This document shows positions 1 through 64,000 of a stretch of 64,000 nt of DNA, piece by piece. The DNA is from Anaerolineales bacterium (lineage in GTDB: Bacteria > Chloroflexota > Anaerolineae > Anaerolineales > UBA11858). Both the position numbers and the translations under genes were made by a program. The DNA lies in NCBI GenBank assembly GCA_016785015.1, contig JADHTJ010000002.1, positions 36,913-100,912 on the forward strand. Reading direction: 5' to 3'. The notes below the pieces were generated by a model. It saw nothing but the letters and a program-made list of their open reading frames with translations. It did no database searches and had not been told where the DNA came from. Each line of letters starts with the position of its first letter. The stretch's first letter is position 1.

Positions 1-1
1 C

Positions 2-1138
2 CCCACTATTACCACCAACGAGGTCGTACGCCCCACACTTGTCGAGGTGGATTTGAGCCGTTTGGCTGACAACTACCGCGCTATTCAGGAGAAAGTCGCC
101 CCGGCTTTGATGATGCCCGTCCTTAAGGCCAACGCCTACGGGCATGGATTGGTGGATGTGGGCCATTTGATGGAATCATTGGGGGCGGATTATATTGGCG
201 TGGCGGTGCTCGAAGAGGGGATTCTGCTGCGCGAACAGGGAATCCAAACCCCAATCTTAGTTTTGGGTGGCATCTTCGGAAATCAGGTGCCCTTCTTCCT
301 CAAGTATGACCTGACTATTACGGCATCCTCGATCGAGAAGCTCTGGCAAATTGAGGAGATTTCTGAACAATTGGATTTGAAGGCCAAAGTGCATCTCAAG
401 ATCGATACGGGCATGGAGCGCATTGGCGTGCATTATTATAACGCCGAAGAGCTTTTAGAAGCCTCTGTCACTTGTAAACATCTGGATGTGGAGGGGATCT
501 TCTCTCATTTTGCCAACTCTGATGCTGCTGACCTCAGACATGCCCGTTTGCAGATTGAACGTTTCGAGGAAGTATTAAGTTTCTACGAGAAACATGATTT
601 GCAACCGCCTCGGATGCGACATATGGCCAACTCCGGTGCCATCTTGCAGCTTCCCGAAGCTAATTACGATATTGTCAGACCTGGTCTGGTTCTTTATGGT
701 GTCTATCCCTCTCCAGAGTCGAGTCGCACTATTGATGTTTCTCCAGCGCTGAGTTGGAAGTCACGTGTGGTTTACTTCAAAGTCATCAAACCTGGGCATC
801 CCGTAGGGTACGGTTCAACATGGGAAACCGATCACTTCGTCAGGGCGGTGACCATCCCGGTGGGTTATGGCGATGGTTATTTCCGTGCCATGTCGCACAA
901 GGCCCAGGTGGTAATACGGGGAAAACGCTATCCTGTAGTGGGGCGCATTTCCATGGATCAGATTGTGGTCAACATCGAATGGGATAGCGCCTACAACGAC
1001 GATGAAGTTCTCTTGATAGGGGAAATGGACGATGAATCGGTGACTGCTGAAGATCTGGCTGAATGGGCTGGAACGATCCCCTATGAGATTCTGACCAATA
1101 TCAACACGCGCGTGCCGCGTGTCTATGTCCGTTCCTGA
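2..1138 (+). CDS. alr: Alanine racemase, 5'-truncated by window edge
   Basis: PVLKANAYGHG PLP-lysine motif; frame open to window start (PTITTNEVVRPTLVEVDLSRL, typical alr N-terminus), so GTG at 47 is unlikely to be the start. Confidence 0.93.
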   Translation, partial: PTITTNEVVRPTLVEVDLSRLADNYRAIQEKVAPALMMPVLKANAYGHGLVDVGHLMESLGADYIGVAVLEEGILLREQGIQTPILVLGGIFGNQVPFFLKYDLTITASSIEKLWQIEEISEQLDLKAKVHLKIDTGMERIGVHYYNAEELLEASVTCKHLDVEGIFSHFANSDAADLRHARLQIERFEEVLSFYEKHDLQPPRMRHMANSGAILQLPEANYDIVRPGLVLYGVYPSPESSRTIDVSPALSWKSRVVYFKVIKPGHPVGYGSTWETDHFVRAVTIPVGYGDGYFRAMSHKAQVVIRGKRYPVVGRISMDQIVVNIEWDSAYNDDEVLLIGEMDDESVTAEDLAEWAGTIPYEILTNINTRVPRVYVRS

Positions 1139-1158
1139 CATCGGGGTATAATTGCGAC

Positions 1159-1665
1159 ATGCAAGTCCCGAAAGAATTTCGTCCCGAATTGATCCCGCGC
1201 AAGGGAGAGCGTGTTTCCTGGCTGCTGATGCTTCTGGCCTTGGTTTATTTGGGTGTTGGAATTTGGAGTGATGATGGACTCACTTGGCTGCCGGTGGTAT
1301 TTGTTTCGTTGATGTTCTTGTCTGCCGGGAGTATCACCCTGGGGAATTGGGTGGATCGCAATACCGTGCTGCACCTGAACCCCGAGGGAGTCGGTTTTAG
1401 CAATGGGTTGCGAAATGTCTCATTGAACTGGGATGATGTTCGGGAAGTGCGGGTGCTGGATTCTGCCTGGGGGCGTAGAGTCCAGGTTCGGGGAGTAACA
1501 ACCAGCTTCACCTTCCGCACGTTGGGTGAAGTCATCATGCAAGGTGAACTCAAGGGACAGATCGGATTCGCCGAAGGTGAGTTTATCCTAAATAAAATAT
1601 TGGAAATGAGTGGTTTGCAGAAGATAGAGACATCTGAAAAGGCTAGCTATTATTCTCGTCCGTAG
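1159..1665 (+). CDS. Membrane protein with two N-terminal TM helices, PH-like C-terminal region
   Basis: ORF 168 aa; hydrophobic N-terminus then NGLRNVSLNWDDVREVRV; TATAAT-like box just upstream. Confidence 0.6.
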   Translation: MQVPKEFRPELIPRKGERVSWLLMLLALVYLGVGIWSDDGLTWLPVVFVSLMFLSAGSITLGNWVDRNTVLHLNPEGVGFSNGLRNVSLNWDDVREVRVLDSAWGRRVQVRGVTTSFTFRTLGEVIMQGELKGQIGFAEGEFILNKILEMSGLQKIETSEKASYYSRP

Positions 1666-1706
1666 GAATGAGGTGATGCCAATGGCATCTGCCACGCTCC
1701 TACGTG

Positions 1707-1734
1707 CGCCCTCTCCAGTGAGGGCGTTTTCTTT
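1707..1734 (+). terminator. Intrinsic terminator-like hairpin directly abutting the tyrS RBS
   Basis: CGCCCTC-tccagt-GAGGGCG followed by TTTTCTTT. Confidence 0.65.
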
Positions 1735-1746
1735 GTGGAGGTCAAG

Positions 1747-2976
1747 ATGAGCAAAACGAAATTAACGATTGATGAACAGGTTACCCTGCTAATGCAGGGT
1801 ACTGAGTACGGCGATGAGCAGATCAAGAAGGCTATGACTGATGAATTGCGAGAGCGATTGATTGAAGCCGAAAAAGAAGACCGGCCGTTGCGCGTCTACT
1901 GCGGGTATGACCCGACATCCACAGACTTGCACTTGGGGCACACCATTTCTATGCGTAAGCTGCGCCAGTTCCAGGAGTTGGGCCACGAAGTGACATTTTT
2001 GATTGGCAGCTACACAGCGCTGGTTGGTGATCCTTCCGATAAGAACAAAGCTCGCCCCATATTGACCGAGGAAGAAGTACTTGAGAATGCCCAAACTTAC
2101 GCCGAACAAGCCTTTCGTGTTCTGGACAAAGATAAGACGATCGTACGCTACAACGGTGAGTGGCTTTCGGAACTATCCCTGGTTGACTTGATCCGCCTGG
2201 GGCAGAATTTCACTGTGCAGCAGTTTTTAGCGCGAGAGAATTTCGCCAAGAGACTCGAATCGGAAGAACCGATCTATTTGCATGAAACCTTCTACTCGTT
2301 GATGCAGGGATACGACGCGGTTGCTATGGAGACCGATGTTCAGGTGGGCGGCACCGATCAGCTTTTCAACATCATTGTGGCGGGGCGCAAGCTGCAATCG
2401 GCTCTGGGACAAAAGCCCCTGGTGGGCATCATCATGGGCATTCTGCCAGGCACCGATGGCGTGCAGCGTATGTCTAAATCCACTGGAAATATCGTTCCCA
2501 TCAACAGCGGTGCTGAGGATATGTATGGCAAGGTGATGAGCGTCCCCGATACTGCCATGAATAAGTTCGCGCGTCTGACGACCCGCTGGACTCCGACTGA
2601 GATTGATAATGTAGAGAGCGATGTAGCTTCAGGGAAACTGCATCCTCGAGATGCCAAGATGAAGTTGGCTCAGGAAATTACTACGATCTTCTACGGAGAG
2701 GATGCTGCGGCTGAAGCGCAAGCTGCCTTCAAGCGCGTCTTCCAAAAAGGGGACGTGCCCGAAGATATGCCTGAATATAAACTTCAAGGCGACCAAACGG
2801 TTTTGGATGTTTTGGCGGACAGCAAGATTGTGCCCAGCCGAGGGGAGGGCCGCCGCATGGTGCAGCAAAACGCCGTCAGCCTGGATGGAGAAAAATTGAC
2901 GGATATTCAAGCCCCCTTCCCTGGCCCGGGTGTGCTTAGAGTAGGCAGGCGTAAATTCTTGAAAGTGATTGAATAA
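1747..2976 (+). CDS. tyrS: Tyrosyl-tRNA synthetase
   Basis: YCGYDPTSTDLHLGHT (HIGH-like), MSKSTGN (KMSKS), C-terminal S4-like region; ATG at 1747 has RBS GGAGG. Confidence 0.95.
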   Translation: MSKTKLTIDEQVTLLMQGTEYGDEQIKKAMTDELRERLIEAEKEDRPLRVYCGYDPTSTDLHLGHTISMRKLRQFQELGHEVTFLIGSYTALVGDPSDKNKARPILTEEEVLENAQTYAEQAFRVLDKDKTIVRYNGEWLSELSLVDLIRLGQNFTVQQFLARENFAKRLESEEPIYLHETFYSLMQGYDAVAMETDVQVGGTDQLFNIIVAGRKLQSALGQKPLVGIIMGILPGTDGVQRMSKSTGNIVPINSGAEDMYGKVMSVPDTAMNKFARLTTRWTPTEIDNVESDVASGKLHPRDAKMKLAQEITTIFYGEDAAAEAQAAFKRVFQKGDVPEDMPEYKLQGDQTVLDVLADSKIVPSRGEGRRMVQQNAVSLDGEKLTDIQAPFPGPGVLRVGRRKFLKVIE

Positions 2977-2981
2977 AGAAT

Positions 2982-3014
2982 AAGTGTGATGCACATTCAA
3001 TGTGCGTCGCACTT
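2982..3014 (+). terminator. Hairpin at 3' end of tyrS
   Basis: AAGTGTGATGCACATT/AATGTGCGTCGCACTT; pairs fully with two G-U wobbles; no strong U tract. Confidence 0.45.
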
Positions 3015-3025
3015 CTCTTATCGAG

Positions 3026-3775
3026 ATGGATCACGAACCGCTTTTCTTTGTCTTCGCATCGATTGCCGTTGTGCTGGCCGGGATCTCCAAAAGTGGCTTT
3101 GGCACCGGGTTGGGTGTGTTTGCTGTGCCCTTGATGGCTATCGTCATCTCTCCTGCGCAAGCAGCGGCGATTATGCTGCCCATCCTTTGTGTCATCGATC
3201 TATTCAATATATGGCATTATCGAAGAACCTGGGATCGCCAAAATATGGGCATTTTAGTGCCCGCCGCGCTGATTGGAATTGCCTTGGGTGCCTTTACCTT
3301 TCGCTATTTGAGCGATGCCCATATCCGCATTCTGATCGGCGTGATCGCCGTGATCTTTGTAGGTAATTTCTTCTTTGGGCGCAATTCTAAGGAGAAGAGG
3401 AATCCCGATCGTGTACGAGGTAGCTTCTGGGGCGCGATCGCGGGATTTGTCAGTTTCGGCGTACACGCTGGCGGACCACCAGTGAGCGTCTATTTGCTCC
3501 CGCAGCGTTTGGAGAAAACCATCTTTGTGGGCACGAACGTAGTGTTTTTTACGATAGTCAACTATGTCAAGCTGATCCCCTATTATTTTCTAGGGCAACT
3601 GAATTTGGGCAACCTGACGACATCGTTGATCCTCAGCCCGCTGATTCCGGCGGGAATTTGGTTGGGGGTCAAGCTGCATGGTCGCATCAATCAACGTGTA
3701 TTCTACAATTTAGTGTATCTCTTTTTGTTGATCGCGGGGGCAAAGTTGCTTTATGATGGGGTTGTAGGTTTATAA
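3026..3775 (+). CDS. Sulfite exporter TauE/SafE family permease
   Basis: Polytopic protein, AGISKSGFGTGLG and SFGVHAGGPPVSVYLLPQ motifs; start preferred at ATG 3026. Confidence 0.85.
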   Translation: MDHEPLFFVFASIAVVLAGISKSGFGTGLGVFAVPLMAIVISPAQAAAIMLPILCVIDLFNIWHYRRTWDRQNMGILVPAALIGIALGAFTFRYLSDAHIRILIGVIAVIFVGNFFFGRNSKEKRNPDRVRGSFWGAIAGFVSFGVHAGGPPVSVYLLPQRLEKTIFVGTNVVFFTIVNYVKLIPYYFLGQLNLGNLTTSLILSPLIPAGIWLGVKLHGRINQRVFYNLVYLFLLIAGAKLLYDGVVGL

Positions 3776-3776
3776 A

Positions 3777-3883
3777 TCGCCCGGAGATCAATCTCCGGGC
3801 TAATTGCCCAAGGACACTAAAGCACCCTCGCTTTCAGGCCAAATGGCCTTTCGCAATCGGCCCAGACGTTTACGTCCGGGCGA
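3777..3883 (+). repeat. Intergenic palindromic repeat unit
   Basis: Outer TCGCCCGGA...TCCGGGCGA plus inner CCCGGAGATcaATCTCCGGG and GGCCAAATGGCC. Confidence 0.55.
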
Positions 3884-3953
3884 CCTGTATTGAATCGCAA
3901 CTTTTCCTTCCCAAACTTTGTATTAGAATTAGAATGTAATTTAGGAGGTCACA

Positions 3954-5162
3954 ATGAATAACCAAAAGCATGCCTTCGGTCGAGGGGGATCGATCCTATT
4001 TCTGATTCTCTTCATATTGTTGAGTATTCCCTTGCTTGGCTGCAACCGCGCATCTAAGGTCGTAGAGGTCAAGTCATACCCCGAGTTGGGCTTCACTGTC
4101 CTCGATGGTAATGCCAAAGATCTTGATTGGTCGCCGGGTGGGAATTGGATTGCTTATCCCCGTCGTGACCCCGTGGATTGGTATTACGATGTCTGGCTGA
4201 TTCGACCGGATGGCACAGGTAAGCACTGTATCACCTGCGGTGAGAATTTTCCCCAGAAACACAATGGCAACGTCACCTGGCATCCCTCGGGAGAATATCT
4301 GGTTTTTACCGCCCAAAATGAAGATGCCAAAGGTGAATTATTAGATTCTGTTGCCATCCCTGGCGTAGGCTTGAACTGCAACCTGTGGGCCATGAGTTCG
4401 GACGGAGAACAAGTCTGGCAGTTGACTCATCTGCCTACCCAAAAACGCACGCCCCAAGGAGTAATTCATCCGCAGTTTTCACATGACGGGAGTCAGCTCT
4501 TTTGGACTCAAGCCCTTGGGGAATACAGCCCCGATCCCGGCGAGGAGTGGGGCAAGTGGCAAACGGCATTTGCCGATTTTGTGATCGAAGATGGCGTGCC
4601 TCAACTTGAGGGTATTGTGTTTTCTAAACCTGGACCGCATCCGCGTTTTTATGAGAGTCATGGTTGGTCCCCCGATGATTCGATGGTTATCTTCAGCGCA
4701 AATCCTGAAGAAGGATATCATCCGCCCAATGGGCTCGACATTTATACAATGGACGCCGCCACTGGCGAACTAACTCGTCTGACCACAACCCCCACAGATT
4801 GGGACGAACACGCTCACTTCAGCCCGGATGGGAGTACCATCGCCTGGATGTCTGGCGCGGAATTGGACGTCGAATTCCCCTCTGTCAAGTGGCCGGATTG
4901 GAAAGAATATATCACCACTGAGCTGTGGATGATGAACGCCGATGGCAGCGACCAGCAGCGCATCACCTACTTCAATGAGCCGGGGCACCTGCATCACACC
5001 TGGCTGCAGGAAGTTACCAACGGCACAGTGCGCGCTGTGGTCTCCGATAGTTCCTGGAGCCCCGATGGCTCGCAGCTCATCTTCACCGTGGCTTACGAAG
5101 CCGAAGATGTGAAAGATGGCCTGGGTGCTTTCCTTATGTTGATGGATGTGGAGAAATCATAG
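3954..5162 (+). CDS. Lipoprotein with TolB/WD40-like beta-propeller repeats
   Basis: Signal peptide with LLGC lipobox; repeated DWSPGGNWIA, WSPDDS, FSPDGSTIAW, WSPDGSQLIF blades. Confidence 0.8.
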   Translation: MNNQKHAFGRGGSILFLILFILLSIPLLGCNRASKVVEVKSYPELGFTVLDGNAKDLDWSPGGNWIAYPRRDPVDWYYDVWLIRPDGTGKHCITCGENFPQKHNGNVTWHPSGEYLVFTAQNEDAKGELLDSVAIPGVGLNCNLWAMSSDGEQVWQLTHLPTQKRTPQGVIHPQFSHDGSQLFWTQALGEYSPDPGEEWGKWQTAFADFVIEDGVPQLEGIVFSKPGPHPRFYESHGWSPDDSMVIFSANPEEGYHPPNGLDIYTMDAATGELTRLTTTPTDWDEHAHFSPDGSTIAWMSGAELDVEFPSVKWPDWKEYITTELWMMNADGSDQQRITYFNEPGHLHHTWLQEVTNGTVRAVVSDSSWSPDGSQLIFTVAYEAEDVKDGLGAFLMLMDVEKS

Positions 5163-5209
5163 TACACGGATGGATTTTAATAATATCCAATTAATCCGTG
5201 TTCATCCGT

Positions 5210-5330
5210 GACTCTACTGCAATAAGCCACCAAGCGAGTTTCCCGCCGGGATATATGGGGGTGGTTGCGGAGCAACCACCCCCATATATCCCGGCGGAAG
5301 CCCTCCTCTGGTAGTTTTTTCAGTGGAGTC
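5210..5330. mobile_element. 121-bp hairpin MITE with IS1182-like termini
   Basis: Termini GACTCTACTGCAATAA / TTTTTTCAGTGGAGTC, 6-bp TSD ATCCGT (5204-5209, 5331-5336), central perfect 26-bp palindrome (5243-5268/5272-5297). Confidence 0.85.
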
Positions 5331-5388
5331 ATCCGTGTCCAAACGTCTTTTTTGCCCCAGCACCTATATTCCCCTACCCCCTTTCTTC

Positions 5389-6141
5389 CTACTCCTTCCC
5401 CTCGCAATAAACCTGGATAGCCTCGCATAGGAACTCCGGGAACTCCGGGCTGAACTTTTCAAAAGTTACCCGGAAGTCAGGGCTATCTACATACATTTGT
5501 CCTAATCCGCGTAGAACCTCGATCGTTGGCTCATAGAAGTAGCGCATATTCTGATGCCACTTGGCTACACCGGTTTGAACCGCAGGATTGGCGGCAGTAC
5601 GACCTTGCTCCATATTCTCGAAAATTTCGCTATAGATTTCGCTGCTTTCTGCGATGATGGCTTTTTGCTTCTCAGGCGAGTAGTTTTTCCAACGCTTCAT
5701 GGATTCATCCACCAGTTGGGGATCCCAACGCTGGCGAGCTTCTTCGGTATATTGTTCTTGTTGCTCTTCGCTGAAACCTGCAAAAATGTCTTTCTTGCTC
5801 ATTTCGATACCTCCGTTAAGATAGTTGATCGTCTTGTCGACAGTGTTGATCAGAAGGTTCAGCCGCTCCACCTGGTTACCCAAGGCAATCTTGTGAGCCT
5901 GCAGAGCCTCCAGTACATCGAAATCGGGCTGATCCAAAAGTTCCTGGATTTGCCCCAAACTTAATCCCATTTCCCGGTAAAATAGGATTTGTTGCAAACG
6001 CAGCATGGCCTCGTCGTCGTAGTACCGATATCGGTTCTCTCCATACGAAGAGGGCTTGAGCAACGCGATTTCATCGTAATAGTGCAATGTGCGCGGGCTG
6101 ATGCCCGCCAAATCGGCCAGTTGTTTTACGGTGTACACCAT
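5389..6141 (-). CDS. MerR-family regulator with TipAS-like effector domain
   Basis: YTVKQLADLAGISPRTLHYYDEIALLKPS; C-terminal TipAS-like region; ATG at 6141 preferred over ORF start 6222. Confidence 0.88.
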   Translation of the reverse strand: MVYTVKQLADLAGISPRTLHYYDEIALLKPSSYGENRYRYYDDEAMLRLQQILFYREMGLSLGQIQELLDQPDFDVLEALQAHKIALGNQVERLNLLINTVDKTINYLNGGIEMSKKDIFAGFSEEQQEQYTEEARQRWDPQLVDESMKRWKNYSPEKQKAIIAESSEIYSEIFENMEQGRTAANPAVQTGVAKWHQNMRYFYEPTIEVLRGLGQMYVDSPDFRVTFEKFSPEFPEFLCEAIQVYCEGKE

Positions 6142-6160
6142 GGTTATAACCTTTAAACTA

Positions 6161-6274
6161 AGTAGCATCCGCTGGTTGAGTGTCCGGCGTGGTTTCGATA
6201 CCATCCCTTCGGTCATACTCAACCGACGCCGGACGTATCGAAACCAAGGATATTGTGAATCTACTTGTGTTGAA
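6161..6274. repeat. Small palindromic insertion between MerR promoter and gene
   Basis: Contains GGTTGAGT...GGTTTCGATAC...ACTCAACC...GTATCGAAACC arms; flanked by direct repeat TTTAAACTA (6152-6160, 6275-6283). Confidence 0.5.
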
Positions 6275-6283
6275 GTTTAAACT

Positions 6284-6304
6284 ATGACGTAACGTTAATG
6301 TCAA
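6284..6304 (-). promoter_or_regulatory. MerR-type operator/promoter dyad
   Basis: CTTGACATTAACGTTACGTCA: -35-like TTGACA embedded in TGACxTxACGTTxxxGTCA dyad, as in MerR/TipA-type promoters. Confidence 0.6.
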
Positions 6305-6322
6305 GGGATAAAAGGAAATTCA

Positions 6323-7606
6323 ATGCAATTCACCACCACTTATATCTCACTCGCACAACAACTCGATCAAAAAGACGAGTTAGGGTCATTTCGTGATCGA
6401 TTTGTAATCGCAAATCCAGATCTCATCTACCTGGATGGAAACTCACTTGGACGTTTACCAAAGCCTACGGTTGACCTGATGAGTGATGCTGTCGAACGTC
6501 AATGGGGAGAACGACTCATTCAAGGTTGGAATGATGGCTGGGTTCACCAACCTACCCAGCTGGGGGAGAAAATCGCTCAGTTGATCGGCGCGCAACCGGA
6601 GGAGGTACTGGTTTGTGAAACCAATTCCATCAATCTGTTCAAGCTGGCAGTGGCAGCCTTGCGTCTGCGCCCAGACCGCACCAAGATCGTCAGCGACGAG
6701 TTCAATTTTCCCTCGGATTTATATATCCTGCAGGGCATCATCGATATGCTGGGAAACCAGCATCAACTCGAATTGATGCGATCCGACGATAGTGTGTCGA
6801 TCACCCCTCAGGCCATCGAGAGTCTCATAAATCAGGATACTGCCCTGGTCAGCCTGACACATGTGGCCTTCAAAAGCGCTTTCATGTACGATATACCGCG
6901 CGTCACCGAGCTGGCTCATAAAGCGGGGGCGATGATGATCTGGGATTTATGTCACTCTGTGGGAGCAGTGCCGCTGCACTTAAATGAGTGGGGCGTGGAT
7001 TTAGCAGTTGGATGCACTTACAAATACCTCAACGGCGGTCCTGGTTCCCCAGCATTTATCTACATCCGCAGAGAATTGCAGAAAGAGTTGGTCTCACCTT
7101 TGTGGGGTTGGTTTGCAGCGCAGAAACCCTTTGATTTTGATCTGGATTTCACCCCCGCCGATGACATCTCGCGCTTCCGCGTGGGCAGCATCCCTGTCAT
7201 TTCTATGCTGGCCATCGAACCTGCCCTAGATATATTCATCGAAGCAGGCATGGAGAAATTACGCCGCAAGAGCATCCAGCAGACCGAATACTTGATTTAC
7301 CTGGCTGAACAGTGGCTCTATCCCCTGGGATTCACGATGGGGTCCCCGCGTGACCCCGAGAAGCGCGGCTCACATATTTCAATACGCCATCCCGAGGCTT
7401 ACCGCATTATCCGGGCGTTGATTGAGCCTGCCTCTCCAGCCGTGCGCGTCATCCCCGATTTCCGCGCCCCAGACAACATCCGCATGGGCATCGCCCCACT
7501 CTATAACACTTTTACTGATATCCACCGCGCGCTGACACGCATCCGTGAAATCGTTGTGAATAAGGAATATGAAAAATTTTCCGAGGAGAGGCTGGCGGTA
7601 ACGTGA
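6323..7606 (+). CDS. kynU: Kynureninase
   Basis: YLDGNSLGRLPK, FPSDLYILQG, CTYKYLNGGPGSPAF motifs of the kynureninase family. Confidence 0.93.
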   Translation: MQFTTTYISLAQQLDQKDELGSFRDRFVIANPDLIYLDGNSLGRLPKPTVDLMSDAVERQWGERLIQGWNDGWVHQPTQLGEKIAQLIGAQPEEVLVCETNSINLFKLAVAALRLRPDRTKIVSDEFNFPSDLYILQGIIDMLGNQHQLELMRSDDSVSITPQAIESLINQDTALVSLTHVAFKSAFMYDIPRVTELAHKAGAMMIWDLCHSVGAVPLHLNEWGVDLAVGCTYKYLNGGPGSPAFIYIRRELQKELVSPLWGWFAAQKPFDFDLDFTPADDISRFRVGSIPVISMLAIEPALDIFIEAGMEKLRRKSIQQTEYLIYLAEQWLYPLGFTMGSPRDPEKRGSHISIRHPEAYRIIRALIEPASPAVRVIPDFRAPDNIRMGIAPLYNTFTDIHRALTRIREIVVNKEYEKFSEERLAVT

Positions 7607-7636
7607 CCTTTCCGCTCATCAATCTAAAAAATCAAT

Positions 7637-7733
7637 TAGGTCGTGTTGACATTTGGTGACTTCTCTCTGGAAATAGGAGTCTTCACAATCGGAAGTTATC
7701 ACCTGCAAGCTTTCGAAATGTCAACACTACCTA
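7637..7733. mobile_element. 97-bp MITE, TIR family TAGGTMGTGTTGACATTT
   Basis: TAGGTCGTGTTGACATTT...AAATGTCAACACTACCTA; possible TA target duplication. Confidence 0.75.
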
Positions 7734-8381
7734 GTCATCTCGCATAGCAACGACTTCGAATAAGGTGTGCTCCCCTTGCTTTCCCTTGATTGGAAGCGTG
7801 ATTTGTTTTCCAACAGTCACGTATTCATTGACAAATTGGTGGGTATCATTTGAAATCAAGAAGGTAGTACCAGCGACTTTATTTGCCCCCTCAATTCGGC
7901 TGGCGAAATTGACTGCATCGCCAACGACAGAAGAATGTTTATCGTTTGGTGGACCTAGTTCGCCAACGACAACATTTCCACAGTGAAGTCCAATCCGGAT
8001 TTCTAACTTATTCTTATAGATGGGCTGGAAATATTCGGCAAGATTTTCGATCTCATCAATAATTTCTAATGCGCTTTTTATCGCTTGCATCGAAGATTGC
8101 CTAGGATCATGATTGTCGAAAAGAGCCAACAAACCATCTCCGAGGTAATTGTCTATCGTGCCCCCAAATTTTTCGATCACTCGCCCCATTCTTTGATAAT
8201 ATCGATTCAGGGCGTGGACAACATCATAGGTTGGCAATGACTCAGCAAAGGGAGTAAAGTTCACCAAATCCACAAAAAGGATGGCCATAGTTTTTTCTTC
8301 TCCGACCATGCCAGGTTTCGAGCCGGGTTTCAATTGGCTGGTCAATTCGATGTCATCATCGTCCAGGACAAGCCGACGCAA
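7731..8381 (-). CDS. Adenylate/guanylate cyclase catalytic domain (C-terminal part of an interrupted gene)
   Basis: ILFVDLVNFTPFAE...NYLGDGLLALFD...RIGLHCGNVVVGELG class III cyclase motifs; same frame as 8415-9230. Confidence 0.85.
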   Translation of the reverse strand: MRRLVLDDDDIELTSQLKPGSKPGMVGEEKTMAILFVDLVNFTPFAESLPTYDVVHALNRYYQRMGRVIEKFGGTIDNYLGDGLLALFDNHDPRQSSMQAIKSALEIIDEIENLAEYFQPIYKNKLEIRIGLHCGNVVVGELGPPNDKHSSVVGDAVNFASRIEGANKVAGTTFLISNDTHQFVNEYVTVGKQITLPIKGKQGEHTLFEVVAMRDD

Positions 8382-8414
8382 CTCGACTTTTCCAGTGACG
8401 CGCGTTTGGCATGC

Positions 8415-9230
8415 CTAACGAATATCATCAGAAAAGTGCAGCTTCTCAGCCATTGCTTTTTCTCGATTGTTGCGCGGCGAGCAATGCTCTAACCCACCCA
8501 ATACCAATACCCGACAGGTTGAGTAGCGCGCGTTTCCTCCACATACATGCGTATGCGGGATTCCAGCCTGCAATGAGGTGTAAAGAATACTTGATTTCGG
8601 CGAAGTTTTTACCAAGAGGTCGTCCGGATGATAATGAATCCCGATCCTGATATCTGTTGGTGGTTTCTTTTGATCTTGTGCTTTGGTTGATATGCGGCGG
8701 AACTTGTATTGTTTGTTCTTGCGGATGGATGCAGTCCAAACGGTAAATCCACAAGAAAATCCAATGATTGTGACTACGATGAGCGTTCTGCCAATTTCCT
8801 CGGGTGTGAACTCAATAAATGTTGTTAATGCAATCAGGCCAACAACTCCTGTACAAATGACAAGCACAACAAGTATGCGAGCAGACCAACGATGTATCGC
8901 TATCAGCGTTGCCGAAGCAGTTGTTTTGAGGTTCAGAAACCACCCAAGGATTCCCTGAAAAACCACTAGAATAAATACGAGAAAGGCAATTATTCGATGC
9001 GGGTTGAACACATCAAGTAGACCTACATCCCCGTTTGTATCGGCATAAAAGCGAGAGATCGCTCCAGATGCGACTGCGATCGTCGATCCTACAATAATAA
9101 TTGCTAATGTACCAATGAAATAATGCCAGGCGAATAATCTACGCTGACCAAATTTGGTGAGGAAAGCGACTAAGATTAATAATCCAGCTAATGCGCTGAC
9201 AAATGGGTGTATGAATAAGTATGTAGGCAT
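8415..9230 (-). CDS. Polytopic membrane domain plus truncated ferredoxin domain (N-terminal part of interrupted gene)
   Basis: TM helices then GIPHTHVCGGNARYSTCRVLVLGGLEHCSPRN. Confidence 0.75.
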   Translation of the reverse strand: MPTYLFIHPFVSALAGLLILVAFLTKFGQRRLFAWHYFIGTLAIIIVGSTIAVASGAISRFYADTNGDVGLLDVFNPHRIIAFLVFILVVFQGILGWFLNLKTTASATLIAIHRWSARILVVLVICTGVVGLIALTTFIEFTPEEIGRTLIVVTIIGFSCGFTVWTASIRKNKQYKFRRISTKAQDQKKPPTDIRIGIHYHPDDLLVKTSPKSSILYTSLQAGIPHTHVCGGNARYSTCRVLVLGGLEHCSPRNNREKAMAEKLHFSDDIR

Positions 9231-9263
9231 ATTTCGCTCAAAAGCTTACGACATAATCGAATT

Positions 9264-11744
9264 TTATGGAGTCAGTGCTGCTGATAATATGGCTGCTCCA
9301 ATTTCATTTGCAGTTGACAGATTTTCTTCTTCAAGAATAATTATCAGCGCGAAAGGAGTGTTTTCCCATTCCGGCGTAGTGCCGCCGATGTACCAGGTCA
9401 AGGCTTCTTCGTTGGGAGTTAGAGTCAAGTGCCAGGTGGGGGCGCTGGCATCTTCATAGATGGCAGCGATCCCTCGCGCATCATTAGCGTTAATGCGTTC
9501 CACGGGTTCTCCCAAGGGAGGCAGTAGTACCCATTGCTCAAGGGGGTTTTGGTACGCCTGGGCAATGCGCAGGGCAGGCTGGATTCCACCATTACTTATC
9601 GCTGCAGCAAGCTGTGCCATTGTCATGGGGCTGGTCGCTTCGAGTTCGCCTGTGGCTCCGCTCAGAGCGAGAAGCTCACTCCCAGGTAGGCGCAGGGGTG
9701 CAGGTTCTAGCCAGGGGACAGTTTCTCCGTTAGGGAATAGGCTCCCCAACAAATCTCCAATTGGATAGCGCCCCTGGATGGCGCGGTTGAGCAAGGGGGC
9801 GCTATCATCCTGGATCAGTTCGTCCCAGGTTTCATCCAACAGGTTAGGGTCATAAGTTGGGTGGGATGCCATCGCTAGTATCTCGCCATTTTTGGCATTT
9901 AGCAGAACTATCGCGCCAGTGTGGTCACCGAGTAGATCGTCGGCAATTCTTTGCAGTTCCAAGTTGATAGTCAGGCGCACATCCAGGCCGGGGGGTGACT
10001 GGCCATAAAGTAAGTGATGCCACCAAATGGTCATAGCGCCCTGACCCTGAAGACCACGCAGATAGTCGTCAAGGCTGGCTTCGAGCCCCGCTTGCCCATA
10101 GATCGGATGGTTGTAGCCTAGCACTGGACCAAGGCTGGGAGCCAGGGTTGTACGAATGAAATCTCCACTTTGACCTGTGGTTTCGACCAGGGGGGTATTG
10201 TGGCGGTCGAGCAGCGCGCCGCGCGGCACGGAGAGATCGGCGATGGCGCGACGGGGGTTGTCGGTGCGGGTGAGCAGGTCAGGACCGCGCTGAACGGACC
10301 ACCAGCCGTTTACGAAAGCCGCGGCAGTTAGGCTTGTAAGCAAGATTGCTGTGAGATGAAATAATTGGTGTGAAGAAAACCGTTGAACGTTGGACTGCTT
10401 GCCCTGAGCTTGTCGAAAGGTTGAACGTTGAACGTTCGGATTAGAACTGATATGGAGCAAGAGAAGAATTGCAATAAACGAGATGAGTAGTGATGATCCC
10501 CCATACGAGACGAAGGGCAGCGTCACACCGGTGAGGGGCAGCAAGCGTAGATTTCCGCCGATGATCAGAATGCTTTGGGCGACCAGGTAGGCGGTCAGGC
10601 CCCCGGCCAGATATCGTGAGAAGGCATCTCGCGCGCGCAGGGCGGTGCGCATACCCCGGTGAAGCAGCAGTCCTAGCAGCGCCAGCAATCCCAAAGCCCC
10701 AACCAGACCGGTCTCTTCGACCATGGCCGTGAAGACAAAGTCGGAGTGGGCTACAGGGACGACATTGGGGTTGCCCATCCCTGCCCCCCGGCCGAAAATG
10801 CCCCCATTAGCCACAGCGATTAGGGATTGCACGATTTGGTACGAGCGCCCGCTAGGGTCGAGCCAGGGATTGAACCAGGCGTCGACGCGCAGCCGCACCA
10901 CATCGAAGAGGGCGTATCCCGCCACTCCGGCCAGTCCCAAACCAAGCGCGCTGAACAAAGGGATCATGCGCCAGCCCAGAGCGAGGTAGATCATCGCTGA
11001 ATAGATGAAGATGAACAGCGATGCGGTACCTAAGTCGCGCTGCACGAGCAGAAGTAAAAGGGCGACGCCTGTCATAACCAATGTAGGGATGAGTATGCGA
11101 AGTTGGGGTAGGTCAAGCCGGGAGCCAAGAGCGGAATACGAAGAGCGGAGAGAGTGAGGTATCTTATCGTCAGGGCGTTTTACGAATGTATGACCCCAGT
11201 CGGCGAAGAAAGCCGCCAAGTATACGATCAGTAATAATTTGAGCGGCTCGGATGGTTGCAGATAGACGCCGCAGCAACCCAGCCACAGGCGCGGACCAAA
11301 TCCCATGGGGTTGGTTCCGAAGATTAGCGTCAGTGCGGTGAGTAGCAGACCGCTGGTCAGCCAAAGGTATTTATAGCGGCGTAGGATACTCAGAGGTGAG
11401 GCCAGGCGCATGCCAGCAACAAGCACAGCCAAGGCGACGGCCAGCCAAATTGTTTGCCGAATGCCAAAGCGCGTTGTCAAACGCCAGATGGTCAGCAGTC
11501 CCCAACCGGTCAGCAGTCCGATGAGTGGCAGCAGATAAGGATCACGTTGGGCCAATCGGCGTGAGCTTTCGTTGTGAGCAATGGCGAAACCACCCAACCA
11601 AACCAGGTATCCCAACCAATGGCTCCAACGATAATCGACATCCCAGGAGCGCGCCACCACAGCGGGGGAAATGGTTAATGCCAGGGAATAGAATCCCAAG
11701 AATATGGCTGCCAACACAAAGAGAGTCCGTTGCGTTCTGTTCAT
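9264..11744 (-). CDS. FtsW/RodA/SpoVE protein fused to penicillin-binding transpeptidase-like domain
   Basis: FGPRLWLGCCGVYLQPSEPLKLLLIVYLA, PFVSYGGSSLL (FtsW); VPRGALLDRHNTPL, LQRIADDLLGDHTGAIVLLNAKNGEILAMASHPTYDPN (PBP). Confidence 0.9.
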   Translation of the reverse strand: MNRTQRTLFVLAAIFLGFYSLALTISPAVVARSWDVDYRWSHWLGYLVWLGGFAIAHNESSRRLAQRDPYLLPLIGLLTGWGLLTIWRLTTRFGIRQTIWLAVALAVLVAGMRLASPLSILRRYKYLWLTSGLLLTALTLIFGTNPMGFGPRLWLGCCGVYLQPSEPLKLLLIVYLAAFFADWGHTFVKRPDDKIPHSLRSSYSALGSRLDLPQLRILIPTLVMTGVALLLLLVQRDLGTASLFIFIYSAMIYLALGWRMIPLFSALGLGLAGVAGYALFDVVRLRVDAWFNPWLDPSGRSYQIVQSLIAVANGGIFGRGAGMGNPNVVPVAHSDFVFTAMVEETGLVGALGLLALLGLLLHRGMRTALRARDAFSRYLAGGLTAYLVAQSILIIGGNLRLLPLTGVTLPFVSYGGSSLLISFIAILLLLHISSNPNVQRSTFRQAQGKQSNVQRFSSHQLFHLTAILLTSLTAAAFVNGWWSVQRGPDLLTRTDNPRRAIADLSVPRGALLDRHNTPLVETTGQSGDFIRTTLAPSLGPVLGYNHPIYGQAGLEASLDDYLRGLQGQGAMTIWWHHLLYGQSPPGLDVRLTINLELQRIADDLLGDHTGAIVLLNAKNGEILAMASHPTYDPNLLDETWDELIQDDSAPLLNRAIQGRYPIGDLLGSLFPNGETVPWLEPAPLRLPGSELLALSGATGELEATSPMTMAQLAAAISNGGIQPALRIAQAYQNPLEQWVLLPPLGEPVERINANDARGIAAIYEDASAPTWHLTLTPNEEALTWYIGGTTPEWENTPFALIIILEEENLSTANEIGAAILSAALTP

Positions 11745-11796
11745 GGTAGCTCTATTTTATCGGACAAACTGAAAAGCGTGAAATGATTCCCCTTTT

Positions 11797-11876
11797 TATC
11801 ACGAATAATAACGAATAGGACGAATGACACGAATTTTAATAAAGGGAATTCGTGTCATTGGTGTCATTCGTGTTTT
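11797..11876. repeat. Dispersed intergenic inverted repeat
   Basis: CACGAATAATAACGAATAGGACGAATGACACGAATT...AATTCGTGTCATTGGTGTCATTCGTG. Confidence 0.6.
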
Positions 11877-11942
11877 GATCAATTAAGAAACGAAAACCTT
11901 TAGAGTTAGAAAAAAACCAAAAGGCTTCCATCAAAATATCTT

Positions 11943-12010
11943 AACCGCAAAGATGCCAAGGGCGCAAAGGGAAATTTTTTTCTTTGCGTTCTTTGCGTCT
12001 TCGCGGTAAA
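11943..12010. repeat. Dispersed intergenic inverted repeat
   Basis: AACCGCAAAGATGCCAAGGGCGCAAAGG...CTTTGCGTTCTTTGCGTCTTCGCGGTAAA. Confidence 0.65.
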
Positions 12011-12015
12011 GATAA

Positions 12016-12894
12016 TTACGAATAAGTTACTTCCCCGTCCTGCACAACCATCTTACGGCGGCGGTACGCCCAGCACATATAAGAGACGGAAACAAAGTAG
12101 CTGGCCGGCAGTCGGTGCAAGCCCTTAATCTTGGTACCTAGCACGGTGGTCTTTCCGCCAAATCCCATGGGACCAATATCCAACTGATTGGCTTCTTCAG
12201 TGATGCGTTCTTCAAGCGCGGCAAGTTCAGGGTCATCGTTTTTGTCGTCCAGTTGACGGAAGAGTGTTTCCTTCGATGCCAGGAAAGAAGATCCACGATC
12301 CCCACCGATGGAGACACCCAAAGCTCCCGGGGCACAGCCTTTACCCTGGGCATCGTTGACCGCGTCCAGCACAACCTTGCGCACCCCTTCCAGGTCGCGC
12401 CCAGCGCCCAAACGATTGTCCGGCAGTTTGTACTGCGCGCCGACGTTCTCACAACCACCCCCCTTGAGCATCAATTCAATAGTCAGGGGTTGATCTTCAT
12501 CGACCTCTTCAAAATGGATTGTGGGATAGTGCTCGTCACCGGTATTGTCACCGGTATTTTTCCCGCTGATGGTGTTTACAGAGTTGGGTCGCAGATACGA
12601 CTTTTGGGTGGCACCCACTACCCCGGCCTGGATCTGTTTCCTAAGTTTACGCGTGCTCCACCCTTCGGGATAGTGCACATAGAAGATCGGTGTACCTGTG
12701 TCCTGGCAAATAGGGGTAGAGTTCTCCCGTGCCATGTCTACGTTTTTGAGAATCGTATCCATAGCCCCTTCGGCTGCAGAACCGGGTTCTTCTTCCTCTT
12801 TAGCAGCGCGCAATCGTTTCTCAATGTCTGGGGGTAAGTTGGTTGAAGTGAATCGGACCAGTTCAAGGATTTCTTTGGTCAAGTCGGGTTGCAT
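12016..12894 (-). CDS. Class I fumarate hydratase (or tartrate dehydratase), alpha subunit
   Basis: ICQDTGTPIFYV, GGGCENVG, GIGFGGKTTVLGTK-like motifs; single-domain 292 aa. Confidence 0.88.
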   Translation of the reverse strand: MQPDLTKEILELVRFTSTNLPPDIEKRLRAAKEEEEPGSAAEGAMDTILKNVDMARENSTPICQDTGTPIFYVHYPEGWSTRKLRKQIQAGVVGATQKSYLRPNSVNTISGKNTGDNTGDEHYPTIHFEEVDEDQPLTIELMLKGGGCENVGAQYKLPDNRLGAGRDLEGVRKVVLDAVNDAQGKGCAPGALGVSIGGDRGSSFLASKETLFRQLDDKNDDPELAALEERITEEANQLDIGPMGFGGKTTVLGTKIKGLHRLPASYFVSVSYMCWAYRRRKMVVQDGEVTYS

Positions 12895-13035
12895 TTGGAC
12901 CTCCGGAATTCAGTGTTCAGTGGACTGTGTGCAGTGAACAGTCTTCTTCTATACACTGGTTACAGTTCGCTATTTACAGTTATATCTTACCCTAAATTTG
13001 TGTCCGAAACGAGAGCCATAATATACTTTTAATGA

Positions 13036-13140
13036 TTATCTTCGCTCGAATACGTTTCCACCTTCGGCGACGTACGCCTTAGGGCCCAAGCCTCTTGAAC
13101 CGCCAGTGAGTAGAACAACTTTGCCCCGGATCTTATTCAT
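13036..13140 (-). pseudogene. Remnant of short-chain dehydrogenase/reductase gene
   Basis: MNKIRGKVVLLTGGSRGLGPKAYVAEGGNVFERR*; Rossmann TGGSRGLG motif; ATGA overlap with upstream CDS. Confidence 0.6.
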
Positions 13141-14147
13141 TTCTCGCCCACAATCAACACTATTCTACCTTTCACCATGGCCCCTTCGATCAATTCGTGA
13201 GCCCGCGCGGCTTCTTCAAGTTTCATGCGCTGCTCGATGGATGGTTTTATCTTCCCATCTGCTAGCAAACCAAAGAGCGCGGTTAAATCTTCCTTGAACC
13301 ACTGCGGCTGTTTATCACGCAACGCGCCGATAGAATAGAAAGACGCCCCGCGTCCATTTGGGAGCATATTCCACAGAGCGACGCTCATATATTCGATGGG
13401 CACATTGCCGCCCTTGCCCAAGGCCTGATTGTAAAAGCCGTAGGCTACCAGTGTGCCGCCTTTCTTCAACGATTTGAACGAACGCTTGAAGTTCTCGCCG
13501 CCGATGGCATCGAAAGCTGCGTCTACCCCGCCAATGGTTTGCATATCAGCGAGAAAATCTTCGCTATTGTAATCAATTGGAGTTCCACCCAGGCGTTTGA
13601 TCAACTCATGTTTTGCTTTGGAAGCCGTGCCGTACATCTCCAGATTGAGCAACGCCCCTAATTCAAGCAATGCCGTGCCAACCGCCCCGCCAGCACCGTG
13701 AACCAGAATTTTCTGACCGCTTTGCACTTTGACGCACCGATGCAGCATTTGATAGGCAGTGACGTACGAAAGCACCATGCTGACCGCTTCAGCCGGATCT
13801 ACATCATCAGGAACAAAGACGAGTGAATCCGCCGATCGGAGCATGTATTCAGTGTAGGCTCCGAAAACGGTCAGGTCGGCGACCATTTGCCCCACTTCAA
13901 TACCGTTGACGCCTGCGCCCAGCTTGTCAACTACGCCAACCATAGCGTAGCCGGGTGAGAGCGGCGGCGTTTCTTTGAAACCGTAGTAAATCCCTTTTCG
14001 TACCATCGTATCGCTAAAGGTGGCACTGGCAGCCAACACTTTGACGCGTACTTCACCCACGCCAGGTTCGGGCAGGTTGAATTCTTCGATAACTTGTAAA
14101 ACTTCTGGGCCGCCGAATTCGTTTAGTAGCACTTTTTTGTAGCTCAT
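13137..14147 (-). CDS. Medium-chain zinc-independent alcohol dehydrogenase / NADPH:quinone oxidoreductase
   Basis: VHGAGGAVGTALLELGALLNLEMYGTAS cofactor-binding motif, QOR-like fold. Confidence 0.88.
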   Translation of the reverse strand: MSYKKVLLNEFGGPEVLQVIEEFNLPEPGVGEVRVKVLAASATFSDTMVRKGIYYGFKETPPLSPGYAMVGVVDKLGAGVNGIEVGQMVADLTVFGAYTEYMLRSADSLVFVPDDVDPAEAVSMVLSYVTAYQMLHRCVKVQSGQKILVHGAGGAVGTALLELGALLNLEMYGTASKAKHELIKRLGGTPIDYNSEDFLADMQTIGGVDAAFDAIGGENFKRSFKSLKKGGTLVAYGFYNQALGKGGNVPIEYMSVALWNMLPNGRGASFYSIGALRDKQPQWFKEDLTALFGLLADGKIKPSIEQRMKLEEAARAHELIEGAMVKGRIVLIVGEK

Positions 14148-14181
14148 TTTTCCTCACATTTCTCTCTATTCTGAAACCTGA

Positions 14182-14880
14182 TTAATCAGTTAACATTCGC
14201 TCGACCAAGGAGCAAATTTCTTTCTCAAAAAATGACCCAATGTTGACTTCTTCAGGCACATCGCTCAAATGGCCATTGAGTTCCAACGAAACAAGGCCAT
14301 GGATCTTTGCCCAATTTGTCAGGGCAAGCTGGATGACGGAGAGCGGCCCGGTGTAGCCAAGTTTCTCGACCCATGGTTCCAGCATTTTGATAAGTGCCGG
14401 TGAGAGTTCATTCAAAGTAAGCAGACCATCCTGATAGACCGCGTCCAAAACCCTGATCAGCTCGATCAAACTCTGGGCAGCTGCCGGCCCAGTGATTCCC
14501 ACAGGGGCGTGATAATTTGGGATTGGAGTTCCAAAGATCAGGCTGTATTCTGCTCGATGCGTCAAAGCCCAGGCGCGGTAAGCACACGCCGAGGCCATGA
14601 TACGCTTGTCGTGCGATTCTTCTTCAGTCTCTTGTGATGCGGCCAGCGCAGCGGCAAGTGATTTGTAAGCATCCACAATCAGTGCGGTTACCAGATCATC
14701 ACGGCTGTCAAAATAGCGATACAGTGCTGGTGCGGTCATGCCCATTTCTGCGGCAATTCCCCGTAGCGATAGTGCAGCAGCGCCGTTTTTAGAAATTTGC
14801 ATACGGGCAGTTTCTTTTATTTCATCAATTGTTTCAGCGCGCACGCGCTCGCGTCGGGTCGGGGACAAAATATTTTCCAA
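14182..14880 (-). CDS. TetR/AcrR family regulator
   Basis: N-terminal HTH: AALSLRGIAAEMGMTAPALYRYFDSRDDLVTALI. Confidence 0.9.
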   Translation of the reverse strand: MENILSPTRRERVRAETIDEIKETARMQISKNGAAALSLRGIAAEMGMTAPALYRYFDSRDDLVTALIVDAYKSLAAALAASQETEEESHDKRIMASACAYRAWALTHRAEYSLIFGTPIPNYHAPVGITGPAAAQSLIELIRVLDAVYQDGLLTLNELSPALIKMLEPWVEKLGYTGPLSVIQLALTNWAKIHGLVSLELNGHLSDVPEEVNIGSFFEKEICSLVERMLTD

Positions 14881-15009
14881 TTAATTGTTATACATTATAA
14901 AATTAGTTAATAGTGTAAACATTTTAATTTGATAAACAATATCCGTCAAGCATTTGTCCTGAAACTATTCCTCTCGAAATGAACTCCGCGTCCGTGCTAG
15001 AATTAGCAA

Positions 15010-15486
15010 ATGAACAACAGTCAAACACCCTACTTCAAGGGTGCCATCTGGTTGGGATTAGTTGTACTGATCCCCATCACTGCCCTGCTTTTTTCTTCGC
15101 TGCGCGCTGAGCCTGAAGCCCCCAGATGGATTGTTATCCTTTTCCTGATGATGTTCTTTAATGCCGGCCTGACACTGGTGTTGCTGGATTCGCTCTTCAA
15201 TGAGGTCCGTGAGGATCTCTGGTTCGCGTATTTCCAGGCATTGGTGTTGCTCTCTATTCCGCTGTTGTTTGCCATCCTGCTGAATTGGGTCGCCTTCGGA
15301 CCGGGTGAGCGCGAGTTCAGCGGGGGAGTTTCAATTCCGTTTCTATCGTTTTCCTTTGAGCGTGCCAATACAATTTTGGGTCGACTTATTTTTGGCATTC
15401 CCGCACTGCTGATGGATGTATTCATTGGTATTGTCATCGCGGCTGTAGTTAAAACTATGTTTGGTAATGGAGAAGAAAAAAAATGA
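15010..15486 (+). CDS. Small polytopic membrane protein
   Basis: 158-aa hydrophobic ORF, overlaps next start (ATGA). Confidence 0.65.
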   Translation: MNNSQTPYFKGAIWLGLVVLIPITALLFSSLRAEPEAPRWIVILFLMMFFNAGLTLVLLDSLFNEVREDLWFAYFQALVLLSIPLLFAILLNWVAFGPGEREFSGGVSIPFLSFSFERANTILGRLIFGIPALLMDVFIGIVIAAVVKTMFGNGEEKK

Positions 15487-16919
15487 CTGAAACCATTGAT
15501 ACCCTAGTCACGCACGCACATCTGTTTTCCATGCAAGGACAAGGAGTGGGCTATATCCACGATGGAGCGGTAGCTATCTATCAAGGGCGAATTGTCGCAA
15601 TTGGGTCTACTTCTGATCTAGAGGCTCGTTTCCAAATCACTGAGACCATTGATGCCAGCGGCTGCGCTGTGCTGCCTGGCTTGATCGATGCTCACATGCA
15701 CACGCCCTGGGCGGTTGTGCGCGGCGTTGCCCAGGATGTCAGCAACTGGATGCAAATGGCATTGGCCCCTTACTCACGGCATATCACGCCAGAAGCCGCC
15801 TTGGCCGGAACCCGGCTCAATGTGTTGGAAGCCATCAAAGCGGGTACCACCACCACGGTAGATTTCGCCAAACCCAATCCCGGATGGGCTGAAGTATTTG
15901 AGGGGGCTGGTGTCCGTGCCCGGCTGACTCCCACCATCAATGCTATGCCGCCCGGTGGAATGGCTGGCTGGAAGGTTGGTGATATTTATCCTTTGGATGA
16001 TGATGTTGGTCAGGGAGATATTGATACAGCGATGGCCTTCGTCAGCGATTGGCATTGCGCAGCAGATGGACGCATCACCGTAATGTTGGGTCCACAGGCC
16101 CCAGACATGATCTCTGGCGATCAGCTTCTCCAAATTAAACGGCTGGCAGAACGTGAGGGATTGATGATCCACATGCATGTTGCCCAGGGCGACCGCGAGA
16201 TCAACCAGATGATCAAGCGATTTGGGAAGCGCACGCCCCAGTATCTCGATGAGATCGGTTACCTAGATGATCAGTTGTTGGCTGTCCACCTGACAGAGGC
16301 AACGGATGCAGAGACAGTTCTTATCGCTCATAGCGGTGCCAGAATGGCCCTTTGCTCTGGCAGTATTGGGATTATCGACGGCATTGTGCCGCCGGCGCGC
16401 GTCTTCCGAGAAGCGGGCGGTTTAGTAGGCCTGGGCTCTGATCAGGCTCCCGGCAACAACTGCAACAACATCTTCAATGAAATGAAGCTGACCGCCTTGT
16501 TCAACAAAATCAAAGCCCGTGACCCCGAGGTGATGCCCGCCTGGGAAGTGCTGCGCATGGCCACCATCGAAGGGGCACAGGCCATCGGGTTGGGAGACGA
16601 AATTGGATCGTTGGAAGCTGGCAAACAGGCAGACTTGATCCTGATAGATTTGAGCGCCCCCAACCTGACTCCCGCGATGGATACCCCCATCCGAACGATT
16701 GTGCCCAATCTGGTCTATGCGGGCAGCGGCCATGAAGTCAAGACCGTTATGGTTGCTGGGCAGATCCTGATGCGCGATCGACAGGTGCTGACCATGGATG
16801 AAACTGTAGTTCAGGCTGAAGCCCAACGTCAGGCCGAAGCGGTATCTCTGAGAGTCGCCGCCGACCCGGTGCATAAAAAAATGGCCTTGCTTACTGCGAT
16901 GGAAGCTGGCCAGTTGTAA
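15483..16919 (+). CDS. Amidohydrolase (MTA/SAH deaminase / cytosine deaminase-like)
   Basis: LPGLIDAHMHTPWAVVRG, IHMHVAQ, LGSDQAPGNNCNNIFNEMK, GSLEAGKQADLILID. Confidence 0.88.
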   Translation: MTETIDTLVTHAHLFSMQGQGVGYIHDGAVAIYQGRIVAIGSTSDLEARFQITETIDASGCAVLPGLIDAHMHTPWAVVRGVAQDVSNWMQMALAPYSRHITPEAALAGTRLNVLEAIKAGTTTTVDFAKPNPGWAEVFEGAGVRARLTPTINAMPPGGMAGWKVGDIYPLDDDVGQGDIDTAMAFVSDWHCAADGRITVMLGPQAPDMISGDQLLQIKRLAEREGLMIHMHVAQGDREINQMIKRFGKRTPQYLDEIGYLDDQLLAVHLTEATDAETVLIAHSGARMALCSGSIGIIDGIVPPARVFREAGGLVGLGSDQAPGNNCNNIFNEMKLTALFNKIKARDPEVMPAWEVLRMATIEGAQAIGLGDEIGSLEAGKQADLILIDLSAPNLTPAMDTPIRTIVPNLVYAGSGHEVKTVMVAGQILMRDRQVLTMDETVVQAEAQRQAEAVSLRVAADPVHKKMALLTAMEAGQL

Positions 16920-17039
16920 AAAATGGAACGCGGAAAACGCTGATCAAATGGATTTTCGCAGATATTTTCTAATGCTTTTATCCACGAGAATCAGCCTTAT
17001 CCGCGTCATCCGCGTTCTATTGTAATAGGAGAGACCATA

Positions 17040-17747
17040 ATGAAATTAGGCATCTTGAACGCTTTTCCATCAGAAGATTACATCATCGATTGGCGAGATA
17101 CGCCCTCCGATGCTTATATCCGGTTTTTGGAGCTCGCCAAGCCGAACTTCGAATATGTGGGCTATGATGTTGCTGATGGCAAGTTCCCAAATTCTGTTGA
17201 TGCGTGCGATGCCTATCTCATTACCGGCAGCCCAAAAGGTGTCTATGATACCTACGAATGGATTGCTGAACTTGCGGATTTCATTCGCGATGCATATCAT
17301 GCTGGGAAAAAGCTTGTCGGTATCTGCTTTGGGCATCAAATCCTGGCGCACGCGCTGGGCGGCCACAGCGAGAGATCGGAGAAGGGCTGGGGATTAGGGG
17401 CGCAAGCGTTTGATATCTATCAGCAGAAGGATTGGATGACCAAGGATCTGGAAAAGTGTTCTCTGCATTTTGTGCACCAAGATCAAGTGAAGCAACTGCC
17501 GCCCGAAGCGGAATTGCTTGGGGGCAATGAGTTCTGCCCAAATCTGTTCTTCGCCATCGAGGATCAGGTGCTGGGTGTTCAGGGGCATCCTGAGTTCACC
17601 GCAGACATCATGCACCAAATTCTCGATGCTCGTAAGGAAATCTTTGGTCCCGGGCTTTGTGCTGCAGCAACGACGTCAATTGATATAGGTTCCCCCGATA
17701 ATCAAATCCTGGCAAAATGGGTCGTAAACTTCCTCCTGACAAGTTGA
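17040..17747 (+). CDS. Class I glutamine amidotransferase (GMP synthase-like)
   Basis: KLVGICFGHQILAHALGG nucleophile elbow; QGHPEF His-Glu motif. Confidence 0.9.
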   Translation: MKLGILNAFPSEDYIIDWRDTPSDAYIRFLELAKPNFEYVGYDVADGKFPNSVDACDAYLITGSPKGVYDTYEWIAELADFIRDAYHAGKKLVGICFGHQILAHALGGHSERSEKGWGLGAQAFDIYQQKDWMTKDLEKCSLHFVHQDQVKQLPPEAELLGGNEFCPNLFFAIEDQVLGVQGHPEFTADIMHQILDARKEIFGPGLCAAATTSIDIGSPDNQILAKWVVNFLLTS

Positions 17748-17752
17748 CACTA

Positions 17753-18646
17753 ATGACAGGCGATGATGAATCCCAAACAACGAAAACCATTCAGTTGCAG
17801 GATGGCCGAAAGCTTGGATATGCCGAATATTGCGCACTGCATGGGCGTCCGCTATTGCACTTTCATGGGTGGCCTGGATCGCGCTTAGAAGCCAGGCTTG
17901 TGGCTGAGCCCGCGGCGAGAGCGGGTGTGCGCTTAATCGGTGTTGATCGTCCGGGTATGGGACTTTCCGATTTCATGCCTGGGCGCACGATCCTGGATTG
18001 GGTAGATGATGTCGTCGAATTGGTTGACGCCCTAGGGCAAGATCGTTTCGCGATTGAGGGCATATCATCAGGGGGCGTATACGCGATTGCCTGTGCTTAC
18101 AAAATTCCCCATCGGCTGACAGCTTGCAGCATCATATCCGGGATGGGCCCATTCGAAGCAGGTCTTGAGGGGATGAAATTTAGAAATCGTTCCGCCTTGA
18201 TTGTGGCAAAACATACTCCCTGGCTGCTGCGACCGCTCTTGTGGGGGATCATGGGCAGGTATCGACATGATCAATCGAAGATTAACGCTTTGCTTCTCAA
18301 GATGGATAGAGAATTGCCTGCTCCAGACAGAAAACTATTCCTGAACCCAGAAGTTAGGCAACATCTTGCTGCGGCGACGAAAGAAGCTTTCCGCCAGGGC
18401 ACTCGGGGTTTAGCATATGATGGTAGATTGCTGACACAACCGTGGGGGTTTCGTCTTGGTGACATAACTTGTAACAACATTTATCTCTGGCATGGGGTTC
18501 TGGACGTTGATGTTCCTGTTTCGATGGCTCGTTTTGTTGCGGATGCGATTCCAGATTGTAGAGCTAGATTTTTTCCGCAGGATGGGCATATTTCAGTACC
18601 GTATACTTATCCCGAAGAGATTTGGGCTACGATGGATTTCTGCTAA
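17753..18646 (+). CDS. Alpha/beta hydrolase
   Basis: LHFHGWPGSRLEA oxyanion region, IEGISSGGVYA nucleophile elbow; start at 17753 preferred. Confidence 0.85.
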   Translation: MTGDDESQTTKTIQLQDGRKLGYAEYCALHGRPLLHFHGWPGSRLEARLVAEPAARAGVRLIGVDRPGMGLSDFMPGRTILDWVDDVVELVDALGQDRFAIEGISSGGVYAIACAYKIPHRLTACSIISGMGPFEAGLEGMKFRNRSALIVAKHTPWLLRPLLWGIMGRYRHDQSKINALLLKMDRELPAPDRKLFLNPEVRQHLAAATKEAFRQGTRGLAYDGRLLTQPWGFRLGDITCNNIYLWHGVLDVDVPVSMARFVADAIPDCRARFFPQDGHISVPYTYPEEIWATMDFC

Positions 18647-18691
18647 GAACTTTGCGTTTGTTATAATGAACTCGAAAAAAATACCTTCGAG

Positions 18692-20086
18692 TTGATTATG
18701 CAAATCATCGTTTACGCCGTATCCCTGTGGCTGGGTCTATATTTATTAGCCCGCGACCCTTCTAACCCTCGCTTAAGAAACTCAGGTTTGGGATTGATCA
18801 GCTACGCCCTTGCGTTGGCCTTTGACCTTGCTGCATCCTATGCCCCCAATCCGACTAGCGTAATTCTGCTGAACCGTTTACATTGGGGTATCTTGTTCTT
18901 CCCACCCATTTTCTGGACAGGGGCAGTCATCCATCTGCACCCCGAGATTGCCCCCAATCGCACCAAGCTGCAAAAAATATGGCGATGGGGCATCTTTCCG
19001 TTGGGGTGTGTCGCATTTCTACTTGTTATCATTACAAACACATTTTGGTCTCCGGAAACTGGCCATTTTCTACCCTGGGGGTACGGGTTATTCGCACTAA
19101 CGAATTTGTTTCCTTTGATTGCCACAGTTTGTTTGATTCGATTTGTACGCAAGGAACTCCAACCTCGACAGGCAACTGGCGCTTTGATCGCGGCGACATT
19201 GTTCTTCACGTTAGGGGCTGGGTTGATCACCCTACAGTTGGGCTGGTTGCCACATTTATGGATTGTAATTGCCATTGGGCTGGATTTGGAATTATTGGGC
19301 TTAGCGATTGTATGGTTCGATGCTTATAACGAAGGGGAAGCGCTGCTGCCAGATTTTTTGCGCTCTTTAGTGATTTCTACACTAGCGGCGCTCATTTTTG
19401 CAGGTCAGGTCGCCGTTGTGATTGCCCTTCAAACAGGGATGACGTTGCCTATGGTGCTCCTGCTGTTGACTAGCATTGCCGCGGCACTGGCGGTAACCAC
19501 ATTTTCTACCTTCGTTCAGGGGGGGATTGATCGGTTTGTGTTTAAACGTAATCCGAGGGTCCGGGAATCGCGTTCTGATTTACGCGCAGCCGCCATTGCC
19601 GCTCCGCGCGTTGATCAAACTCTCAAGCTCGATGAGTTGAGCGAGGACGAATTCGCCAGGCTCACCCGCCGAGCGTTGAGCCACTTCAGCGATTTGCCGC
19701 GCCTGGCCGCCAGCCCGCTAACCCGTCTTCCCATCATAAGCGCGCGTTTGCGATCTCGCTCGGCGCAGGACAACACCCTGGAGAGAGCTGCCGAACTAAA
19801 AACAGTCCTAACTGAATCGATATCGCGGCTCAAGCCCCAAGTGCAGGAAACCTTTGGTACCACTGATGAATGGCGTTTCTATAATGCGTTGTATTTCCCA
19901 TATATAGCAGGCTTACGCCCCTACAGCCGTCGAGGGTTTCAAGAGAATTTAGATGAAAATTTAAGTGACGCGCTGAGATGGTTCCAGGCCACAGTTCCTG
20001 AGCGAACTTTATACAACTGGCAAAACGCGGCATCAAAGTTGGTTGCTCAAGATTTGCGCGAGCGAAGTATCCCAGAAAAGAATTAG
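18692..20086 (+). CDS. Polytopic membrane protein of unknown function
   Basis: 464-aa ORF with many N-terminal TM helices and soluble C-terminus. Confidence 0.7.
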   Translation: MIMQIIVYAVSLWLGLYLLARDPSNPRLRNSGLGLISYALALAFDLAASYAPNPTSVILLNRLHWGILFFPPIFWTGAVIHLHPEIAPNRTKLQKIWRWGIFPLGCVAFLLVIITNTFWSPETGHFLPWGYGLFALTNLFPLIATVCLIRFVRKELQPRQATGALIAATLFFTLGAGLITLQLGWLPHLWIVIAIGLDLELLGLAIVWFDAYNEGEALLPDFLRSLVISTLAALIFAGQVAVVIALQTGMTLPMVLLLLTSIAAALAVTTFSTFVQGGIDRFVFKRNPRVRESRSDLRAAAIAAPRVDQTLKLDELSEDEFARLTRRALSHFSDLPRLAASPLTRLPIISARLRSRSAQDNTLERAAELKTVLTESISRLKPQVQETFGTTDEWRFYNALYFPYIAGLRPYSRRGFQENLDENLSDALRWFQATVPERTLYNWQNAASKLVAQDLRERSIPEKN

Positions 20087-20095
20087 ATTCAATTT

Positions 20096-20201
20096 AACCA
20101 CAGAGACACGGAGAACTCAGAGAATTTCATAAATGCGAGATGCAAGGGATAGTGTCTCTCTTTTGAATAGCACTCTGTGCACTCTATGGCTCCGTGTTTT
20201 T
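20096..20201. repeat. Dispersed intergenic inverted repeat
   Basis: AACCACAGAGACACGGAGAACTCAGAG...CTCTGTGCACTCTATGGCTCCGTG. Confidence 0.6.
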
Positions 20202-20310
20202 AATCTTGAGTCGTGAATCTGGCAGTAAATGGCAGTACTTTTCGTGGACTTGGCAGTAGAAAATATGGAAAATAGGGGCAAATTCAAACTTATTTCAAAG
20301 GAGTTTCCAA

Positions 20311-20745
20311 ATGTCTACCCCATCACCAAGTACCACTTTCCTGAATACTGCTTCATCTGAATCAGGCTTGTTGCGCAAAGCGCTGTTGGGCAACAGTATT
20401 TTCTCTACCATAAGCGGATTACTGTTTGTCTTCGCTGCCACCCCCATCGCTGCATTTCTTGGGCTGTCTTCCCCGCTTGTCTTACGGATTGTTGGAGCAG
20501 GATTGTTGTTCTTTGCGTTCGTTGTTTATAAAACTGCCACTTTCAAACCGGTTAATTTACAGGTTGCCATGGGAATCGTTTTCGGCGACCTTCTCTGGGT
20601 TATAGGCAGTGTTGTGTTGATCTTCACCAGCCTGGTGGCATTTACAGCAGCCGGTAAATGGGCTATTGCCATCGTTGCCGACATTGTGCTGGCATTTGCT
20701 ATCGTCCAGTATCTGGGCATTCAAAAAGCGCGATCCGCAAAATAA
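20311..20745 (+). CDS. Four-TM membrane protein of unknown function
   Basis: 144-aa hydrophobic ORF with RBS AAAGGAG. Confidence 0.7.
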   Translation: MSTPSPSTTFLNTASSESGLLRKALLGNSIFSTISGLLFVFAATPIAAFLGLSSPLVLRIVGAGLLFFAFVVYKTATFKPVNLQVAMGIVFGDLLWVIGSVVLIFTSLVAFTAAGKWAIAIVADIVLAFAIVQYLGIQKARSAK

Positions 20746-20759
20746 CTAACTCATAGATG

Positions 20760-20801
20760 AAGTGACCGTCATGGTGCGTACTTGATGGTCACTTTTGTTT
20801 T
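20760..20801 (+). terminator. Rho-independent terminator
   Basis: AAGTGACC...GGTCACTT followed by TTGTTTT. Confidence 0.75.
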
Positions 20802-20924
20802 AAGCTTCTAAGTCCTGTTTTCTTGATCTGGCGCAACTCGTGTGCAATGGGCTATAATTGGTTCATTAGTACTTTCGGGTCATAACCCGACAATAATAAA
20901 GATAGACATCTGAGTAAACAGTGT

Positions 20925-21545
20925 ATGACTGATCAATACTTCTATCCGAACATCTGGGGACGCAGCATTCTGACTTCCGCCAAAGATATCCTTGGGGATA
21001 ATGGCATCAATGCTTTGCTAAATCTTATAGGTCTGTCCGAATATATTGGCAATCTCCCCTCAGATGATATCAAGAAAGCTTTTCCTTTTACGCATGTGGC
21101 CAGCTTGCAGCAAGGCCTTTATGATATGTACGGTTCAAAGGGAGCCAGGGTATTTGCCATAAGAGGCGGGGAAGAAACTTTCCAACACAGCCTTTCAAAA
21201 TACGACAAAGTACAAAAAGCAGGACTGGCGGCGATGAGCCTGGGTTCAACAGAAGTGCGCGTCAAAGCGGGATTAGTTTTCTTTTCCAAGTTCTTCAATG
21301 CGGTTAGTGATCAGGTTGTCAGTATCAGTGAGGATGATAAGAATTGGTATTGGGTCATTGAACACTGCCCCATGTGCTGGGAGCGAACAGCCGATGAGCC
21401 CATCTGTCACCTGGGTGTGGGTGTGTTAAACGCGGCGTCCCAATGGGCTACGGGGGGAAAGAAATTCCGCATTCAGGAAACTAGTTGTCATGCCATGGGT
21501 GACGAAGACTGCGTCTACACCATCTCAAAACAATTTATAGATTGA
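20925..21545 (+). CDS. V4R (4-vinyl reductase) domain protein
   Basis: C-terminal EHCPMCWERTADEPICHLGVGVLNAAS...ETSCHAMGDEDCVYTI, typical V4R metal/ligand-binding region. Confidence 0.75.
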   Translation: MTDQYFYPNIWGRSILTSAKDILGDNGINALLNLIGLSEYIGNLPSDDIKKAFPFTHVASLQQGLYDMYGSKGARVFAIRGGEETFQHSLSKYDKVQKAGLAAMSLGSTEVRVKAGLVFFSKFFNAVSDQVVSISEDDKNWYWVIEHCPMCWERTADEPICHLGVGVLNAASQWATGGKKFRIQETSCHAMGDEDCVYTISKQFID

Positions 21546-21568
21546 GTGAATAGTGAATGTTCAAATAG

Positions 21569-21596
21569 AGAGCCTGTGAATGCAGGCTCTTTTTGA
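21569..21596 (+). terminator. Rho-independent terminator
   Basis: AGAGCCTG-tgaatg-CAGGCTCT-TTTTGATT. Confidence 0.9.
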
Positions 21597-21840
21597 TTTA
21601 ACCTCGACCTGGATGGCGCTTCCTGAATAGCGATCTATCTCGAAATCATGATCAATAATACGCTTGTAGTACTGAGCACCATCAATGGCAATGAAATTCT
21701 ATCCGCTGAAACAGCGATAAATTGGCACCATTCACGATTTATTTCCAGTAATTGACGAGAAAAAATCTCCAGCACCCCCTGTACGCAATCTTTGAAAATA
21801 AGCAGCATCCCATAATTCGGGGGCTGGACGAAACAAAAAG

Positions 21841-21893
21841 TTATCCCACAGATATCCCACATTATCCCACACGTTTCCCACAAGTATTCCACG
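21841..21893 (+). repeat. Iteron-like array of TATCCCACA units
   Basis: TTATCCCACAG ATATCCCACA TTATCCCACACG TTTCCCACAAG TATTCCACG; CCCACA cores at 21845, 21856, 21866, 21877 and a CCACG at 21889. Confidence 0.55.
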
Positions 21894-21917
21894 CCCTTAT
21901 CCTGATGAAACTGGGGT

Positions 21918-22012
21918 GTTGTACACGGATTGCACGGAATGCGCAGCACGCCGTTGGCGACACGGAGTTTCTATAGTTTTTTCCGTGTACATCCGTGTCG
22001 TCCGTGTACAAA
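21918..22012. repeat. Dispersed intergenic inverted repeat
   Basis: GTACACGGATTGCACGGAA...TTCCGTGTACATCCGTGTCGTCCGTGTAC. Confidence 0.6.
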
Positions 22013-22023
22013 AATAAAGTCAT

Positions 22024-22665
22024 ATGACCCGGCATATGACTTCTGGGACTGTTCTGTATGACCTAAGATTGGATATTCTTATGGCGTTCATTCCAAACAA
22101 ACATAGATCAAAAAGGAGATCGAAAATGGAAAATAACAATCACGTAATTGAGAAGAAAGCCTTTCCCTTTGGCGGTATTTTGCTGGTTTTGGCCGGGTTC
22201 TTCATGCTCTTGCAGCAATTTACAGTCATCGAGCTCACCGGAAGCATATTCTTCGGAGCCCTGGCGCTGTTCTTCATTCTTTGGGGTGCGACAACCCGCA
22301 ATATCGGATTATTGATCCCCGGTGGAATTCTCAGTGGCATGAGCCTGGGTGTGTTCCTGATCGAAGATAACACGGGCATCATTCCAGAACACTTAGAAGG
22401 TACCACTTTCTTGCTCTCGCTGGCCTTGGGTTTTGCCCTGATCACCGTCTTGGGCTTGATCTTCACCAATGCGAAAGCCTGGTGGGCATTGATAGTAGCC
22501 GGCATAATGTCCTTGGTTGCCGTTGGGGTGGCCATCGTTGAATCCCCTGGGTCCAGTGCCATAAAGCCAGTTGCCGAAGCTTTCTTCCGCTCACTGAATT
22601 ACCTGTGGCCGGTAGCCCTGGTAGCCTTGGGTTTGTGGATTATCTTCAAAAAGAATGAGGAATAA
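22024..22665 (+). CDS. Membrane protein, likely starting at internal ATG near 22126
   Basis: LiaI/LiaF-like TM pattern; AGGAGATCGAAA RBS upstream of MENNNHVIEKK. Confidence 0.6.
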   Translation: MTRHMTSGTVLYDLRLDILMAFIPNKHRSKRRSKMENNNHVIEKKAFPFGGILLVLAGFFMLLQQFTVIELTGSIFFGALALFFILWGATTRNIGLLIPGGILSGMSLGVFLIEDNTGIIPEHLEGTTFLLSLALGFALITVLGLIFTNAKAWWALIVAGIMSLVAVGVAIVESPGSSAIKPVAEAFFRSLNYLWPVALVALGLWIIFKKNEE

Positions 22666-22760
22666 CCCAGTACTCAACAAACCCTTCATCCCTACGGACT
22701 CTACTCAAACGAGTTCGTGGGGATTCTCTTTTAAGAATATTTGGAATATTTCGCGAAAGG

Positions 22761-23963
22761 TTGTACAATTTTCTTATGACCTCCGATCATACTTCACCCC
22801 CAGAAAGCAGATACATGCTCGCCATTGCCTACCTCACTATCCTTGGTGTAGCACTACTCGGTATGAGCTTTCTTGAAACTGGCGTTCAACGGGGTTTCGC
22901 CTTAGGATTGTTGGTAGTTTTCGGTGTGCTTTTTGCTGTGAGCACGATATTCGAGGAAAACACATTGAGATTGCGGGGATATTTCTTTGTTCAAACCATC
23001 TTCGTTGCCATATTGGTGCTGCTCGAGCCCACCTCCGGCATTTTCCTGATGCTGTTCTTCATGCTCAGCGCACAGGCCATGTTGAGTTTCCCCAAGGGTG
23101 AAGGGTATATCTGGGTAGGAATCTTTTCGGTGGTTACGGCGATTATTCTGGTGTACACATTCTCCATTCGTGATGGATTCTTGATTCTGTTGCCCTATGC
23201 CACCGGATACTGGTTCTTTGCCGCATTTGCACGCGCCATGGCTTCTGCTGAGCAGTCTCGCAAGGAGAGCCAGGCTTTGCTCACGGAGCTGCAAGCTGCT
23301 CATCAGCAGTTACAGGATTATGCTGATCAGGTGGAAGAATTGGCCGTTGCGGAAGAGCGCAATCGCCTGGCTCGTGAAATGCACGATACTTTGGGACATC
23401 GCCTGACAGTGGCTGCTGTACAATTGGAAGGAGCCCAGCGTTTGATCTCGGTCGATCCCGAACGAGCTGAAGAGATGGTTGGGACAGTGCGTGATCAGGT
23501 GCGGGATGCGCTTGGTGAACTGCGCAGCACCGTGGCGACGTTACGGGAACCGCTTCAGACAGATCTTTCTCTTGACAGCGCCTTGAAGAGATTGACTGCA
23601 TCCTTTGAAGGAGCCACGGAACTTGATGTTACGTTGACTCTACCTAAAGAAGAATATTCTGTTCCCGAAGCTCACCGCCTGACGATCTACCGCGCTGCCC
23701 AAGAAGCATTGACCAATGTTCAACGTCACGCGAGGGCACAGCATGTTTGGATGGAATTGGAGCACAGTGTTGAAAGCATCACTCTGACTGTCAGCGATGA
23801 TGGTGTTGGTGCCCCCAAGGAGTTCGACTCAGCCAGCTTTGGGCTGCGCGGACTCAGAGAGCGCGCCGCGCAGTTAGGTGGTGAAGTGCATTTCGACAAC
23901 CAACCAGAAGGCGGGGCGCATTTGCAGGTAATCTTGCCGCTAGTTGAGGAAGCAGTATCCTAG
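22761..23963 (+). CDS. Sensor histidine kinase, NarL/DesK type (HisKA_3)
   Basis: AEERNRLAREMHDTLGHRLTVAAVQLEGA H-box; DDGVGAP, FGLRGLRERAAQLGG G boxes. Confidence 0.93.
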   Translation: MYNFLMTSDHTSPPESRYMLAIAYLTILGVALLGMSFLETGVQRGFALGLLVVFGVLFAVSTIFEENTLRLRGYFFVQTIFVAILVLLEPTSGIFLMLFFMLSAQAMLSFPKGEGYIWVGIFSVVTAIILVYTFSIRDGFLILLPYATGYWFFAAFARAMASAEQSRKESQALLTELQAAHQQLQDYADQVEELAVAEERNRLAREMHDTLGHRLTVAAVQLEGAQRLISVDPERAEEMVGTVRDQVRDALGELRSTVATLREPLQTDLSLDSALKRLTASFEGATELDVTLTLPKEEYSVPEAHRLTIYRAAQEALTNVQRHARAQHVWMELEHSVESITLTVSDDGVGAPKEFDSASFGLRGLRERAAQLGGEVHFDNQPEGGAHLQVILPLVEEAVS

Positions 23964-24623
23964 ATGACAGAACCAATTCGCCTCTTGCTCGTAGATGATC
24001 AGCGCCTGATGCGCGACGGCCTGCGCACAATATTGGAATTAGAGGGAGATTTAAAGGTAGTCGGTGAGGCGGAAGACGGCCAGTCAGGGTTGAACGCTTT
24101 CGCAGAATTCAATCCTGACGTGGTACTCATGGACATCCGCATGCCGGGCATGGATGGTGTCGAGGCCACGCGCCGCATGATCGAGCGCTGTCCCGAGGCG
24201 CGGGTTATTATCCTGACCACCTTCGATGATGATGAATATATCTTTGAGGGGCTGCGGGCAGGAGCGTTGGGTTATCTACTGAAAGATGTTTCGGGTAGTG
24301 AACTGGCTGAGGCCATTCGAAAGGTAGCAGCCGGAGGCGCACTGATCGAGCCATCTGTTGCTCGCAAAGTCATCGCTGAGTTCGCCCGCCTGGAACCGGC
24401 GAAGCGTTCAGTCAATGTCGGGCTGCCTGAATCGCTTTCAGAGCGTGAAATTGAGATTTTGAAATTGCTAGCCCAGGGGCTGTCTAATAAGGAAATTGCC
24501 AAACAACTTTTCTTAGCTGAGGGGACCGTCAAGAATTATGTCAGTAATGTACTGAGCAAATTGGGGGTCACCGACCGCACGCAGGCTGCTTTACGAGCGC
24601 GTGAGTTGGGACTTTTGAATTGA
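23964..24623 (+). CDS. NarL/FixJ family response regulator
   Basis: LLVDDQRLMRDGL, VVLMDIRMPGMDG receiver; LSEREIEILKLLAQGLSNKEIAKQLFLAEGTVKNYVSNVLSKLGV HTH. Confidence 0.95.
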   Translation: MTEPIRLLLVDDQRLMRDGLRTILELEGDLKVVGEAEDGQSGLNAFAEFNPDVVLMDIRMPGMDGVEATRRMIERCPEARVIILTTFDDDEYIFEGLRAGALGYLLKDVSGSELAEAIRKVAAGGALIEPSVARKVIAEFARLEPAKRSVNVGLPESLSEREIEILKLLAQGLSNKEIAKQLFLAEGTVKNYVSNVLSKLGVTDRTQAALRARELGLLN

Positions 24624-24660
24624 AACCACAGATAAATGGGATGAATACAGATAATTGGAT

Positions 24661-24689
24661 GCGTCTCTCACAGCAATTCCCATAGAAGC
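24661..24689 (-). repeat. Solo 29-bp unit of the GGTTTCTCACGGCAATTCCCATAGAACC family
   Basis: GCGTCTCTCACAGCAATTCCCATAGAAGC flanked by direct repeat AATTGGAT (24653-24660, 24690-24697). Confidence 0.6.
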
Positions 24690-24722
24690 AATTGGATATC
24701 TAATTTATCTGTGTTCATCTGT

Positions 24723-26532
24723 GAGTCCACTGAAAAAACGAGTGGACAAAAATAGTATAAATTGAACCCTCCTCAAAATGGCAAAGATTTAATAAAATAA
24801 GGATGCACATTGAGAGGAACCAAAGCATGTTCAAGAAAAATCAGCAACATTTACAAGCGGCATTGATCAGCAACATCAACGAACTACCTGAGAAACTGCG
24901 TCAGCGGCTAGATAGCTCATGGGCAGGGGTATTTCGGCGTGAGTTCTTTATGCGCATCCAAGAGGAACCCTTTGCGGTGCTGTTCTCTGATTTACCATCC
25001 CGGCCCAATACGCCCGTCAACGTGTTAGTGGGGTTGGAAACGCTCAAGGCGGGTTTTGGCTGGAGCGACGAAGAACTCTATGATCATTTTTGCTACGATG
25101 TCCAAGTACGTTATGCACTGGGCTATGATCAACTTGGTGAAGGGCACTTCGAACTGCGGACGCTGTACAACTTTCGTCGGAGACTGAGCCAATACAACCA
25201 AGAGCATGGTGTGAACTTACTAGGCCAAGCGTTTGAAGATATCACCGACCAACAGGTTATCGCTTTGCAAGTACGCACGGGCATCCAACGCATGGACAGC
25301 ACCCAAGTAGCCAGCAACATTCTGGATTCGAGTCGTCTACAACTGGCAATCGATGCCTTGCGGCGAGTTCAGCGGATGCTCTCCGCAGCGGACCAGGCAC
25401 GCTATGCCGATTGGCTAGCACCTTATCTGGAAGAGGCGGGTCGTCAGGCTCGCTACCGGATCAAGGACAAAGCAGAAATCCAAAAGTATCTGCAACGGAT
25501 AGGCGAAGTGATCTGCAAACTCTTAGACGAGTTGCGCTCTGACTATGCTAAAGATCCTTTTTTCCCAGTCTTGGAACGTTTCTTTTTCGAAAACTATGAT
25601 CTTAGCCAAGCTGAGGTGTTGCCGAAAGAGAACAAAGAAATCAGCAGCGGCAGTTTGCAATCGTTGGATGATCTCGAAGCCAGTTATCGCAAGAAAGGCA
25701 ATCAGTTCTACAAGGGCTACGTTGCCAATGTGACCGAGACTTGCGATCCTGAGAATGAAGTACAACTCATCACGCATGTTCAGGTAGCGCCAAACAATAC
25801 CGAAGACAGCGACTTGATGATTGAAGCTACCCCAAACTTGAAAGAACGCACTGACCTGGAGACGCTCTATACCGATGGTTTGTTCGGCAGCTCAAACGCT
25901 GACGAAGTGCTGATTGCCCAAAACGTGGAACAAGTACAGACCAAGATGCGTGGTAAAGAACCTGACCCGGACAAGTTCGGCCTGGCAGATTTCGACATCC
26001 AGCATGATGAGAAGGGCAAACCCGTCACCATCACCTGTCCCGCAGGAGAAACCATCCCTGTTGAACCGGGTCGTACAACCGGTTACCTGGCTCGCTTCAA
26101 TGCCATGGTCTGTGAAAGGTGCCCTTATCATCTTGAAAATCGCTGCCGGGCCAAACCGCAGAAACGTATTCCTTGCTTTAGTCTCAGCTTCACACAACAA
26201 CAAGTCAATTGGGCTCGCAGACGCAGACGTCATCTGGCTTTTATGCAGGAAGAAGTCAACTTGCGGGTAGCGATTGAAGCCACCATCCGCGAAACAAAGC
26301 ATCCTTTCCGAGAGGGCAAGTTGCCAGTGCGAGGACTTTTCCGGATCACTTGCATGATGATTGCATCAGCAGCGATGACCAATGTGCGTCATATTTACCG
26401 CCATTCGTTGGAGAAAGACCGCAAGGCCAATAAAGAAGCTTTTTGTGCTGCCCAATTGAGCCGCATTTTTCGCTCGTGGGCTTTCTATCAAACATGCTTC
26501 AGTTTTTAAAGTACAGTTTTTTCAGTGGACTC
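24723..26532 (+). mobile_element. IS1182-family insertion sequence, complete
   Basis: 17-bp perfect TIR GAGTCCACTGAAAAAAC...GTTTTTTCAGTGGACTC; 6-bp TSD ATCTGT (24717-24722, 26533-26538); intact transposase. Confidence 0.93.
24827..26509 (+). CDS. IS1182-family transposase
   Basis: PVNVLVGLETLKAGFGWSDEELYDHFCYDVQVRYALG, MDSTQVASNI, C-terminal DDE region ...EATIRETKHPFREGKLPVRG. Confidence 0.9.
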   Translation: MFKKNQQHLQAALISNINELPEKLRQRLDSSWAGVFRREFFMRIQEEPFAVLFSDLPSRPNTPVNVLVGLETLKAGFGWSDEELYDHFCYDVQVRYALGYDQLGEGHFELRTLYNFRRRLSQYNQEHGVNLLGQAFEDITDQQVIALQVRTGIQRMDSTQVASNILDSSRLQLAIDALRRVQRMLSAADQARYADWLAPYLEEAGRQARYRIKDKAEIQKYLQRIGEVICKLLDELRSDYAKDPFFPVLERFFFENYDLSQAEVLPKENKEISSGSLQSLDDLEASYRKKGNQFYKGYVANVTETCDPENEVQLITHVQVAPNNTEDSDLMIEATPNLKERTDLETLYTDGLFGSSNADEVLIAQNVEQVQTKMRGKEPDPDKFGLADFDIQHDEKGKPVTITCPAGETIPVEPGRTTGYLARFNAMVCERCPYHLENRCRAKPQKRIPCFSLSFTQQQVNWARRRRRHLAFMQEEVNLRVAIEATIRETKHPFREGKLPVRGLFRITCMMIASAAMTNVRHIYRHSLEKDRKANKEAFCAAQLSRIFRSWAFYQTCFSF

Positions 26533-27252
26533 ATCTGTGGTTAGTTTTCGAACCCCTACAATTGACCCCAAAGAAACCAACAGGATCACCCCGAATGCAA
26601 CAGCACTAATTAACACGCTGTAATCTGCCTCACTGGCAAATTCAATTTCTTGTTGTGTTGAGGATTCGATGTCCTCCCCACAGATTTCAGGAGTGAAATT
26701 CTCATTGATGGCATAAGAGATCGTAAAGGGCACTGTGATTAATTGGTCATCAAATACCAGTAGAAATTCTCCCCGCTGTGTGATTGGTAAAAAGAAAAAT
26801 GCTGGGCGACTGAAATCCAGAACGTTGCGTTCTTCGATATAGGGTACCAATGTGGGAAAGCTCTCATTGTCCAATGTAAAAATCTTCCCCGCTTCAATCA
26901 CAAAGGTAGCCAAATCGGGAGCGCGCTCGATTAGTAAGATTTCTTCAGTGGTTTGCTCTTGTGTAAGCCCTTCTCCGGTAATGGAAGGTTCTGCTGTTAC
27001 GACAAGCGAAGCGCGAGAATCCATCGGCAAGACATATAGAGGCGAGTCAGAATGATTACTGATTTGAAAATATCCCTGAGCCACATCGGGTGGGGATTGA
27101 ACCAAGTCAATGGTTTCGGGTAGATTCACTGGCCCAAACTCATACCGCTCTGCGAACCAATAATCAGGCAGTGGCTCGCAGGCCTGGACAATTAGTGTTC
27201 GAGAGAGAAACATCACCGACAGAAAGATAATAACCATGATGCGTTTGTGCAT
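26506..27252 (-). CDS. Secreted/membrane-anchored protein of unknown function; C-terminal tail encoded by IS end
   Basis: Signal peptide MHKRIMVIIFLSVMFLSRTLIVQA, C-terminal TM; final residues STEKTVL* lie in IS right end. Confidence 0.65.
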   Translation of the reverse strand: MHKRIMVIIFLSVMFLSRTLIVQACEPLPDYWFAERYEFGPVNLPETIDLVQSPPDVAQGYFQISNHSDSPLYVLPMDSRASLVVTAEPSITGEGLTQEQTTEEILLIERAPDLATFVIEAGKIFTLDNESFPTLVPYIEERNVLDFSRPAFFFLPITQRGEFLLVFDDQLITVPFTISYAINENFTPEICGEDIESSTQQEIEFASEADYSVLISAVAFGVILLVSLGSIVGVRKLTTDESTEKTVL

Positions 27253-27354
27253 GATTGATATTGTATCGCGCCATGTACGAATCAAAAATCCTGACAATCC
27301 GTGAAATCCGTGTCCCTTACCTAAGCGATATGGTAGACTCCCATCGGCAAAATC

Positions 27355-29745
27355 ATGGATGAAAAAACATTTCGCACCCTTGGATACACCAAGATCCTCG
27401 AGCGATTGTCCGAGTACTGCGCTTTCAGCGCTTCCGCCGACAAAGCACGCGGGTTAAAGCCATCGGTAAAGCTGCATGAAGCGCGCCAGCGACTGGCAGA
27501 AACCAGCGAGGCTCGCGAACTGCTCGAAGAACGCCCTTCGACGAGCATCGGCGGTGCGCGTGATATCCGCGCAGCTGTCATAGCGGCCACGCGCCAGGTG
27601 CTGCTGGAAGTCAACCAATTCTTGGATATCAAGTACACCCTGATTGCTTCGCGCACTTTGCGGCGTTTGTTCGAGCGCGAGGGCGATCGCTTCCCGCATC
27701 TGGCCGAAATTACTTTGCGCCTGCCAATTTCGACAGGATTGGTCGATGCAATAACCCAAACCCTGAACGACCGCGGCGAAATCCTGAATACTGCCTCAGG
27801 TAAACTGGCCAGAATTCGACGTGATCTCAAGGTCGAGCACGATCGATTACTTGCGCAGTTGAAGCGTATGATCAACAATCCCGATATCAGTCCTTATTTG
27901 CAGGAGAACCTGATCATGCAGCGTGACGGTCGTTATGTCATTCCCCTGCGGGCGGATTTCAAGGGACGTGTCAAAGGGATCGTTCACGATCAATCGGCTT
28001 CTGGGGCTACGCTCTTCGTAGAGCCGCTGAGTGTCGTCGAAAAGAATAACAAATATAAAGAATTGCAGCTTGAAGAGCGCGATGAGGAACGTCGTATTCT
28101 TCTGGCTCTTACTGCACAGGTCGCTGAACACGCCCCCGCCTTGGATGAGATGACCGAGGCCCTGGCGGACATGGACGTGGCCTTTGCCCGCGCAAGATTT
28201 GCTGAAGATTTGGATGCCGCTGAACCCAAGTTGCATCCCATCAAAAAATACAAAGATGATACGGACGTGCACCCTCGGGTGCGAATCCGCCTGCTCGATG
28301 CCCGGCACCCACTCCTGGACCAGGAAACAGTTGTCCCCATCGATGTCGAGTTAGATCCTCAAACCAGGGCGCTGGTCATCACCGGCCCTAACACCGGCGG
28401 CAAGACGGTCTCGCTCAAAACGGTGGGTCTGCTGGCGCTGATGGCCCAAACTGGGCTGCACATCCCCGCCCACCCCGAGTCGGAGATCAGCCTCTTTAAA
28501 TCGATTTATGCTGATATTGGCGACGAGCAATCCATTGAGCAATCCTTGTCGACGTTCTCAGGGCATATCACCAATATCATTGGGATTTTAGAACGCGCCG
28601 ATACCAACTCGTTGGTGATCCTGGATGAACTGGGCGCGGGGACTGATCCCCAGGAGGGCGCGGCCTTAGCGCGCTCACTGCTGACGCACCTGGTTGAGCG
28701 TGGGATTACGACCCTGGTGACCACCCACCACCCTGAGTTAAAAGCCTTTGCCCACGACACGACGGGAGTGATCAACGCCAGCGTGGAATTTGACCTTGAG
28801 TCTCTTCAGCCCACCTACCACCTGACCATTGGCCTTCCTGGACGTTCCAACGCTTTGGCAATTGCCGAGCGGCTGGGCCTGCCTGGTGAGATCGTTGGCG
28901 CAGCGAGGCAAGAAATCGACCCCGCCGAATTGCGTGCCGATGATTTGTTGGATGAGATTTACCGTCAACGGGATATCTCCCGCCAGGCACGCCAACGCGC
29001 CGATGAAGCCAAACGTGAAGCCGAAGAGCTGCGAACAGAGTTAGCCGAACGCCTGGAAGCGATCGAAGATGAGCGCCGAGGCGTTTTGGAAGATGCCCGG
29101 CATGAGGCTAAAGAAGAGGTCAAGAGCGTACGAGACGAAATCCGTGATCTGCGAAAAGAACTGCGCCGCGCCCGTCAACCTTTAGAAGTGATCCAACAGG
29201 TCGAAGAAAAGATCGATGAGTTGGTCGAAGAAGTTGAAATCCCCGTTGAGCGCCATGTGCCTGATATTATGCCTGTCAGTGGTCCTATCCGACTAGGTTC
29301 TAAAGTGCGCGTCCGCTCTCTAGACACAGATGGTATTGTTCGCACACTCGCTGAAGATAGTGCCGAGGTGCAGATAGGTGTGCTGCGCGTGCGAGCGAAG
29401 TTGACGGAATTGATGTTGGTTGGTAAAGGCGAAGTTGATACTGTCGTACCTGAAGCACGATCCAACATCCAACATCCAACCTCTAGCACTCACCCATCAC
29501 CCGGCGTCGAACTCGATTTACGCGGTCAGCGTGCCGATGATGCTCTTGATGTGCTGCAAAACTATCTCGAGCGAGCCTATCTGGCACGTTTGCCCTGGGT
29601 GCGTATCATCCATGGCAAAGGTACGGGGAAGCTGCGCAAAGTGGTGCGCGATGCTCTGCAGCGCTACCCGCAGGTAATATCGTTTGAAGCTGGAAAGCAA
29701 AACGAAGGCGGCGAGGGGGTTACAATCGCCGAGTTGAGAAAGTAG
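27355..29745 (+). CDS. mutS2: Endonuclease MutS2
   Basis: ITGPNTGGKTVSLKT Walker A, LDELGAGTDPQEGAALA, C-terminal Smr domain VELDLRGQRADDALD...IIHGKGTGKLR. Confidence 0.96.
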   Translation: MDEKTFRTLGYTKILERLSEYCAFSASADKARGLKPSVKLHEARQRLAETSEARELLEERPSTSIGGARDIRAAVIAATRQVLLEVNQFLDIKYTLIASRTLRRLFEREGDRFPHLAEITLRLPISTGLVDAITQTLNDRGEILNTASGKLARIRRDLKVEHDRLLAQLKRMINNPDISPYLQENLIMQRDGRYVIPLRADFKGRVKGIVHDQSASGATLFVEPLSVVEKNNKYKELQLEERDEERRILLALTAQVAEHAPALDEMTEALADMDVAFARARFAEDLDAAEPKLHPIKKYKDDTDVHPRVRIRLLDARHPLLDQETVVPIDVELDPQTRALVITGPNTGGKTVSLKTVGLLALMAQTGLHIPAHPESEISLFKSIYADIGDEQSIEQSLSTFSGHITNIIGILERADTNSLVILDELGAGTDPQEGAALARSLLTHLVERGITTLVTTHHPELKAFAHDTTGVINASVEFDLESLQPTYHLTIGLPGRSNALAIAERLGLPGEIVGAARQEIDPAELRADDLLDEIYRQRDISRQARQRADEAKREAEELRTELAERLEAIEDERRGVLEDARHEAKEEVKSVRDEIRDLRKELRRARQPLEVIQQVEEKIDELVEEVEIPVERHVPDIMPVSGPIRLGSKVRVRSLDTDGIVRTLAEDSAEVQIGVLRVRAKLTELMLVGKGEVDTVVPEARSNIQHPTSSTHPSPGVELDLRGQRADDALDVLQNYLERAYLARLPWVRIIHGKGTGKLRKVVRDALQRYPQVISFEAGKQNEGGEGVTIAELRK

Positions 29746-29747
29746 TG

Positions 29748-29842
29748 GGACACGGACGCCGTAGGCGCGCCCTTGGCGGCGCGGATAAACACGGATAATT
29801 TATAAACAATTAAATCCGTAAAATCTGTGTTTATCCGTGTCC
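29748..29842. repeat. Dispersed intergenic inverted repeat with GC-rich internal insert
   Basis: GGACACGGA[cgccgtaggcgcgcccttggcggcg]CGGATAAACACGGATAATT...AATCTGTGTTTATCCGTGTCC. Confidence 0.6.
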
Positions 29843-29866
29843 TGTTATTGTTCGGGAGTAATTGCA

Positions 29867-31294
29867 ATGTATAAAACCATCGAAGCCATCATGATTGGCG
29901 CGGGGCAGCGGGGTAGCGATGTCTATGGTGAATATGCTCTGCGACACCCCGACCAAATCCGCTTTGTAGCTGTTGCCGAGCCAGACGCTGAACGACGTCA
30001 ACGATTTGCGGAAAAGCACAATATTCCCCTAGAGAATCAATTCGAAACCTGGCAACCACTACTTGCGCAGTCCCACCCTTCGACGGGCTCAGGGCAGAGA
30101 TTTGGGCAAGCAGCTTTTGTTTGCACGCAAGACCAACAGCACACCGCCCCAACTTTGGCAGCCTTGCGCGTGGGCTATGATATGCTGCTCGAGAAACCCA
30201 TGGCGACAACTGCCGAGGAATGTCGCCAACTGGCTGATGTGGCTGAAGAAACTGGACGACAATTGCATATCTGTCATGTACTGCGTTTCACCAAGCACTT
30301 CACCAAGATGCGCCAGATCATCCACTCGGGGGATTTGGGAGAGATCGTCAGCGTTTCGCATCGTGAAAATGTCTCCTGGTGGCATATGGCACACAGCTTT
30401 GTGCGCGGTAACTGGCGAAAAAAGGAAGACTCTGCTCCAATGATCCTGGCCAAATGCTGCCATGATCTGGATATTCTGATTTGGATGATGGACCAGAATA
30501 GCACCCAGCTCAGCAGCGTGGGCAGTTTAATGCACTATCGCCCTGAGAATGCCCCAGAAGGCACACCCAAATACTGTCTGGATGGCTGCCCCGCGGCAGA
30601 AACATGTCCACATTATGCACCCTTCATCTATGTGGAGTTGCTGCCGTTATGGCGCAACTATGCTGATACAGCTAAAGGTATTCCTAGACTTGCGGCTCAG
30701 GCCCAGGAACGCGCTCCGGGGTTGGTACGAGCGCTGGGGAATTTAGCCCCATCCTTGCGCGAAATGGCCGATTATCGCGGCTGGCCCCGTTCTGTTGTGG
30801 CGCAAGACCCCACCCCAGAGAATCTCATGGAAGCGCTGCGCCAAGGACCTTATGGTCGCTGTGTTTACCACTGCGATAATGACGTCGTCGATCACCAGGT
30901 GGTCAATATGCAGTTCGAAGAGGGCGCTTCAGTCACATTGACTATGCACGGACATTCGCACGTCGAAGGCCGCTTTACGCGCATTCAAGGATCACGAGCT
31001 GAGCTGCAGGCATCCTTTGGTTATGGCGGATCGCGGATCGAGGTAAACGAGCACCGCAGCGACCGCAGTATCCGTTATGATACGAGCGCGGATAATTCAT
31101 CTGGTCATGGGGGTGGGGATGAAAGGTTGATGAATGCTTTCTTGATGAGCTTGCGGGAAGGCGAATCTGCGGAACTCGAACTGACGTCGCACCTATCCAC
31201 GGCGCGGCAATCGCTGGAGAGTCACTTGATGGCCTTCGCTGCCGAAGAAGCTCGGTTGAAAGCGAAGGTTGTTCAGATGGAAATGTTTCGTTGA
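29867..31294 (+). CDS. Gfo/Idh/MocA family oxidoreductase
   Basis: MIGAGQRGSDVYGEYA Rossmann motif, LEKPMATTAEECRQL. Confidence 0.9.
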   Translation: MYKTIEAIMIGAGQRGSDVYGEYALRHPDQIRFVAVAEPDAERRQRFAEKHNIPLENQFETWQPLLAQSHPSTGSGQRFGQAAFVCTQDQQHTAPTLAALRVGYDMLLEKPMATTAEECRQLADVAEETGRQLHICHVLRFTKHFTKMRQIIHSGDLGEIVSVSHRENVSWWHMAHSFVRGNWRKKEDSAPMILAKCCHDLDILIWMMDQNSTQLSSVGSLMHYRPENAPEGTPKYCLDGCPAAETCPHYAPFIYVELLPLWRNYADTAKGIPRLAAQAQERAPGLVRALGNLAPSLREMADYRGWPRSVVAQDPTPENLMEALRQGPYGRCVYHCDNDVVDHQVVNMQFEEGASVTLTMHGHSHVEGRFTRIQGSRAELQASFGYGGSRIEVNEHRSDRSIRYDTSADNSSGHGGGDERLMNAFLMSLREGESAELELTSHLSTARQSLESHLMAFAAEEARLKAKVVQMEMFR

Positions 31295-31298
31295 ACTC

Positions 31299-32264
31299 CT
31301 AATCGATGATGTGTTCAGCGCGCACGATACGCCGGGTGCCAGTCTCACAGCGCAAGATCAGCGACATTGTTTTGGCGACATTGCCGTGATATTTCACCCC
31401 AGAGAGCAAAACGCCGCCGGTGATACCTGTAGCTGCGAAAAATATATTCTCTCCCTTCACTAATTCATCACAACTCAAGATTTTTTTTGTATCGAATTCT
31501 GCATTTCTGACAGCGGCGCGCTCTTCGGCTGTTTGAGGGGCTAACCTCCCTAGCATGGCTCCGCGCAAAGCTTTGACTGCACAAGCTGCGATCACGCCTT
31601 CTGCGATTCCCCCGATACCCATAAGAATATCAACATTAGCATCATCACTGGCGGCCATTAATGCTCCGGCGATATCCCCCTGGGAGTGGGCCATAACCCT
31701 GGCACCAGTGGCCTGGATTTCAGAGATCAGATCTTTGTGGCGGGGACGATCGAGCACGAAAACCACTAAGTCACGTACCGGCTTACCCATTGCACGTGCC
31801 ACTAACGCCAAAGTCCAGGCTGCGGGTGCGTCCATGCATTCGGGCACCAAAGCCTCGGCGGCCGCGGCACCAACAACGATCTTCTCCATATATACCGCGG
31901 GATAAGGGGACCACATCGAGCCGCGCGGTGCAATTCCGGCCACAGAAAGGGCACCAGGCAACCCTTTGATCAAGCGAGCAGTGCCATCGATAGGATCAGC
32001 GACCACATCCATCTCTGGACCCAGACCACTACCAACTTTAGCCCCGGTATTGAGGGGTAATTCGACACCCAAGCGACCTTCCTCGCCAACAACTACATAG
32101 CCATCGATATCTAAAGATTTGAGCGTGCACGCCATGGCATCAGTGGCTAGACGAGTTGCAATGGTTTCATTGCCGCACCCCATCCAGCGACCTGCTGCCA
32201 GAGCGGCTGCTTCTGTTACTCGTACCAGACTTAGCCCTAAGTTGGGGGAGATTTTTTCGCTCAT
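31299..32264 (-). CDS. glpX: Class II fructose-1,6-bisphosphatase
   Basis: VVADPIDGTARLIKGLPGALSV, GIGGIAEGVIAACAVKALRGAMLGRL. Confidence 0.95.
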   Translation of the reverse strand: MSEKISPNLGLSLVRVTEAAALAAGRWMGCGNETIATRLATDAMACTLKSLDIDGYVVVGEEGRLGVELPLNTGAKVGSGLGPEMDVVADPIDGTARLIKGLPGALSVAGIAPRGSMWSPYPAVYMEKIVVGAAAAEALVPECMDAPAAWTLALVARAMGKPVRDLVVFVLDRPRHKDLISEIQATGARVMAHSQGDIAGALMAASDDANVDILMGIGGIAEGVIAACAVKALRGAMLGRLAPQTAEERAAVRNAEFDTKKILSCDELVKGENIFFAATGITGGVLLSGVKYHGNVAKTMSLILRCETGTRRIVRAEHIID

Positions 32265-32276
32265 TTCTTTTCCTTA

Positions 32277-34391
32277 TTATTCGATCGCTTTTATGAGATT
32301 AGCGGCATCCCAGGCAATCATTCCACCGCGCAGAACTTGGATATTTGTATAGCCCTGGTTCGTAAGTAAATAGGTTGCTCGGGTGCTGCGTCTGCCGCCA
32401 TGACACACAAATACAACCGGGATTTCTTTGGGAATCGATGACGAATCCGAAAGCAGCCTGAAAAGAGGTATCGATTGAGCTTGTAGGATGTGCATCTTCT
32501 TGAACTCGCGAGGTTCCCTGACATCAATGATCGTGGGTGGGTTCTCACTATGAAGTTCTGTCCACAGCTCCTCAGGAGTAATCCCTGCTACCTGACCTGT
32601 TGGAATCTCTGTTTGGATAGGCGCTTCGATAGGATGAGCGGTTCTCTTTGGGAGATTCTGACATTCTCGGAAAACGCGCTGGTTGCATTCATAGATGCAA
32701 ATCGCGGGGTCAAGCACATGGTGAAATAAATGATCAATCGCCCGATCATAGCTTAGGAAATTCTCATCACCAAGATGATCACAAAAACCAGTAGATCTCA
32801 TTTGATCCATCACGGGGTCTTGTACCCTCATGAAGTACATATCCCCACCGCGTTCCCTCATTTGATCGGCAATGTTCTCTAAGATGTGGATCCCACTGAT
32901 ATCACATTGATCCACACTGATCATTCTTAACAATAAATAACGTTGACCAGGATGGTTTTCTAAATATTCGAGCAGGATTTCCTCGACGCGGTTGACGGCT
33001 CCAAAGTAGAGATCACCGTACACATCAAAAATAGCCATTTGAGGGCAAGGTATTTTTTCAGGTTGATGAGTGAAGTGACGAAAATTACTCGCGGGTAATA
33101 CAGGAATTACTCTTGGCATGCTGGTACGTACGATATGGATTGCCAGGGATAGTAAGATCCCTGTTAGGACGGCAAATTGAAGGGGCAAGAATAAGGTTGC
33201 AAGGAAAGTCGCCACCAGTATTGCCGAGTCGCCGCGCGTTCCTTTAAGGATACGAACGATTTCTTCTTTATCGATCAACCCATAGGCTGTGACTAGCAAT
33301 ACCGCGGCCAGGGCAGTGCGGGGAACATACGCGGCTAAGGGCCCAAAAATCAGCATGCTGATAAGCACAAAAACACCTGCGAAGACCCCCGCGATGGGCG
33401 TGCGGGCATTGGCTTCATAGTTCACGCCTGTACGGGTAAATGATCCCGCCGTACTGAAACCGGAGAAGAACCCCGCGGCAATATTTGCCAAACCCTGCCC
33501 GACAAATTCCTGGTTGCTGTCTAGTCGTTGTCTCGATTGGCTGGCAATGGATCTCGAAATAGCGATACTTTCTACGAGACCAATCGATCCGACAGCCAGC
33601 GCTCCTGAAGATAGGTTTCCGATCCAGTTCACATCGAAGGAGAATTTGGTAAGCGGGGGAAAGCTACGGGGCAATTCACCAATCACGATGAGACCTTGTT
33701 TATCCAGGTTTAGGATTGCGACGGCAAGAGCACCCATGACCATGCCTATGAGTGGCGCGGGCCATTTGGGTTTGAATTTGCGAACCAGGATGATCAGAAT
33801 GAAAACACCAAGCCCAAGGAATAAACTCATCCAATGTGTTTCGCGGATATGGATTCCGATTTCATTTATTGTGGCGACCAGTGAATGATGGCTGGGAAAA
33901 TCTAACCGTAGAATGTGACGAATTTGATTAGCAGCGATTAGCACACCTGCCCCTGTGGTGAAACCGATGATCACTGAATCGGAGACGAAATTGACCAATA
34001 TGCCCAATCTTGCCAAGCCTAGGGCTAATTGAAAGATGCCCACCATCACAGCCATCAATCCTGCAATGACGAGATATTCTGTTGAACCTGGTGTCACAAT
34101 GGGTAAGAGGATAGTTAAAATCAGCAGAGAAAGTGTGTTGGTTGGTCCGGTGCTGAGATGGTTCGATGAACCCCACAAGGAACCGATAATCGCGGCAACG
34201 ATTGCAGAGTATAGCCCAACTTCAGGGGGCAGCTCGGCGATCAAGGCGTAGGCGATGGCCTGCGGAAGCAGGACGATTGCAACAGTTAAACCTGCAACAA
34301 TATCTGGGCGCAGATCGCTACGCTGATATCCTTTAATAATCTCAGCAGGACGTAAAAAGTATTGCGATGTTCTTTGCCAGATCTGGTTCAT
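32277..34391 (-). CDS. SulP family anion transporter with STAS and C-terminal rhodanese domains
   Basis: GLTVAIVLLPQAIAYALIAELPPEVGLY; STAS IFDVYGDLYFGA; rhodanese IIDVREPREF...VFVCHGGRRSTRAT. Confidence 0.92.
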   Translation of the reverse strand: MNQIWQRTSQYFLRPAEIIKGYQRSDLRPDIVAGLTVAIVLLPQAIAYALIAELPPEVGLYSAIVAAIIGSLWGSSNHLSTGPTNTLSLLILTILLPIVTPGSTEYLVIAGLMAVMVGIFQLALGLARLGILVNFVSDSVIIGFTTGAGVLIAANQIRHILRLDFPSHHSLVATINEIGIHIRETHWMSLFLGLGVFILIILVRKFKPKWPAPLIGMVMGALAVAILNLDKQGLIVIGELPRSFPPLTKFSFDVNWIGNLSSGALAVGSIGLVESIAISRSIASQSRQRLDSNQEFVGQGLANIAAGFFSGFSTAGSFTRTGVNYEANARTPIAGVFAGVFVLISMLIFGPLAAYVPRTALAAVLLVTAYGLIDKEEIVRILKGTRGDSAILVATFLATLFLPLQFAVLTGILLSLAIHIVRTSMPRVIPVLPASNFRHFTHQPEKIPCPQMAIFDVYGDLYFGAVNRVEEILLEYLENHPGQRYLLLRMISVDQCDISGIHILENIADQMRERGGDMYFMRVQDPVMDQMRSTGFCDHLGDENFLSYDRAIDHLFHHVLDPAICIYECNQRVFRECQNLPKRTAHPIEAPIQTEIPTGQVAGITPEELWTELHSENPPTIIDVREPREFKKMHILQAQSIPLFRLLSDSSSIPKEIPVVFVCHGGRRSTRATYLLTNQGYTNIQVLRGGMIAWDAANLIKAIE

Positions 34392-34443
34392 GATTTACTC
34401 TTGTATCCGAATCTGGGGGATAAGAACATTATAACGGCATACC

Positions 34444-35433
34444 TTAGTTACGGATAATCAGCCATACGCCTGCGATTATCATCAGCATGCCAGCCAACAT
34501 GCTCGAAGTGGTTTGTTCACCAAGAAATATTGCGCCGCAGATCACTGCTACCACAGGGATCACAAAGGTCACCATTGAAGAGATTGTGGCACCAAATCTC
34601 TTTATGTTGGAGAAATCGAGCAGCATGGCAAAAAACGTTCCAATGATTGCGGCATATGCCAAAACCGTCCAACCGGTTTTATCCACTTGGGAGACGTCAA
34701 GCCCAGACACCCCCCAGGCTAGCGGGATCACTACAATAGCTGAAGAGATCATCCTGATTACGCCGATATCAAAGGTGTTGTCATCGCGCATTTTTTTGCG
34801 TATGTAAATGCTCATAATATTGGCGCTGAGGATTCCGCTAAAAACAAAGACATACCCTAAGGGATTTGCACGTGTCAAACCTGCAATGCCACTTTCGCCG
34901 CGCGTCGTCAGGAGCAGAGCACCGATAAAAGCCAGGATCACCCCAGTCCCCCGTCTGAGGGTCAGCTTTTCATCAGGCAAGAGAAAATGGGCCAGTATTG
35001 AGGTGATTGCTGGGGATGTGGTCATCAGCACCGCAGCCAATCCGCTGGAAATATATTGCAGCGAACTAACAAATGACATCATTGGCAGTGCGGTCCCGAA
35101 AATCCCTAGAATGATGCCACGCTGCCAGAGCACTTTGCTGCGCGGCCAGGTTCGGTTGTTGTTGGGGAGCAGATAAATGATTATGAATCCTAGGGCTGCT
35201 AAACTAAGCCGTAACCCCACATAGGTTAGCGATGACATTTGCCCCACACTAAAGCGGGAAGCGACTAAGGTTGTTCCGAACAGGGCTCCCAGCAGAATAA
35301 TGTTTGGAGCGGGTTGCGATTTCAATTTTTTCTCCAGTTTGTTGGGGAAGCGAGAAGCTGGCGGCTTGACAGCCAGACAGGTTGTCTTATGATCATATCG
35401 CGAACCCCATGGCAGGTAAAGCGAATTGGTCAA
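34444..35433 (-). CDS. EamA/DMT family transporter (start uncertain)
   Basis: Ten-TM pattern with two EamA-like halves. Confidence 0.8.
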   Translation of the reverse strand: MTNSLYLPWGSRYDHKTTCLAVKPPASRFPNKLEKKLKSQPAPNIILLGALFGTTLVASRFSVGQMSSLTYVGLRLSLAALGFIIIYLLPNNNRTWPRSKVLWQRGIILGIFGTALPMMSFVSSLQYISSGLAAVLMTTSPAITSILAHFLLPDEKLTLRRGTGVILAFIGALLLTTRGESGIAGLTRANPLGYVFVFSGILSANIMSIYIRKKMRDDNTFDIGVIRMISSAIVVIPLAWGVSGLDVSQVDKTGWTVLAYAAIIGTFFAMLLDFSNIKRFGATISSMVTFVIPVVAVICGAIFLGEQTTSSMLAGMLMIIAGVWLIIRN

Positions 35434-35502
35434 GTTGACCGCTGAACCTCACATGGGCATGCCGAGTAATATATTAGATCGCAGTCTGATCTATAAAATT
35501 GC

Positions 35503-35532
35503 GGGTTCTATAGGAATTGCCCTGAGAAACCC
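35503..35532 (+). repeat. Copy of GGTTCTATGGGAATTGCCGTGAGAAACC repeat unit
   Basis: GGGTTCTATAGGAATTGCCCTGAGAAACCC. Confidence 0.6.
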
Positions 35533-35535
35533 AAA

Positions 35536-36744
35536 TTGTGGGGTTGTTTCTTTATTGAATGTTATGTTTGGCTTTTGGAGAGTATTTTGAGTAGATTCAT
35601 CTTCCGGCGTGTGATACGCGGGGTCATCGCAATTATTACCTTTCAAACGTTATTGTTCTTTTTGATTCAAGCGCTCCCCTACGACTTTACAGCATTCTTG
35701 GTTCTTGAACCAACCAGCCGACGGTTGGCTCAATCTGACCTTGGTTTGAATTTGCCATTATGGCAGCAGTATTTAACCTGGTTGGGCGGTTTCTTCCGCT
35801 TGGATTTAGGGCGTTCGTTCCTGGCGTGGCCAACGCCGGTGACGACTGTCTTGATGGGAAGAGCGCCGCGCACCCTGGTGCTCTTCCTGATGGCGGCGGT
35901 GCTGGCTTATGTTTTTGGCATTTGGCTGGGGAAGTTAATCGCCTGGAGACGCGGCGGCTTCTTTGAATTCAGCGTGACTTTGGCCGGAGTCGCCAGTTAC
36001 ACATCCTTCGCCCCATTCTTAGGATTTTTGATGATCACCCTCTTTGGTTGGACTTTGCGTTGGTTCCCGTTCCATAGCATGGTCGATCATAATATCTGGT
36101 ATCGAGAATCGGTGACCATCGATTGGGTGCTGATCCGCATGGTGATTACCATCGTGATCATTTTGCTTTGTTTTTGGATGCTGAGTTGGATTGCAGGGCA
36201 ATACAAGTATCGCAAGTGGCGGCAATTGCTGAAGTGGGGGGGTGGTTTGTTGATCTTAGGTGGCGCGGCACTTTGGTGGAAACAACTGGGCTACTTACAC
36301 CTTGCCATTGATGTTTTCGATCATATGATGCTGCCGATGGCTTCGGTGATTTTGTTGTCATTTGGGGAAACCATGCTGTTGATGCGCACAACCATGTTGG
36401 AGACCATCGAGGATGAATATGTGCTCACGGCGCGCGCTAAGGGACTCTCTGAGCGGACTATTCGCGATCATCATGTGGCACGCAATGCATTCTTGCCGGT
36501 GCTATCTCGCCTGCTGCTTAATTTGCCTTTGGTGCTGACTGGCAGCCTGGCCATCGAGTTGGTCTTTCAGTGGCAGGCGATGGGGGAGCTGATCTTCGTC
36601 GCCATCGACTTTCAGGATATCCCTTTGCTGTTGGGGATCCTATCTATTGTGGGTGTGATGGCTTTGATTGGACACATCATTTTGGATATTCTGCACGTTT
36701 ACTTAGACCCGCGCCAACGCTTCGCTGAGAGGAGTATTTCGTGA
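35536..36744 (+). CDS. ABC transporter permease, DppB-like (start probably TTG near 35587)
   Basis: FIFRRVIRGVIAIITFQTLLFFLIQALP; EDEYVLTARAKGLSERTIRDHHVARNAFLPV EAA loop. Confidence 0.85.
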   Translation: MWGCFFIECYVWLLESILSRFIFRRVIRGVIAIITFQTLLFFLIQALPYDFTAFLVLEPTSRRLAQSDLGLNLPLWQQYLTWLGGFFRLDLGRSFLAWPTPVTTVLMGRAPRTLVLFLMAAVLAYVFGIWLGKLIAWRRGGFFEFSVTLAGVASYTSFAPFLGFLMITLFGWTLRWFPFHSMVDHNIWYRESVTIDWVLIRMVITIVIILLCFWMLSWIAGQYKYRKWRQLLKWGGGLLILGGAALWWKQLGYLHLAIDVFDHMMLPMASVILLSFGETMLLMRTTMLETIEDEYVLTARAKGLSERTIRDHHVARNAFLPVLSRLLLNLPLVLTGSLAIELVFQWQAMGELIFVAIDFQDIPLLLGILSIVGVMALIGHIILDILHVYLDPRQRFAERSIS

Positions 36745-37697
36745 CCGCTCACATTTCAGAAGACACTCACTTTACTCCTTGGGAACTCTATTGGCAGGGA
36801 TGGCGCGCCCGTTTGGGACAAGTTCGCTCCATGTGGCGGAAATTTCGCCGGAATCCCTTGGGGGTGATCGGCCTGACCCTGATCATTATCTTTGCCTTGA
36901 TGGTTATCGCCCATCCCTTGTTGATGGAGACGGCCTGGCGCCCGTCTTTGTATGATCCTTATTTAGGGTTTGACAGCTCGATCCCTATGCATCCCTCGCC
37001 GCCTTCCTTCACTCATTTCTTTGGCACCGATGGCATGGGGCGCGATGTCTTCAGCCAACTCCTGTTTGGCGCCCGGATGTCGTTTACGGTGGGTCTCACC
37101 GCGGCAATCATCGCCGTTACCCTTTCAACGATCTTAGGTGGTATGGCCGGTTATTTCGGGGGTGTCATCGATTTGCTACTCATGGGGATCACAGATGTAT
37201 TTGTCTTACTGCCTGCCTTGGTGATCATGCTGATCATCGGCTTGCTCGTGCGTCTAGATTGGTTTCTGATCGCCCTTATCTTCGGAGTGCTGACTGGCCT
37301 GGGAAGTCAGGCGATTGTGGTTAAATCTCAAACCCTGAGCATTAGTTCTAAGCCCTATATTGAAGCGGCGCTCACCGCCGGGGGCGGTCATTTGCATGTG
37401 CTCTGGAAACACATTTTCCCCAGCCTGATGCCTCTCGCCCTGGTACACGCTGTGATGACCGTTGTCGGCGCCGTACTGACAGAATCACTGCTGTCTTTCT
37501 TCAGCCGTACGCACGACTATATGACCTGGGGGTCAATGATCATGCTGGGACAGCGCACTTTCCGTTGGTTTGGCCTTGGCCGTCAATGGAACGCCCTGAT
37601 CCCACCGGCGATTTCCATCATGTTATTTTGCAGCGCATTTTACTTAGTGGGGCGCGCATTAGACGATATCGTCAATCCTCGTTTACGTAATCGGTAA
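36741..37697 (+). CDS. ABC transporter permease, DppC-like
   Basis: FGTDGMGRDVFSQLLFGARMSFTVGL; IEAALTAGGGHLHVLWKHIFPSLMPL; overlaps upstream gene. Confidence 0.88.
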   Translation: MTAHISEDTHFTPWELYWQGWRARLGQVRSMWRKFRRNPLGVIGLTLIIIFALMVIAHPLLMETAWRPSLYDPYLGFDSSIPMHPSPPSFTHFFGTDGMGRDVFSQLLFGARMSFTVGLTAAIIAVTLSTILGGMAGYFGGVIDLLLMGITDVFVLLPALVIMLIIGLLVRLDWFLIALIFGVLTGLGSQAIVVKSQTLSISSKPYIEAALTAGGGHLHVLWKHIFPSLMPLALVHAVMTVVGAVLTESLLSFFSRTHDYMTWGSMIMLGQRTFRWFGLGRQWNALIPPAISIMLFCSAFYLVGRALDDIVNPRLRNR

Positions 37698-37729
37698 CTC
37701 CCCAATCGATACATCTCACGCCTCGAATC

Positions 37730-37747
37730 TAGGTAGTGTTGACGTTT
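37730..37747 (+). repeat. Solo terminus of the TAGGTAGTGTTGACA MITE family
   Basis: TAGGTAGTGTTGACGTTT, no matching partner nearby. Confidence 0.5.
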
Positions 37748-37944
37748 TAATACATTTCTCGCGAAATTAGCGAAATTTGAAACCGATAATTATGCCTGTC
37801 ATCCCGAGCCGCCGCAGGCGAGCGAAGGCTCTCCAACTTAAGTAGCAGAGATTCTTCACCCTTGCAAGGCTAAGAATGACACGTGGAAAAGAGATGCTTG
37901 CACACGGAGTAACTAGATGATTCTCTATTCCCGAAGATTACTAA

Positions 37945-37973
37945 GGGTCTCTCACGGCAATTCCCAAAGAACC
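37945..37973 (-). repeat. Copy of GGTTCTATGGGAATTGCCGTGAGAAACC repeat unit
   Basis: GGGTCTCTCACGGCAATTCCCAAAGAACC. Confidence 0.6.
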
Positions 37974-38022
37974 ATTACTAAAATACCTTCCCATCCTTTG
38001 ATTATATGTTAAGATTATCAGA

Positions 38023-38754
38023 ATGCGTTATCTGATCATCTCTGATGTCCATGCCAATATAGCTGCCTTTGAAGCAGTTCTGGAAGACGCCGATTCATAT
38101 GATTTGGTGATCTTTTTGGGTGATCTGGTTGGATATGGCCCCGACCCAAATGAGTGTGTTGACCGAATGCGGGATTTGCCAGAGTTAATCGCAATAATGG
38201 GGAATCATGATGCGGCAGTCCTAAACCAACTTAGCACAGAAGCTTTTAACGCCGAAGCTCGCCGTACAGTTACCTGGACTCAAGATAACCTAACTCCTGA
38301 AAATTTAGATTACCTGAAAGAACTTCCTTCCAAGGCTTTGGTGATTGATGATATTACCCTGGCACATGGAAGCCCGCGTCAACCGATCTGGGAATATGTC
38401 TTGAATGCACAAACGGCTACGGAAAATTTCTTCTTTTTTGAGACATCCTATTGTTTCGTTGGCCATACCCATTTGCCCAGTATTTTCCGTATGGGTGATG
38501 GCAGATTGCAAGCAGACCTCTTTATTCCCATCGAAAATTCGCAATTTGAATTGCGTCCGCGTCTGATCCTTAATCCAGGTTCTGTTGGCCAGCCGCGCGA
38601 TCGCGATCCCCGGGCGGCGTATGCGATCTATGATATCGAGAAGAAATTGATGGAATTTCGCCGTGCTGAATATGATGTTTCTGCTGTTCAGCAACGTATG
38701 CGAGATGCAGGTCTTCCTGAACGGCATATCAATCGCCTGGAATCAGGTTGGTAA
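38023..38754 (+). CDS. Calcineurin-like metallophosphoesterase (YfcE-like)
   Basis: ISDVHANIAAFEAVL, FLGDLVGYGPDPNEC, IMGNHDAAV, VGHTHLPSIF. Confidence 0.92.
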   Translation: MRYLIISDVHANIAAFEAVLEDADSYDLVIFLGDLVGYGPDPNECVDRMRDLPELIAIMGNHDAAVLNQLSTEAFNAEARRTVTWTQDNLTPENLDYLKELPSKALVIDDITLAHGSPRQPIWEYVLNAQTATENFFFFETSYCFVGHTHLPSIFRMGDGRLQADLFIPIENSQFELRPRLILNPGSVGQPRDRDPRAAYAIYDIEKKLMEFRRAEYDVSAVQQRMRDAGLPERHINRLESGW

Positions 38755-38816
38755 GGGAACTTTTCTACACAAAGGGGCGTCAATACTGCAATCATAATTA
38801 CAAGGAGATTTTACCC

Positions 38817-39746
38817 ATGACGAAACGAATTCTATTAACCCTTTCTGTGCTTGCTTTATTATTATCTGCGTGTGCTGGACAATACGCATCTGAGCCTATG
38901 CTCGTAAGCGATGATTATGGCGGCGGTTTTGCTTCTGGCGAAGCCATGTATGAGATGGAAGAAGCTGCTGTCGCGATGGAACCTGATAGTGAGTTCAGAG
39001 CAACTGATAGCACCGTGACTGTCAAGCGCATGGTGATCAAGAACGCCACCCTTTCTATTGTGGTTGTCGACCCGGCCATGATTATGGATGAAATTGTTTC
39101 CATGGCGGAAGAAATGGGCGGTTTTGTGGTCTCATCGAATCTTTGGCAAACAACTCTTGGCAACGGTGTGACTGTTGATCAGGCAAACATAAATATCCGC
39201 GTTCCAGCAGAACGTCTCGATGAAGCGATGACCCGTATCAAAGCTGGGGCCGGTGAAGTTCGCTCTGAGCAGATCTCTGGTGAAGATGTCACTAGCCAAT
39301 ACACCGATCTGCAATCCCGCCTGCGCAACCTGGAAGCTGCTGAGACGCAGCTTATGCAGATCATGGACGATGCTAATCGAACTGAAGATGTGCTCCAGGT
39401 GTATAACAACTTGGTCAGCGTTCGTGAGCAGATCGAGGTCATCAAAGGTCAGATGCAATACTACGAACAGGCTGCGGCACTTTCTTCGATCAGTATCGAT
39501 ATCATCGCCGATGAGGCCGATCAACCCATTCAAATCGGCGGTTGGCAGCCTGCCGGTGTGGCCAAAGATGCCATCGAAGCGCTGATCAACGCTCTGCAAG
39601 GCCTGGTCAATTTTGTCATTTGGCTGGTGATCTACATTTTGCCCTTAGCATTGGTGATTGGTTTCCCGCTCACCTTTGTGTGGCGCAGACTCCGCAACTG
39701 GCGTCAGAAACGCAAGGAGAAGAAACTGGCTCAACAAAAAGAGTAA
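38817..39746 (+). CDS. DUF4349-type lipoprotein
   Basis: Lipobox LLSACAG; INIRVPAERLDEAMTRIKAGAGEVRSEQISGEDVTSQYTDLQSRLRNLEAAE; C-terminal TM. Confidence 0.85.
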   Translation: MTKRILLTLSVLALLLSACAGQYASEPMLVSDDYGGGFASGEAMYEMEEAAVAMEPDSEFRATDSTVTVKRMVIKNATLSIVVVDPAMIMDEIVSMAEEMGGFVVSSNLWQTTLGNGVTVDQANINIRVPAERLDEAMTRIKAGAGEVRSEQISGEDVTSQYTDLQSRLRNLEAAETQLMQIMDDANRTEDVLQVYNNLVSVREQIEVIKGQMQYYEQAAALSSISIDIIADEADQPIQIGGWQPAGVAKDAIEALINALQGLVNFVIWLVIYILPLALVIGFPLTFVWRRLRNWRQKRKEKKLAQQKE

Positions 39747-39788
39747 GCCGTGTTGAGATCACAGTCAATAATACCAAGTAAATCTCAG

Positions 39789-39823
39789 GAACCCGCTTTG
39801 GAACAAGCGGGTTCTATTTTTTC
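39789..39823 (+). terminator. Rho-independent terminator
   Basis: GAACCCGCTT-tggaac-AAGCGGGTTC-TATTTTTT. Confidence 0.9.
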
Positions 39824-39950
39824 TGGATCAACCTCGAGGGGGTTCTTCTATCCAGGCCGGATGAACAGGACTACCTCGAGGCTGGTTGCTGACTCTTAAA
39901 GCTGAGATTCGCTCCTTAACAAAATCCTTCAAACCGGTATAATCAGCATC

Positions 39951-40661
39951 ATGCAGAAGTTGGCTCAAGAATTGGAAGCGGTGGTTGGAGTCACGCTCAA
40001 CCCGCAACAGGTGGCAGCCCTGGAAATTTATGCACAGGAGCTGATTGACTGGAATGCACGTTATTCCCTGACCGCCATTGACGATCCCGGAAAAGTCCGT
40101 GTAAAGCACTTTTTGGATTCGCTGAGTGCTTACATGGCCATGCGCAATACGCCGGTAGAACGCGTAATCGATGTGGGGACAGGAGCTGGGTTCCCAGGAC
40201 TTCCGCTGAAAATCCTGTGCCCGCATATAAAAATAACCCTGGTTGAATCAGTCACCAAGAAAGTTAAATTCTGTGAGCATATCGTCGAGAAATTGGCCTT
40301 GGAAGATGTTGTAATTGTGCGTGAGCGTGTCGAAGTGCTTGGTAAGGATGAGATCTTTCGCGAAAAATATGATTGGGCGGTGGCGCGTGCTGTAGCACTG
40401 ATGCCCATATTGATGGAATTTTTGCTGCCTTTGGTGCGAGTGGGGGGGCGGGTGCTGGCAATGAAGGGAGAGAGTGCTCCTGCCGAAGCACATACTGCTG
40501 ACCGGGCCATTGGCATGTTGGGGGGCAACTTGCAGCGTCTCATCCCGGTGACTCTGCCCGGAGTAGTCGAGCAGCGCTACCTCGTGGTGGTGGATAAAGT
40601 GGCCACAACTCCCGAAAAATTTCCTCGCCGAGTGGGGATCCCGGCTAAGCGACCATTGTGA
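39951..40661 (+). CDS. rsmG: 16S rRNA (guanine527-N7)-methyltransferase RsmG
   Basis: IDVGTGAGFPGLPLKILCPHIKITLVES; DWAVARAVALMPILMEFLLPLVRVGG. Confidence 0.93.
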   Translation: MQKLAQELEAVVGVTLNPQQVAALEIYAQELIDWNARYSLTAIDDPGKVRVKHFLDSLSAYMAMRNTPVERVIDVGTGAGFPGLPLKILCPHIKITLVESVTKKVKFCEHIVEKLALEDVVIVRERVEVLGKDEIFREKYDWAVARAVALMPILMEFLLPLVRVGGRVLAMKGESAPAEAHTADRAIGMLGGNLQRLIPVTLPGVVEQRYLVVVDKVATTPEKFPRRVGIPAKRPL

Positions 40662-40762
40662 TATCCAAACTCATCTTTTAACTTCTCTCTGTGCTCGGCC
40701 GAAGGCCCGCCTCCGGCGTGTGGCTCAGTGGTTATTTTGATGTTTTAGAATTTTGAAAAAAG

Positions 40763-41458
40763 ATGACCGAAACACAAATCGCATGGCGTGAATTTCTTGC
40801 CGGGGTCAAAGGTGAACTGCCTATCCTCGTAGGTGTGATTCCCTTTGGGATGATCTACGGCATCCTGGCTTTGGGCGCTGGGTTGAAACCCACTGAAGCT
40901 CAAGCCATGTCGGCAATTGTCTTTGCAGGATCGGCGCAATTTATGTTGGTGCAAATGGTGAGTGGGGCAACGCCAGCTTTGGTAATGGTCCTGACTGGGT
41001 TTGTGATCAATCTGCGCCACGCACTGTACAGCGCTTCTGTGGCGCCATATTTGGGGCATTTACGAGCCCCCTGGAAGGCATTGCTGGCTTACCTGTTGAC
41101 CGATGAAGCTTATGCTGTCACCATCACACATTACAATAAAGGCGGCGACGACGAAGTCGAGTTTAAACATTGGTATTTCTTGGGGGCAGGCCTGGCTTTG
41201 TGGACTTCCTGGCAGATCAGCAGCGCCGTGGGGATATTTTTGGGGACGCGCGTTCCCCCAGAGTGGTCGCTGGATTTCACATTGGCATTGACTTTTATTG
41301 CCTTGGTTATTCCTGCTTTGGAGGATCGCGCCAGCGTGTTTGCCGCAGTTGCTGCGGGTGCCACATCAATACTCGCTTTCGGATTGCCTTATAAACTGGG
41401 TTTGCTGACTGCCGCGCTGGTGGGCATTATCGTTGGTTTGTGGGGTGAAGAGAGATGA
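40763..41458 (+). CDS. azlC: AzlC family branched-chain amino acid exporter subunit
   Basis: LVGVIPFGMIYGILALGAGLKPTEAQAMSAIVFAGSAQFM; followed by AzlD. Confidence 0.92.
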   Translation: MTETQIAWREFLAGVKGELPILVGVIPFGMIYGILALGAGLKPTEAQAMSAIVFAGSAQFMLVQMVSGATPALVMVLTGFVINLRHALYSASVAPYLGHLRAPWKALLAYLLTDEAYAVTITHYNKGGDDEVEFKHWYFLGAGLALWTSWQISSAVGIFLGTRVPPEWSLDFTLALTFIALVIPALEDRASVFAAVAAGATSILAFGLPYKLGLLTAALVGIIVGLWGEER

Positions 41459-41772
41459 GCAATCCCTGGCTGGTCATGATTTTCATCGGCCTGTTGACTT
41501 TCGCAACGCGGGTTTCCTTTATCGTCATACTGGATCGATGGAAGACGCCAACTATCATTCGCCGTGCGCTGCGGTTTGTGCCTGTTTCGGTGTTGACGGC
41601 TATATTTGTGCCAGAAGTGTTAATGCCCACAGGGACAATTGATGTCTCTATGAGTAACGCGCGCTTGATTGCCGGGCTTATCGCAATGTTGGTAGCATGG
41701 AAAACGAAAAATATTGTTTGGACGATTGTCGTGGGTATGGGGGTTTTACTTTTGACCCAGTGGTACTTATAG
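41455..41772 (+). CDS. azlD: AzlD family branched-chain amino acid exporter subunit
   Basis: TFATRVSFIVILDRW, RFVPVSVLTAIFVPEVL; ATGA overlap with azlC. Confidence 0.9.
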   Translation: MSNPWLVMIFIGLLTFATRVSFIVILDRWKTPTIIRRALRFVPVSVLTAIFVPEVLMPTGTIDVSMSNARLIAGLIAMLVAWKTKNIVWTIVVGMGVLLLTQWYL

Positions 41773-42231
41773 CTTTTTGATCATCTGCAAACAAGGATTC
41801 TCTTCTCCCCATAATTCTTTGAATTCTTCAAGATGCCGAAAGCCTAGTGCTTCGTAAAAGGTGCGCGTATTTGCATAGTTTGAGTCTGGATGTTCTGGGC
41901 TCAAGGTTTTTACTTGTAAATATTCAATTCCCTGTTGCCGTAAATTATCCTCTGCTTTATGAACCAGTCTGCGGCCTAATCCCTGGCGGTGAGCATCAGG
42001 CCTGATGCCCATGACATAGATCTCAGCTGCAAAGTCAGTGTGCAATTTGAGGGTGAGGAACCCAATTACTTGATTATTTTCTTGTGTGATAAAGGTGGGA
42101 AGGTTTTCTATCTCTTGAAGATAATGAATAATAGCATCTTCGATCCCAAACCATTCTGGCAGTGAACGCAAAATTGGTTCACACTTGGATGCTTGACCAA
42201 GCAGAGGGCCGTGAATTCTTGTACTCATCAT
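41767..42231 (-). CDS. GNAT family N-acetyltransferase
   Basis: IYVMGIRPDAHRQGLGRRLVHKAEDNLR acetyl-CoA motif. Confidence 0.9.
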   Translation of the reverse strand: MMSTRIHGPLLGQASKCEPILRSLPEWFGIEDAIIHYLQEIENLPTFITQENNQVIGFLTLKLHTDFAAEIYVMGIRPDAHRQGLGRRLVHKAEDNLRQQGIEYLQVKTLSPEHPDSNYANTRTFYEALGFRHLEEFKELWGEENPCLQMIKKL

Positions 42232-42277
42232 TGATATTGGTCAGCCAACCCCACACGGGGGTGCTTGGTTATTCCCC

Positions 42278-43057
42278 TCAAGTGAATTCTTCTCGTTCTG
42301 TGTCAGAATTATCTTTGCTAACTTTGAGATGTTCTTCTATGCATTGCACAGCGTTCGCCAAGGGAAAGATTTCTTTGGTCACCAACATGTCCGTGTCGCT
42401 GGGGGATACCAAAGGATGCCAGTACACGCCTTTGGCTGTAACAGTGACCTCGGGCACTAAGTTGTTTGTGCCGACATGCACACCTTCTTGAGCAAAACCC
42501 CTTTTGGCCATGGGCCGCACAAAATGATCTTCATCGAGAATGCCGAGACTGCGTCGAAAAGCGTGTAATTCATTTAGATGTGAAGTATTGGCAGGAGTCT
42601 CAGTTGTACTAATAGAAACTTTGAACCCTTCATCAATGAGAGTCCTGATCCCATCAACCGTCTTGGCCCAAGTTCCATCCCCTCGAAAAGGATCGTGATG
42701 TTCTGGGGCACCCCCATCAAGACTCACCTGAATTCTCAAATCATCGTTGGCGATAGCACACAGCTTCTCCAGCCTCTTGCCCTTGAATAACAGCGCATTC
42801 GTGAGAACCGTTGTCTCTAATCGCGCAGAGGAATAAGCAATGATCTCAAAAATATCAGTCAGGATGAATGGTTCGCCGCCCGTCAAGAAGACCTTCTCAA
42901 ATCCAAAAGAGACAGCTTCGTCAACAAGGCGCTGAATAATGGCAAAACTAAGAGAATTTTGAGGGGCTGTAGGGGATGATTCAGCTACACAATAAGAGCA
43001 TTTCAGATTGCAGTCGAAATTTGTATAAATCCATAGCTTTTTTGACAATGAGTGCAT
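42278..43057 (-). CDS. Radical SAM protein
   Basis: FDCNLKCSYCV (CxxxCxxC), FLTGGEPFI. Confidence 0.9.
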   Translation of the reverse strand: MHSLSKKLWIYTNFDCNLKCSYCVAESSPTAPQNSLSFAIIQRLVDEAVSFGFEKVFLTGGEPFILTDIFEIIAYSSARLETTVLTNALLFKGKRLEKLCAIANDDLRIQVSLDGGAPEHHDPFRGDGTWAKTVDGIRTLIDEGFKVSISTTETPANTSHLNELHAFRRSLGILDEDHFVRPMAKRGFAQEGVHVGTNNLVPEVTVTAKGVYWHPLVSPSDTDMLVTKEIFPLANAVQCIEEHLKVSKDNSDTEREEFT

Positions 43058-43111
43058 ACTGCCTACTCTTTGTTTGATAAGTAGTTTTAGCTAATTAACT
43101 TTTGAGAAATT

Positions 43112-43250
43112 TACCATCATGTCTGTCATTCTGGGCCCAGCATGGGCGAGGAATCTCACTGACCAAAATTCCAGATCCTTCGCTCACCTACGGCGCGCCT
43201 TCGGCGGCTCAGGATGACAAAAATATGAATAATGCTTGCGCATAGGGTTA
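43112..43250. repeat. TGTCATTCTGRGC...GATCCTTCGCTC...CAGGATGACA...GCGCATAGGGTTAA repeat
   Basis: Related copies at about 37785-37917 and 57690-57832; its end contains the recF TAA stop. Confidence 0.55.
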
Positions 43251-44450
43251 ATAGGTGTTCAATCTGCCATCAGCAAACTGCCAGGTACTGGCATTTTGAA
43301 TAAATTTAGGTTCGAATAAATCGAGATCAGTTGTTGTCAGCAGGGCTTGTTCAATGTCATTTAGGCGTTTGAGTAGGTCCTGGCGCCGGTGGGGGTCTAA
43401 TTCGGCGAGAACTTCGTCTAAGAGCAAGACGGGCCAATGACCTGTTTTCTCTTTCATCCAGGCGACCTCAGCGATTTTCAGCGCCAGCAGCGTCGTTCGG
43501 ATTTGGCCGCGTGAGCCATAGGTGCCCAAATCAATGCCGTTGACTAAGAAATGGATTTCGTCACGATGGGGACCGATGGTGGTCATGCCGCGGGCAATCT
43601 CTTCCCCTCTGGCAGCGATTAGGGCCTCGTGGAAGCCTCTGGCGATTTCATCTTTGCTGAAACCAGTACGGTCGATGGGTGCATCGAGGGGCAGTGCCAT
43701 CTGGTTTTTTGGCGCGGGGAAGGGGTCGTAGGATGGCCGGTATATCAGCCGCAAACGTTCAGCCCCGCGAGTTAACTCGTTGTGCACCAAAGCAGCTAAA
43801 TCTTCGATCTCGACCAGGGCATGAGCGCGCCGCTCAATGACATACGCGCCCGTTTGGATGATCTGTTCATCCCAATAGGCCAGTTGTTCGGGATCGCCAC
43901 CCCGCTCTCCTAATAATTTGAGTAAGGCGTTGCGTTGTGTGAGTGCCTTATCATAAGCGGAGAGTGAAGCTGTGTACTTGGCATTGGTTTGTGAGATCGA
44001 AAGGTTGAGGTATTGACGTCGTTCCGCCGGAGCGCCATCGATGATGCTCAACATGCTGGGCAGAAAGAGCACGGCGTTGAAGTGCCCGATGGTTTCGTTT
44101 ATCTTTTGCTTGGCCCCATCTAGAAGAACTTCTCTTCGTACACGAGAGTTGTTGACACCATTCTTTTCTTTGATGATGCGCACTTCCAGGTTATGGGTTC
44201 TGTCACCACGTTTATAGTCGGCGGTGATCCTTCCCACAGCCAGCGGTTCGCGCGCCGCGATAAAGTTGATTAATTCCCGTTGGCGGCTGGCATGGAAAGA
44301 AGTAAAGGTCGAGAGATAGTAAATCGCTTCTAATAAGCTGGTCTTACCCTGGGCGTTGTCACCAACCAGCAGCATCGTTCCCCTGGGCACGTCAATGTCT
44401 AAGCGGGTGAAATTGCGGAAGTTGGTTAGCGATAGATGCGTCAGGTACAT
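43248..44450 (-). CDS. recF: DNA replication/repair protein RecF
   Basis: LSLTNFRNFTRLDIDVPRGTMLLVGDNAQGKTSLLEAIYYLS; LLLDEVLAELDPHRRQ. Confidence 0.95.
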   Translation of the reverse strand: MYLTHLSLTNFRNFTRLDIDVPRGTMLLVGDNAQGKTSLLEAIYYLSTFTSFHASRQRELINFIAAREPLAVGRITADYKRGDRTHNLEVRIIKEKNGVNNSRVRREVLLDGAKQKINETIGHFNAVLFLPSMLSIIDGAPAERRQYLNLSISQTNAKYTASLSAYDKALTQRNALLKLLGERGGDPEQLAYWDEQIIQTGAYVIERRAHALVEIEDLAALVHNELTRGAERLRLIYRPSYDPFPAPKNQMALPLDAPIDRTGFSKDEIARGFHEALIAARGEEIARGMTTIGPHRDEIHFLVNGIDLGTYGSRGQIRTTLLALKIAEVAWMKEKTGHWPVLLLDEVLAELDPHRRQDLLKRLNDIEQALLTTTDLDLFEPKFIQNASTWQFADGRLNTY

Positions 44451-44497
44451 TGAAAAATCTTATTTCTGTAAGAAATTTACTTTATGAAAATAAAACT

Positions 44498-44583
44498 AAA
44501 CGCAGAGCCGCAAAGACGCGAAGGTGCACAGTTCGAAATTTAATATTTCTCCGCGACTTTGCGCCCTAGCGGCTTGGCGTTAT
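44498..44583. repeat. Dispersed intergenic inverted repeat
   Basis: AACGCAGAGCCGCAAAGACGCGAAGG...CCGCGACTTTGCGCCCTAGCGGCTTGGCGTT. Confidence 0.6.
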
Positions 44584-44606
44584 TCTTGGTGTTGTAAGTT
44601 GTTTCA

Positions 44607-45119
44607 TCAATCAGCTGACGACACCTGGCCGACATCGACCTCGGGTTCCCAAACACTCAGAGCATGGTCGGTAAAGAGCACGCCATGCAAATGATCAGTC
44701 TCATGTTGGAAGATGCGCGCCAACCAGCCTTCGGCTTCCATTTTGATCGGATTCCCATCCCTGTCAGAGCCTTCGATGGTGGCCGAATGGGGGCGAATCA
44801 CATCGCCAACAATCCCAGGAATGGAGAGGCAGCCCTCGACGCCGACTTCAGTCTCCTTGGATGTCTTGGTGATCTTAGGATTAACAAATGTGTACAGCTG
44901 CAGAGGCGCTTCTTCATCATTCTCGTCGCCAAACTCAGCGACGAAAAGGCTCAGGGGCTCGTTGACCTGCGGGGAGGCCAGACCCACACCGGGGGCTTCG
45001 CGCATGGTTTCAATCATGTCATCAATTAATTGATGCAAGTCAGCATCGAAAATAACAACTTTTTTGGCTTTTCCCCGCAAAACAGGATGGGGCGTGGTGA
45101 TAATTTTTCTGATGGGCAT
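44607..45119 (-). CDS. def: Peptide deformylase
   Basis: GVGLASPQVNEPL, EGCLSIPG, QHETDHLHGVLFTD. Confidence 0.95.
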   Translation of the reverse strand: MPIRKIITTPHPVLRGKAKKVVIFDADLHQLIDDMIETMREAPGVGLASPQVNEPLSLFVAEFGDENDEEAPLQLYTFVNPKITKTSKETEVGVEGCLSIPGIVGDVIRPHSATIEGSDRDGNPIKMEAEGWLARIFQHETDHLHGVLFTDHALSVWEPEVDVGQVSSAD

Positions 45120-45185
45120 ATTGATAATCTTGAATTTTAGGTGGTCTACCACTTGAGTGTTGCCGTCTTGAAAAAGGTTGATTTG

Positions 45186-45262
45186 AACCGCGAAGACGCC
45201 AAGAGCGCTAAGAAAAAGACAAAATGAGAATGAACTTTGCGTCCTTTGCGGCTTTGCGGTGA
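45186..45262. repeat. Dispersed intergenic inverted repeat
   Basis: AACCGCGAAGACGCCAAGAGCG...CTTTGCGTCCTTTGCGGCTTTGCGGTG. Confidence 0.6.
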
Positions 45263-45351
45263 AATTTGGCTCTGGTTTTCGGCCAACAACACTTTGCAGG
45301 GTGACTACCGAATTATAAGTGTTGATTTAACCCCCGTATTGTACCCGAAAT

Positions 45352-45563
45352 CTTGGTAGTATTGAATTTTCAGGATTTTATAGGCGTATCAATCAGGAGT
45401 GGTGATTTGCGTGGTATTCAAAACATCACCTTGGGTAAGACGGGCTTCACTTCGATGAACTCAGTGCAGGCGAGAGCCTCAGCCCTCTATGACCACCGCT
45501 GTCTGAGGCTCTCGATGACAGCGCCTTTGCAAGGTAGAAATTCCCAATTGTCAATACGGCCTA
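45352..45563. mobile_element. About 210-bp degenerate MITE of the TAGGTAGTGTTGACA family
   Basis: Left TTGGTAGTATTGAATTTT; right end reverse complement TAGGCCGTATTGACAATT. Confidence 0.55.
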
Positions 45564-47195
45564 GTAGAAATCTGGCTTGTGATCTGCGCTGCGGCCTCCA
45601 TCAACTTGTTCGTGATAAATTTTCAGCCATTCCACCATGCGATCACGTTCTCTACTGGCTTCTACGGATTCGATCTGCTGTTTTCGGGTGTAATAGCGGT
45701 GGAAGATTTCCTGCTGCACCATGGATGGATTGACAACATCATCGAAAGTGAATTTTGCCTCGCCGACGTTGATGATCACCGTGCCATAATTGAAAATCCG
45801 CTGCCAGAAGCTTTGGGCAACCTGGGTATTGAGTATCCTTTCCAAGGGGGCTGATTTTCTGAGATCCTGCCCAAAAGGTTTGCGGTCGATATCGAAGATA
45901 TTCCGGTCAGTTAATTGGAAGATGTCGTTTCCCCAGTCAATAAAGCGGTAAATAAATATTACTGTGGCAATAATGTTTGCCCCGACTATGATTTTACTAA
46001 ATATATCCCCAAAAGGAAATTTGAAAACAAGCAGTGCAATCAAGAAAACAGTTGTGATGCCGAGAAATAAAACAGCTTTCCAACTATCCATGACCAGGAT
46101 GAATTTATGTTTGCGGTAAGTGATTGTGCCTTGTTCTTCGTAGCGCGCTTTGAAGAAATTTGCTATTTGTCTTAGAAGTCCGGGTTGCTGGATTGGCCGA
46201 GCGGGAGGCCGATCGCTGGAACCATCATCTCTTTCATCTAAACCAATGCTCTCTCGTACCATCCGTACGCGCATTTCGTGTTCTTCTTCCGTATAGCGCT
46301 GTTTGGCACGTTGCCAGTATTCCTGGATTACCCCTTCAAGTTGTTTAGGCTTGTTCACATTCTCCATGACAATTCGGCCAGTATAGGTATTGACGATTAC
46401 ATCGCCAGACCTCCAGAGTCGTTGGATGTAGTCCGAATTCATGTGTACGGAAATCACCGCATCCAACGGAGCCTCGTGACGGCTTTCATAAACAAGTACT
46501 ATTTTTTCGAGCCAGACGACGCGTTTATTGGTGACGATATAGTAATCATTTCTCCAGTCAATCAAAGCCCAAAACGCCCACAAAACTACTAAGCTGCTAA
46601 GAAGACCCCCAACTATAGAATAATATTTTGCATCCCCGCCAAGCACGCCAGCGAGCATCATAACTGCGCCGATGATGCCAAGGATCACTATGGGGACGAA
46701 AGATTTCAACATAACAAAGAAATGTTTCTGGGCGATCAAATGAATAATTTCATCATCGCCCAGCCATTCGAATTGTCGGGTTTGTCCTAATGAATAGCTT
46801 CGAGCCAGGAGTTTAAGCTCTTCCTTGATTTCTGGGTACGCTTTCAGCAACTCGCCAAACTGCTCTCTTTTCAACACTAGCAGTTTGGTGTTGAGTACTG
46901 CAGTTGCTGTAGCGGTATGGCCTTTGTTCTCGAGGTACGATTGCTCGCCAAAAAATTCCCCAGACCTTAGATCACCTATTTCATACCTGTTGTCACCTTC
47001 TCCACGTGCTAGATGGATTTTTCCGGATGTGATAATATAGAAGTCCCCCCCCGGACTACCTTCATGAAAGAGTTCATCCCCTTCATTAAATGTAATTTCG
47101 TCCAAGCGTTGCGAGAGTGATTCGCGCTCCATCTCATCCAGTTTTCTGAAGATACGAATTGTCGCGAGAAATTCGGCAATTTCGTTGGGGTTCAT
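45561..47195 (-). CDS. Cyclic-nucleotide-binding domain fused to duplicated TM + bacterial PH domains
   Basis: FHEGSPGGDFYIITSGKIHLARG...FGEQSYL (cNMP); two TM pairs each followed by DWxNDxxxxTxxxxxxxxK PH-like segments. Confidence 0.85.
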   Translation of the reverse strand: MNPNEIAEFLATIRIFRKLDEMERESLSQRLDEITFNEGDELFHEGSPGGDFYIITSGKIHLARGEGDNRYEIGDLRSGEFFGEQSYLENKGHTATATAVLNTKLLVLKREQFGELLKAYPEIKEELKLLARSYSLGQTRQFEWLGDDEIIHLIAQKHFFVMLKSFVPIVILGIIGAVMMLAGVLGGDAKYYSIVGGLLSSLVVLWAFWALIDWRNDYYIVTNKRVVWLEKIVLVYESRHEAPLDAVISVHMNSDYIQRLWRSGDVIVNTYTGRIVMENVNKPKQLEGVIQEYWQRAKQRYTEEEHEMRVRMVRESIGLDERDDGSSDRPPARPIQQPGLLRQIANFFKARYEEQGTITYRKHKFILVMDSWKAVLFLGITTVFLIALLVFKFPFGDIFSKIIVGANIIATVIFIYRFIDWGNDIFQLTDRNIFDIDRKPFGQDLRKSAPLERILNTQVAQSFWQRIFNYGTVIINVGEAKFTFDDVVNPSMVQQEIFHRYYTRKQQIESVEASRERDRMVEWLKIYHEQVDGGRSADHKPDFY

Positions 47196-47273
47196 AATCT
47201 CATTTTAGCATGAACTTGTTGAAGTTGTCCGGGTAAAAAACCAAAATCTGATAATTCTTTAGGAGCAAGATAC

Positions 47274-48734
47274 ATGCCCATTCACTTTGGAACCGACGGC
47301 TGGCGAGCTGTCATCTCTGATACCTTTACATTTCACAATCTCCGCTTAGTGACCCAGGCGATTGCCGACGCGATCAATTCGGGCGATTGGCAGATTGCCA
47401 CGAATTCTGGCCGCAGTGTTGACCCGCACAAGATGGTGGTTGGCTTCGATACGCGTTTCCTGTCTGATCGTTACGCCGCCGATGTGGCGCGAGTTCTGGC
47501 TGCTAATGGCTATACCGTCTTCTTGGCGCAAGCCGATGCGCCTACACCGGCGATCTCTTATGCTGTACATCATTTGGGCGCTATTGCTGGGGCAGTGATC
47601 ACGGCCTCGCACAACGCGCCGCGTTACAACGGCATCAAACTCAAAGCTGCCTATGGAGGCGCGGCTCTGCCTGAGCAATCCCATCGGGTGGAAGTATATC
47701 TGAATGACAATGAAGAACGCGGTCGCGGACCCAATATGATGGACTGGGATCAGGCGCGTAAGTTGGGGTTGATCGAGCGCTTCAACCCAATTCCTGCATA
47801 TTATGATCATCTACGTACTTTGATCAACTTCGATATCATTGCCGAGCGACCTCCGCGTGTGGTGGTCGATTCGATGCACGGTTCTGGTCGAGAAGTGATC
47901 AAGGGAATCTTGAAAGGAACCGGATGTGAGGTGCATGAAATTCGGGGTGAGATGAACCCTGGTTTTGGTGGCACGCATCCCGAGCCGATTGCCCGCAACT
48001 TGGGCGCCCTGGCGACGGCTATTGGGACAGGATTTGGTGATTTGGGTCTGGCAACCGATGGCGACGCGGATCGCATCGGCGCCATGGATGGCCATGGACG
48101 CTTTGTCGATCCGCACAAAATTATGGCCTTGGCACTGCGTTATCTGGTCGAAAAACGCGAGTGGCGCGGCCCCGTGGTGCGCACGGTTTCCACCACGCGC
48201 ATGATCGACCGTTTAGCCAAGAAATATGATTTGCCCATTTATGAGACTCCCGTAGGCTTCAACCATATTGCCGATTATATGCTCAAAGAAGATGTCCTGA
48301 TCGGTGGCGAAGAGTCAGGCGGCATCTCTTTCAGGGGCAATATCCCTGAGGGCGATGGCATTCTGATGGGGTTGCTGTTAGTGGAAATGGTTGCTGCCCA
48401 AAGGGCACCGCTACATGAATTGGTCGATGATTTACTGGAAGATGTTGGCCCCGCATTCTATGAACGTAAGGATCAGCGACTTAGCCATCCGGTTGTCAAA
48501 GATAAGATGACTTTAAAGTTGTTGAATGAAGCCCCTGATAAGATCGGCGGCGAAGCCGTTCAGGATGTATTGACCATTGATGGCGTGAAGTACATTATGT
48601 CGGATGATTCCTGGCTCTTGATCCGCCCTTCAGGTACCGAACCAGTGTTGAGAGTGTATGCTGAAGGGCGTACCCCCGAAATGGTGCAGGCTTTGCTGCG
48701 CTTTGGCGAGGACGTGGCGACCAGTGTGACGTAA
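47274..48734 (+). CDS. Phosphoglucomutase/phosphomannomutase family protein
   Basis: FGTDGWRAV, ITASHNAPRYNGIK, ATDGDADRIG, GGEESGGISF, RPSGTEPVLRVYAE. Confidence 0.95.
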   Translation: MPIHFGTDGWRAVISDTFTFHNLRLVTQAIADAINSGDWQIATNSGRSVDPHKMVVGFDTRFLSDRYAADVARVLAANGYTVFLAQADAPTPAISYAVHHLGAIAGAVITASHNAPRYNGIKLKAAYGGAALPEQSHRVEVYLNDNEERGRGPNMMDWDQARKLGLIERFNPIPAYYDHLRTLINFDIIAERPPRVVVDSMHGSGREVIKGILKGTGCEVHEIRGEMNPGFGGTHPEPIARNLGALATAIGTGFGDLGLATDGDADRIGAMDGHGRFVDPHKIMALALRYLVEKREWRGPVVRTVSTTRMIDRLAKKYDLPIYETPVGFNHIADYMLKEDVLIGGEESGGISFRGNIPEGDGILMGLLLVEMVAAQRAPLHELVDDLLEDVGPAFYERKDQRLSHPVVKDKMTLKLLNEAPDKIGGEAVQDVLTIDGVKYIMSDDSWLLIRPSGTEPVLRVYAEGRTPEMVQALLRFGEDVATSVT

Positions 48735-48763
48735 GCAATCCAAGTACTAGATTTCGATATAAC

Positions 48764-48808
48764 CAAAAGGAGATGGGCATTTTGTTGCTCCCATCTCCTT
48801 TATATTTT
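48764..48808. terminator. Bidirectional intrinsic terminator between convergent operons
   Basis: CCAAAAGGAGATGGG...CCCATCTCCTTTATATTTTGG. Confidence 0.8.
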
Positions 48809-48845
48809 GGATTCTTCGGAAATCGCTATTTATTGGAAAGCTAGA

Positions 48846-49421
48846 TTATCCTGAAGTGCGCAAGCGCCTAGCCAGGAAAATCACCAGGATCATAGCCCCA
48901 GCAAGAGCTAATAATCCAGGCAGGCCCACATCATCTGCAAAGCCAGCCGACGGCAATTGAGTCGATATGGGAGTCACAGTTAACAAATTCGAAGCTTGCT
49001 GTGTGAACAAAGCTCCCATCGTTGCGGTTAGTTGTGAATCTCGATCACTATCTTGTGCCAGCCCAGCCGCGGGCGTGTCGGTAGGTGCGATCACCGGAGT
49101 CGGGCTGGATGTGGCTGTCATTGGAGGCTGGGTGCTGGTAGCCGTGGGTGTGGCAGTCCACGATTGGGCTTCTGCGGTAAGGCCGCTGGCCATGGCGACC
49201 TGCGTGTTTTGAGCGTTGATCTGAGCTACCTGAGTATTTTGAGCAGAGCGCCGGTTTGGCACAACCACCATAGCATAAACTGCCATGAGAATTAACGATA
49301 GGATCAGGATAGCGCCCAGGATTCCGGCTACCAACAAGAAGGTACGATTGCTGGCTTCCTCGGGAGGCGGGGAATCATCGAATTCATCGTCATCAAAAAA
49401 TTCAAAAGGTTCTTCAGTCAT
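48846..49421 (-). CDS. Membrane protein with Thr/Ser-rich ectodomain and LPSAG-TM-RR C-terminus
   Basis: N-terminal TM, ATPTATSTQPPMTATSS linker, LPSAGFADDVGLPGLLALAGAMILVIFLARRLRTSG. Confidence 0.7.
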   Translation of the reverse strand: MTEEPFEFFDDDEFDDSPPPEEASNRTFLLVAGILGAILILSLILMAVYAMVVVPNRRSAQNTQVAQINAQNTQVAMASGLTAEAQSWTATPTATSTQPPMTATSSPTPVIAPTDTPAAGLAQDSDRDSQLTATMGALFTQQASNLLTVTPISTQLPSAGFADDVGLPGLLALAGAMILVIFLARRLRTSG

Positions 49422-49447
49422 TGCGATCTCCTCAAATTAGAAGGGTG

Positions 49448-50560
49448 CTAGGCAATTTTTTCCAGGTTGACCAGTGGAATTGTTGTGCGTTCATTGTCCG
49501 AGAGAACGACTTCGGCGCCAAGAGCACGCACTCCACTGGGAAATTTTATGGGTTGGCTGTATATGGTTTCAATCTTGCCCGATTTCCCTTGATGGGGCGC
49601 CCTAACAATTCGTACACTTTGACCCTTAGCAAAATCTTCAATGGCCAGGGATGCATCTTCGGGCGCTTGAGACGCATCTAATGGGATCACAATTTCAGGG
49701 CGAGTGCCGTTGTAATGATCCCGAGCTTCCGCATTCAATGATACTTCACGACCGTTATTTGATGTAAGTAAATTATAGCCTATTGCGCTCAGTGGGTGGA
49801 ATCCAAATCCCTCCAAAATCAGAACAGGGATTTGAGCCTTTCTTGCAAGGCGGACAAGAGAAGAATCCATACTGGTGAAGATCAAACCTCGCAGGGGAAT
49901 GTCCGCCGCTTTTTGGAAAATTTGGGGATCAGCACAATAGCCACCCAATACGATGGCTCCACGTAGGCTCACATCGAGGTCATCAGCAGTGAGTTTGTCA
50001 TCAGGGGAATCTATGCGAACCTGCATCATACCAAATTCCGTTTGGTCATTTCCCCAAACACCCTGAATGAGTGCTCCCGTAGCTTCGATTACAGCACCTC
50101 GATCTGGAATTAGATCTGTAACTGTACCAGGCATACCCGCATGTACTTCGTAGGGAGTGCTGTTAACCTGTAATAACACCAACCCATCCCCAGCAACAAC
50201 GATCCTCCCAGAGCGAGGCGCGCGAACAACTCGCTGGGTGATCCCCACGGGCCCTGCAATTAGATCGTCCTTTTGGATCATCTCTCCAGCCGCATGTTGT
50301 ATGAGATCATCTGCTTTCTCTGTAGATACATACAAACTGCTGGCAATATCTAACATGAGATGCTCAGGGGCTAAGATTGTCTCTGCAACTGTATCCAGAG
50401 CCTCTACTTTTTGACTCTGGCGTACGAGCACTTTCCCGGGAACAGGCAGTTCGCGGTGGCGGCGTATCTTCGTAAGTGGAGAGATTTGTATAATAGGAGC
50501 TAACATAATTCCTAGATAAATTGATGCAAGTTCAATGCCAGTTAGTTGCCAAGGGTCCAA
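49448..50560 (-). CDS. Unknown operon protein with biotinyl/lipoyl-like and KOW-like segments
   Basis: GKVLVRQSQKVEALDTVAE; GQSVRIVRAPHQGKSGKIETI; overlaps upstream gene. Confidence 0.7.
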   Translation of the reverse strand: MDPWQLTGIELASIYLGIMLAPIIQISPLTKIRRHRELPVPGKVLVRQSQKVEALDTVAETILAPEHLMLDIASSLYVSTEKADDLIQHAAGEMIQKDDLIAGPVGITQRVVRAPRSGRIVVAGDGLVLLQVNSTPYEVHAGMPGTVTDLIPDRGAVIEATGALIQGVWGNDQTEFGMMQVRIDSPDDKLTADDLDVSLRGAIVLGGYCADPQIFQKAADIPLRGLIFTSMDSSLVRLARKAQIPVLILEGFGFHPLSAIGYNLLTSNNGREVSLNAEARDHYNGTRPEIVIPLDASQAPEDASLAIEDFAKGQSVRIVRAPHQGKSGKIETIYSQPIKFPSGVRALGAEVVLSDNERTTIPLVNLEKIA

Positions 50561-52296
50561 AGCCAGCGTTTGAGCTGTTCACGCCTAAGGTCATGATCAG
50601 ATGGCAGTTGAAGTGGGCGACCTCTGGCGTCGATGACGATTCCTAAACTTCCGCCAACCACACGCACTCGACCACCTTTCCCGGGTCCACCCATGCCTAC
50701 ATCGAAGCGATGCAGGGGGCGTAATTGGATTTGTGCAGATTGCCCAGTTGGTAAGGGGATTACCTCGATTGAGCCAAATTTTACTTCGAGTTGGCTCTCT
50801 GAAGTATCTTCGAGTGTAGTCCGAATTCTCAAGACAGGTGTTCCCTTGCGGGCTGATCCTACGGGGGCGATGATAGTGCCCAGGTTTTGGAAGGCATGCG
50901 ATTCGAGTACCTGAACCGCCATCAAAGGGTTGATTTCAGCTGCGGCCCCCAGAGAAGCCAGGAGTTTGTTCTTGTCGAGAACAATCGTTGTGATCCCTGT
51001 CGGTTGGAGGCCGTCCAATATCATCAGCATACTCTGACCAGGTGTTGGCGCGTTACTCAAAATGCTGCCTGAAGCCAAAATCGGCTCAACCCAAGGCAAT
51101 AGATCACCTTCGGGCCCGGAAAGTGTGAAAGGAAGCGAAGGGATCATTTGAGAAACTGCTGAGCGCATCATTTGGCGCCCTAATGCCTGTTCGATGGCCA
51201 TTTCTTCTACTGTTGCGGGTATACTGGCTGGATGAGCAGCTTTGTTGAACAGGTAATCTCTCACCGATGATTTAGGTATTTCTTCCGACAGCCAAAAGGT
51301 AATGTGATCGGTGGAAATATAGTGGGATAAATTTTCAAGGTTGCTGCCTAAACCCAGTTGAGGAAATACCCGTATGCCAAGTTTTCCTTTGAGGGCGGCT
51401 GCGATTGTCGTTGCAGATGCTCCAATATCCACACCCAAAACACCCTTATTCGGATCATAGATATGGCTCAAGAAGCGCACCACGCGCCCAAATGCTGTTG
51501 AGGTTGGCAACAGGCGACCATTGGCCCATTGATCTAAATCAGAAACACCGAAGATTTGCTGGGCGCGCACATTCTTGAAGATTTTCGACATGGAAATTTG
51601 TGCGGGGGCCAACTGTTCTGAATGGATACCTGGGCGAATGTTGGGCGCCAGATGAAGATCTGTGAGCGGCGCAATAGTTTCTTTGATTTCTTCATGAATG
51701 TTGTTGTTGCCTGCAAACAGCACTTGAGGGCGCTGGTCACGAGGTAACAGGAAACATGCCAGGCCAACTGCTTCGAGCAATTGGTTAACTGACCGGGTTG
51801 CACCCCCATCGATCCCACCCGCAACGATCACTAGATCGGGACGAGCGCGTAGAATGGCATCGATACGCTCATCTTGCTTGCGCCGATCATTCAAACTGAT
51901 GGTTTCCGAAACTTTGGCATATGTCGTAATTGCTAGATTGCGGGCACTCTCCATAGAGACATCTTCTAAAAGCCCCACGGCAACTACTTTTATTTCTGGT
52001 CCTGCTGAGAGTGTTGCTGTGACTGCATCGATCCCTGTTCCATCAGGGTGACTGGGGATAAGAATATTGCCATCTGAGCCGATAAGGAGACGGCCAGTGG
52101 TCTCTTGTAATAAATTGATGGCGCGTGAGATGCCTTCTCTGACATCGCTGAAAGGTGGAGCAATGGTTGTAGGCGCTGTGCCAGATGCAACAAAACGATA
52201 ACGCGACCCAACCACATCAAAAAGGGACGCGCGTGTGTTGATAGTGCCTACATCGATGGCGAGGATAGAGTCAGCGGATACAACAGATGAAGTCAT
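50542..52296 (-). CDS. MutL (glutamate mutase L)-family ASKHA protein
   Basis: SILAIDVGTINTRASLFDVV; VIVAGGIDGGATRSVNQLLEAVGLA; GVLGVDIGASATTIAAAL. Confidence 0.85.
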   Translation of the reverse strand: MTSSVVSADSILAIDVGTINTRASLFDVVGSRYRFVASGTAPTTIAPPFSDVREGISRAINLLQETTGRLLIGSDGNILIPSHPDGTGIDAVTATLSAGPEIKVVAVGLLEDVSMESARNLAITTYAKVSETISLNDRRKQDERIDAILRARPDLVIVAGGIDGGATRSVNQLLEAVGLACFLLPRDQRPQVLFAGNNNIHEEIKETIAPLTDLHLAPNIRPGIHSEQLAPAQISMSKIFKNVRAQQIFGVSDLDQWANGRLLPTSTAFGRVVRFLSHIYDPNKGVLGVDIGASATTIAAALKGKLGIRVFPQLGLGSNLENLSHYISTDHITFWLSEEIPKSSVRDYLFNKAAHPASIPATVEEMAIEQALGRQMMRSAVSQMIPSLPFTLSGPEGDLLPWVEPILASGSILSNAPTPGQSMLMILDGLQPTGITTIVLDKNKLLASLGAAAEINPLMAVQVLESHAFQNLGTIIAPVGSARKGTPVLRIRTTLEDTSESQLEVKFGSIEVIPLPTGQSAQIQLRPLHRFDVGMGGPGKGGRVRVVGGSLGIVIDARGRPLQLPSDHDLRREQLKRWLWTLGN

Positions 52297-52305
52297 AAGG
52301 CATGG

Positions 52306-52986
52306 TTACCCGAGAGCCGCGGGAAGCACAAGCTCTTTGATGAAGGTCCATAAAAACGAAAAACGTTCGATAAGCGCAGTCAGTGCTGCGACGTAAACAC
52401 CCGCAAATAGCGCTCCAAAAGTGATTGCGATGAAGGCCTTTCCAATCCATCTGATCAACTTGGTTGCCTGGACAATTGCTGGGCGTTGATTTTTACTCTG
52501 CTTGGAGTTGAATTGAAAGTACAACAGCGTCGTAAAGGTACCGATCAGCAATATGGCGCCTTCGAGGAAGTTGTTTGTTTCAAAAACATTGACAGCCGCG
52601 GATACCTGGGGAAAAATAGTTCCAAAGATTCCCCCACCAATGGCCACAGCAGCACCGATACCTACTAAAATTGCCATAGCAGGGTTGCCAATCTTGCTCA
52701 AGCGAGGCGATATTTTGGCCAGTAATAAGAGGCTGGGGATCAATAAGCTGATAGTTAAAATCATCTCGCCTTGTCCACCGTTCATAAGCGGAAAGATCAA
52801 TTGGGGCAAGATAACATTGTAAATGGTGACAACGCTTGCATATCCTGCTGCTGCCCCAATGAAAATATGCGTAGCAAAACGGAAGAGGAAATTATCTCCC
52901 AAAATGTAGCTGAGGATAAAGATCGTGAACGAAAACCCTATCAGCAATCCAATCAGGTCAGCCAGGTTCATGTTAGCAGCAGTCAT
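52306..52986 (-). CDS. Polytopic membrane protein of unknown function
   Basis: MTAANMNLADLIGLLIGFSFTIFILSYILG; ATGA overlap with upstream CDS; start refined from 53097. Confidence 0.75.
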   Translation of the reverse strand: MTAANMNLADLIGLLIGFSFTIFILSYILGDNFLFRFATHIFIGAAAGYASVVTIYNVILPQLIFPLMNGGQGEMILTISLLIPSLLLLAKISPRLSKIGNPAMAILVGIGAAVAIGGGIFGTIFPQVSAAVNVFETNNFLEGAILLIGTFTTLLYFQFNSKQSKNQRPAIVQATKLIRWIGKAFIAITFGALFAGVYVAALTALIERFSFLWTFIKELVLPAALG

Positions 52987-55415
52987 CAGGCCTCCCCTCG
53001 GTTTCTGCTTCGAAGCAAGATTGAAAAGACATTTACAATCCCACCAATCAATATCGCCGCGATGGCTGTCATCAGGCTGAAGTTTAAGGCATCCCAATAG
53101 GTGCGACCCAAGTTATCTTTGCCAGTGACTTGCTCGTATGCTGTGCCGCCGATCACACCAGACACCATCCCACGCACTTGAGCCCCTTCTCCGCCAACAA
53201 AAGGTCGCAAGATCGGTTCTACTTGTGCACTGACCACAGTGATCAAGGGTGTGTCTTGAATTCTGGGTTCAACTTGTTCGATCCATGACTGGGCAATATC
53301 GGGGTTATCGGTGATCACCAATACCATTTTGAAATCGGAAAGGGCGTAGATGCCATCGAGTGGTGCCGTAATCCAAGGATCAAAACCGTCAAAGGAGAGC
53401 GGTTTGATTCTTTGAGGCATCTGCACAAAACCCAAAAGCCCGGATGCGCCGCCAGGGATATATCCCAAATTTACATACTGACTACCACTGGTGTACTGAT
53501 GCTCTCTTTGCACTGTAGAAATGAAATACTCCGCTAGGGCAGGTCCTGTTGGGGACGTGGAAATAAGCGTTAGATAGGCACCCCTAATCATCAAGTGGTC
53601 GACTACGGCTGCAGCGGCAGCGTTCATTTCACCAGATGTGCCAGGTTCGAAATCGAAGGAAACCAATACTGGATCTTTAGGTGCCAGCGAATTGATCAGC
53701 GAGCTGGTGTTGAGAACTTCGACTGGCACTGATGCCTGTGGGGGAGCCGGTACAAATTGTGTTTCCCCAATGATAACCAGCCCAATGACAAAGATGAGGA
53801 AAAATGCGCTCAACCAACGCAGCAACCCTTGTGATGAAACCACAATTGGCTTTGCTTGTTTTTCGGCTTGCCCCTCTGTTTCTAGTAACTCTCTGAATAC
53901 CCTGACATGCTCTTGTTGCGTTTCAGAAACCTGTAATCTGGATGAGAGTTTGGGGGCTTGTTTCAGGCGAGCGATTTCCGGCTCTGCCATAAGCACGCCG
54001 CTCAAGCCAGCCAGGGGACCAGTTTGTTCTGTCTGGCCTTGTTCTGCAGTGCTGTCCCCATCAGCGGATGATTCAACTGGACGCATGGCTTCCAGCCAGC
54101 CAGGAAGTTCAGCTGGTGCTAAACCATCATCAATAGCTCCTTCAGGTTCCGGAATTTGCAGATCATCTTCGTCCCTTAGTAGCTCAGTCAACTGGTCGAT
54201 CTTGAATATATCTTCGCCAGTTGGGGAGAGATCATCGGATGCTAATTCGGGGATAGCATCATCGCCAATCTTTTCCAACCAATCAGGCGTTTCGGGGTCA
54301 GGTTCTGCGGGGATGGTGGAAACTTGTGGTTCAGCCTCTTCCCCAGACATCCAATCGGGGATTTCGCCTTCAGTGGATTCAGCCGCTGGTTGAGCGTCCA
54401 CATCCTCAGCTGACTCCAGCATCCAGGCTGGAAGTTCTATGTCTGGATCCGGGGTTGATTCTGGTATGCTCGTTGCTGGTTCTGCCTCCACACCTGAAGG
54501 TTCTGTCATCCAATCGGGCAGTTCGTCATCAGCAGGTTCACTTGATGGAGGTGAATCATCTGAGCTTTCCGCCTTGGTGCTGAACCAATCGGGGAGTTCA
54601 TCATCAGATGGCTCTGCTGAGGCAAGCTCTTCACTGGCTGGCGCAGCCGCTTCTTGCAAATCAGGAAACAAGATCGGTGTTTCTTCTGGGGTTGGTTCGG
54701 GTTCTGCTTGATCAGAGCCTGCTAACCACTCAGGTAATTCACTTTCATCGACCTCGACTTCTTTATCGAGTTCAGCGGCTTGTTCTTCAGATGCGGCCAG
54801 CCAATCGGGGATGCTAGCGCCCGGTTCTGGCGACGGGGCCTCATCTTGCGGAATGACTTCGTCAGTAGTAGGTTCTTCTTCTTTCTCGCTCATCCACGAA
54901 GGTAAAGCCCCATCGAATATCGATGAGTCTTCTTCGGCAGGACTCTCTTCAAGAGCAGGTTCCTCACCCCCCTCAGACATCCAGGAGGGCAGTGCGCCAT
55001 CAAAAAGCGATGATGAATCATCTTCTTCGGGAGGTTCTTCATCGGTATCACGCAATTCTTTGATGCGATCAAGCCAATCCCCCTCCTCGGAATCTTCGTA
55101 GACAGGCGATTCATCCAGGGCGGAGTTATCAATGGGTGCAGAATCACCCTCTTCGCGGAGTTTGTTCATCCAGTCATCGTCAGCGGGATCATCCTCAGGC
55201 GTGGATTCGGCCTCGGATTCGGCCTCGGACGGCGCTTCATCCTGCTGATCAGATCGCAACCAATCGGGCAGCCCGGCATCATTGTTATCAGGTTCCGCTG
55301 GCAAGCTCTCATCCGACGAGATGATCAACGGCTTCAATCTCGCCTGGCAATGCTGACAGGTTTCTAAATGATCGGGGTTGGGTTTGCCACACATGGGGCA
55401 GCGAATTTCTTCCAT
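52986..55415 (-). CDS. Zinc-ribbon protein with acidic [LI]PxW[LMF]-motif array and membrane-anchored C-terminal domain
   Basis: CPMCGKPNPDHLETCQHC; LPDWL, LPSWM, IPDWL, LPEWL, LPDWF etc.; two TM segments flanking C-terminal domain. Confidence 0.8.
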   Translation of the reverse strand: MEEIRCPMCGKPNPDHLETCQHCQARLKPLIISSDESLPAEPDNNDAGLPDWLRSDQQDEAPSEAESEAESTPEDDPADDDWMNKLREEGDSAPIDNSALDESPVYEDSEEGDWLDRIKELRDTDEEPPEEDDSSSLFDGALPSWMSEGGEEPALEESPAEEDSSIFDGALPSWMSEKEEEPTTDEVIPQDEAPSPEPGASIPDWLAASEEQAAELDKEVEVDESELPEWLAGSDQAEPEPTPEETPILFPDLQEAAAPASEELASAEPSDDELPDWFSTKAESSDDSPPSSEPADDELPDWMTEPSGVEAEPATSIPESTPDPDIELPAWMLESAEDVDAQPAAESTEGEIPDWMSGEEAEPQVSTIPAEPDPETPDWLEKIGDDAIPELASDDLSPTGEDIFKIDQLTELLRDEDDLQIPEPEGAIDDGLAPAELPGWLEAMRPVESSADGDSTAEQGQTEQTGPLAGLSGVLMAEPEIARLKQAPKLSSRLQVSETQQEHVRVFRELLETEGQAEKQAKPIVVSSQGLLRWLSAFFLIFVIGLVIIGETQFVPAPPQASVPVEVLNTSSLINSLAPKDPVLVSFDFEPGTSGEMNAAAAAVVDHLMIRGAYLTLISTSPTGPALAEYFISTVQREHQYTSGSQYVNLGYIPGGASGLLGFVQMPQRIKPLSFDGFDPWITAPLDGIYALSDFKMVLVITDNPDIAQSWIEQVEPRIQDTPLITVVSAQVEPILRPFVGGEGAQVRGMVSGVIGGTAYEQVTGKDNLGRTYWDALNFSLMTAIAAILIGGIVNVFSILLRSRNRGEA

Positions 55416-55418
55416 GAA

Positions 55419-56090
55419 TTAGCCCGTGTATGGTCGGTCGCTACCCGTGAGGATGCGAACCCCGGTTGCGATAGTGCCCAATGCGATACCTAATAAGATG
55501 CCGCGTGCGCCTGCTAAAGTAGGAACCCGCAGTATCCATTGACGAATTTCGGCCAAGATTGGCGCTTGCGCTGCGACTTGAGGCATAGCACCAATAAGCA
55601 GCATTAAAACAACTCCCACAAATACGACAGAGATCAAATTCAATCTGCGTGCTAGGAGGCGTGCCGCTGCATAAGTAAGGCTGATTGCTAAGACTGCCAT
55701 TAAGCTGGTTTCGATGGGGAGTTGAATGTAGTTGAAAATCCAGCTCGTGCGTTGAAAGTTTATTTCCTGCTGCGTAAATGTTTCCACGATATCGTATAGA
55801 CCGATACCTAATGTGATGATGAGTGTGATCAGCAGAATAAAACTGTATGATGCTTCTTCGTTGGCGCGAATCTTTGCCAGGTGAACAGAAGCCAGATTAA
55901 AAATACCCACCAGCATGGCTACGCCGGCCCAAACGATAGCGCCTTGCAACAAAAAGGCTCTCAGCAGCCCTAAGGTTGTGGCTTCACCGCTTGGGTCGTT
56001 GCCGAAAAAGTACCCCAAGAGCACCACGATTCCGACTCCGATTGCAAGCGCAGTAGAGACGGGTGATTTCAGTTTCAGGTTCAGGTTCAC
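55419..56090 (-). CDS. Polytopic membrane protein of unknown function (GTG start)
   Basis: Six-TM-like hydrophobic ORF, overlaps upstream gene. Confidence 0.75.
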   Translation of the reverse strand: MNLNLKLKSPVSTALAIGVGIVVLLGYFFGNDPSGEATTLGLLRAFLLQGAIVWAGVAMLVGIFNLASVHLAKIRANEEASYSFILLITLIITLGIGLYDIVETFTQQEINFQRTSWIFNYIQLPIETSLMAVLAISLTYAAARLLARRLNLISVVFVGVVLMLLIGAMPQVAAQAPILAEIRQWILRVPTLAGARGILLGIALGTIATGVRILTGSDRPYTG

Positions 56091-56869
56091 AATAATCCCC
56101 CAAAGATATCGGTAAATATCTGATCGATGCCTGCCAGTTTAAACAACACGCCAAGGATGATCACAACGATCAGCACCCAACGGAAAATATCTTGTGCTCT
56201 CAGGCTGGCAATATGCATCGGGCCGGCGTTCAGATAGGCTCCGCTAGCGTATACTTCTTCGCCGATGAGCGGTTCTTCGGATGTGGCATATAAGATGGCT
56301 TGCGCGGGAAGGTTGTCTGTTCCAGTAAGGGTCAGGTCACCATTGCGCTCACTCGCATCTGTGATTAAGGCGACTTCATTGCCGAAATGACCGATCAAAA
56401 TATGAGCAGTGGTTTTTTCGTCTTGAATGATGGGCAATGTTCCTGCAGCATACGAGAACGGGGTAAATCCTGCTAATTGACCTGTGGTGGGGTCATAGTG
56501 TTCGATATTGCCAATATCACGATAAGTGCTGCTGAGGGTGTCCCGGGTAAGGATTGCCAGGGAAGGGTCGCCAGCCGTGGCCACGGGTGGATTATCCCCC
56601 GTGGAAGCCGAACGGATCATGCCTTCCAGCGCGCTCAACCCGACGAAAGCTACTGCGCTTTCTGGCCCAGTCAGGTTGCCCCGTCCAATGCTGAGATGCA
56701 AACGAGAACCTGCTTCTACGGCTAATCCAATCGCCCGGCGAAGTCTGCTGAACGCGGGAATTTTCCGCAGACCAGATTCGGGCTGCTCGCGCTTTGCTGC
56801 CGTGAAGAGGATGATGAGCCCAGAGAAGGCTATAATGAAAGCCAGGCCAATGAGACCAGATATGGTCAC
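56087..56869 (-). CDS. DUF6754-like membrane protein (name from memory)
   Basis: Terminal TM helices flanking conserved soluble core IGRGNLTGPESAVAFVGLSALEGMIRSAS. Confidence 0.7.
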   Translation of the reverse strand: MTISGLIGLAFIIAFSGLIILFTAAKREQPESGLRKIPAFSRLRRAIGLAVEAGSRLHLSIGRGNLTGPESAVAFVGLSALEGMIRSASTGDNPPVATAGDPSLAILTRDTLSSTYRDIGNIEHYDPTTGQLAGFTPFSYAAGTLPIIQDEKTTAHILIGHFGNEVALITDASERNGDLTLTGTDNLPAQAILYATSEEPLIGEEVYASGAYLNAGPMHIASLRAQDIFRWVLIVVIILGVLFKLAGIDQIFTDIFGGLL

Positions 56870-56905
56870 GGCGAGCTACCTCCGTATTCCTTCGGTGTGG
56901 ATGGA

Positions 56906-57163
56906 TTAAATGCTCTGATCTGTCTGGCGCAAAAAGGTACTAAACGCCTTGGTTTGTGCGGGATTTTCCAGTACGTTTGCCAGAGCATCCCAATGGCCCT
57001 CCGGCAATACTTTTCCCAAGAAGGGCTGACTAAAATAAACAACCTGCGCACCCAGTAAGTTGAGTGGTCCTAGCGCATCGAGGATCAAAGCGGTGAGATC
57101 ATCTAGCCTCCATTGCTGGAGGGTTTCATGCCAAACTTGCCAGATTTGCTGGTCGTTATTCAC
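56906..57163 (-). CDS. Small unknown protein at head of operon (GTG start proposed)
   Basis: NNDQQIWQVWHETLQQWRLDDLTALILDALGPLNLLGAQ; ORF start 57280 runs into intergenic repeat. Confidence 0.55.
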   Translation of the reverse strand: MNNDQQIWQVWHETLQQWRLDDLTALILDALGPLNLLGAQVVYFSQPFLGKVLPEGHWDALANVLENPAQTKAFSTFLRQTDQSI

Positions 57164-57230
57164 ACGATAAGTATAGCATAAATCCAATTCGCGGGCATTT
57201 TGGGTGAAGGGTGATTTATGGGAAAACAAG

Positions 57231-57257
57231 CATCCCCGGATGTATCCTCCGGGGATG
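57231..57257. terminator. Hairpin between divergent/terminal genes
   Basis: CATCCCCGGA-tgtatcc-TCCGGGGATG. Confidence 0.5.
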
Positions 57258-57326
57258 AAGCTTTGAAAAGAGAAGGCCAACTGACGCGCTGTCAGACTGC
57301 TCTGATCGTTTGTATATGTTCGGGGG

Positions 57327-57554
57327 TTATTTTTCAGCGAAGGGATCGTAGCTTGGATTGGTCCCGGCGTATATGCAGCTTGGGCGTCCGTCTAAGTTGC
57401 AGGATGTGCCCTCGGAACAGCGGTGTCCAACTACGCGCGGGGGTTGGTCGGGGAGCCATTCGGCGGGGTGTACAACTTGCGCCTCAAGGCTGACTTCTTT
57501 ACCAACATGATGGCAAAAACGCACTTTTTCAACTTCCCAAATTCTTTCAGTCAT
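57327..57554 (-). CDS. Small Cys-rich protein (putative metal-binding)
   Basis: MTERIWEVEKVRFCHHVGKEVSLEAQVVHPAEWLPDQPPRVVGHRCSEGTSCNLDGRPSCIYAGTNPSYDPFAEK; RBS GGAGGT. Confidence 0.65.
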   Translation of the reverse strand: MTERIWEVEKVRFCHHVGKEVSLEAQVVHPAEWLPDQPPRVVGHRCSEGTSCNLDGRPSCIYAGTNPSYDPFAEK

Positions 57555-57837
57555 CGCGATACCTCCAAAATGCATCCTCTAGCTTATGTAGAGTATATCT
57601 AAGTTGATGAAATATGCAACAGTGACAGGCATCGCAAATTAGTATGACAATATTCTGGGTAAGATTTATCCTAATATGATTCCCCCATTGTGAGTTTTCC
57701 AATTGGTCTGAACCCTGCAAGAGCGAAGCATGCCCTGAGCATGTCGAAGGGAATCTCTCCAAACAGTGATCCAGATCCTTCGCTCTGCTCAGGATGACAT
57801 AAATTAGGGAATTTTTTGCACATAGGGTTAATTATTG

Positions 57838-57906
57838 CCCGCAGATAAACGCGGATAAATGGGATGGTTTCTAAATCAGCGTTTATCTGTGTTTATCTGC
57901 GGTTAC
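57838..57906. repeat. Dispersed intergenic inverted repeat
   Basis: CCGCAGATAAACGCGGATAAA...AGCGTTTATCTGTGTTTATCTGCGG. Confidence 0.65.
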
Positions 57907-57915
57907 AAAATAAGA

Positions 57916-58039
57916 GGGTTCTATGGGAATTGCCGTGAGAAACCTCACATTTGGGGGCAGGGAGCGTGCTCCTCACGCTCCCTGCCCCCAAATGTGGCCC
58001 CTTACCAAGGGCCCTTACCACGGCGATTCCTAGAGACCT
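57916..58039. mobile_element. About 124-bp hairpin MITE bounded by GGTTCTATGGGAATTGCCGTGAGAAACC units
   Basis: Inverted terminal units 57916-57944 and 58012-58038; perfect 23-bp palindrome 57946-57968/57974-57996. Confidence 0.75.
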
Positions 58040-58087
58040 AATAAGAGTAGGGGTATATGTTACTTCGCCAGTGGTAGAATCGTTTTC

Positions 58088-59128
58088 ATGAAACGTTGGC
58101 AATTTTGGCTCGGCGTTGTTATTAGCGTTTTGCTCATGTATCTGGCCTTGCGCGGCTTGCAGCTAGGTGACGTTGGTACGGCCTTACTTGAAGCCAGCTA
58201 TTGGTGGTTGATCCCTGGGGTGGCTGTGTATTTTATCGGCGTTTGGGTGCGTGCCTGGCGCTGGCATTATCTGCTGCGCCCGGTGAAAGCGATTCCTACG
58301 AAAACCATGTTTCCCATCGTGGCAATTGGCTATATGGGCAACAATATCTACCCGGCCCGCGCGGGTGAGCTTTTGCGATCTGTGGTGCTTAAACGGCGAG
58401 AACAGGTGCCTGTTTCTGCTTCCCTAGCGACAATTATCGTGGAGCGTGTTTTCGATGGTGTGGTCATGCTGGCTTTCGTATTTTTGAATCTGCCCGAATT
58501 GGCACGCCTGACAGTTGATTCTGGCTTTGTAGGGAATATCCAAACTCTGGCTCTTTGGGGGGCAGCCGCCTTCATTGGTGTCTTAGCAATATTCTTATTA
58601 GCCGCCATGTTCCCGAAAATCACCGAACGCCTGATCCGATGGTTTACGCAGCGTCTTGTTCCCGAGCGATTCCGCGAGAAGATTCTGGCGATCGCTTTGC
58701 GTTTTCTCGGGGGTTTAGAGTCTCTCCGATCACCGCGCGAGGCTTTGATGGTTTTCCTCACCTCGGTTGTGATCTGGCTTTTAGAGACGGGTAAATACTG
58801 GTTTGTGATGCATGCCTTCAACTTCCAGGTCAGCTTCTTTGCACTGATGCTGATGAATGGCATTGTTAATCTGGCAACGACCATCCCTTCAGCCCCGGGC
58901 TATGTGGGCACCTTTGACGCCCCTGGTATCGCCGTGCTGAAAGCCTATGGCGTAAGTAGCGCTGTCGCAGCAAGTTATACTTTGGTATTACATGTTGCCC
59001 TTTGGCTGCCTATTACGGTGTTGGGTGCAATTTACATGGCGAAAGAAGGCATCAAATGGGGGGATGATTTGGATACAATGCAAGGAAGTAATAATCAAGA
59101 ATCTTATGGAGTGAATCCCCATGACTAG
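58088..59128 (+). CDS. Lysylphosphatidylglycerol synthase TM-region/UPF0104-family membrane protein
   Basis: YFIGVWVRAWRWHYLLRPV, YPARAGELLRSVVLKRR, PSAPGYVGTFDAPGIAVL. Confidence 0.9.
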   Translation: MKRWQFWLGVVISVLLMYLALRGLQLGDVGTALLEASYWWLIPGVAVYFIGVWVRAWRWHYLLRPVKAIPTKTMFPIVAIGYMGNNIYPARAGELLRSVVLKRREQVPVSASLATIIVERVFDGVVMLAFVFLNLPELARLTVDSGFVGNIQTLALWGAAAFIGVLAIFLLAAMFPKITERLIRWFTQRLVPERFREKILAIALRFLGGLESLRSPREALMVFLTSVVIWLLETGKYWFVMHAFNFQVSFFALMLMNGIVNLATTIPSAPGYVGTFDAPGIAVLKAYGVSSAVAASYTLVLHVALWLPITVLGAIYMAKEGIKWGDDLDTMQGSNNQESYGVNPHD

Positions 59129-62100
59129 ACGAATTCCCATAGTGTTGATCATTTGTGTTATGTTGGGTTTAGCTGCTTGTGCTGAGAGTCCTGCAGAAAC
59201 ACCCGCACCAATTAGTGAGCCTACGGCTCAATTAACTGATGAAGTCGTTGAGACGCCAGAGGTAGATGCAGTTGCGCCGCAAGTATATATCAGTGAAGTA
59301 CTTGGTGGAATAAAGGGTAATAATAATTTTGAATTCATCGAGTTATACAATGTGGGTAGTGCGGCACCCTACGATCTCAGGGGTATATCCCTTTGGTACA
59401 AGTTGGCAGATGGGGAAGAAGAGCAACTGGTTTTTGAGTGGAACGACCATGCCTTGATTCCACCCCAGAGACATTATTTGCTGGGAAGGTCGGGTGAAGA
59501 TTATAAAGTTGAAGTTGATGCTGTTATTGAACTCCCCTTAGTGCCTCAGCGTGGGGGTTTGCAGTTACGCGCGGTGGACGGCACCGTACTGGACAGTTTG
59601 GCCTGGGGTAGCGGAGATAGTGAATTCACCGAAGGTGCGCCCGCGGTAGGTATGAGCAATGGAGTCTCCATAGAACGCGCGCCTGCAGGGGTTGCCGGTA
59701 ATGGCACAGATACGAATAACAATGAAGCTGATTTCGCTCAAAAACAGTACCCCAATCCGCAAAATACGGGCAGCCCTGCTGCGCCTAAAACGGATACGGT
59801 ATTAAAAATCTCTTTGGAAGCTCCTGAAGACGTAGAACCTGGAGAAGAATTTTCGTACTCAATTTCAGTGTTCAACCAGACCGGAAAAGCAGTGAGCGAT
59901 TTGGTTGTTCAATTGCCTATCCCCAAGGTGTTTGAAATCCTTGAGGTCGCTGATGGCATGCAAGTCAGTGAGAAAGCTACCTTCTGGGATTTAGCCACGA
60001 TTGGTGAGAATAACCATGTTGTTTTGTGGTCGCTGACTAGTTTGGCTGCCGATGAGACTAAAACAGCATCAATTCAGGTAAAGGCACCGTGGACATATCT
60101 ATCCGCTGAGGTTTCGAATTACTCTGTTCAAGCCTCCGATTGGCCTCAGGCTGGTTTCGGGGGTACTGTGCGCACCGAGTTTGCCGGGGGTGCTATTCCT
60201 ATCGGGATCGCCCGCTCTTTCGTCAATGAAGAGATAATCGTCGAGGGCATTGCCACTATGTACACCGGTGGCTATTATGCCGGCAGCGGCAACACCAAAT
60301 TCTATATGGAAGATGAGACCGGTGGTATCCAAGTTTGGGTGGACGATGGCGAAGGGGAAGTTGAAGTGTCCTTGGGGGATCGCGTGCGCGTCAGAGGCAT
60401 ACTGCTGGCGTATCGCGGCGCTATGGAATTGGCTCCCCCAGTGGATGGTGTCGAAGTCATCGAGAAGGGCATTGATACATCCCTTTGGGCGGCAACCCTG
60501 GCCAGTGTAGAAGAAGTTGATAATGATAACTTGAACCTGCCTGGGAAATTGGTCCAGGCCGAGGGCACAGTAGCACGCGTGGAGGAGTTCTCATACAGCT
60601 ATGAGATCGATCTGGTGGACGATGCCGGTCATCTAGCCAGCATCTATGTTGACAAATTGACCAATATCAGCGTGGAAGCCATTGAAAGCGGCGAGAAATA
60701 CCGTATCTCTGGCGTTATAGAAGTGCTTGATTCCAGTCAGCGGATGTATCCCCGCATCCAAGGTGACTTGGTGAAAGTTTACCCGCCGGGATTGTATCTC
60801 GATCTGGCCGCACCAAATAACGTTTCAGCTGGAGAAAATTTCTCTGTCTCACTGACCGTTACCAATCACACTACTGATGTGCTCAGCGATGTAGTCATCA
60901 CCGCTCCGCTGCCTTTATATGATTTCACGGTCGAGTACATAACAGATGGCGGTGTAAAAGAGAACGATGCGATCATTTGGACGATCTCAGAGTTGGCAGG
61001 AGATGGCGGCTCCGTTTTAGTTTCATTTGAAGCCAACAGCATCACCGCGGATGCTTCTCTTCGGTTAGATCAAGCCCAGGCTGTAGCTGCTGATTGGCCC
61101 GAAACTGGGAGCAGTCAAACGCACTACATCTTCTTAGGAGAGACGGTGCCTGTTTGGGCTATTCAGGGTGAAGGGTCCCGCTCACCGTATATTTTCAACA
61201 CGGCTACAAGCACGGGTGTTGTCACGGGCGTCTTCCCAGAATTAGAAGGATTCTGGATCCAAGCCCTCGATGACGATGATAATCCACAGACTTCTGAGGG
61301 TTTGTACATCTACACAGGTGAAATGGAAATTCCTGTGCTGCCCGGTGATTGGGTTCAGGTGACCGGCGCGGTACGCGAGTCGTATCAACAAACCCAATTG
61401 CAAGTCGCTGCACCGGAAGATATCCTTGTGCTAAGTTCGGGTCACTCGCTACCGCTCCCCGTTGAGCTTGATCCGCCTGCCAGTATGGCCGAGTCTGAAA
61501 TTTATAATGAAGCACTGGAAGGCATGTTTGTGCAAGTTACTGGTCCTGCGCTGGCTGTCGCGCCGACCAATCGCTATGGGGAATATGCCTTAGTACGCTC
61601 TGAACATGAAGTAGAACGGTTGTGGCAGGGCGGGGAGAACGGCATTGCCATCCTGGTTGACGATGGCAGTGCCGCATCGCACGACGATAGCTCAATGTTG
61701 GAATACACCATCAATACTGGCGACCAGGTCAGCGGTCTGGCGGGCCCGCTGGCCTACACATTTGGCAGCTATAAGATCGAGCCTGTAACAGTTCAAAAAG
61801 TTATACCCGCTGGATCTGAATTACCCAGCCTGTCCCCTTTAGCGAGTGATGAATTTAGTCTGATGAGTTGGAATGTCGAGAACCTCTTCGACTTTCAGAG
61901 TCCCAATCCATCCAGCCCTCCCATGCCAACCATAGACGAGTACAAACTGTATATTGAAAAAGTTGCTAATACCATTGTGGCATCGGGTTTGCCAACAGTA
62001 ATCGGTTTGCAGGAAGTGGAAAATATCGGCGTTCTCGAAGATATAGCTGAGCATGAAGCTCTGGCAGGTTATGGCTATCAGCCCGTGTTGATTGAAGGTA

Positions 62101-62687
62101 CGGATAGCCGCGGCATCGATGTCGGCTATCTTGTCCGCAGCGATCAGGCAACTGTGCTGTCAGAGTATCAGTATGTCGCTCCCGAAGGGCTCACCAGCCG
62201 GCCGCCGCTGCTTGTTGAAGTTGAAGTGACTACCGCTGCCGGATCAGCGACGGTGTTTGTGCTCAACAATCATTTCACCTCGATGAGTGGTGGCGAAGCA
62301 GCTACTGAGCCGCGCCGCAATGCGCAGGCGGCCTGGAATGTGACCGTGATGGAAGAAATTTTGGCTGAAAATCCGGGTGCTTATTTAAGTGTGATGGGCG
62401 ATCTGAACTCGTACTATGATGCGCTGCCCATCGATACCTTACGGGAGGCTGGGTTGGCACACGTGTTTGAAGTTCTTCCTGCCTCCGAGCGGTATACCTA
62501 TATTTACCAGGGTGCTTCCCAGGTGTTGGATCACATCCTCGTGACTCCTGATTTGATGAATTTGCTGCGCCGCGTGGACGTGCTGCATGTCAACGCCGAT
62601 TTCGCCCCCGCACTGCCCGGCGACGGTTCCCCCCAGCGCAAATCGGATCACGACCCTGTGATTGCGGTCTTTTCTTTGACACCATAA
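59121..62687 (+). CDS. Large lipoprotein: lamin-tail domain, DUF11-like repeats, OB-like domains, C-terminal endonuclease/exonuclease/phosphatase domain
   Basis: Lipobox LAAC; ISEVLGGIKGNNNFEFIELYN; LMSWNVENLFD, IGLQEVEN, VMGDLNSYYDALPI, QRKSDHDPVIAVF. Confidence 0.9.
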   Translation: MTRRIPIVLIICVMLGLAACAESPAETPAPISEPTAQLTDEVVETPEVDAVAPQVYISEVLGGIKGNNNFEFIELYNVGSAAPYDLRGISLWYKLADGEEEQLVFEWNDHALIPPQRHYLLGRSGEDYKVEVDAVIELPLVPQRGGLQLRAVDGTVLDSLAWGSGDSEFTEGAPAVGMSNGVSIERAPAGVAGNGTDTNNNEADFAQKQYPNPQNTGSPAAPKTDTVLKISLEAPEDVEPGEEFSYSISVFNQTGKAVSDLVVQLPIPKVFEILEVADGMQVSEKATFWDLATIGENNHVVLWSLTSLAADETKTASIQVKAPWTYLSAEVSNYSVQASDWPQAGFGGTVRTEFAGGAIPIGIARSFVNEEIIVEGIATMYTGGYYAGSGNTKFYMEDETGGIQVWVDDGEGEVEVSLGDRVRVRGILLAYRGAMELAPPVDGVEVIEKGIDTSLWAATLASVEEVDNDNLNLPGKLVQAEGTVARVEEFSYSYEIDLVDDAGHLASIYVDKLTNISVEAIESGEKYRISGVIEVLDSSQRMYPRIQGDLVKVYPPGLYLDLAAPNNVSAGENFSVSLTVTNHTTDVLSDVVITAPLPLYDFTVEYITDGGVKENDAIIWTISELAGDGGSVLVSFEANSITADASLRLDQAQAVAADWPETGSSQTHYIFLGETVPVWAIQGEGSRSPYIFNTATSTGVVTGVFPELEGFWIQALDDDDNPQTSEGLYIYTGEMEIPVLPGDWVQVTGAVRESYQQTQLQVAAPEDILVLSSGHSLPLPVELDPPASMAESEIYNEALEGMFVQVTGPALAVAPTNRYGEYALVRSEHEVERLWQGGENGIAILVDDGSAASHDDSSMLEYTINTGDQVSGLAGPLAYTFGSYKIEPVTVQKVIPAGSELPSLSPLASDEFSLMSWNVENLFDFQSPNPSSPPMPTIDEYKLYIEKVANTIVASGLPTVIGLQEVENIGVLEDIAEHEALAGYGYQPVLIEGTDSRGIDVGYLVRSDQATVLSEYQYVAPEGLTSRPPLLVEVEVTTAAGSATVFVLNNHFTSMSGGEAATEPRRNAQAAWNVTVMEEILAENPGAYLSVMGDLNSYYDALPIDTLREAGLAHVFEVLPASERYTYIYQGASQVLDHILVTPDLMNLLRRVDVLHVNADFAPALPGDGSPQRKSDHDPVIAVFSLTP

Positions 62688-62832
62688 TTTACAGGGAACT
62701 TTCACTTTCGCAAAGAAATTCTCATTCGATATCTTTGCGTTATACTCTATGTAGCTAAAAGAGTTTTTCTGGTCACCGGGATGTTTTAATCACGAATGGT
62801 ATCGAATGACACAAATTGCACGAATAAACATA

Positions 62833-62940
62833 ACTCATGTTACGCAACCAAAAGAGAAATATCCCTAAAAATAGGGGGTGGGGGCGAAGCCCAAACCCCC
62901 TATTTTTAGGACTTTCCCGCTACGCGTGCGTAACATGAGT
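62833..62940. mobile_element. 108-bp hairpin MITE with TIR ACTCATGTTACGCA
   Basis: TIRs 62833-62846/62927-62940; internal hairpin CCTAAAAATAGGGGG...CCCCCTATTTTTAGG; inserted in a dispersed inverted repeat. Confidence 0.75.
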
Positions 62941-63007
62941 AAACATTCGTGACATTCGGAAAATCCGTGCCCATTCGTGATTAGTTGCTAAGAAAGTTGG
63001 TGTGCTG

Positions 63008-63685
63008 ATGAGTAAAGAAGACACCATTCCCCATGAAAAGCTGCGAGTGTTGATTGCCGATGATGTGCAAGCGACACGCCGTAGCACGCGCTTGATGTTG
63101 GCAGAACACCCCATGGTCGAAGTGGTCGCTATTGCCCGTGATGGTGAAGAAGCTGTCAAACTTGCCCGCAAGCACATGCCGGATATCGCCATCATGGATA
63201 TCAATATGCCCAAGATGGATGGCCTCTCAGCCATTCAAGCCATGGCGGAATTCCACCCCAGTATTGCCAATATCATTATCTCCTCAGAGAAAGATGAAAA
63301 AACCTTGCGCGACGCAATGACCATTGGCGCGCGCGAATATCTGCTCAAACCTTTCACTATCGAAGAGATTATCATGGCCGTCAATCGGGTGAGCAAGATA
63401 GTTCTGGAAAATCGCAAACGTCTTGCCTCTGATGACCAGGCCCGTAAGGATCGCGAAAAATACCTAAAACAGTTAGCTCATGAGTATGCTAAAACCCGAC
63501 GCGTCGACAATGAAGCCCTGGAAGTTTTCGAGAAACTGGCAACCAATCCGAAATGTGAGCTGCACTGGTTGATGAACCTGGCATTGATCTATCTAATCCG
63601 TAGAAAGTGGGGACAGTTGAAAAACCTTGCCGCACGCTTAGAAAAGCAAACCCGTAATCCCATTTCACCCAACCAAAAGTTGTAA
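63008..63685 (+). CDS. Orphan CheY-like response regulator with helical C-terminal extension
   Basis: VLIADDVQATRRSTRLML, IAIMDINMPKMDGLSAI, GAREYLLKPF; no DNA-binding domain apparent. Confidence 0.88.
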   Translation: MSKEDTIPHEKLRVLIADDVQATRRSTRLMLAEHPMVEVVAIARDGEEAVKLARKHMPDIAIMDINMPKMDGLSAIQAMAEFHPSIANIIISSEKDEKTLRDAMTIGAREYLLKPFTIEEIIMAVNRVSKIVLENRKRLASDDQARKDREKYLKQLAHEYAKTRRVDNEALEVFEKLATNPKCELHWLMNLALIYLIRRKWGQLKNLAARLEKQTRNPISPNQKL

Positions 63686-63905
63686 TAGAAACTGTTCATT
63701 ACTCTTGTAATCCCTTATCATGGCGGTAAAATTTGGGGCGTGTTTCGATTTCTTAAATCAACGAATGGAATCTGAGTTGCGCTAAGCCTTATTTATCGTT
63801 GAGCGGAGGCGAAGTCGTGGTCAAAACGCTGATGCATTCCCTTCGACTTTGCTCTGCTCCGCTTAGTACCTTAACAGTGAAAAGTTTGCACAAAAAACAA
63901 GAAAA

Positions 63906-64000
63906 TCAGACCTGATCAAGATGAGCAAGGGCTAATTCAGGGATGACCACCATCTCACGCAGTTTCAACGCCATCACGAGCGCCTGACGGCCAAACTCAG
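63906..64000 (-). CDS. C-terminal end of an unidentified protein, truncated by window edge
   Basis: Open frame EFGRQALVMALKLREMVVIPELALAHLDQV* running off the right edge. Confidence 0.4.
   Translation of the reverse strand, partial: EFGRQALVMALKLREMVVIPELALAHLDQV

What the first reader, a model, noticed from the sequence alone, without database searches (positions are those of the whole stretch)
48846..57163. Compact unassigned membrane operon built around a MutL-type ASKHA protein
Eight consecutive minus-strand genes are packed with overlapping or near-overlapping ends (overlaps at 56087/56090, 52986 and 50542/50560; 4-bp gap 55415/55419), implying one transcript. The products are a DUF6754-like membrane protein, two other polytopic membrane proteins, a zinc-ribbon/SLiM-array protein, a MutL (glutamate mutase L)-family ATPase-like protein, a lipoyl-like/KOW-like protein and an LPSAG-TM protein. 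MutL normally accompanies a B12-dependent mutase, but no mutase subunit is visible here. Inference: MutL has been recruited to a membrane-associated machine of unknown function.
Basis: partly seen in the sequence, partly recalled or inferred. Interest (0 to 1): 0.8.

Follow-up and report, generated by a model that had tools for sequence, protein, structure and literature searches.

The report
Unknown bacterial-archaeal membrane system with ATPase
The eight-gene cluster is one copy of an undescribed membrane system, with a four-protein membrane unit and a dedicated ATPase pair, that recurs in the same gene order across many bacterial phyla and several archaea; its job is unknown, and solute transport is the best current guess.

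Summary
The operon is real. It belongs to an undescribed system far wider than Chloroflexota. Seven of the eight genes recur: a small protein ("first"), DUF6754, TM2, EXT, TM4, a MutL-family ATPase and KOWlip (barrel-sandwich, swivelling and KOW domains). Order and strand hold in all 29 Chloroflexota loci examined, apart from KOWlip being unlinked in Chloroflexales.

The cassette DUF6754-TM2-EXT-TM4 also occurs in Bacillota, Planctomycetota, Elusimicrobia, WOR-3, Armatimonadota, Bathyarchaeota and Culexarchaeia. KOWlip follows DUF6754: 43/48 carriers versus 0/32 non-carriers (p=2e-17), 28/30 carriers in a second set, and 64/67 in Chloroflexota.

The MutL is not a mutase accessory. It has a conserved C-terminal domain that mutase-operon MutLs lack, and one 100/100 branch separates the two. 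Glutamate mutase occurs in 4/301 Chloroflexota and was not found in this genome.

Cassettes multiply, up to 27 DUF6754 copies in one genome; in Culexarchaea 4-7 cassettes share one MutL-KOWlip. In Bacillota they adjoin amidohydrolases (7/46 versus 8/242, p=0.004, post hoc). DUF6754's domain is predicted cytoplasmic and EXT's extracytoplasmic.

Best guess: a multi-paralogue solute-transport-like complex served by a shared ASKHA ATPase (0.35). Rival: MutL-KOWlip is an assembly or reactivation chaperone. No paper, function or overall structural match was found.

The parts
56906..57163 (-). 'first': 85-aa soluble protein (GTG start); relatives carry a K-P-L-[SN]-[FL]-x-[GA]-[SA]-Q motif
   Evidence: Profile matches next to DUF6754 in Chloroflexota and Bacillota and next to MutL in Planctomycetota and other phyla.
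56087..56869 (-). DUF6754 protein: TM, Rossmann-like cytoplasmic domain of about 200 aa, TM
   Evidence: PF20539, 102 bits; AF2 model pLDDT 93; positive-inside charges; no close PDB fold.
55419..56090 (-). TM2: polytopic membrane protein, 6 predicted TMs here, no Pfam family
   Evidence: follows DUF6754 in complete cassettes.
52986..55415 (-). Fusion protein: N-terminal zinc ribbon and PxW[LM] motif array (about residues 1-520, cytoplasmic), then EXT (TM, extracytoplasmic alpha/beta domain, TM)
   Evidence: Motif array; module split; EXT stands alone (about 270-300 aa) in other phyla; topology.
52306..52986 (-). TM4: polytopic membrane protein, 226 aa, 5 or more predicted TMs, no Pfam family
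   Evidence: follows EXT in complete cassettes.
50542..52296 (-). System-type MutL: ASKHA ATPase-like protein with an extra C-terminal domain (about residues 468-584, motif D-x-R-G-R-P)
   Evidence: PF13941, 236 bits; tree split from mutase-operon MutL 100/100; G508, D556 and R558 identical in all 44 system rows, extension absent from classical rows.
49448..50506 (-). KOWlip: barrel-sandwich-hybrid region, swivelling-type beta/beta/alpha domain, C-terminal KOW
   Evidence: AF2 pLDDT 86; PDB hits by domain only; next to MutL outside Chloroflexales; co-occurrence. Longer TTG form ends at 50560.
48846..49421 (-). LPSAG protein: N-terminal TM, T/P-rich segment, LPxTG-like motif, C-terminal TM, basic tail; lineage-specific last gene
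   Evidence: 12 rows at the same position, window included, only seen in Chloroflexota.

Best explanation
The cluster encodes one copy of a conserved seven-protein system. Shown by sequence: a four-gene membrane cassette (DUF6754 with a cytoplasmic Rossmann-like domain; polytopic TM2; EXT with an extracytoplasmic domain between two TMs; polytopic TM4) and a cytoplasmic pair, a MutL-type ASKHA ATPase-like protein with its own C-terminal domain plus KOWlip, with the small protein 'first'. Inferred: TM2 and TM4 form the membrane path, EXT recognises a small molecule outside, DUF6754 receives it or couples it inside, and MutL-KOWlip is a common ATPase that energises or resets the membrane complexes. 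Cassette copies would then be paralogues for different substrates, used beside amidohydrolases, peptidases and acyl or carboxylate enzymes. On this reading it is a transport system with interchangeable membrane cassettes served by a shared ATPase, similar in logic, not in parts, to ECF transporters. In Chloroflexota the zinc-ribbon/PxW array fused to EXT probably tethers cytoplasmic partners to the complex.
For: Unit conserved. Parts co-occur even when unlinked: KOWlip in 43/48 DUF6754 genomes against 0/32 without, 28/30, 64/67 in Chloroflexota; MutL in 30/32 and 66/67. Many cassettes, few ATPases: 27 DUF6754 in G311 and 10 in G302; 7, 7, 6 and 4 in four Culexarchaea with one MutL each and one KOWlip each. 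The copies examined are mostly intact four-gene units. Catabolic neighbours; amidohydrolases in immediate same-strand positions 7/46 against 8/242, p=0.004. Topology. Phosphate-1-type D15/G17 and G292 largely conserved.
Against: No transport has been measured and no part is homologous to a known transporter. The amidohydrolase test is post hoc and rests on four Bacillota genomes; the plain Pfam comparison of co-directional neighbours with genes at least three away was weaker (7/47 against 6/90 Amidohydro_3). In Chloroflexota and Planctomycetota the cassette is mostly single-copy, which suits a housekeeping role as well. Many Chloroflexota have MutL and KOWlip with no DUF6754 found, so the ATPase pair may have another job. 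EXT was not modelled, so a binding fold is unproven.
Confidence: 0.35

Rival explanations
1. MutL-KOWlip is an ATP-dependent assembly or reactivation chaperone, as proposed for MutL/GlmL with B12 mutases, and the cassette is a membrane enzyme or energy-converting complex (for example one coupled to decarboxylation) that needs repair or maturation.
For: MutL relatives accompany mutases whose subunits they are thought to service (context; the role is from general knowledge). KOWlip has carrier-type barrel-sandwich and swivelling folds. In Culexarchaea one cassette lies directly downstream of a biotin carrier and an OadA/PYC-type carboxyltransferase. One ATPase pair for many cassettes fits a chaperone too.
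Against: No catalytic motif or cofactor site was recognised in the cassette. The OadA context is limited to one archaeal lineage and one of its paralogous cassettes. Neighbouring enzymes differ from copy to copy.
Confidence: 0.3
2. It is a sensory or cell-envelope machine: EXT senses or organises the cell surface, and MutL works as an actin-like scaffold in the way PilM or FtsA do.
For: ASKHA proteins such as PilM and FtsA sit under membrane complexes (general knowledge). EXT is predicted extracytoplasmic; DUF6754 in Elusimicrobia carries an N-terminal extension resembling fibronectin type III, by eye; Chloroflexota add an LPxTG-like surface protein.
Against: Up to 27 cassettes per genome beside catabolic enzymes is unusual for envelope machines. 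The LPSAG protein is lineage-specific. No pilus, division or signalling genes were seen to recur next to the cassettes.
Confidence: 0.2
3. The MutL is an ordinary accessory of a B12-dependent mutase encoded elsewhere, and its place in this operon is incidental.
For: PF13941 membership; the genome is 81% complete, so a mutase could be missing.
Against: Glutamate mutase E over cut-off in 4/301 Chloroflexota against MutL in 179/301. G176 has both kinds: a mutase-operon MutL of 461 aa between GlmS-like and GlmE genes (L328) and a system MutL with the cassette and KOWlip (L089). One 100/100 branch separates the types, and the C-terminal domain is specific to the system type.
Confidence: 0.03

Closest known systems
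GlmL/MutL and Or-4 accessory proteins of glutamate mutase and ornithine aminomutase operons (PF13941, NF040745, NF040744)
   Same: Same Pfam family and ASKHA-type core, with glycine and aspartate motifs kept.
   Different: No mutase beside it; extra C-terminal domain of about 115 aa; separate branch in the tree; far below NCBIfam equivalog cut-offs (106 against 475, 82 against 600 bits).
PF20539 DUF6754
   Same: The window gene is a member (102 bits), and the family occurs across bacteria and archaea.
   Different: Pfam gives no function; the cassette, the ATPase partners and the copy-number pattern were found here.
ECF transporters (interchangeable S-components sharing one energising module)
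   Same: Analogy only: many paralogous membrane units per shared ATPase module.
   Different: No ABC ATPase, EcfT or S-component is part of the cassette; the ATPase is ASKHA-type.
PilM/GspL/FtsA actin-like platform proteins
   Same: Analogy only: an ASKHA protein associated with inner-membrane proteins.
   Different: MutL gave no significant match to these in Pfam, NCBIfam or PDB sequence searches, and the membrane partners show no Pfam match to PilN/O/P.
RnfC/NqrA barrel-sandwich proteins, Spt5/NusG/uL24 KOW domains, UPF0107 swivelling domain
   Same: Separate parts of KOWlip resemble each.
   Different: No known protein matches the whole architecture; whole-chain TM-scores are low.

Membership tests
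PF13941 MutL family | Score above the curated cut-off over the whole domain | tested here: met
   236 bits against 27, profile positions 1-448 of 450.
GlmL, methylaspartate mutase accessory protein | NCBIfam equivalog cut-off (475 bits) | tested here: not met
   106 bits.
GlmL, methylaspartate mutase accessory protein | Encoded with GlmS/GlmE mutase subunits | tested here: not met
   No such gene in the operon and no PF06368 hit in the genome; true mutase-operon MutLs do show this context.
GlmL, methylaspartate mutase accessory protein | Groups with mutase-operon MutLs | tested here: not met
   44 system and 12 classical rows lie on two sides of one branch, 100/100.
DUF6754-MutL-KOWlip system (defined here) | DUF6754-TM2-EXT-TM4 in this order on one strand | tested here: met
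   Window and the other 28 Chloroflexota loci examined; also other phyla.
DUF6754-MutL-KOWlip system (defined here) | KOWlip and extended MutL in the genome | tested here: met
   Adjacent in the window; genome-wide co-occurrence.
ECF transporter | ABC-type ATPase pair and EcfT transmembrane protein | tested here: not met
   No ABC ATPase or EcfT among the eight products in Pfam.
Any membrane transporter | Measured substrate movement across a membrane | not testable with these tools
   Needs uptake or reconstitution assays.
ASKHA ATPase | Phosphate-1 and phosphate-2 motifs | tested here: met
   D15 86%, G17 95%, G292 89%, T296 82% identical in system rows; activity not tested.
Sortase substrate (LPSAG protein) | LPxTG-like motif, hydrophobic stretch, basic tail | tested here: inconclusive
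   Motif, TM and basic tail present in most of 12 rows; sortase gene not searched.

The most novel reading that the evidence does not exclude
A class of transport system found in both bacteria and archaea, in which an actin/Hsp70-superfamily (ASKHA) ATPase, rather than an ABC, P-type or ion-driven motor, serves a family of exchangeable four-subunit membrane cassettes.
Probability: 0.25. Interest if true: 0.93.

Novelty: categorically new. Interest (0 to 1): 0.8.

Why it matters
This system is present in about a fifth to a quarter of the sampled Chloroflexota and Planctomycetota, in some Bacillota and in several archaeal lineages, yet no paper mentioning DUF6754 was found in the library searched. 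Its ATPase matches a family called 'glutamate mutase L', a name that points annotators to the wrong function, and its most widespread partner, KOWlip, has no family name. Defining the seven parts, their order, topology and co-occurrence turns scattered hypothetical genes into one testable object. If it proves to be a transporter or membrane enzyme serviced by an ASKHA ATPase, that would be a new way of using this ATPase superfamily.

Tried and rejected
Over-long regions, wrong frames, locus handles as search centre, an empty range, a profile-profile comparison of EXT with DUF6754 that failed inside the tool, a script error and too many handles. PDB sequence searches for DUF6754 and MutL gave nothing useful; EXT gave only a weak stretch in glutamate racemase (E 0.005). 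Foldseek with DUF6754 gave only weak Rossmann/SIS-type hits, none at E<=0.001. Mutase-accessory reading rejected. An ATP-driven electron-transfer ('archerase') reading was set aside because no cysteine is among the conserved MutL positions. Weak KOWlip hits in DUF6754-negative genomes (E 1e-3 to 1e-5, short stretches) were counted as absent. Literature: no paper with DUF6754; MutL searches gave nothing on this subfamily.

Full report
OBSERVATION. Family searches confirm DUF6754 (PF20539, 102 bits) and MutL (PF13941, 236 bits); KOW and zinc-ribbon matches are weak, and TM2, TM4, LPSAG and 'first' match no family above cut-off. The PxW[LM] array in the zinc-ribbon protein is not chance: 10 matches against a shuffle mean of 0.02. 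The stated 50542/50560 overlap depends on a TTG start; alignment favours ATG 50506.

CONSERVATION IN CHLOROFLEXOTA. In 301 sampled genomes DUF6754 occurs in 67 and MutL in 179; 66 of the 67 also have MutL (Fisher p=1e-16). I read 60 neighbourhoods. In the 29 loci with DUF6754 (window included) the order first-DUF6754-TM2-EXT-TM4-MutL-KOWlip on one strand holds for the genes present. Nine lack adjacent KOWlip: Chloroflexales-type families plus L074, where the contig ends. In one search one of these, L082, is scored as a deviation because of a marginal opposite-strand hit. Those Chloroflexales-type genomes do carry KOWlip elsewhere: 64 of 67 DUF6754 genomes have it. Many other Chloroflexota families keep only MutL-KOWlip, often with a zinc-ribbon/PxW protein in front. 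The big zinc-ribbon protein is thus a fusion of that protein with EXT.

BEYOND THE PHYLUM. A scan of 84,980 species genomes with DUF6754 found the cassette in Bacillota, Planctomycetota, Elusimicrobia, WOR-3, Hydrothermota, Latescibacterota, Eisenbacteria, a deltaproteobacterial and an oligoflexian MAG, Armatimonadota, Bathyarchaeota, Culexarchaeia/Methanomethylicota and a Thermococci MAG. TM2, EXT and TM4 follow DUF6754 in nearly all loci long enough to show them. In sampled phyla DUF6754 occurs in 49/199 (phylum of the planctomycete G325), 20/249 (phylum of the Bacillota genome G311) and 4/200 (phylum of the culexarchaeon G309) genomes. Names come from the record titles; many are MAGs.

PARTS TRAVEL TOGETHER. 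KOWlip is in 28/30 DUF6754 genomes outside Chloroflexota and, in a second set, in 43/48 DUF6754 genomes against 0/32 DUF6754-free genomes of the same phyla, one marginal hit aside (p=2e-17). MutL is in 30/32. Where contigs allow, KOWlip lies next to MutL.

THE MutL IS A DISTINCT TYPE. MutLs of 443-514 aa from the same phyla lie largely in mutase operons (GlmS/GlmE-like or OraS/OraE-like genes). System MutLs are 555-751 aa. A tree of 56 rows separates 44 system from 12 classical MutLs by one branch with 100/100 support; some rows are long-branched and the root is arbitrary. Residues from about 468 on form an extension with G508, D556 and R558 identical in all 44 system rows and absent from classical ones. 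Glutamate mutase E passes its cut-off in 4/301 Chloroflexota and is not found in this genome.

STRUCTURE AND TOPOLOGY. KOWlip was modelled at mean pLDDT 86; PDB matches cover single domains only: KOW, NusG-like regions and a swivelling domain. DUF6754 was modelled at pLDDT 93 as TM, Rossmann-like domain, TM, with no PDB hit at E<=0.001. Basic residues follow TM1 of DUF6754 (4.6 per 15 residues against 0.7 before it) and flank EXT on the outer sides of its two TMs (3.2 and 3.7 against 1.2), placing DUF6754's domain in the cytoplasm and EXT's outside.

COPY NUMBER AND CONTEXT. One Bacillota genome has 27 DUF6754 genes and another 10. Four Culexarchaea have 7, 7, 6 and 4 but one MutL each and one KOWlip each. 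The copies read are mostly intact four-gene units in different places. Neighbours include amidohydrolases, creatininase, M14, M19 and M20 peptidases, formiminotransferase and DHDPS in Bacillota, and in Culexarchaea a biotin carrier with an OadA/PYC-type carboxyltransferase and an acyl-CoA dehydrogenase-like protein (recognised by eye). Amidohydrolases occupy 7/46 immediate same-strand positions against 8/242 others (p=0.004). This test was chosen after seeing the data and uses four genomes; a plain Pfam tally was weaker.

INTERPRETATION. Shown: a conserved, co-occurring seven-protein system; two polytopic membrane subunits, with predicted domains on each side of the membrane; a dedicated ASKHA-type protein with conserved motifs; paralogous cassettes sharing few ATPase pairs. 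Inferred: complex formation, ATP use, and solute transport. Transport explains the paralogue-to-ATPase ratio and the catabolic neighbours (0.35). A chaperone or reactivase serving a membrane enzyme explains the MutL kinship and the carrier-like folds of KOWlip nearly as well (0.3). A surface or sensory machine is possible (0.2).

NOVELTY. DUF6754 and MutL are known families, but no function, structure or paper was found for the assembly. The library holds only open-licence papers, so an unseen description remains possible.

Noticed in passing
window:45561-47195 (-): A protein with an N-terminal cyclic-nucleotide-binding domain and two bacterial PH-type domains lies near the operon; no homologue was found in the 60 other loci read.
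   Followed up: partly
window:57327-57575 (-): An 82-aa ORF with several Cys and His residues sits just upstream of the operon; no NCBIfam match.
   Followed up: no
window:47274-48734 (+): A phosphoglucomutase/phosphomannomutase-like gene (486 aa, by eye) converges on the end of the operon; opposite-strand genes of about 486 aa occupy a similar place in several relatives such as L063, L064 and L068.
   Followed up: no
L232, L234, L235, L236: Bacillota genomes carry extra MutL-KOWlip pairs, some tandem, with divergent or longer KOWlip (385-470 aa).
   Followed up: partly
L096, L105, L113 and many other Chloroflexota loci: MutL-KOWlip pairs occur with no recognisable DUF6754 cassette nearby, so the pair may have a second role or a divergent membrane partner.
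   Followed up: partly
L196:5559-6836, L196:9530-10786: DUF6754 proteins of Elusimicrobia carry a signal-peptide-like start and an N-terminal extension resembling fibronectin type III, by eye.
   Followed up: no
G306, G322, G784, G807, G820, G869, G914: DUF6754 genomes without a detected KOWlip; G306 and G322 also lack MutL. Incomplete assemblies or real exceptions.
   Followed up: no
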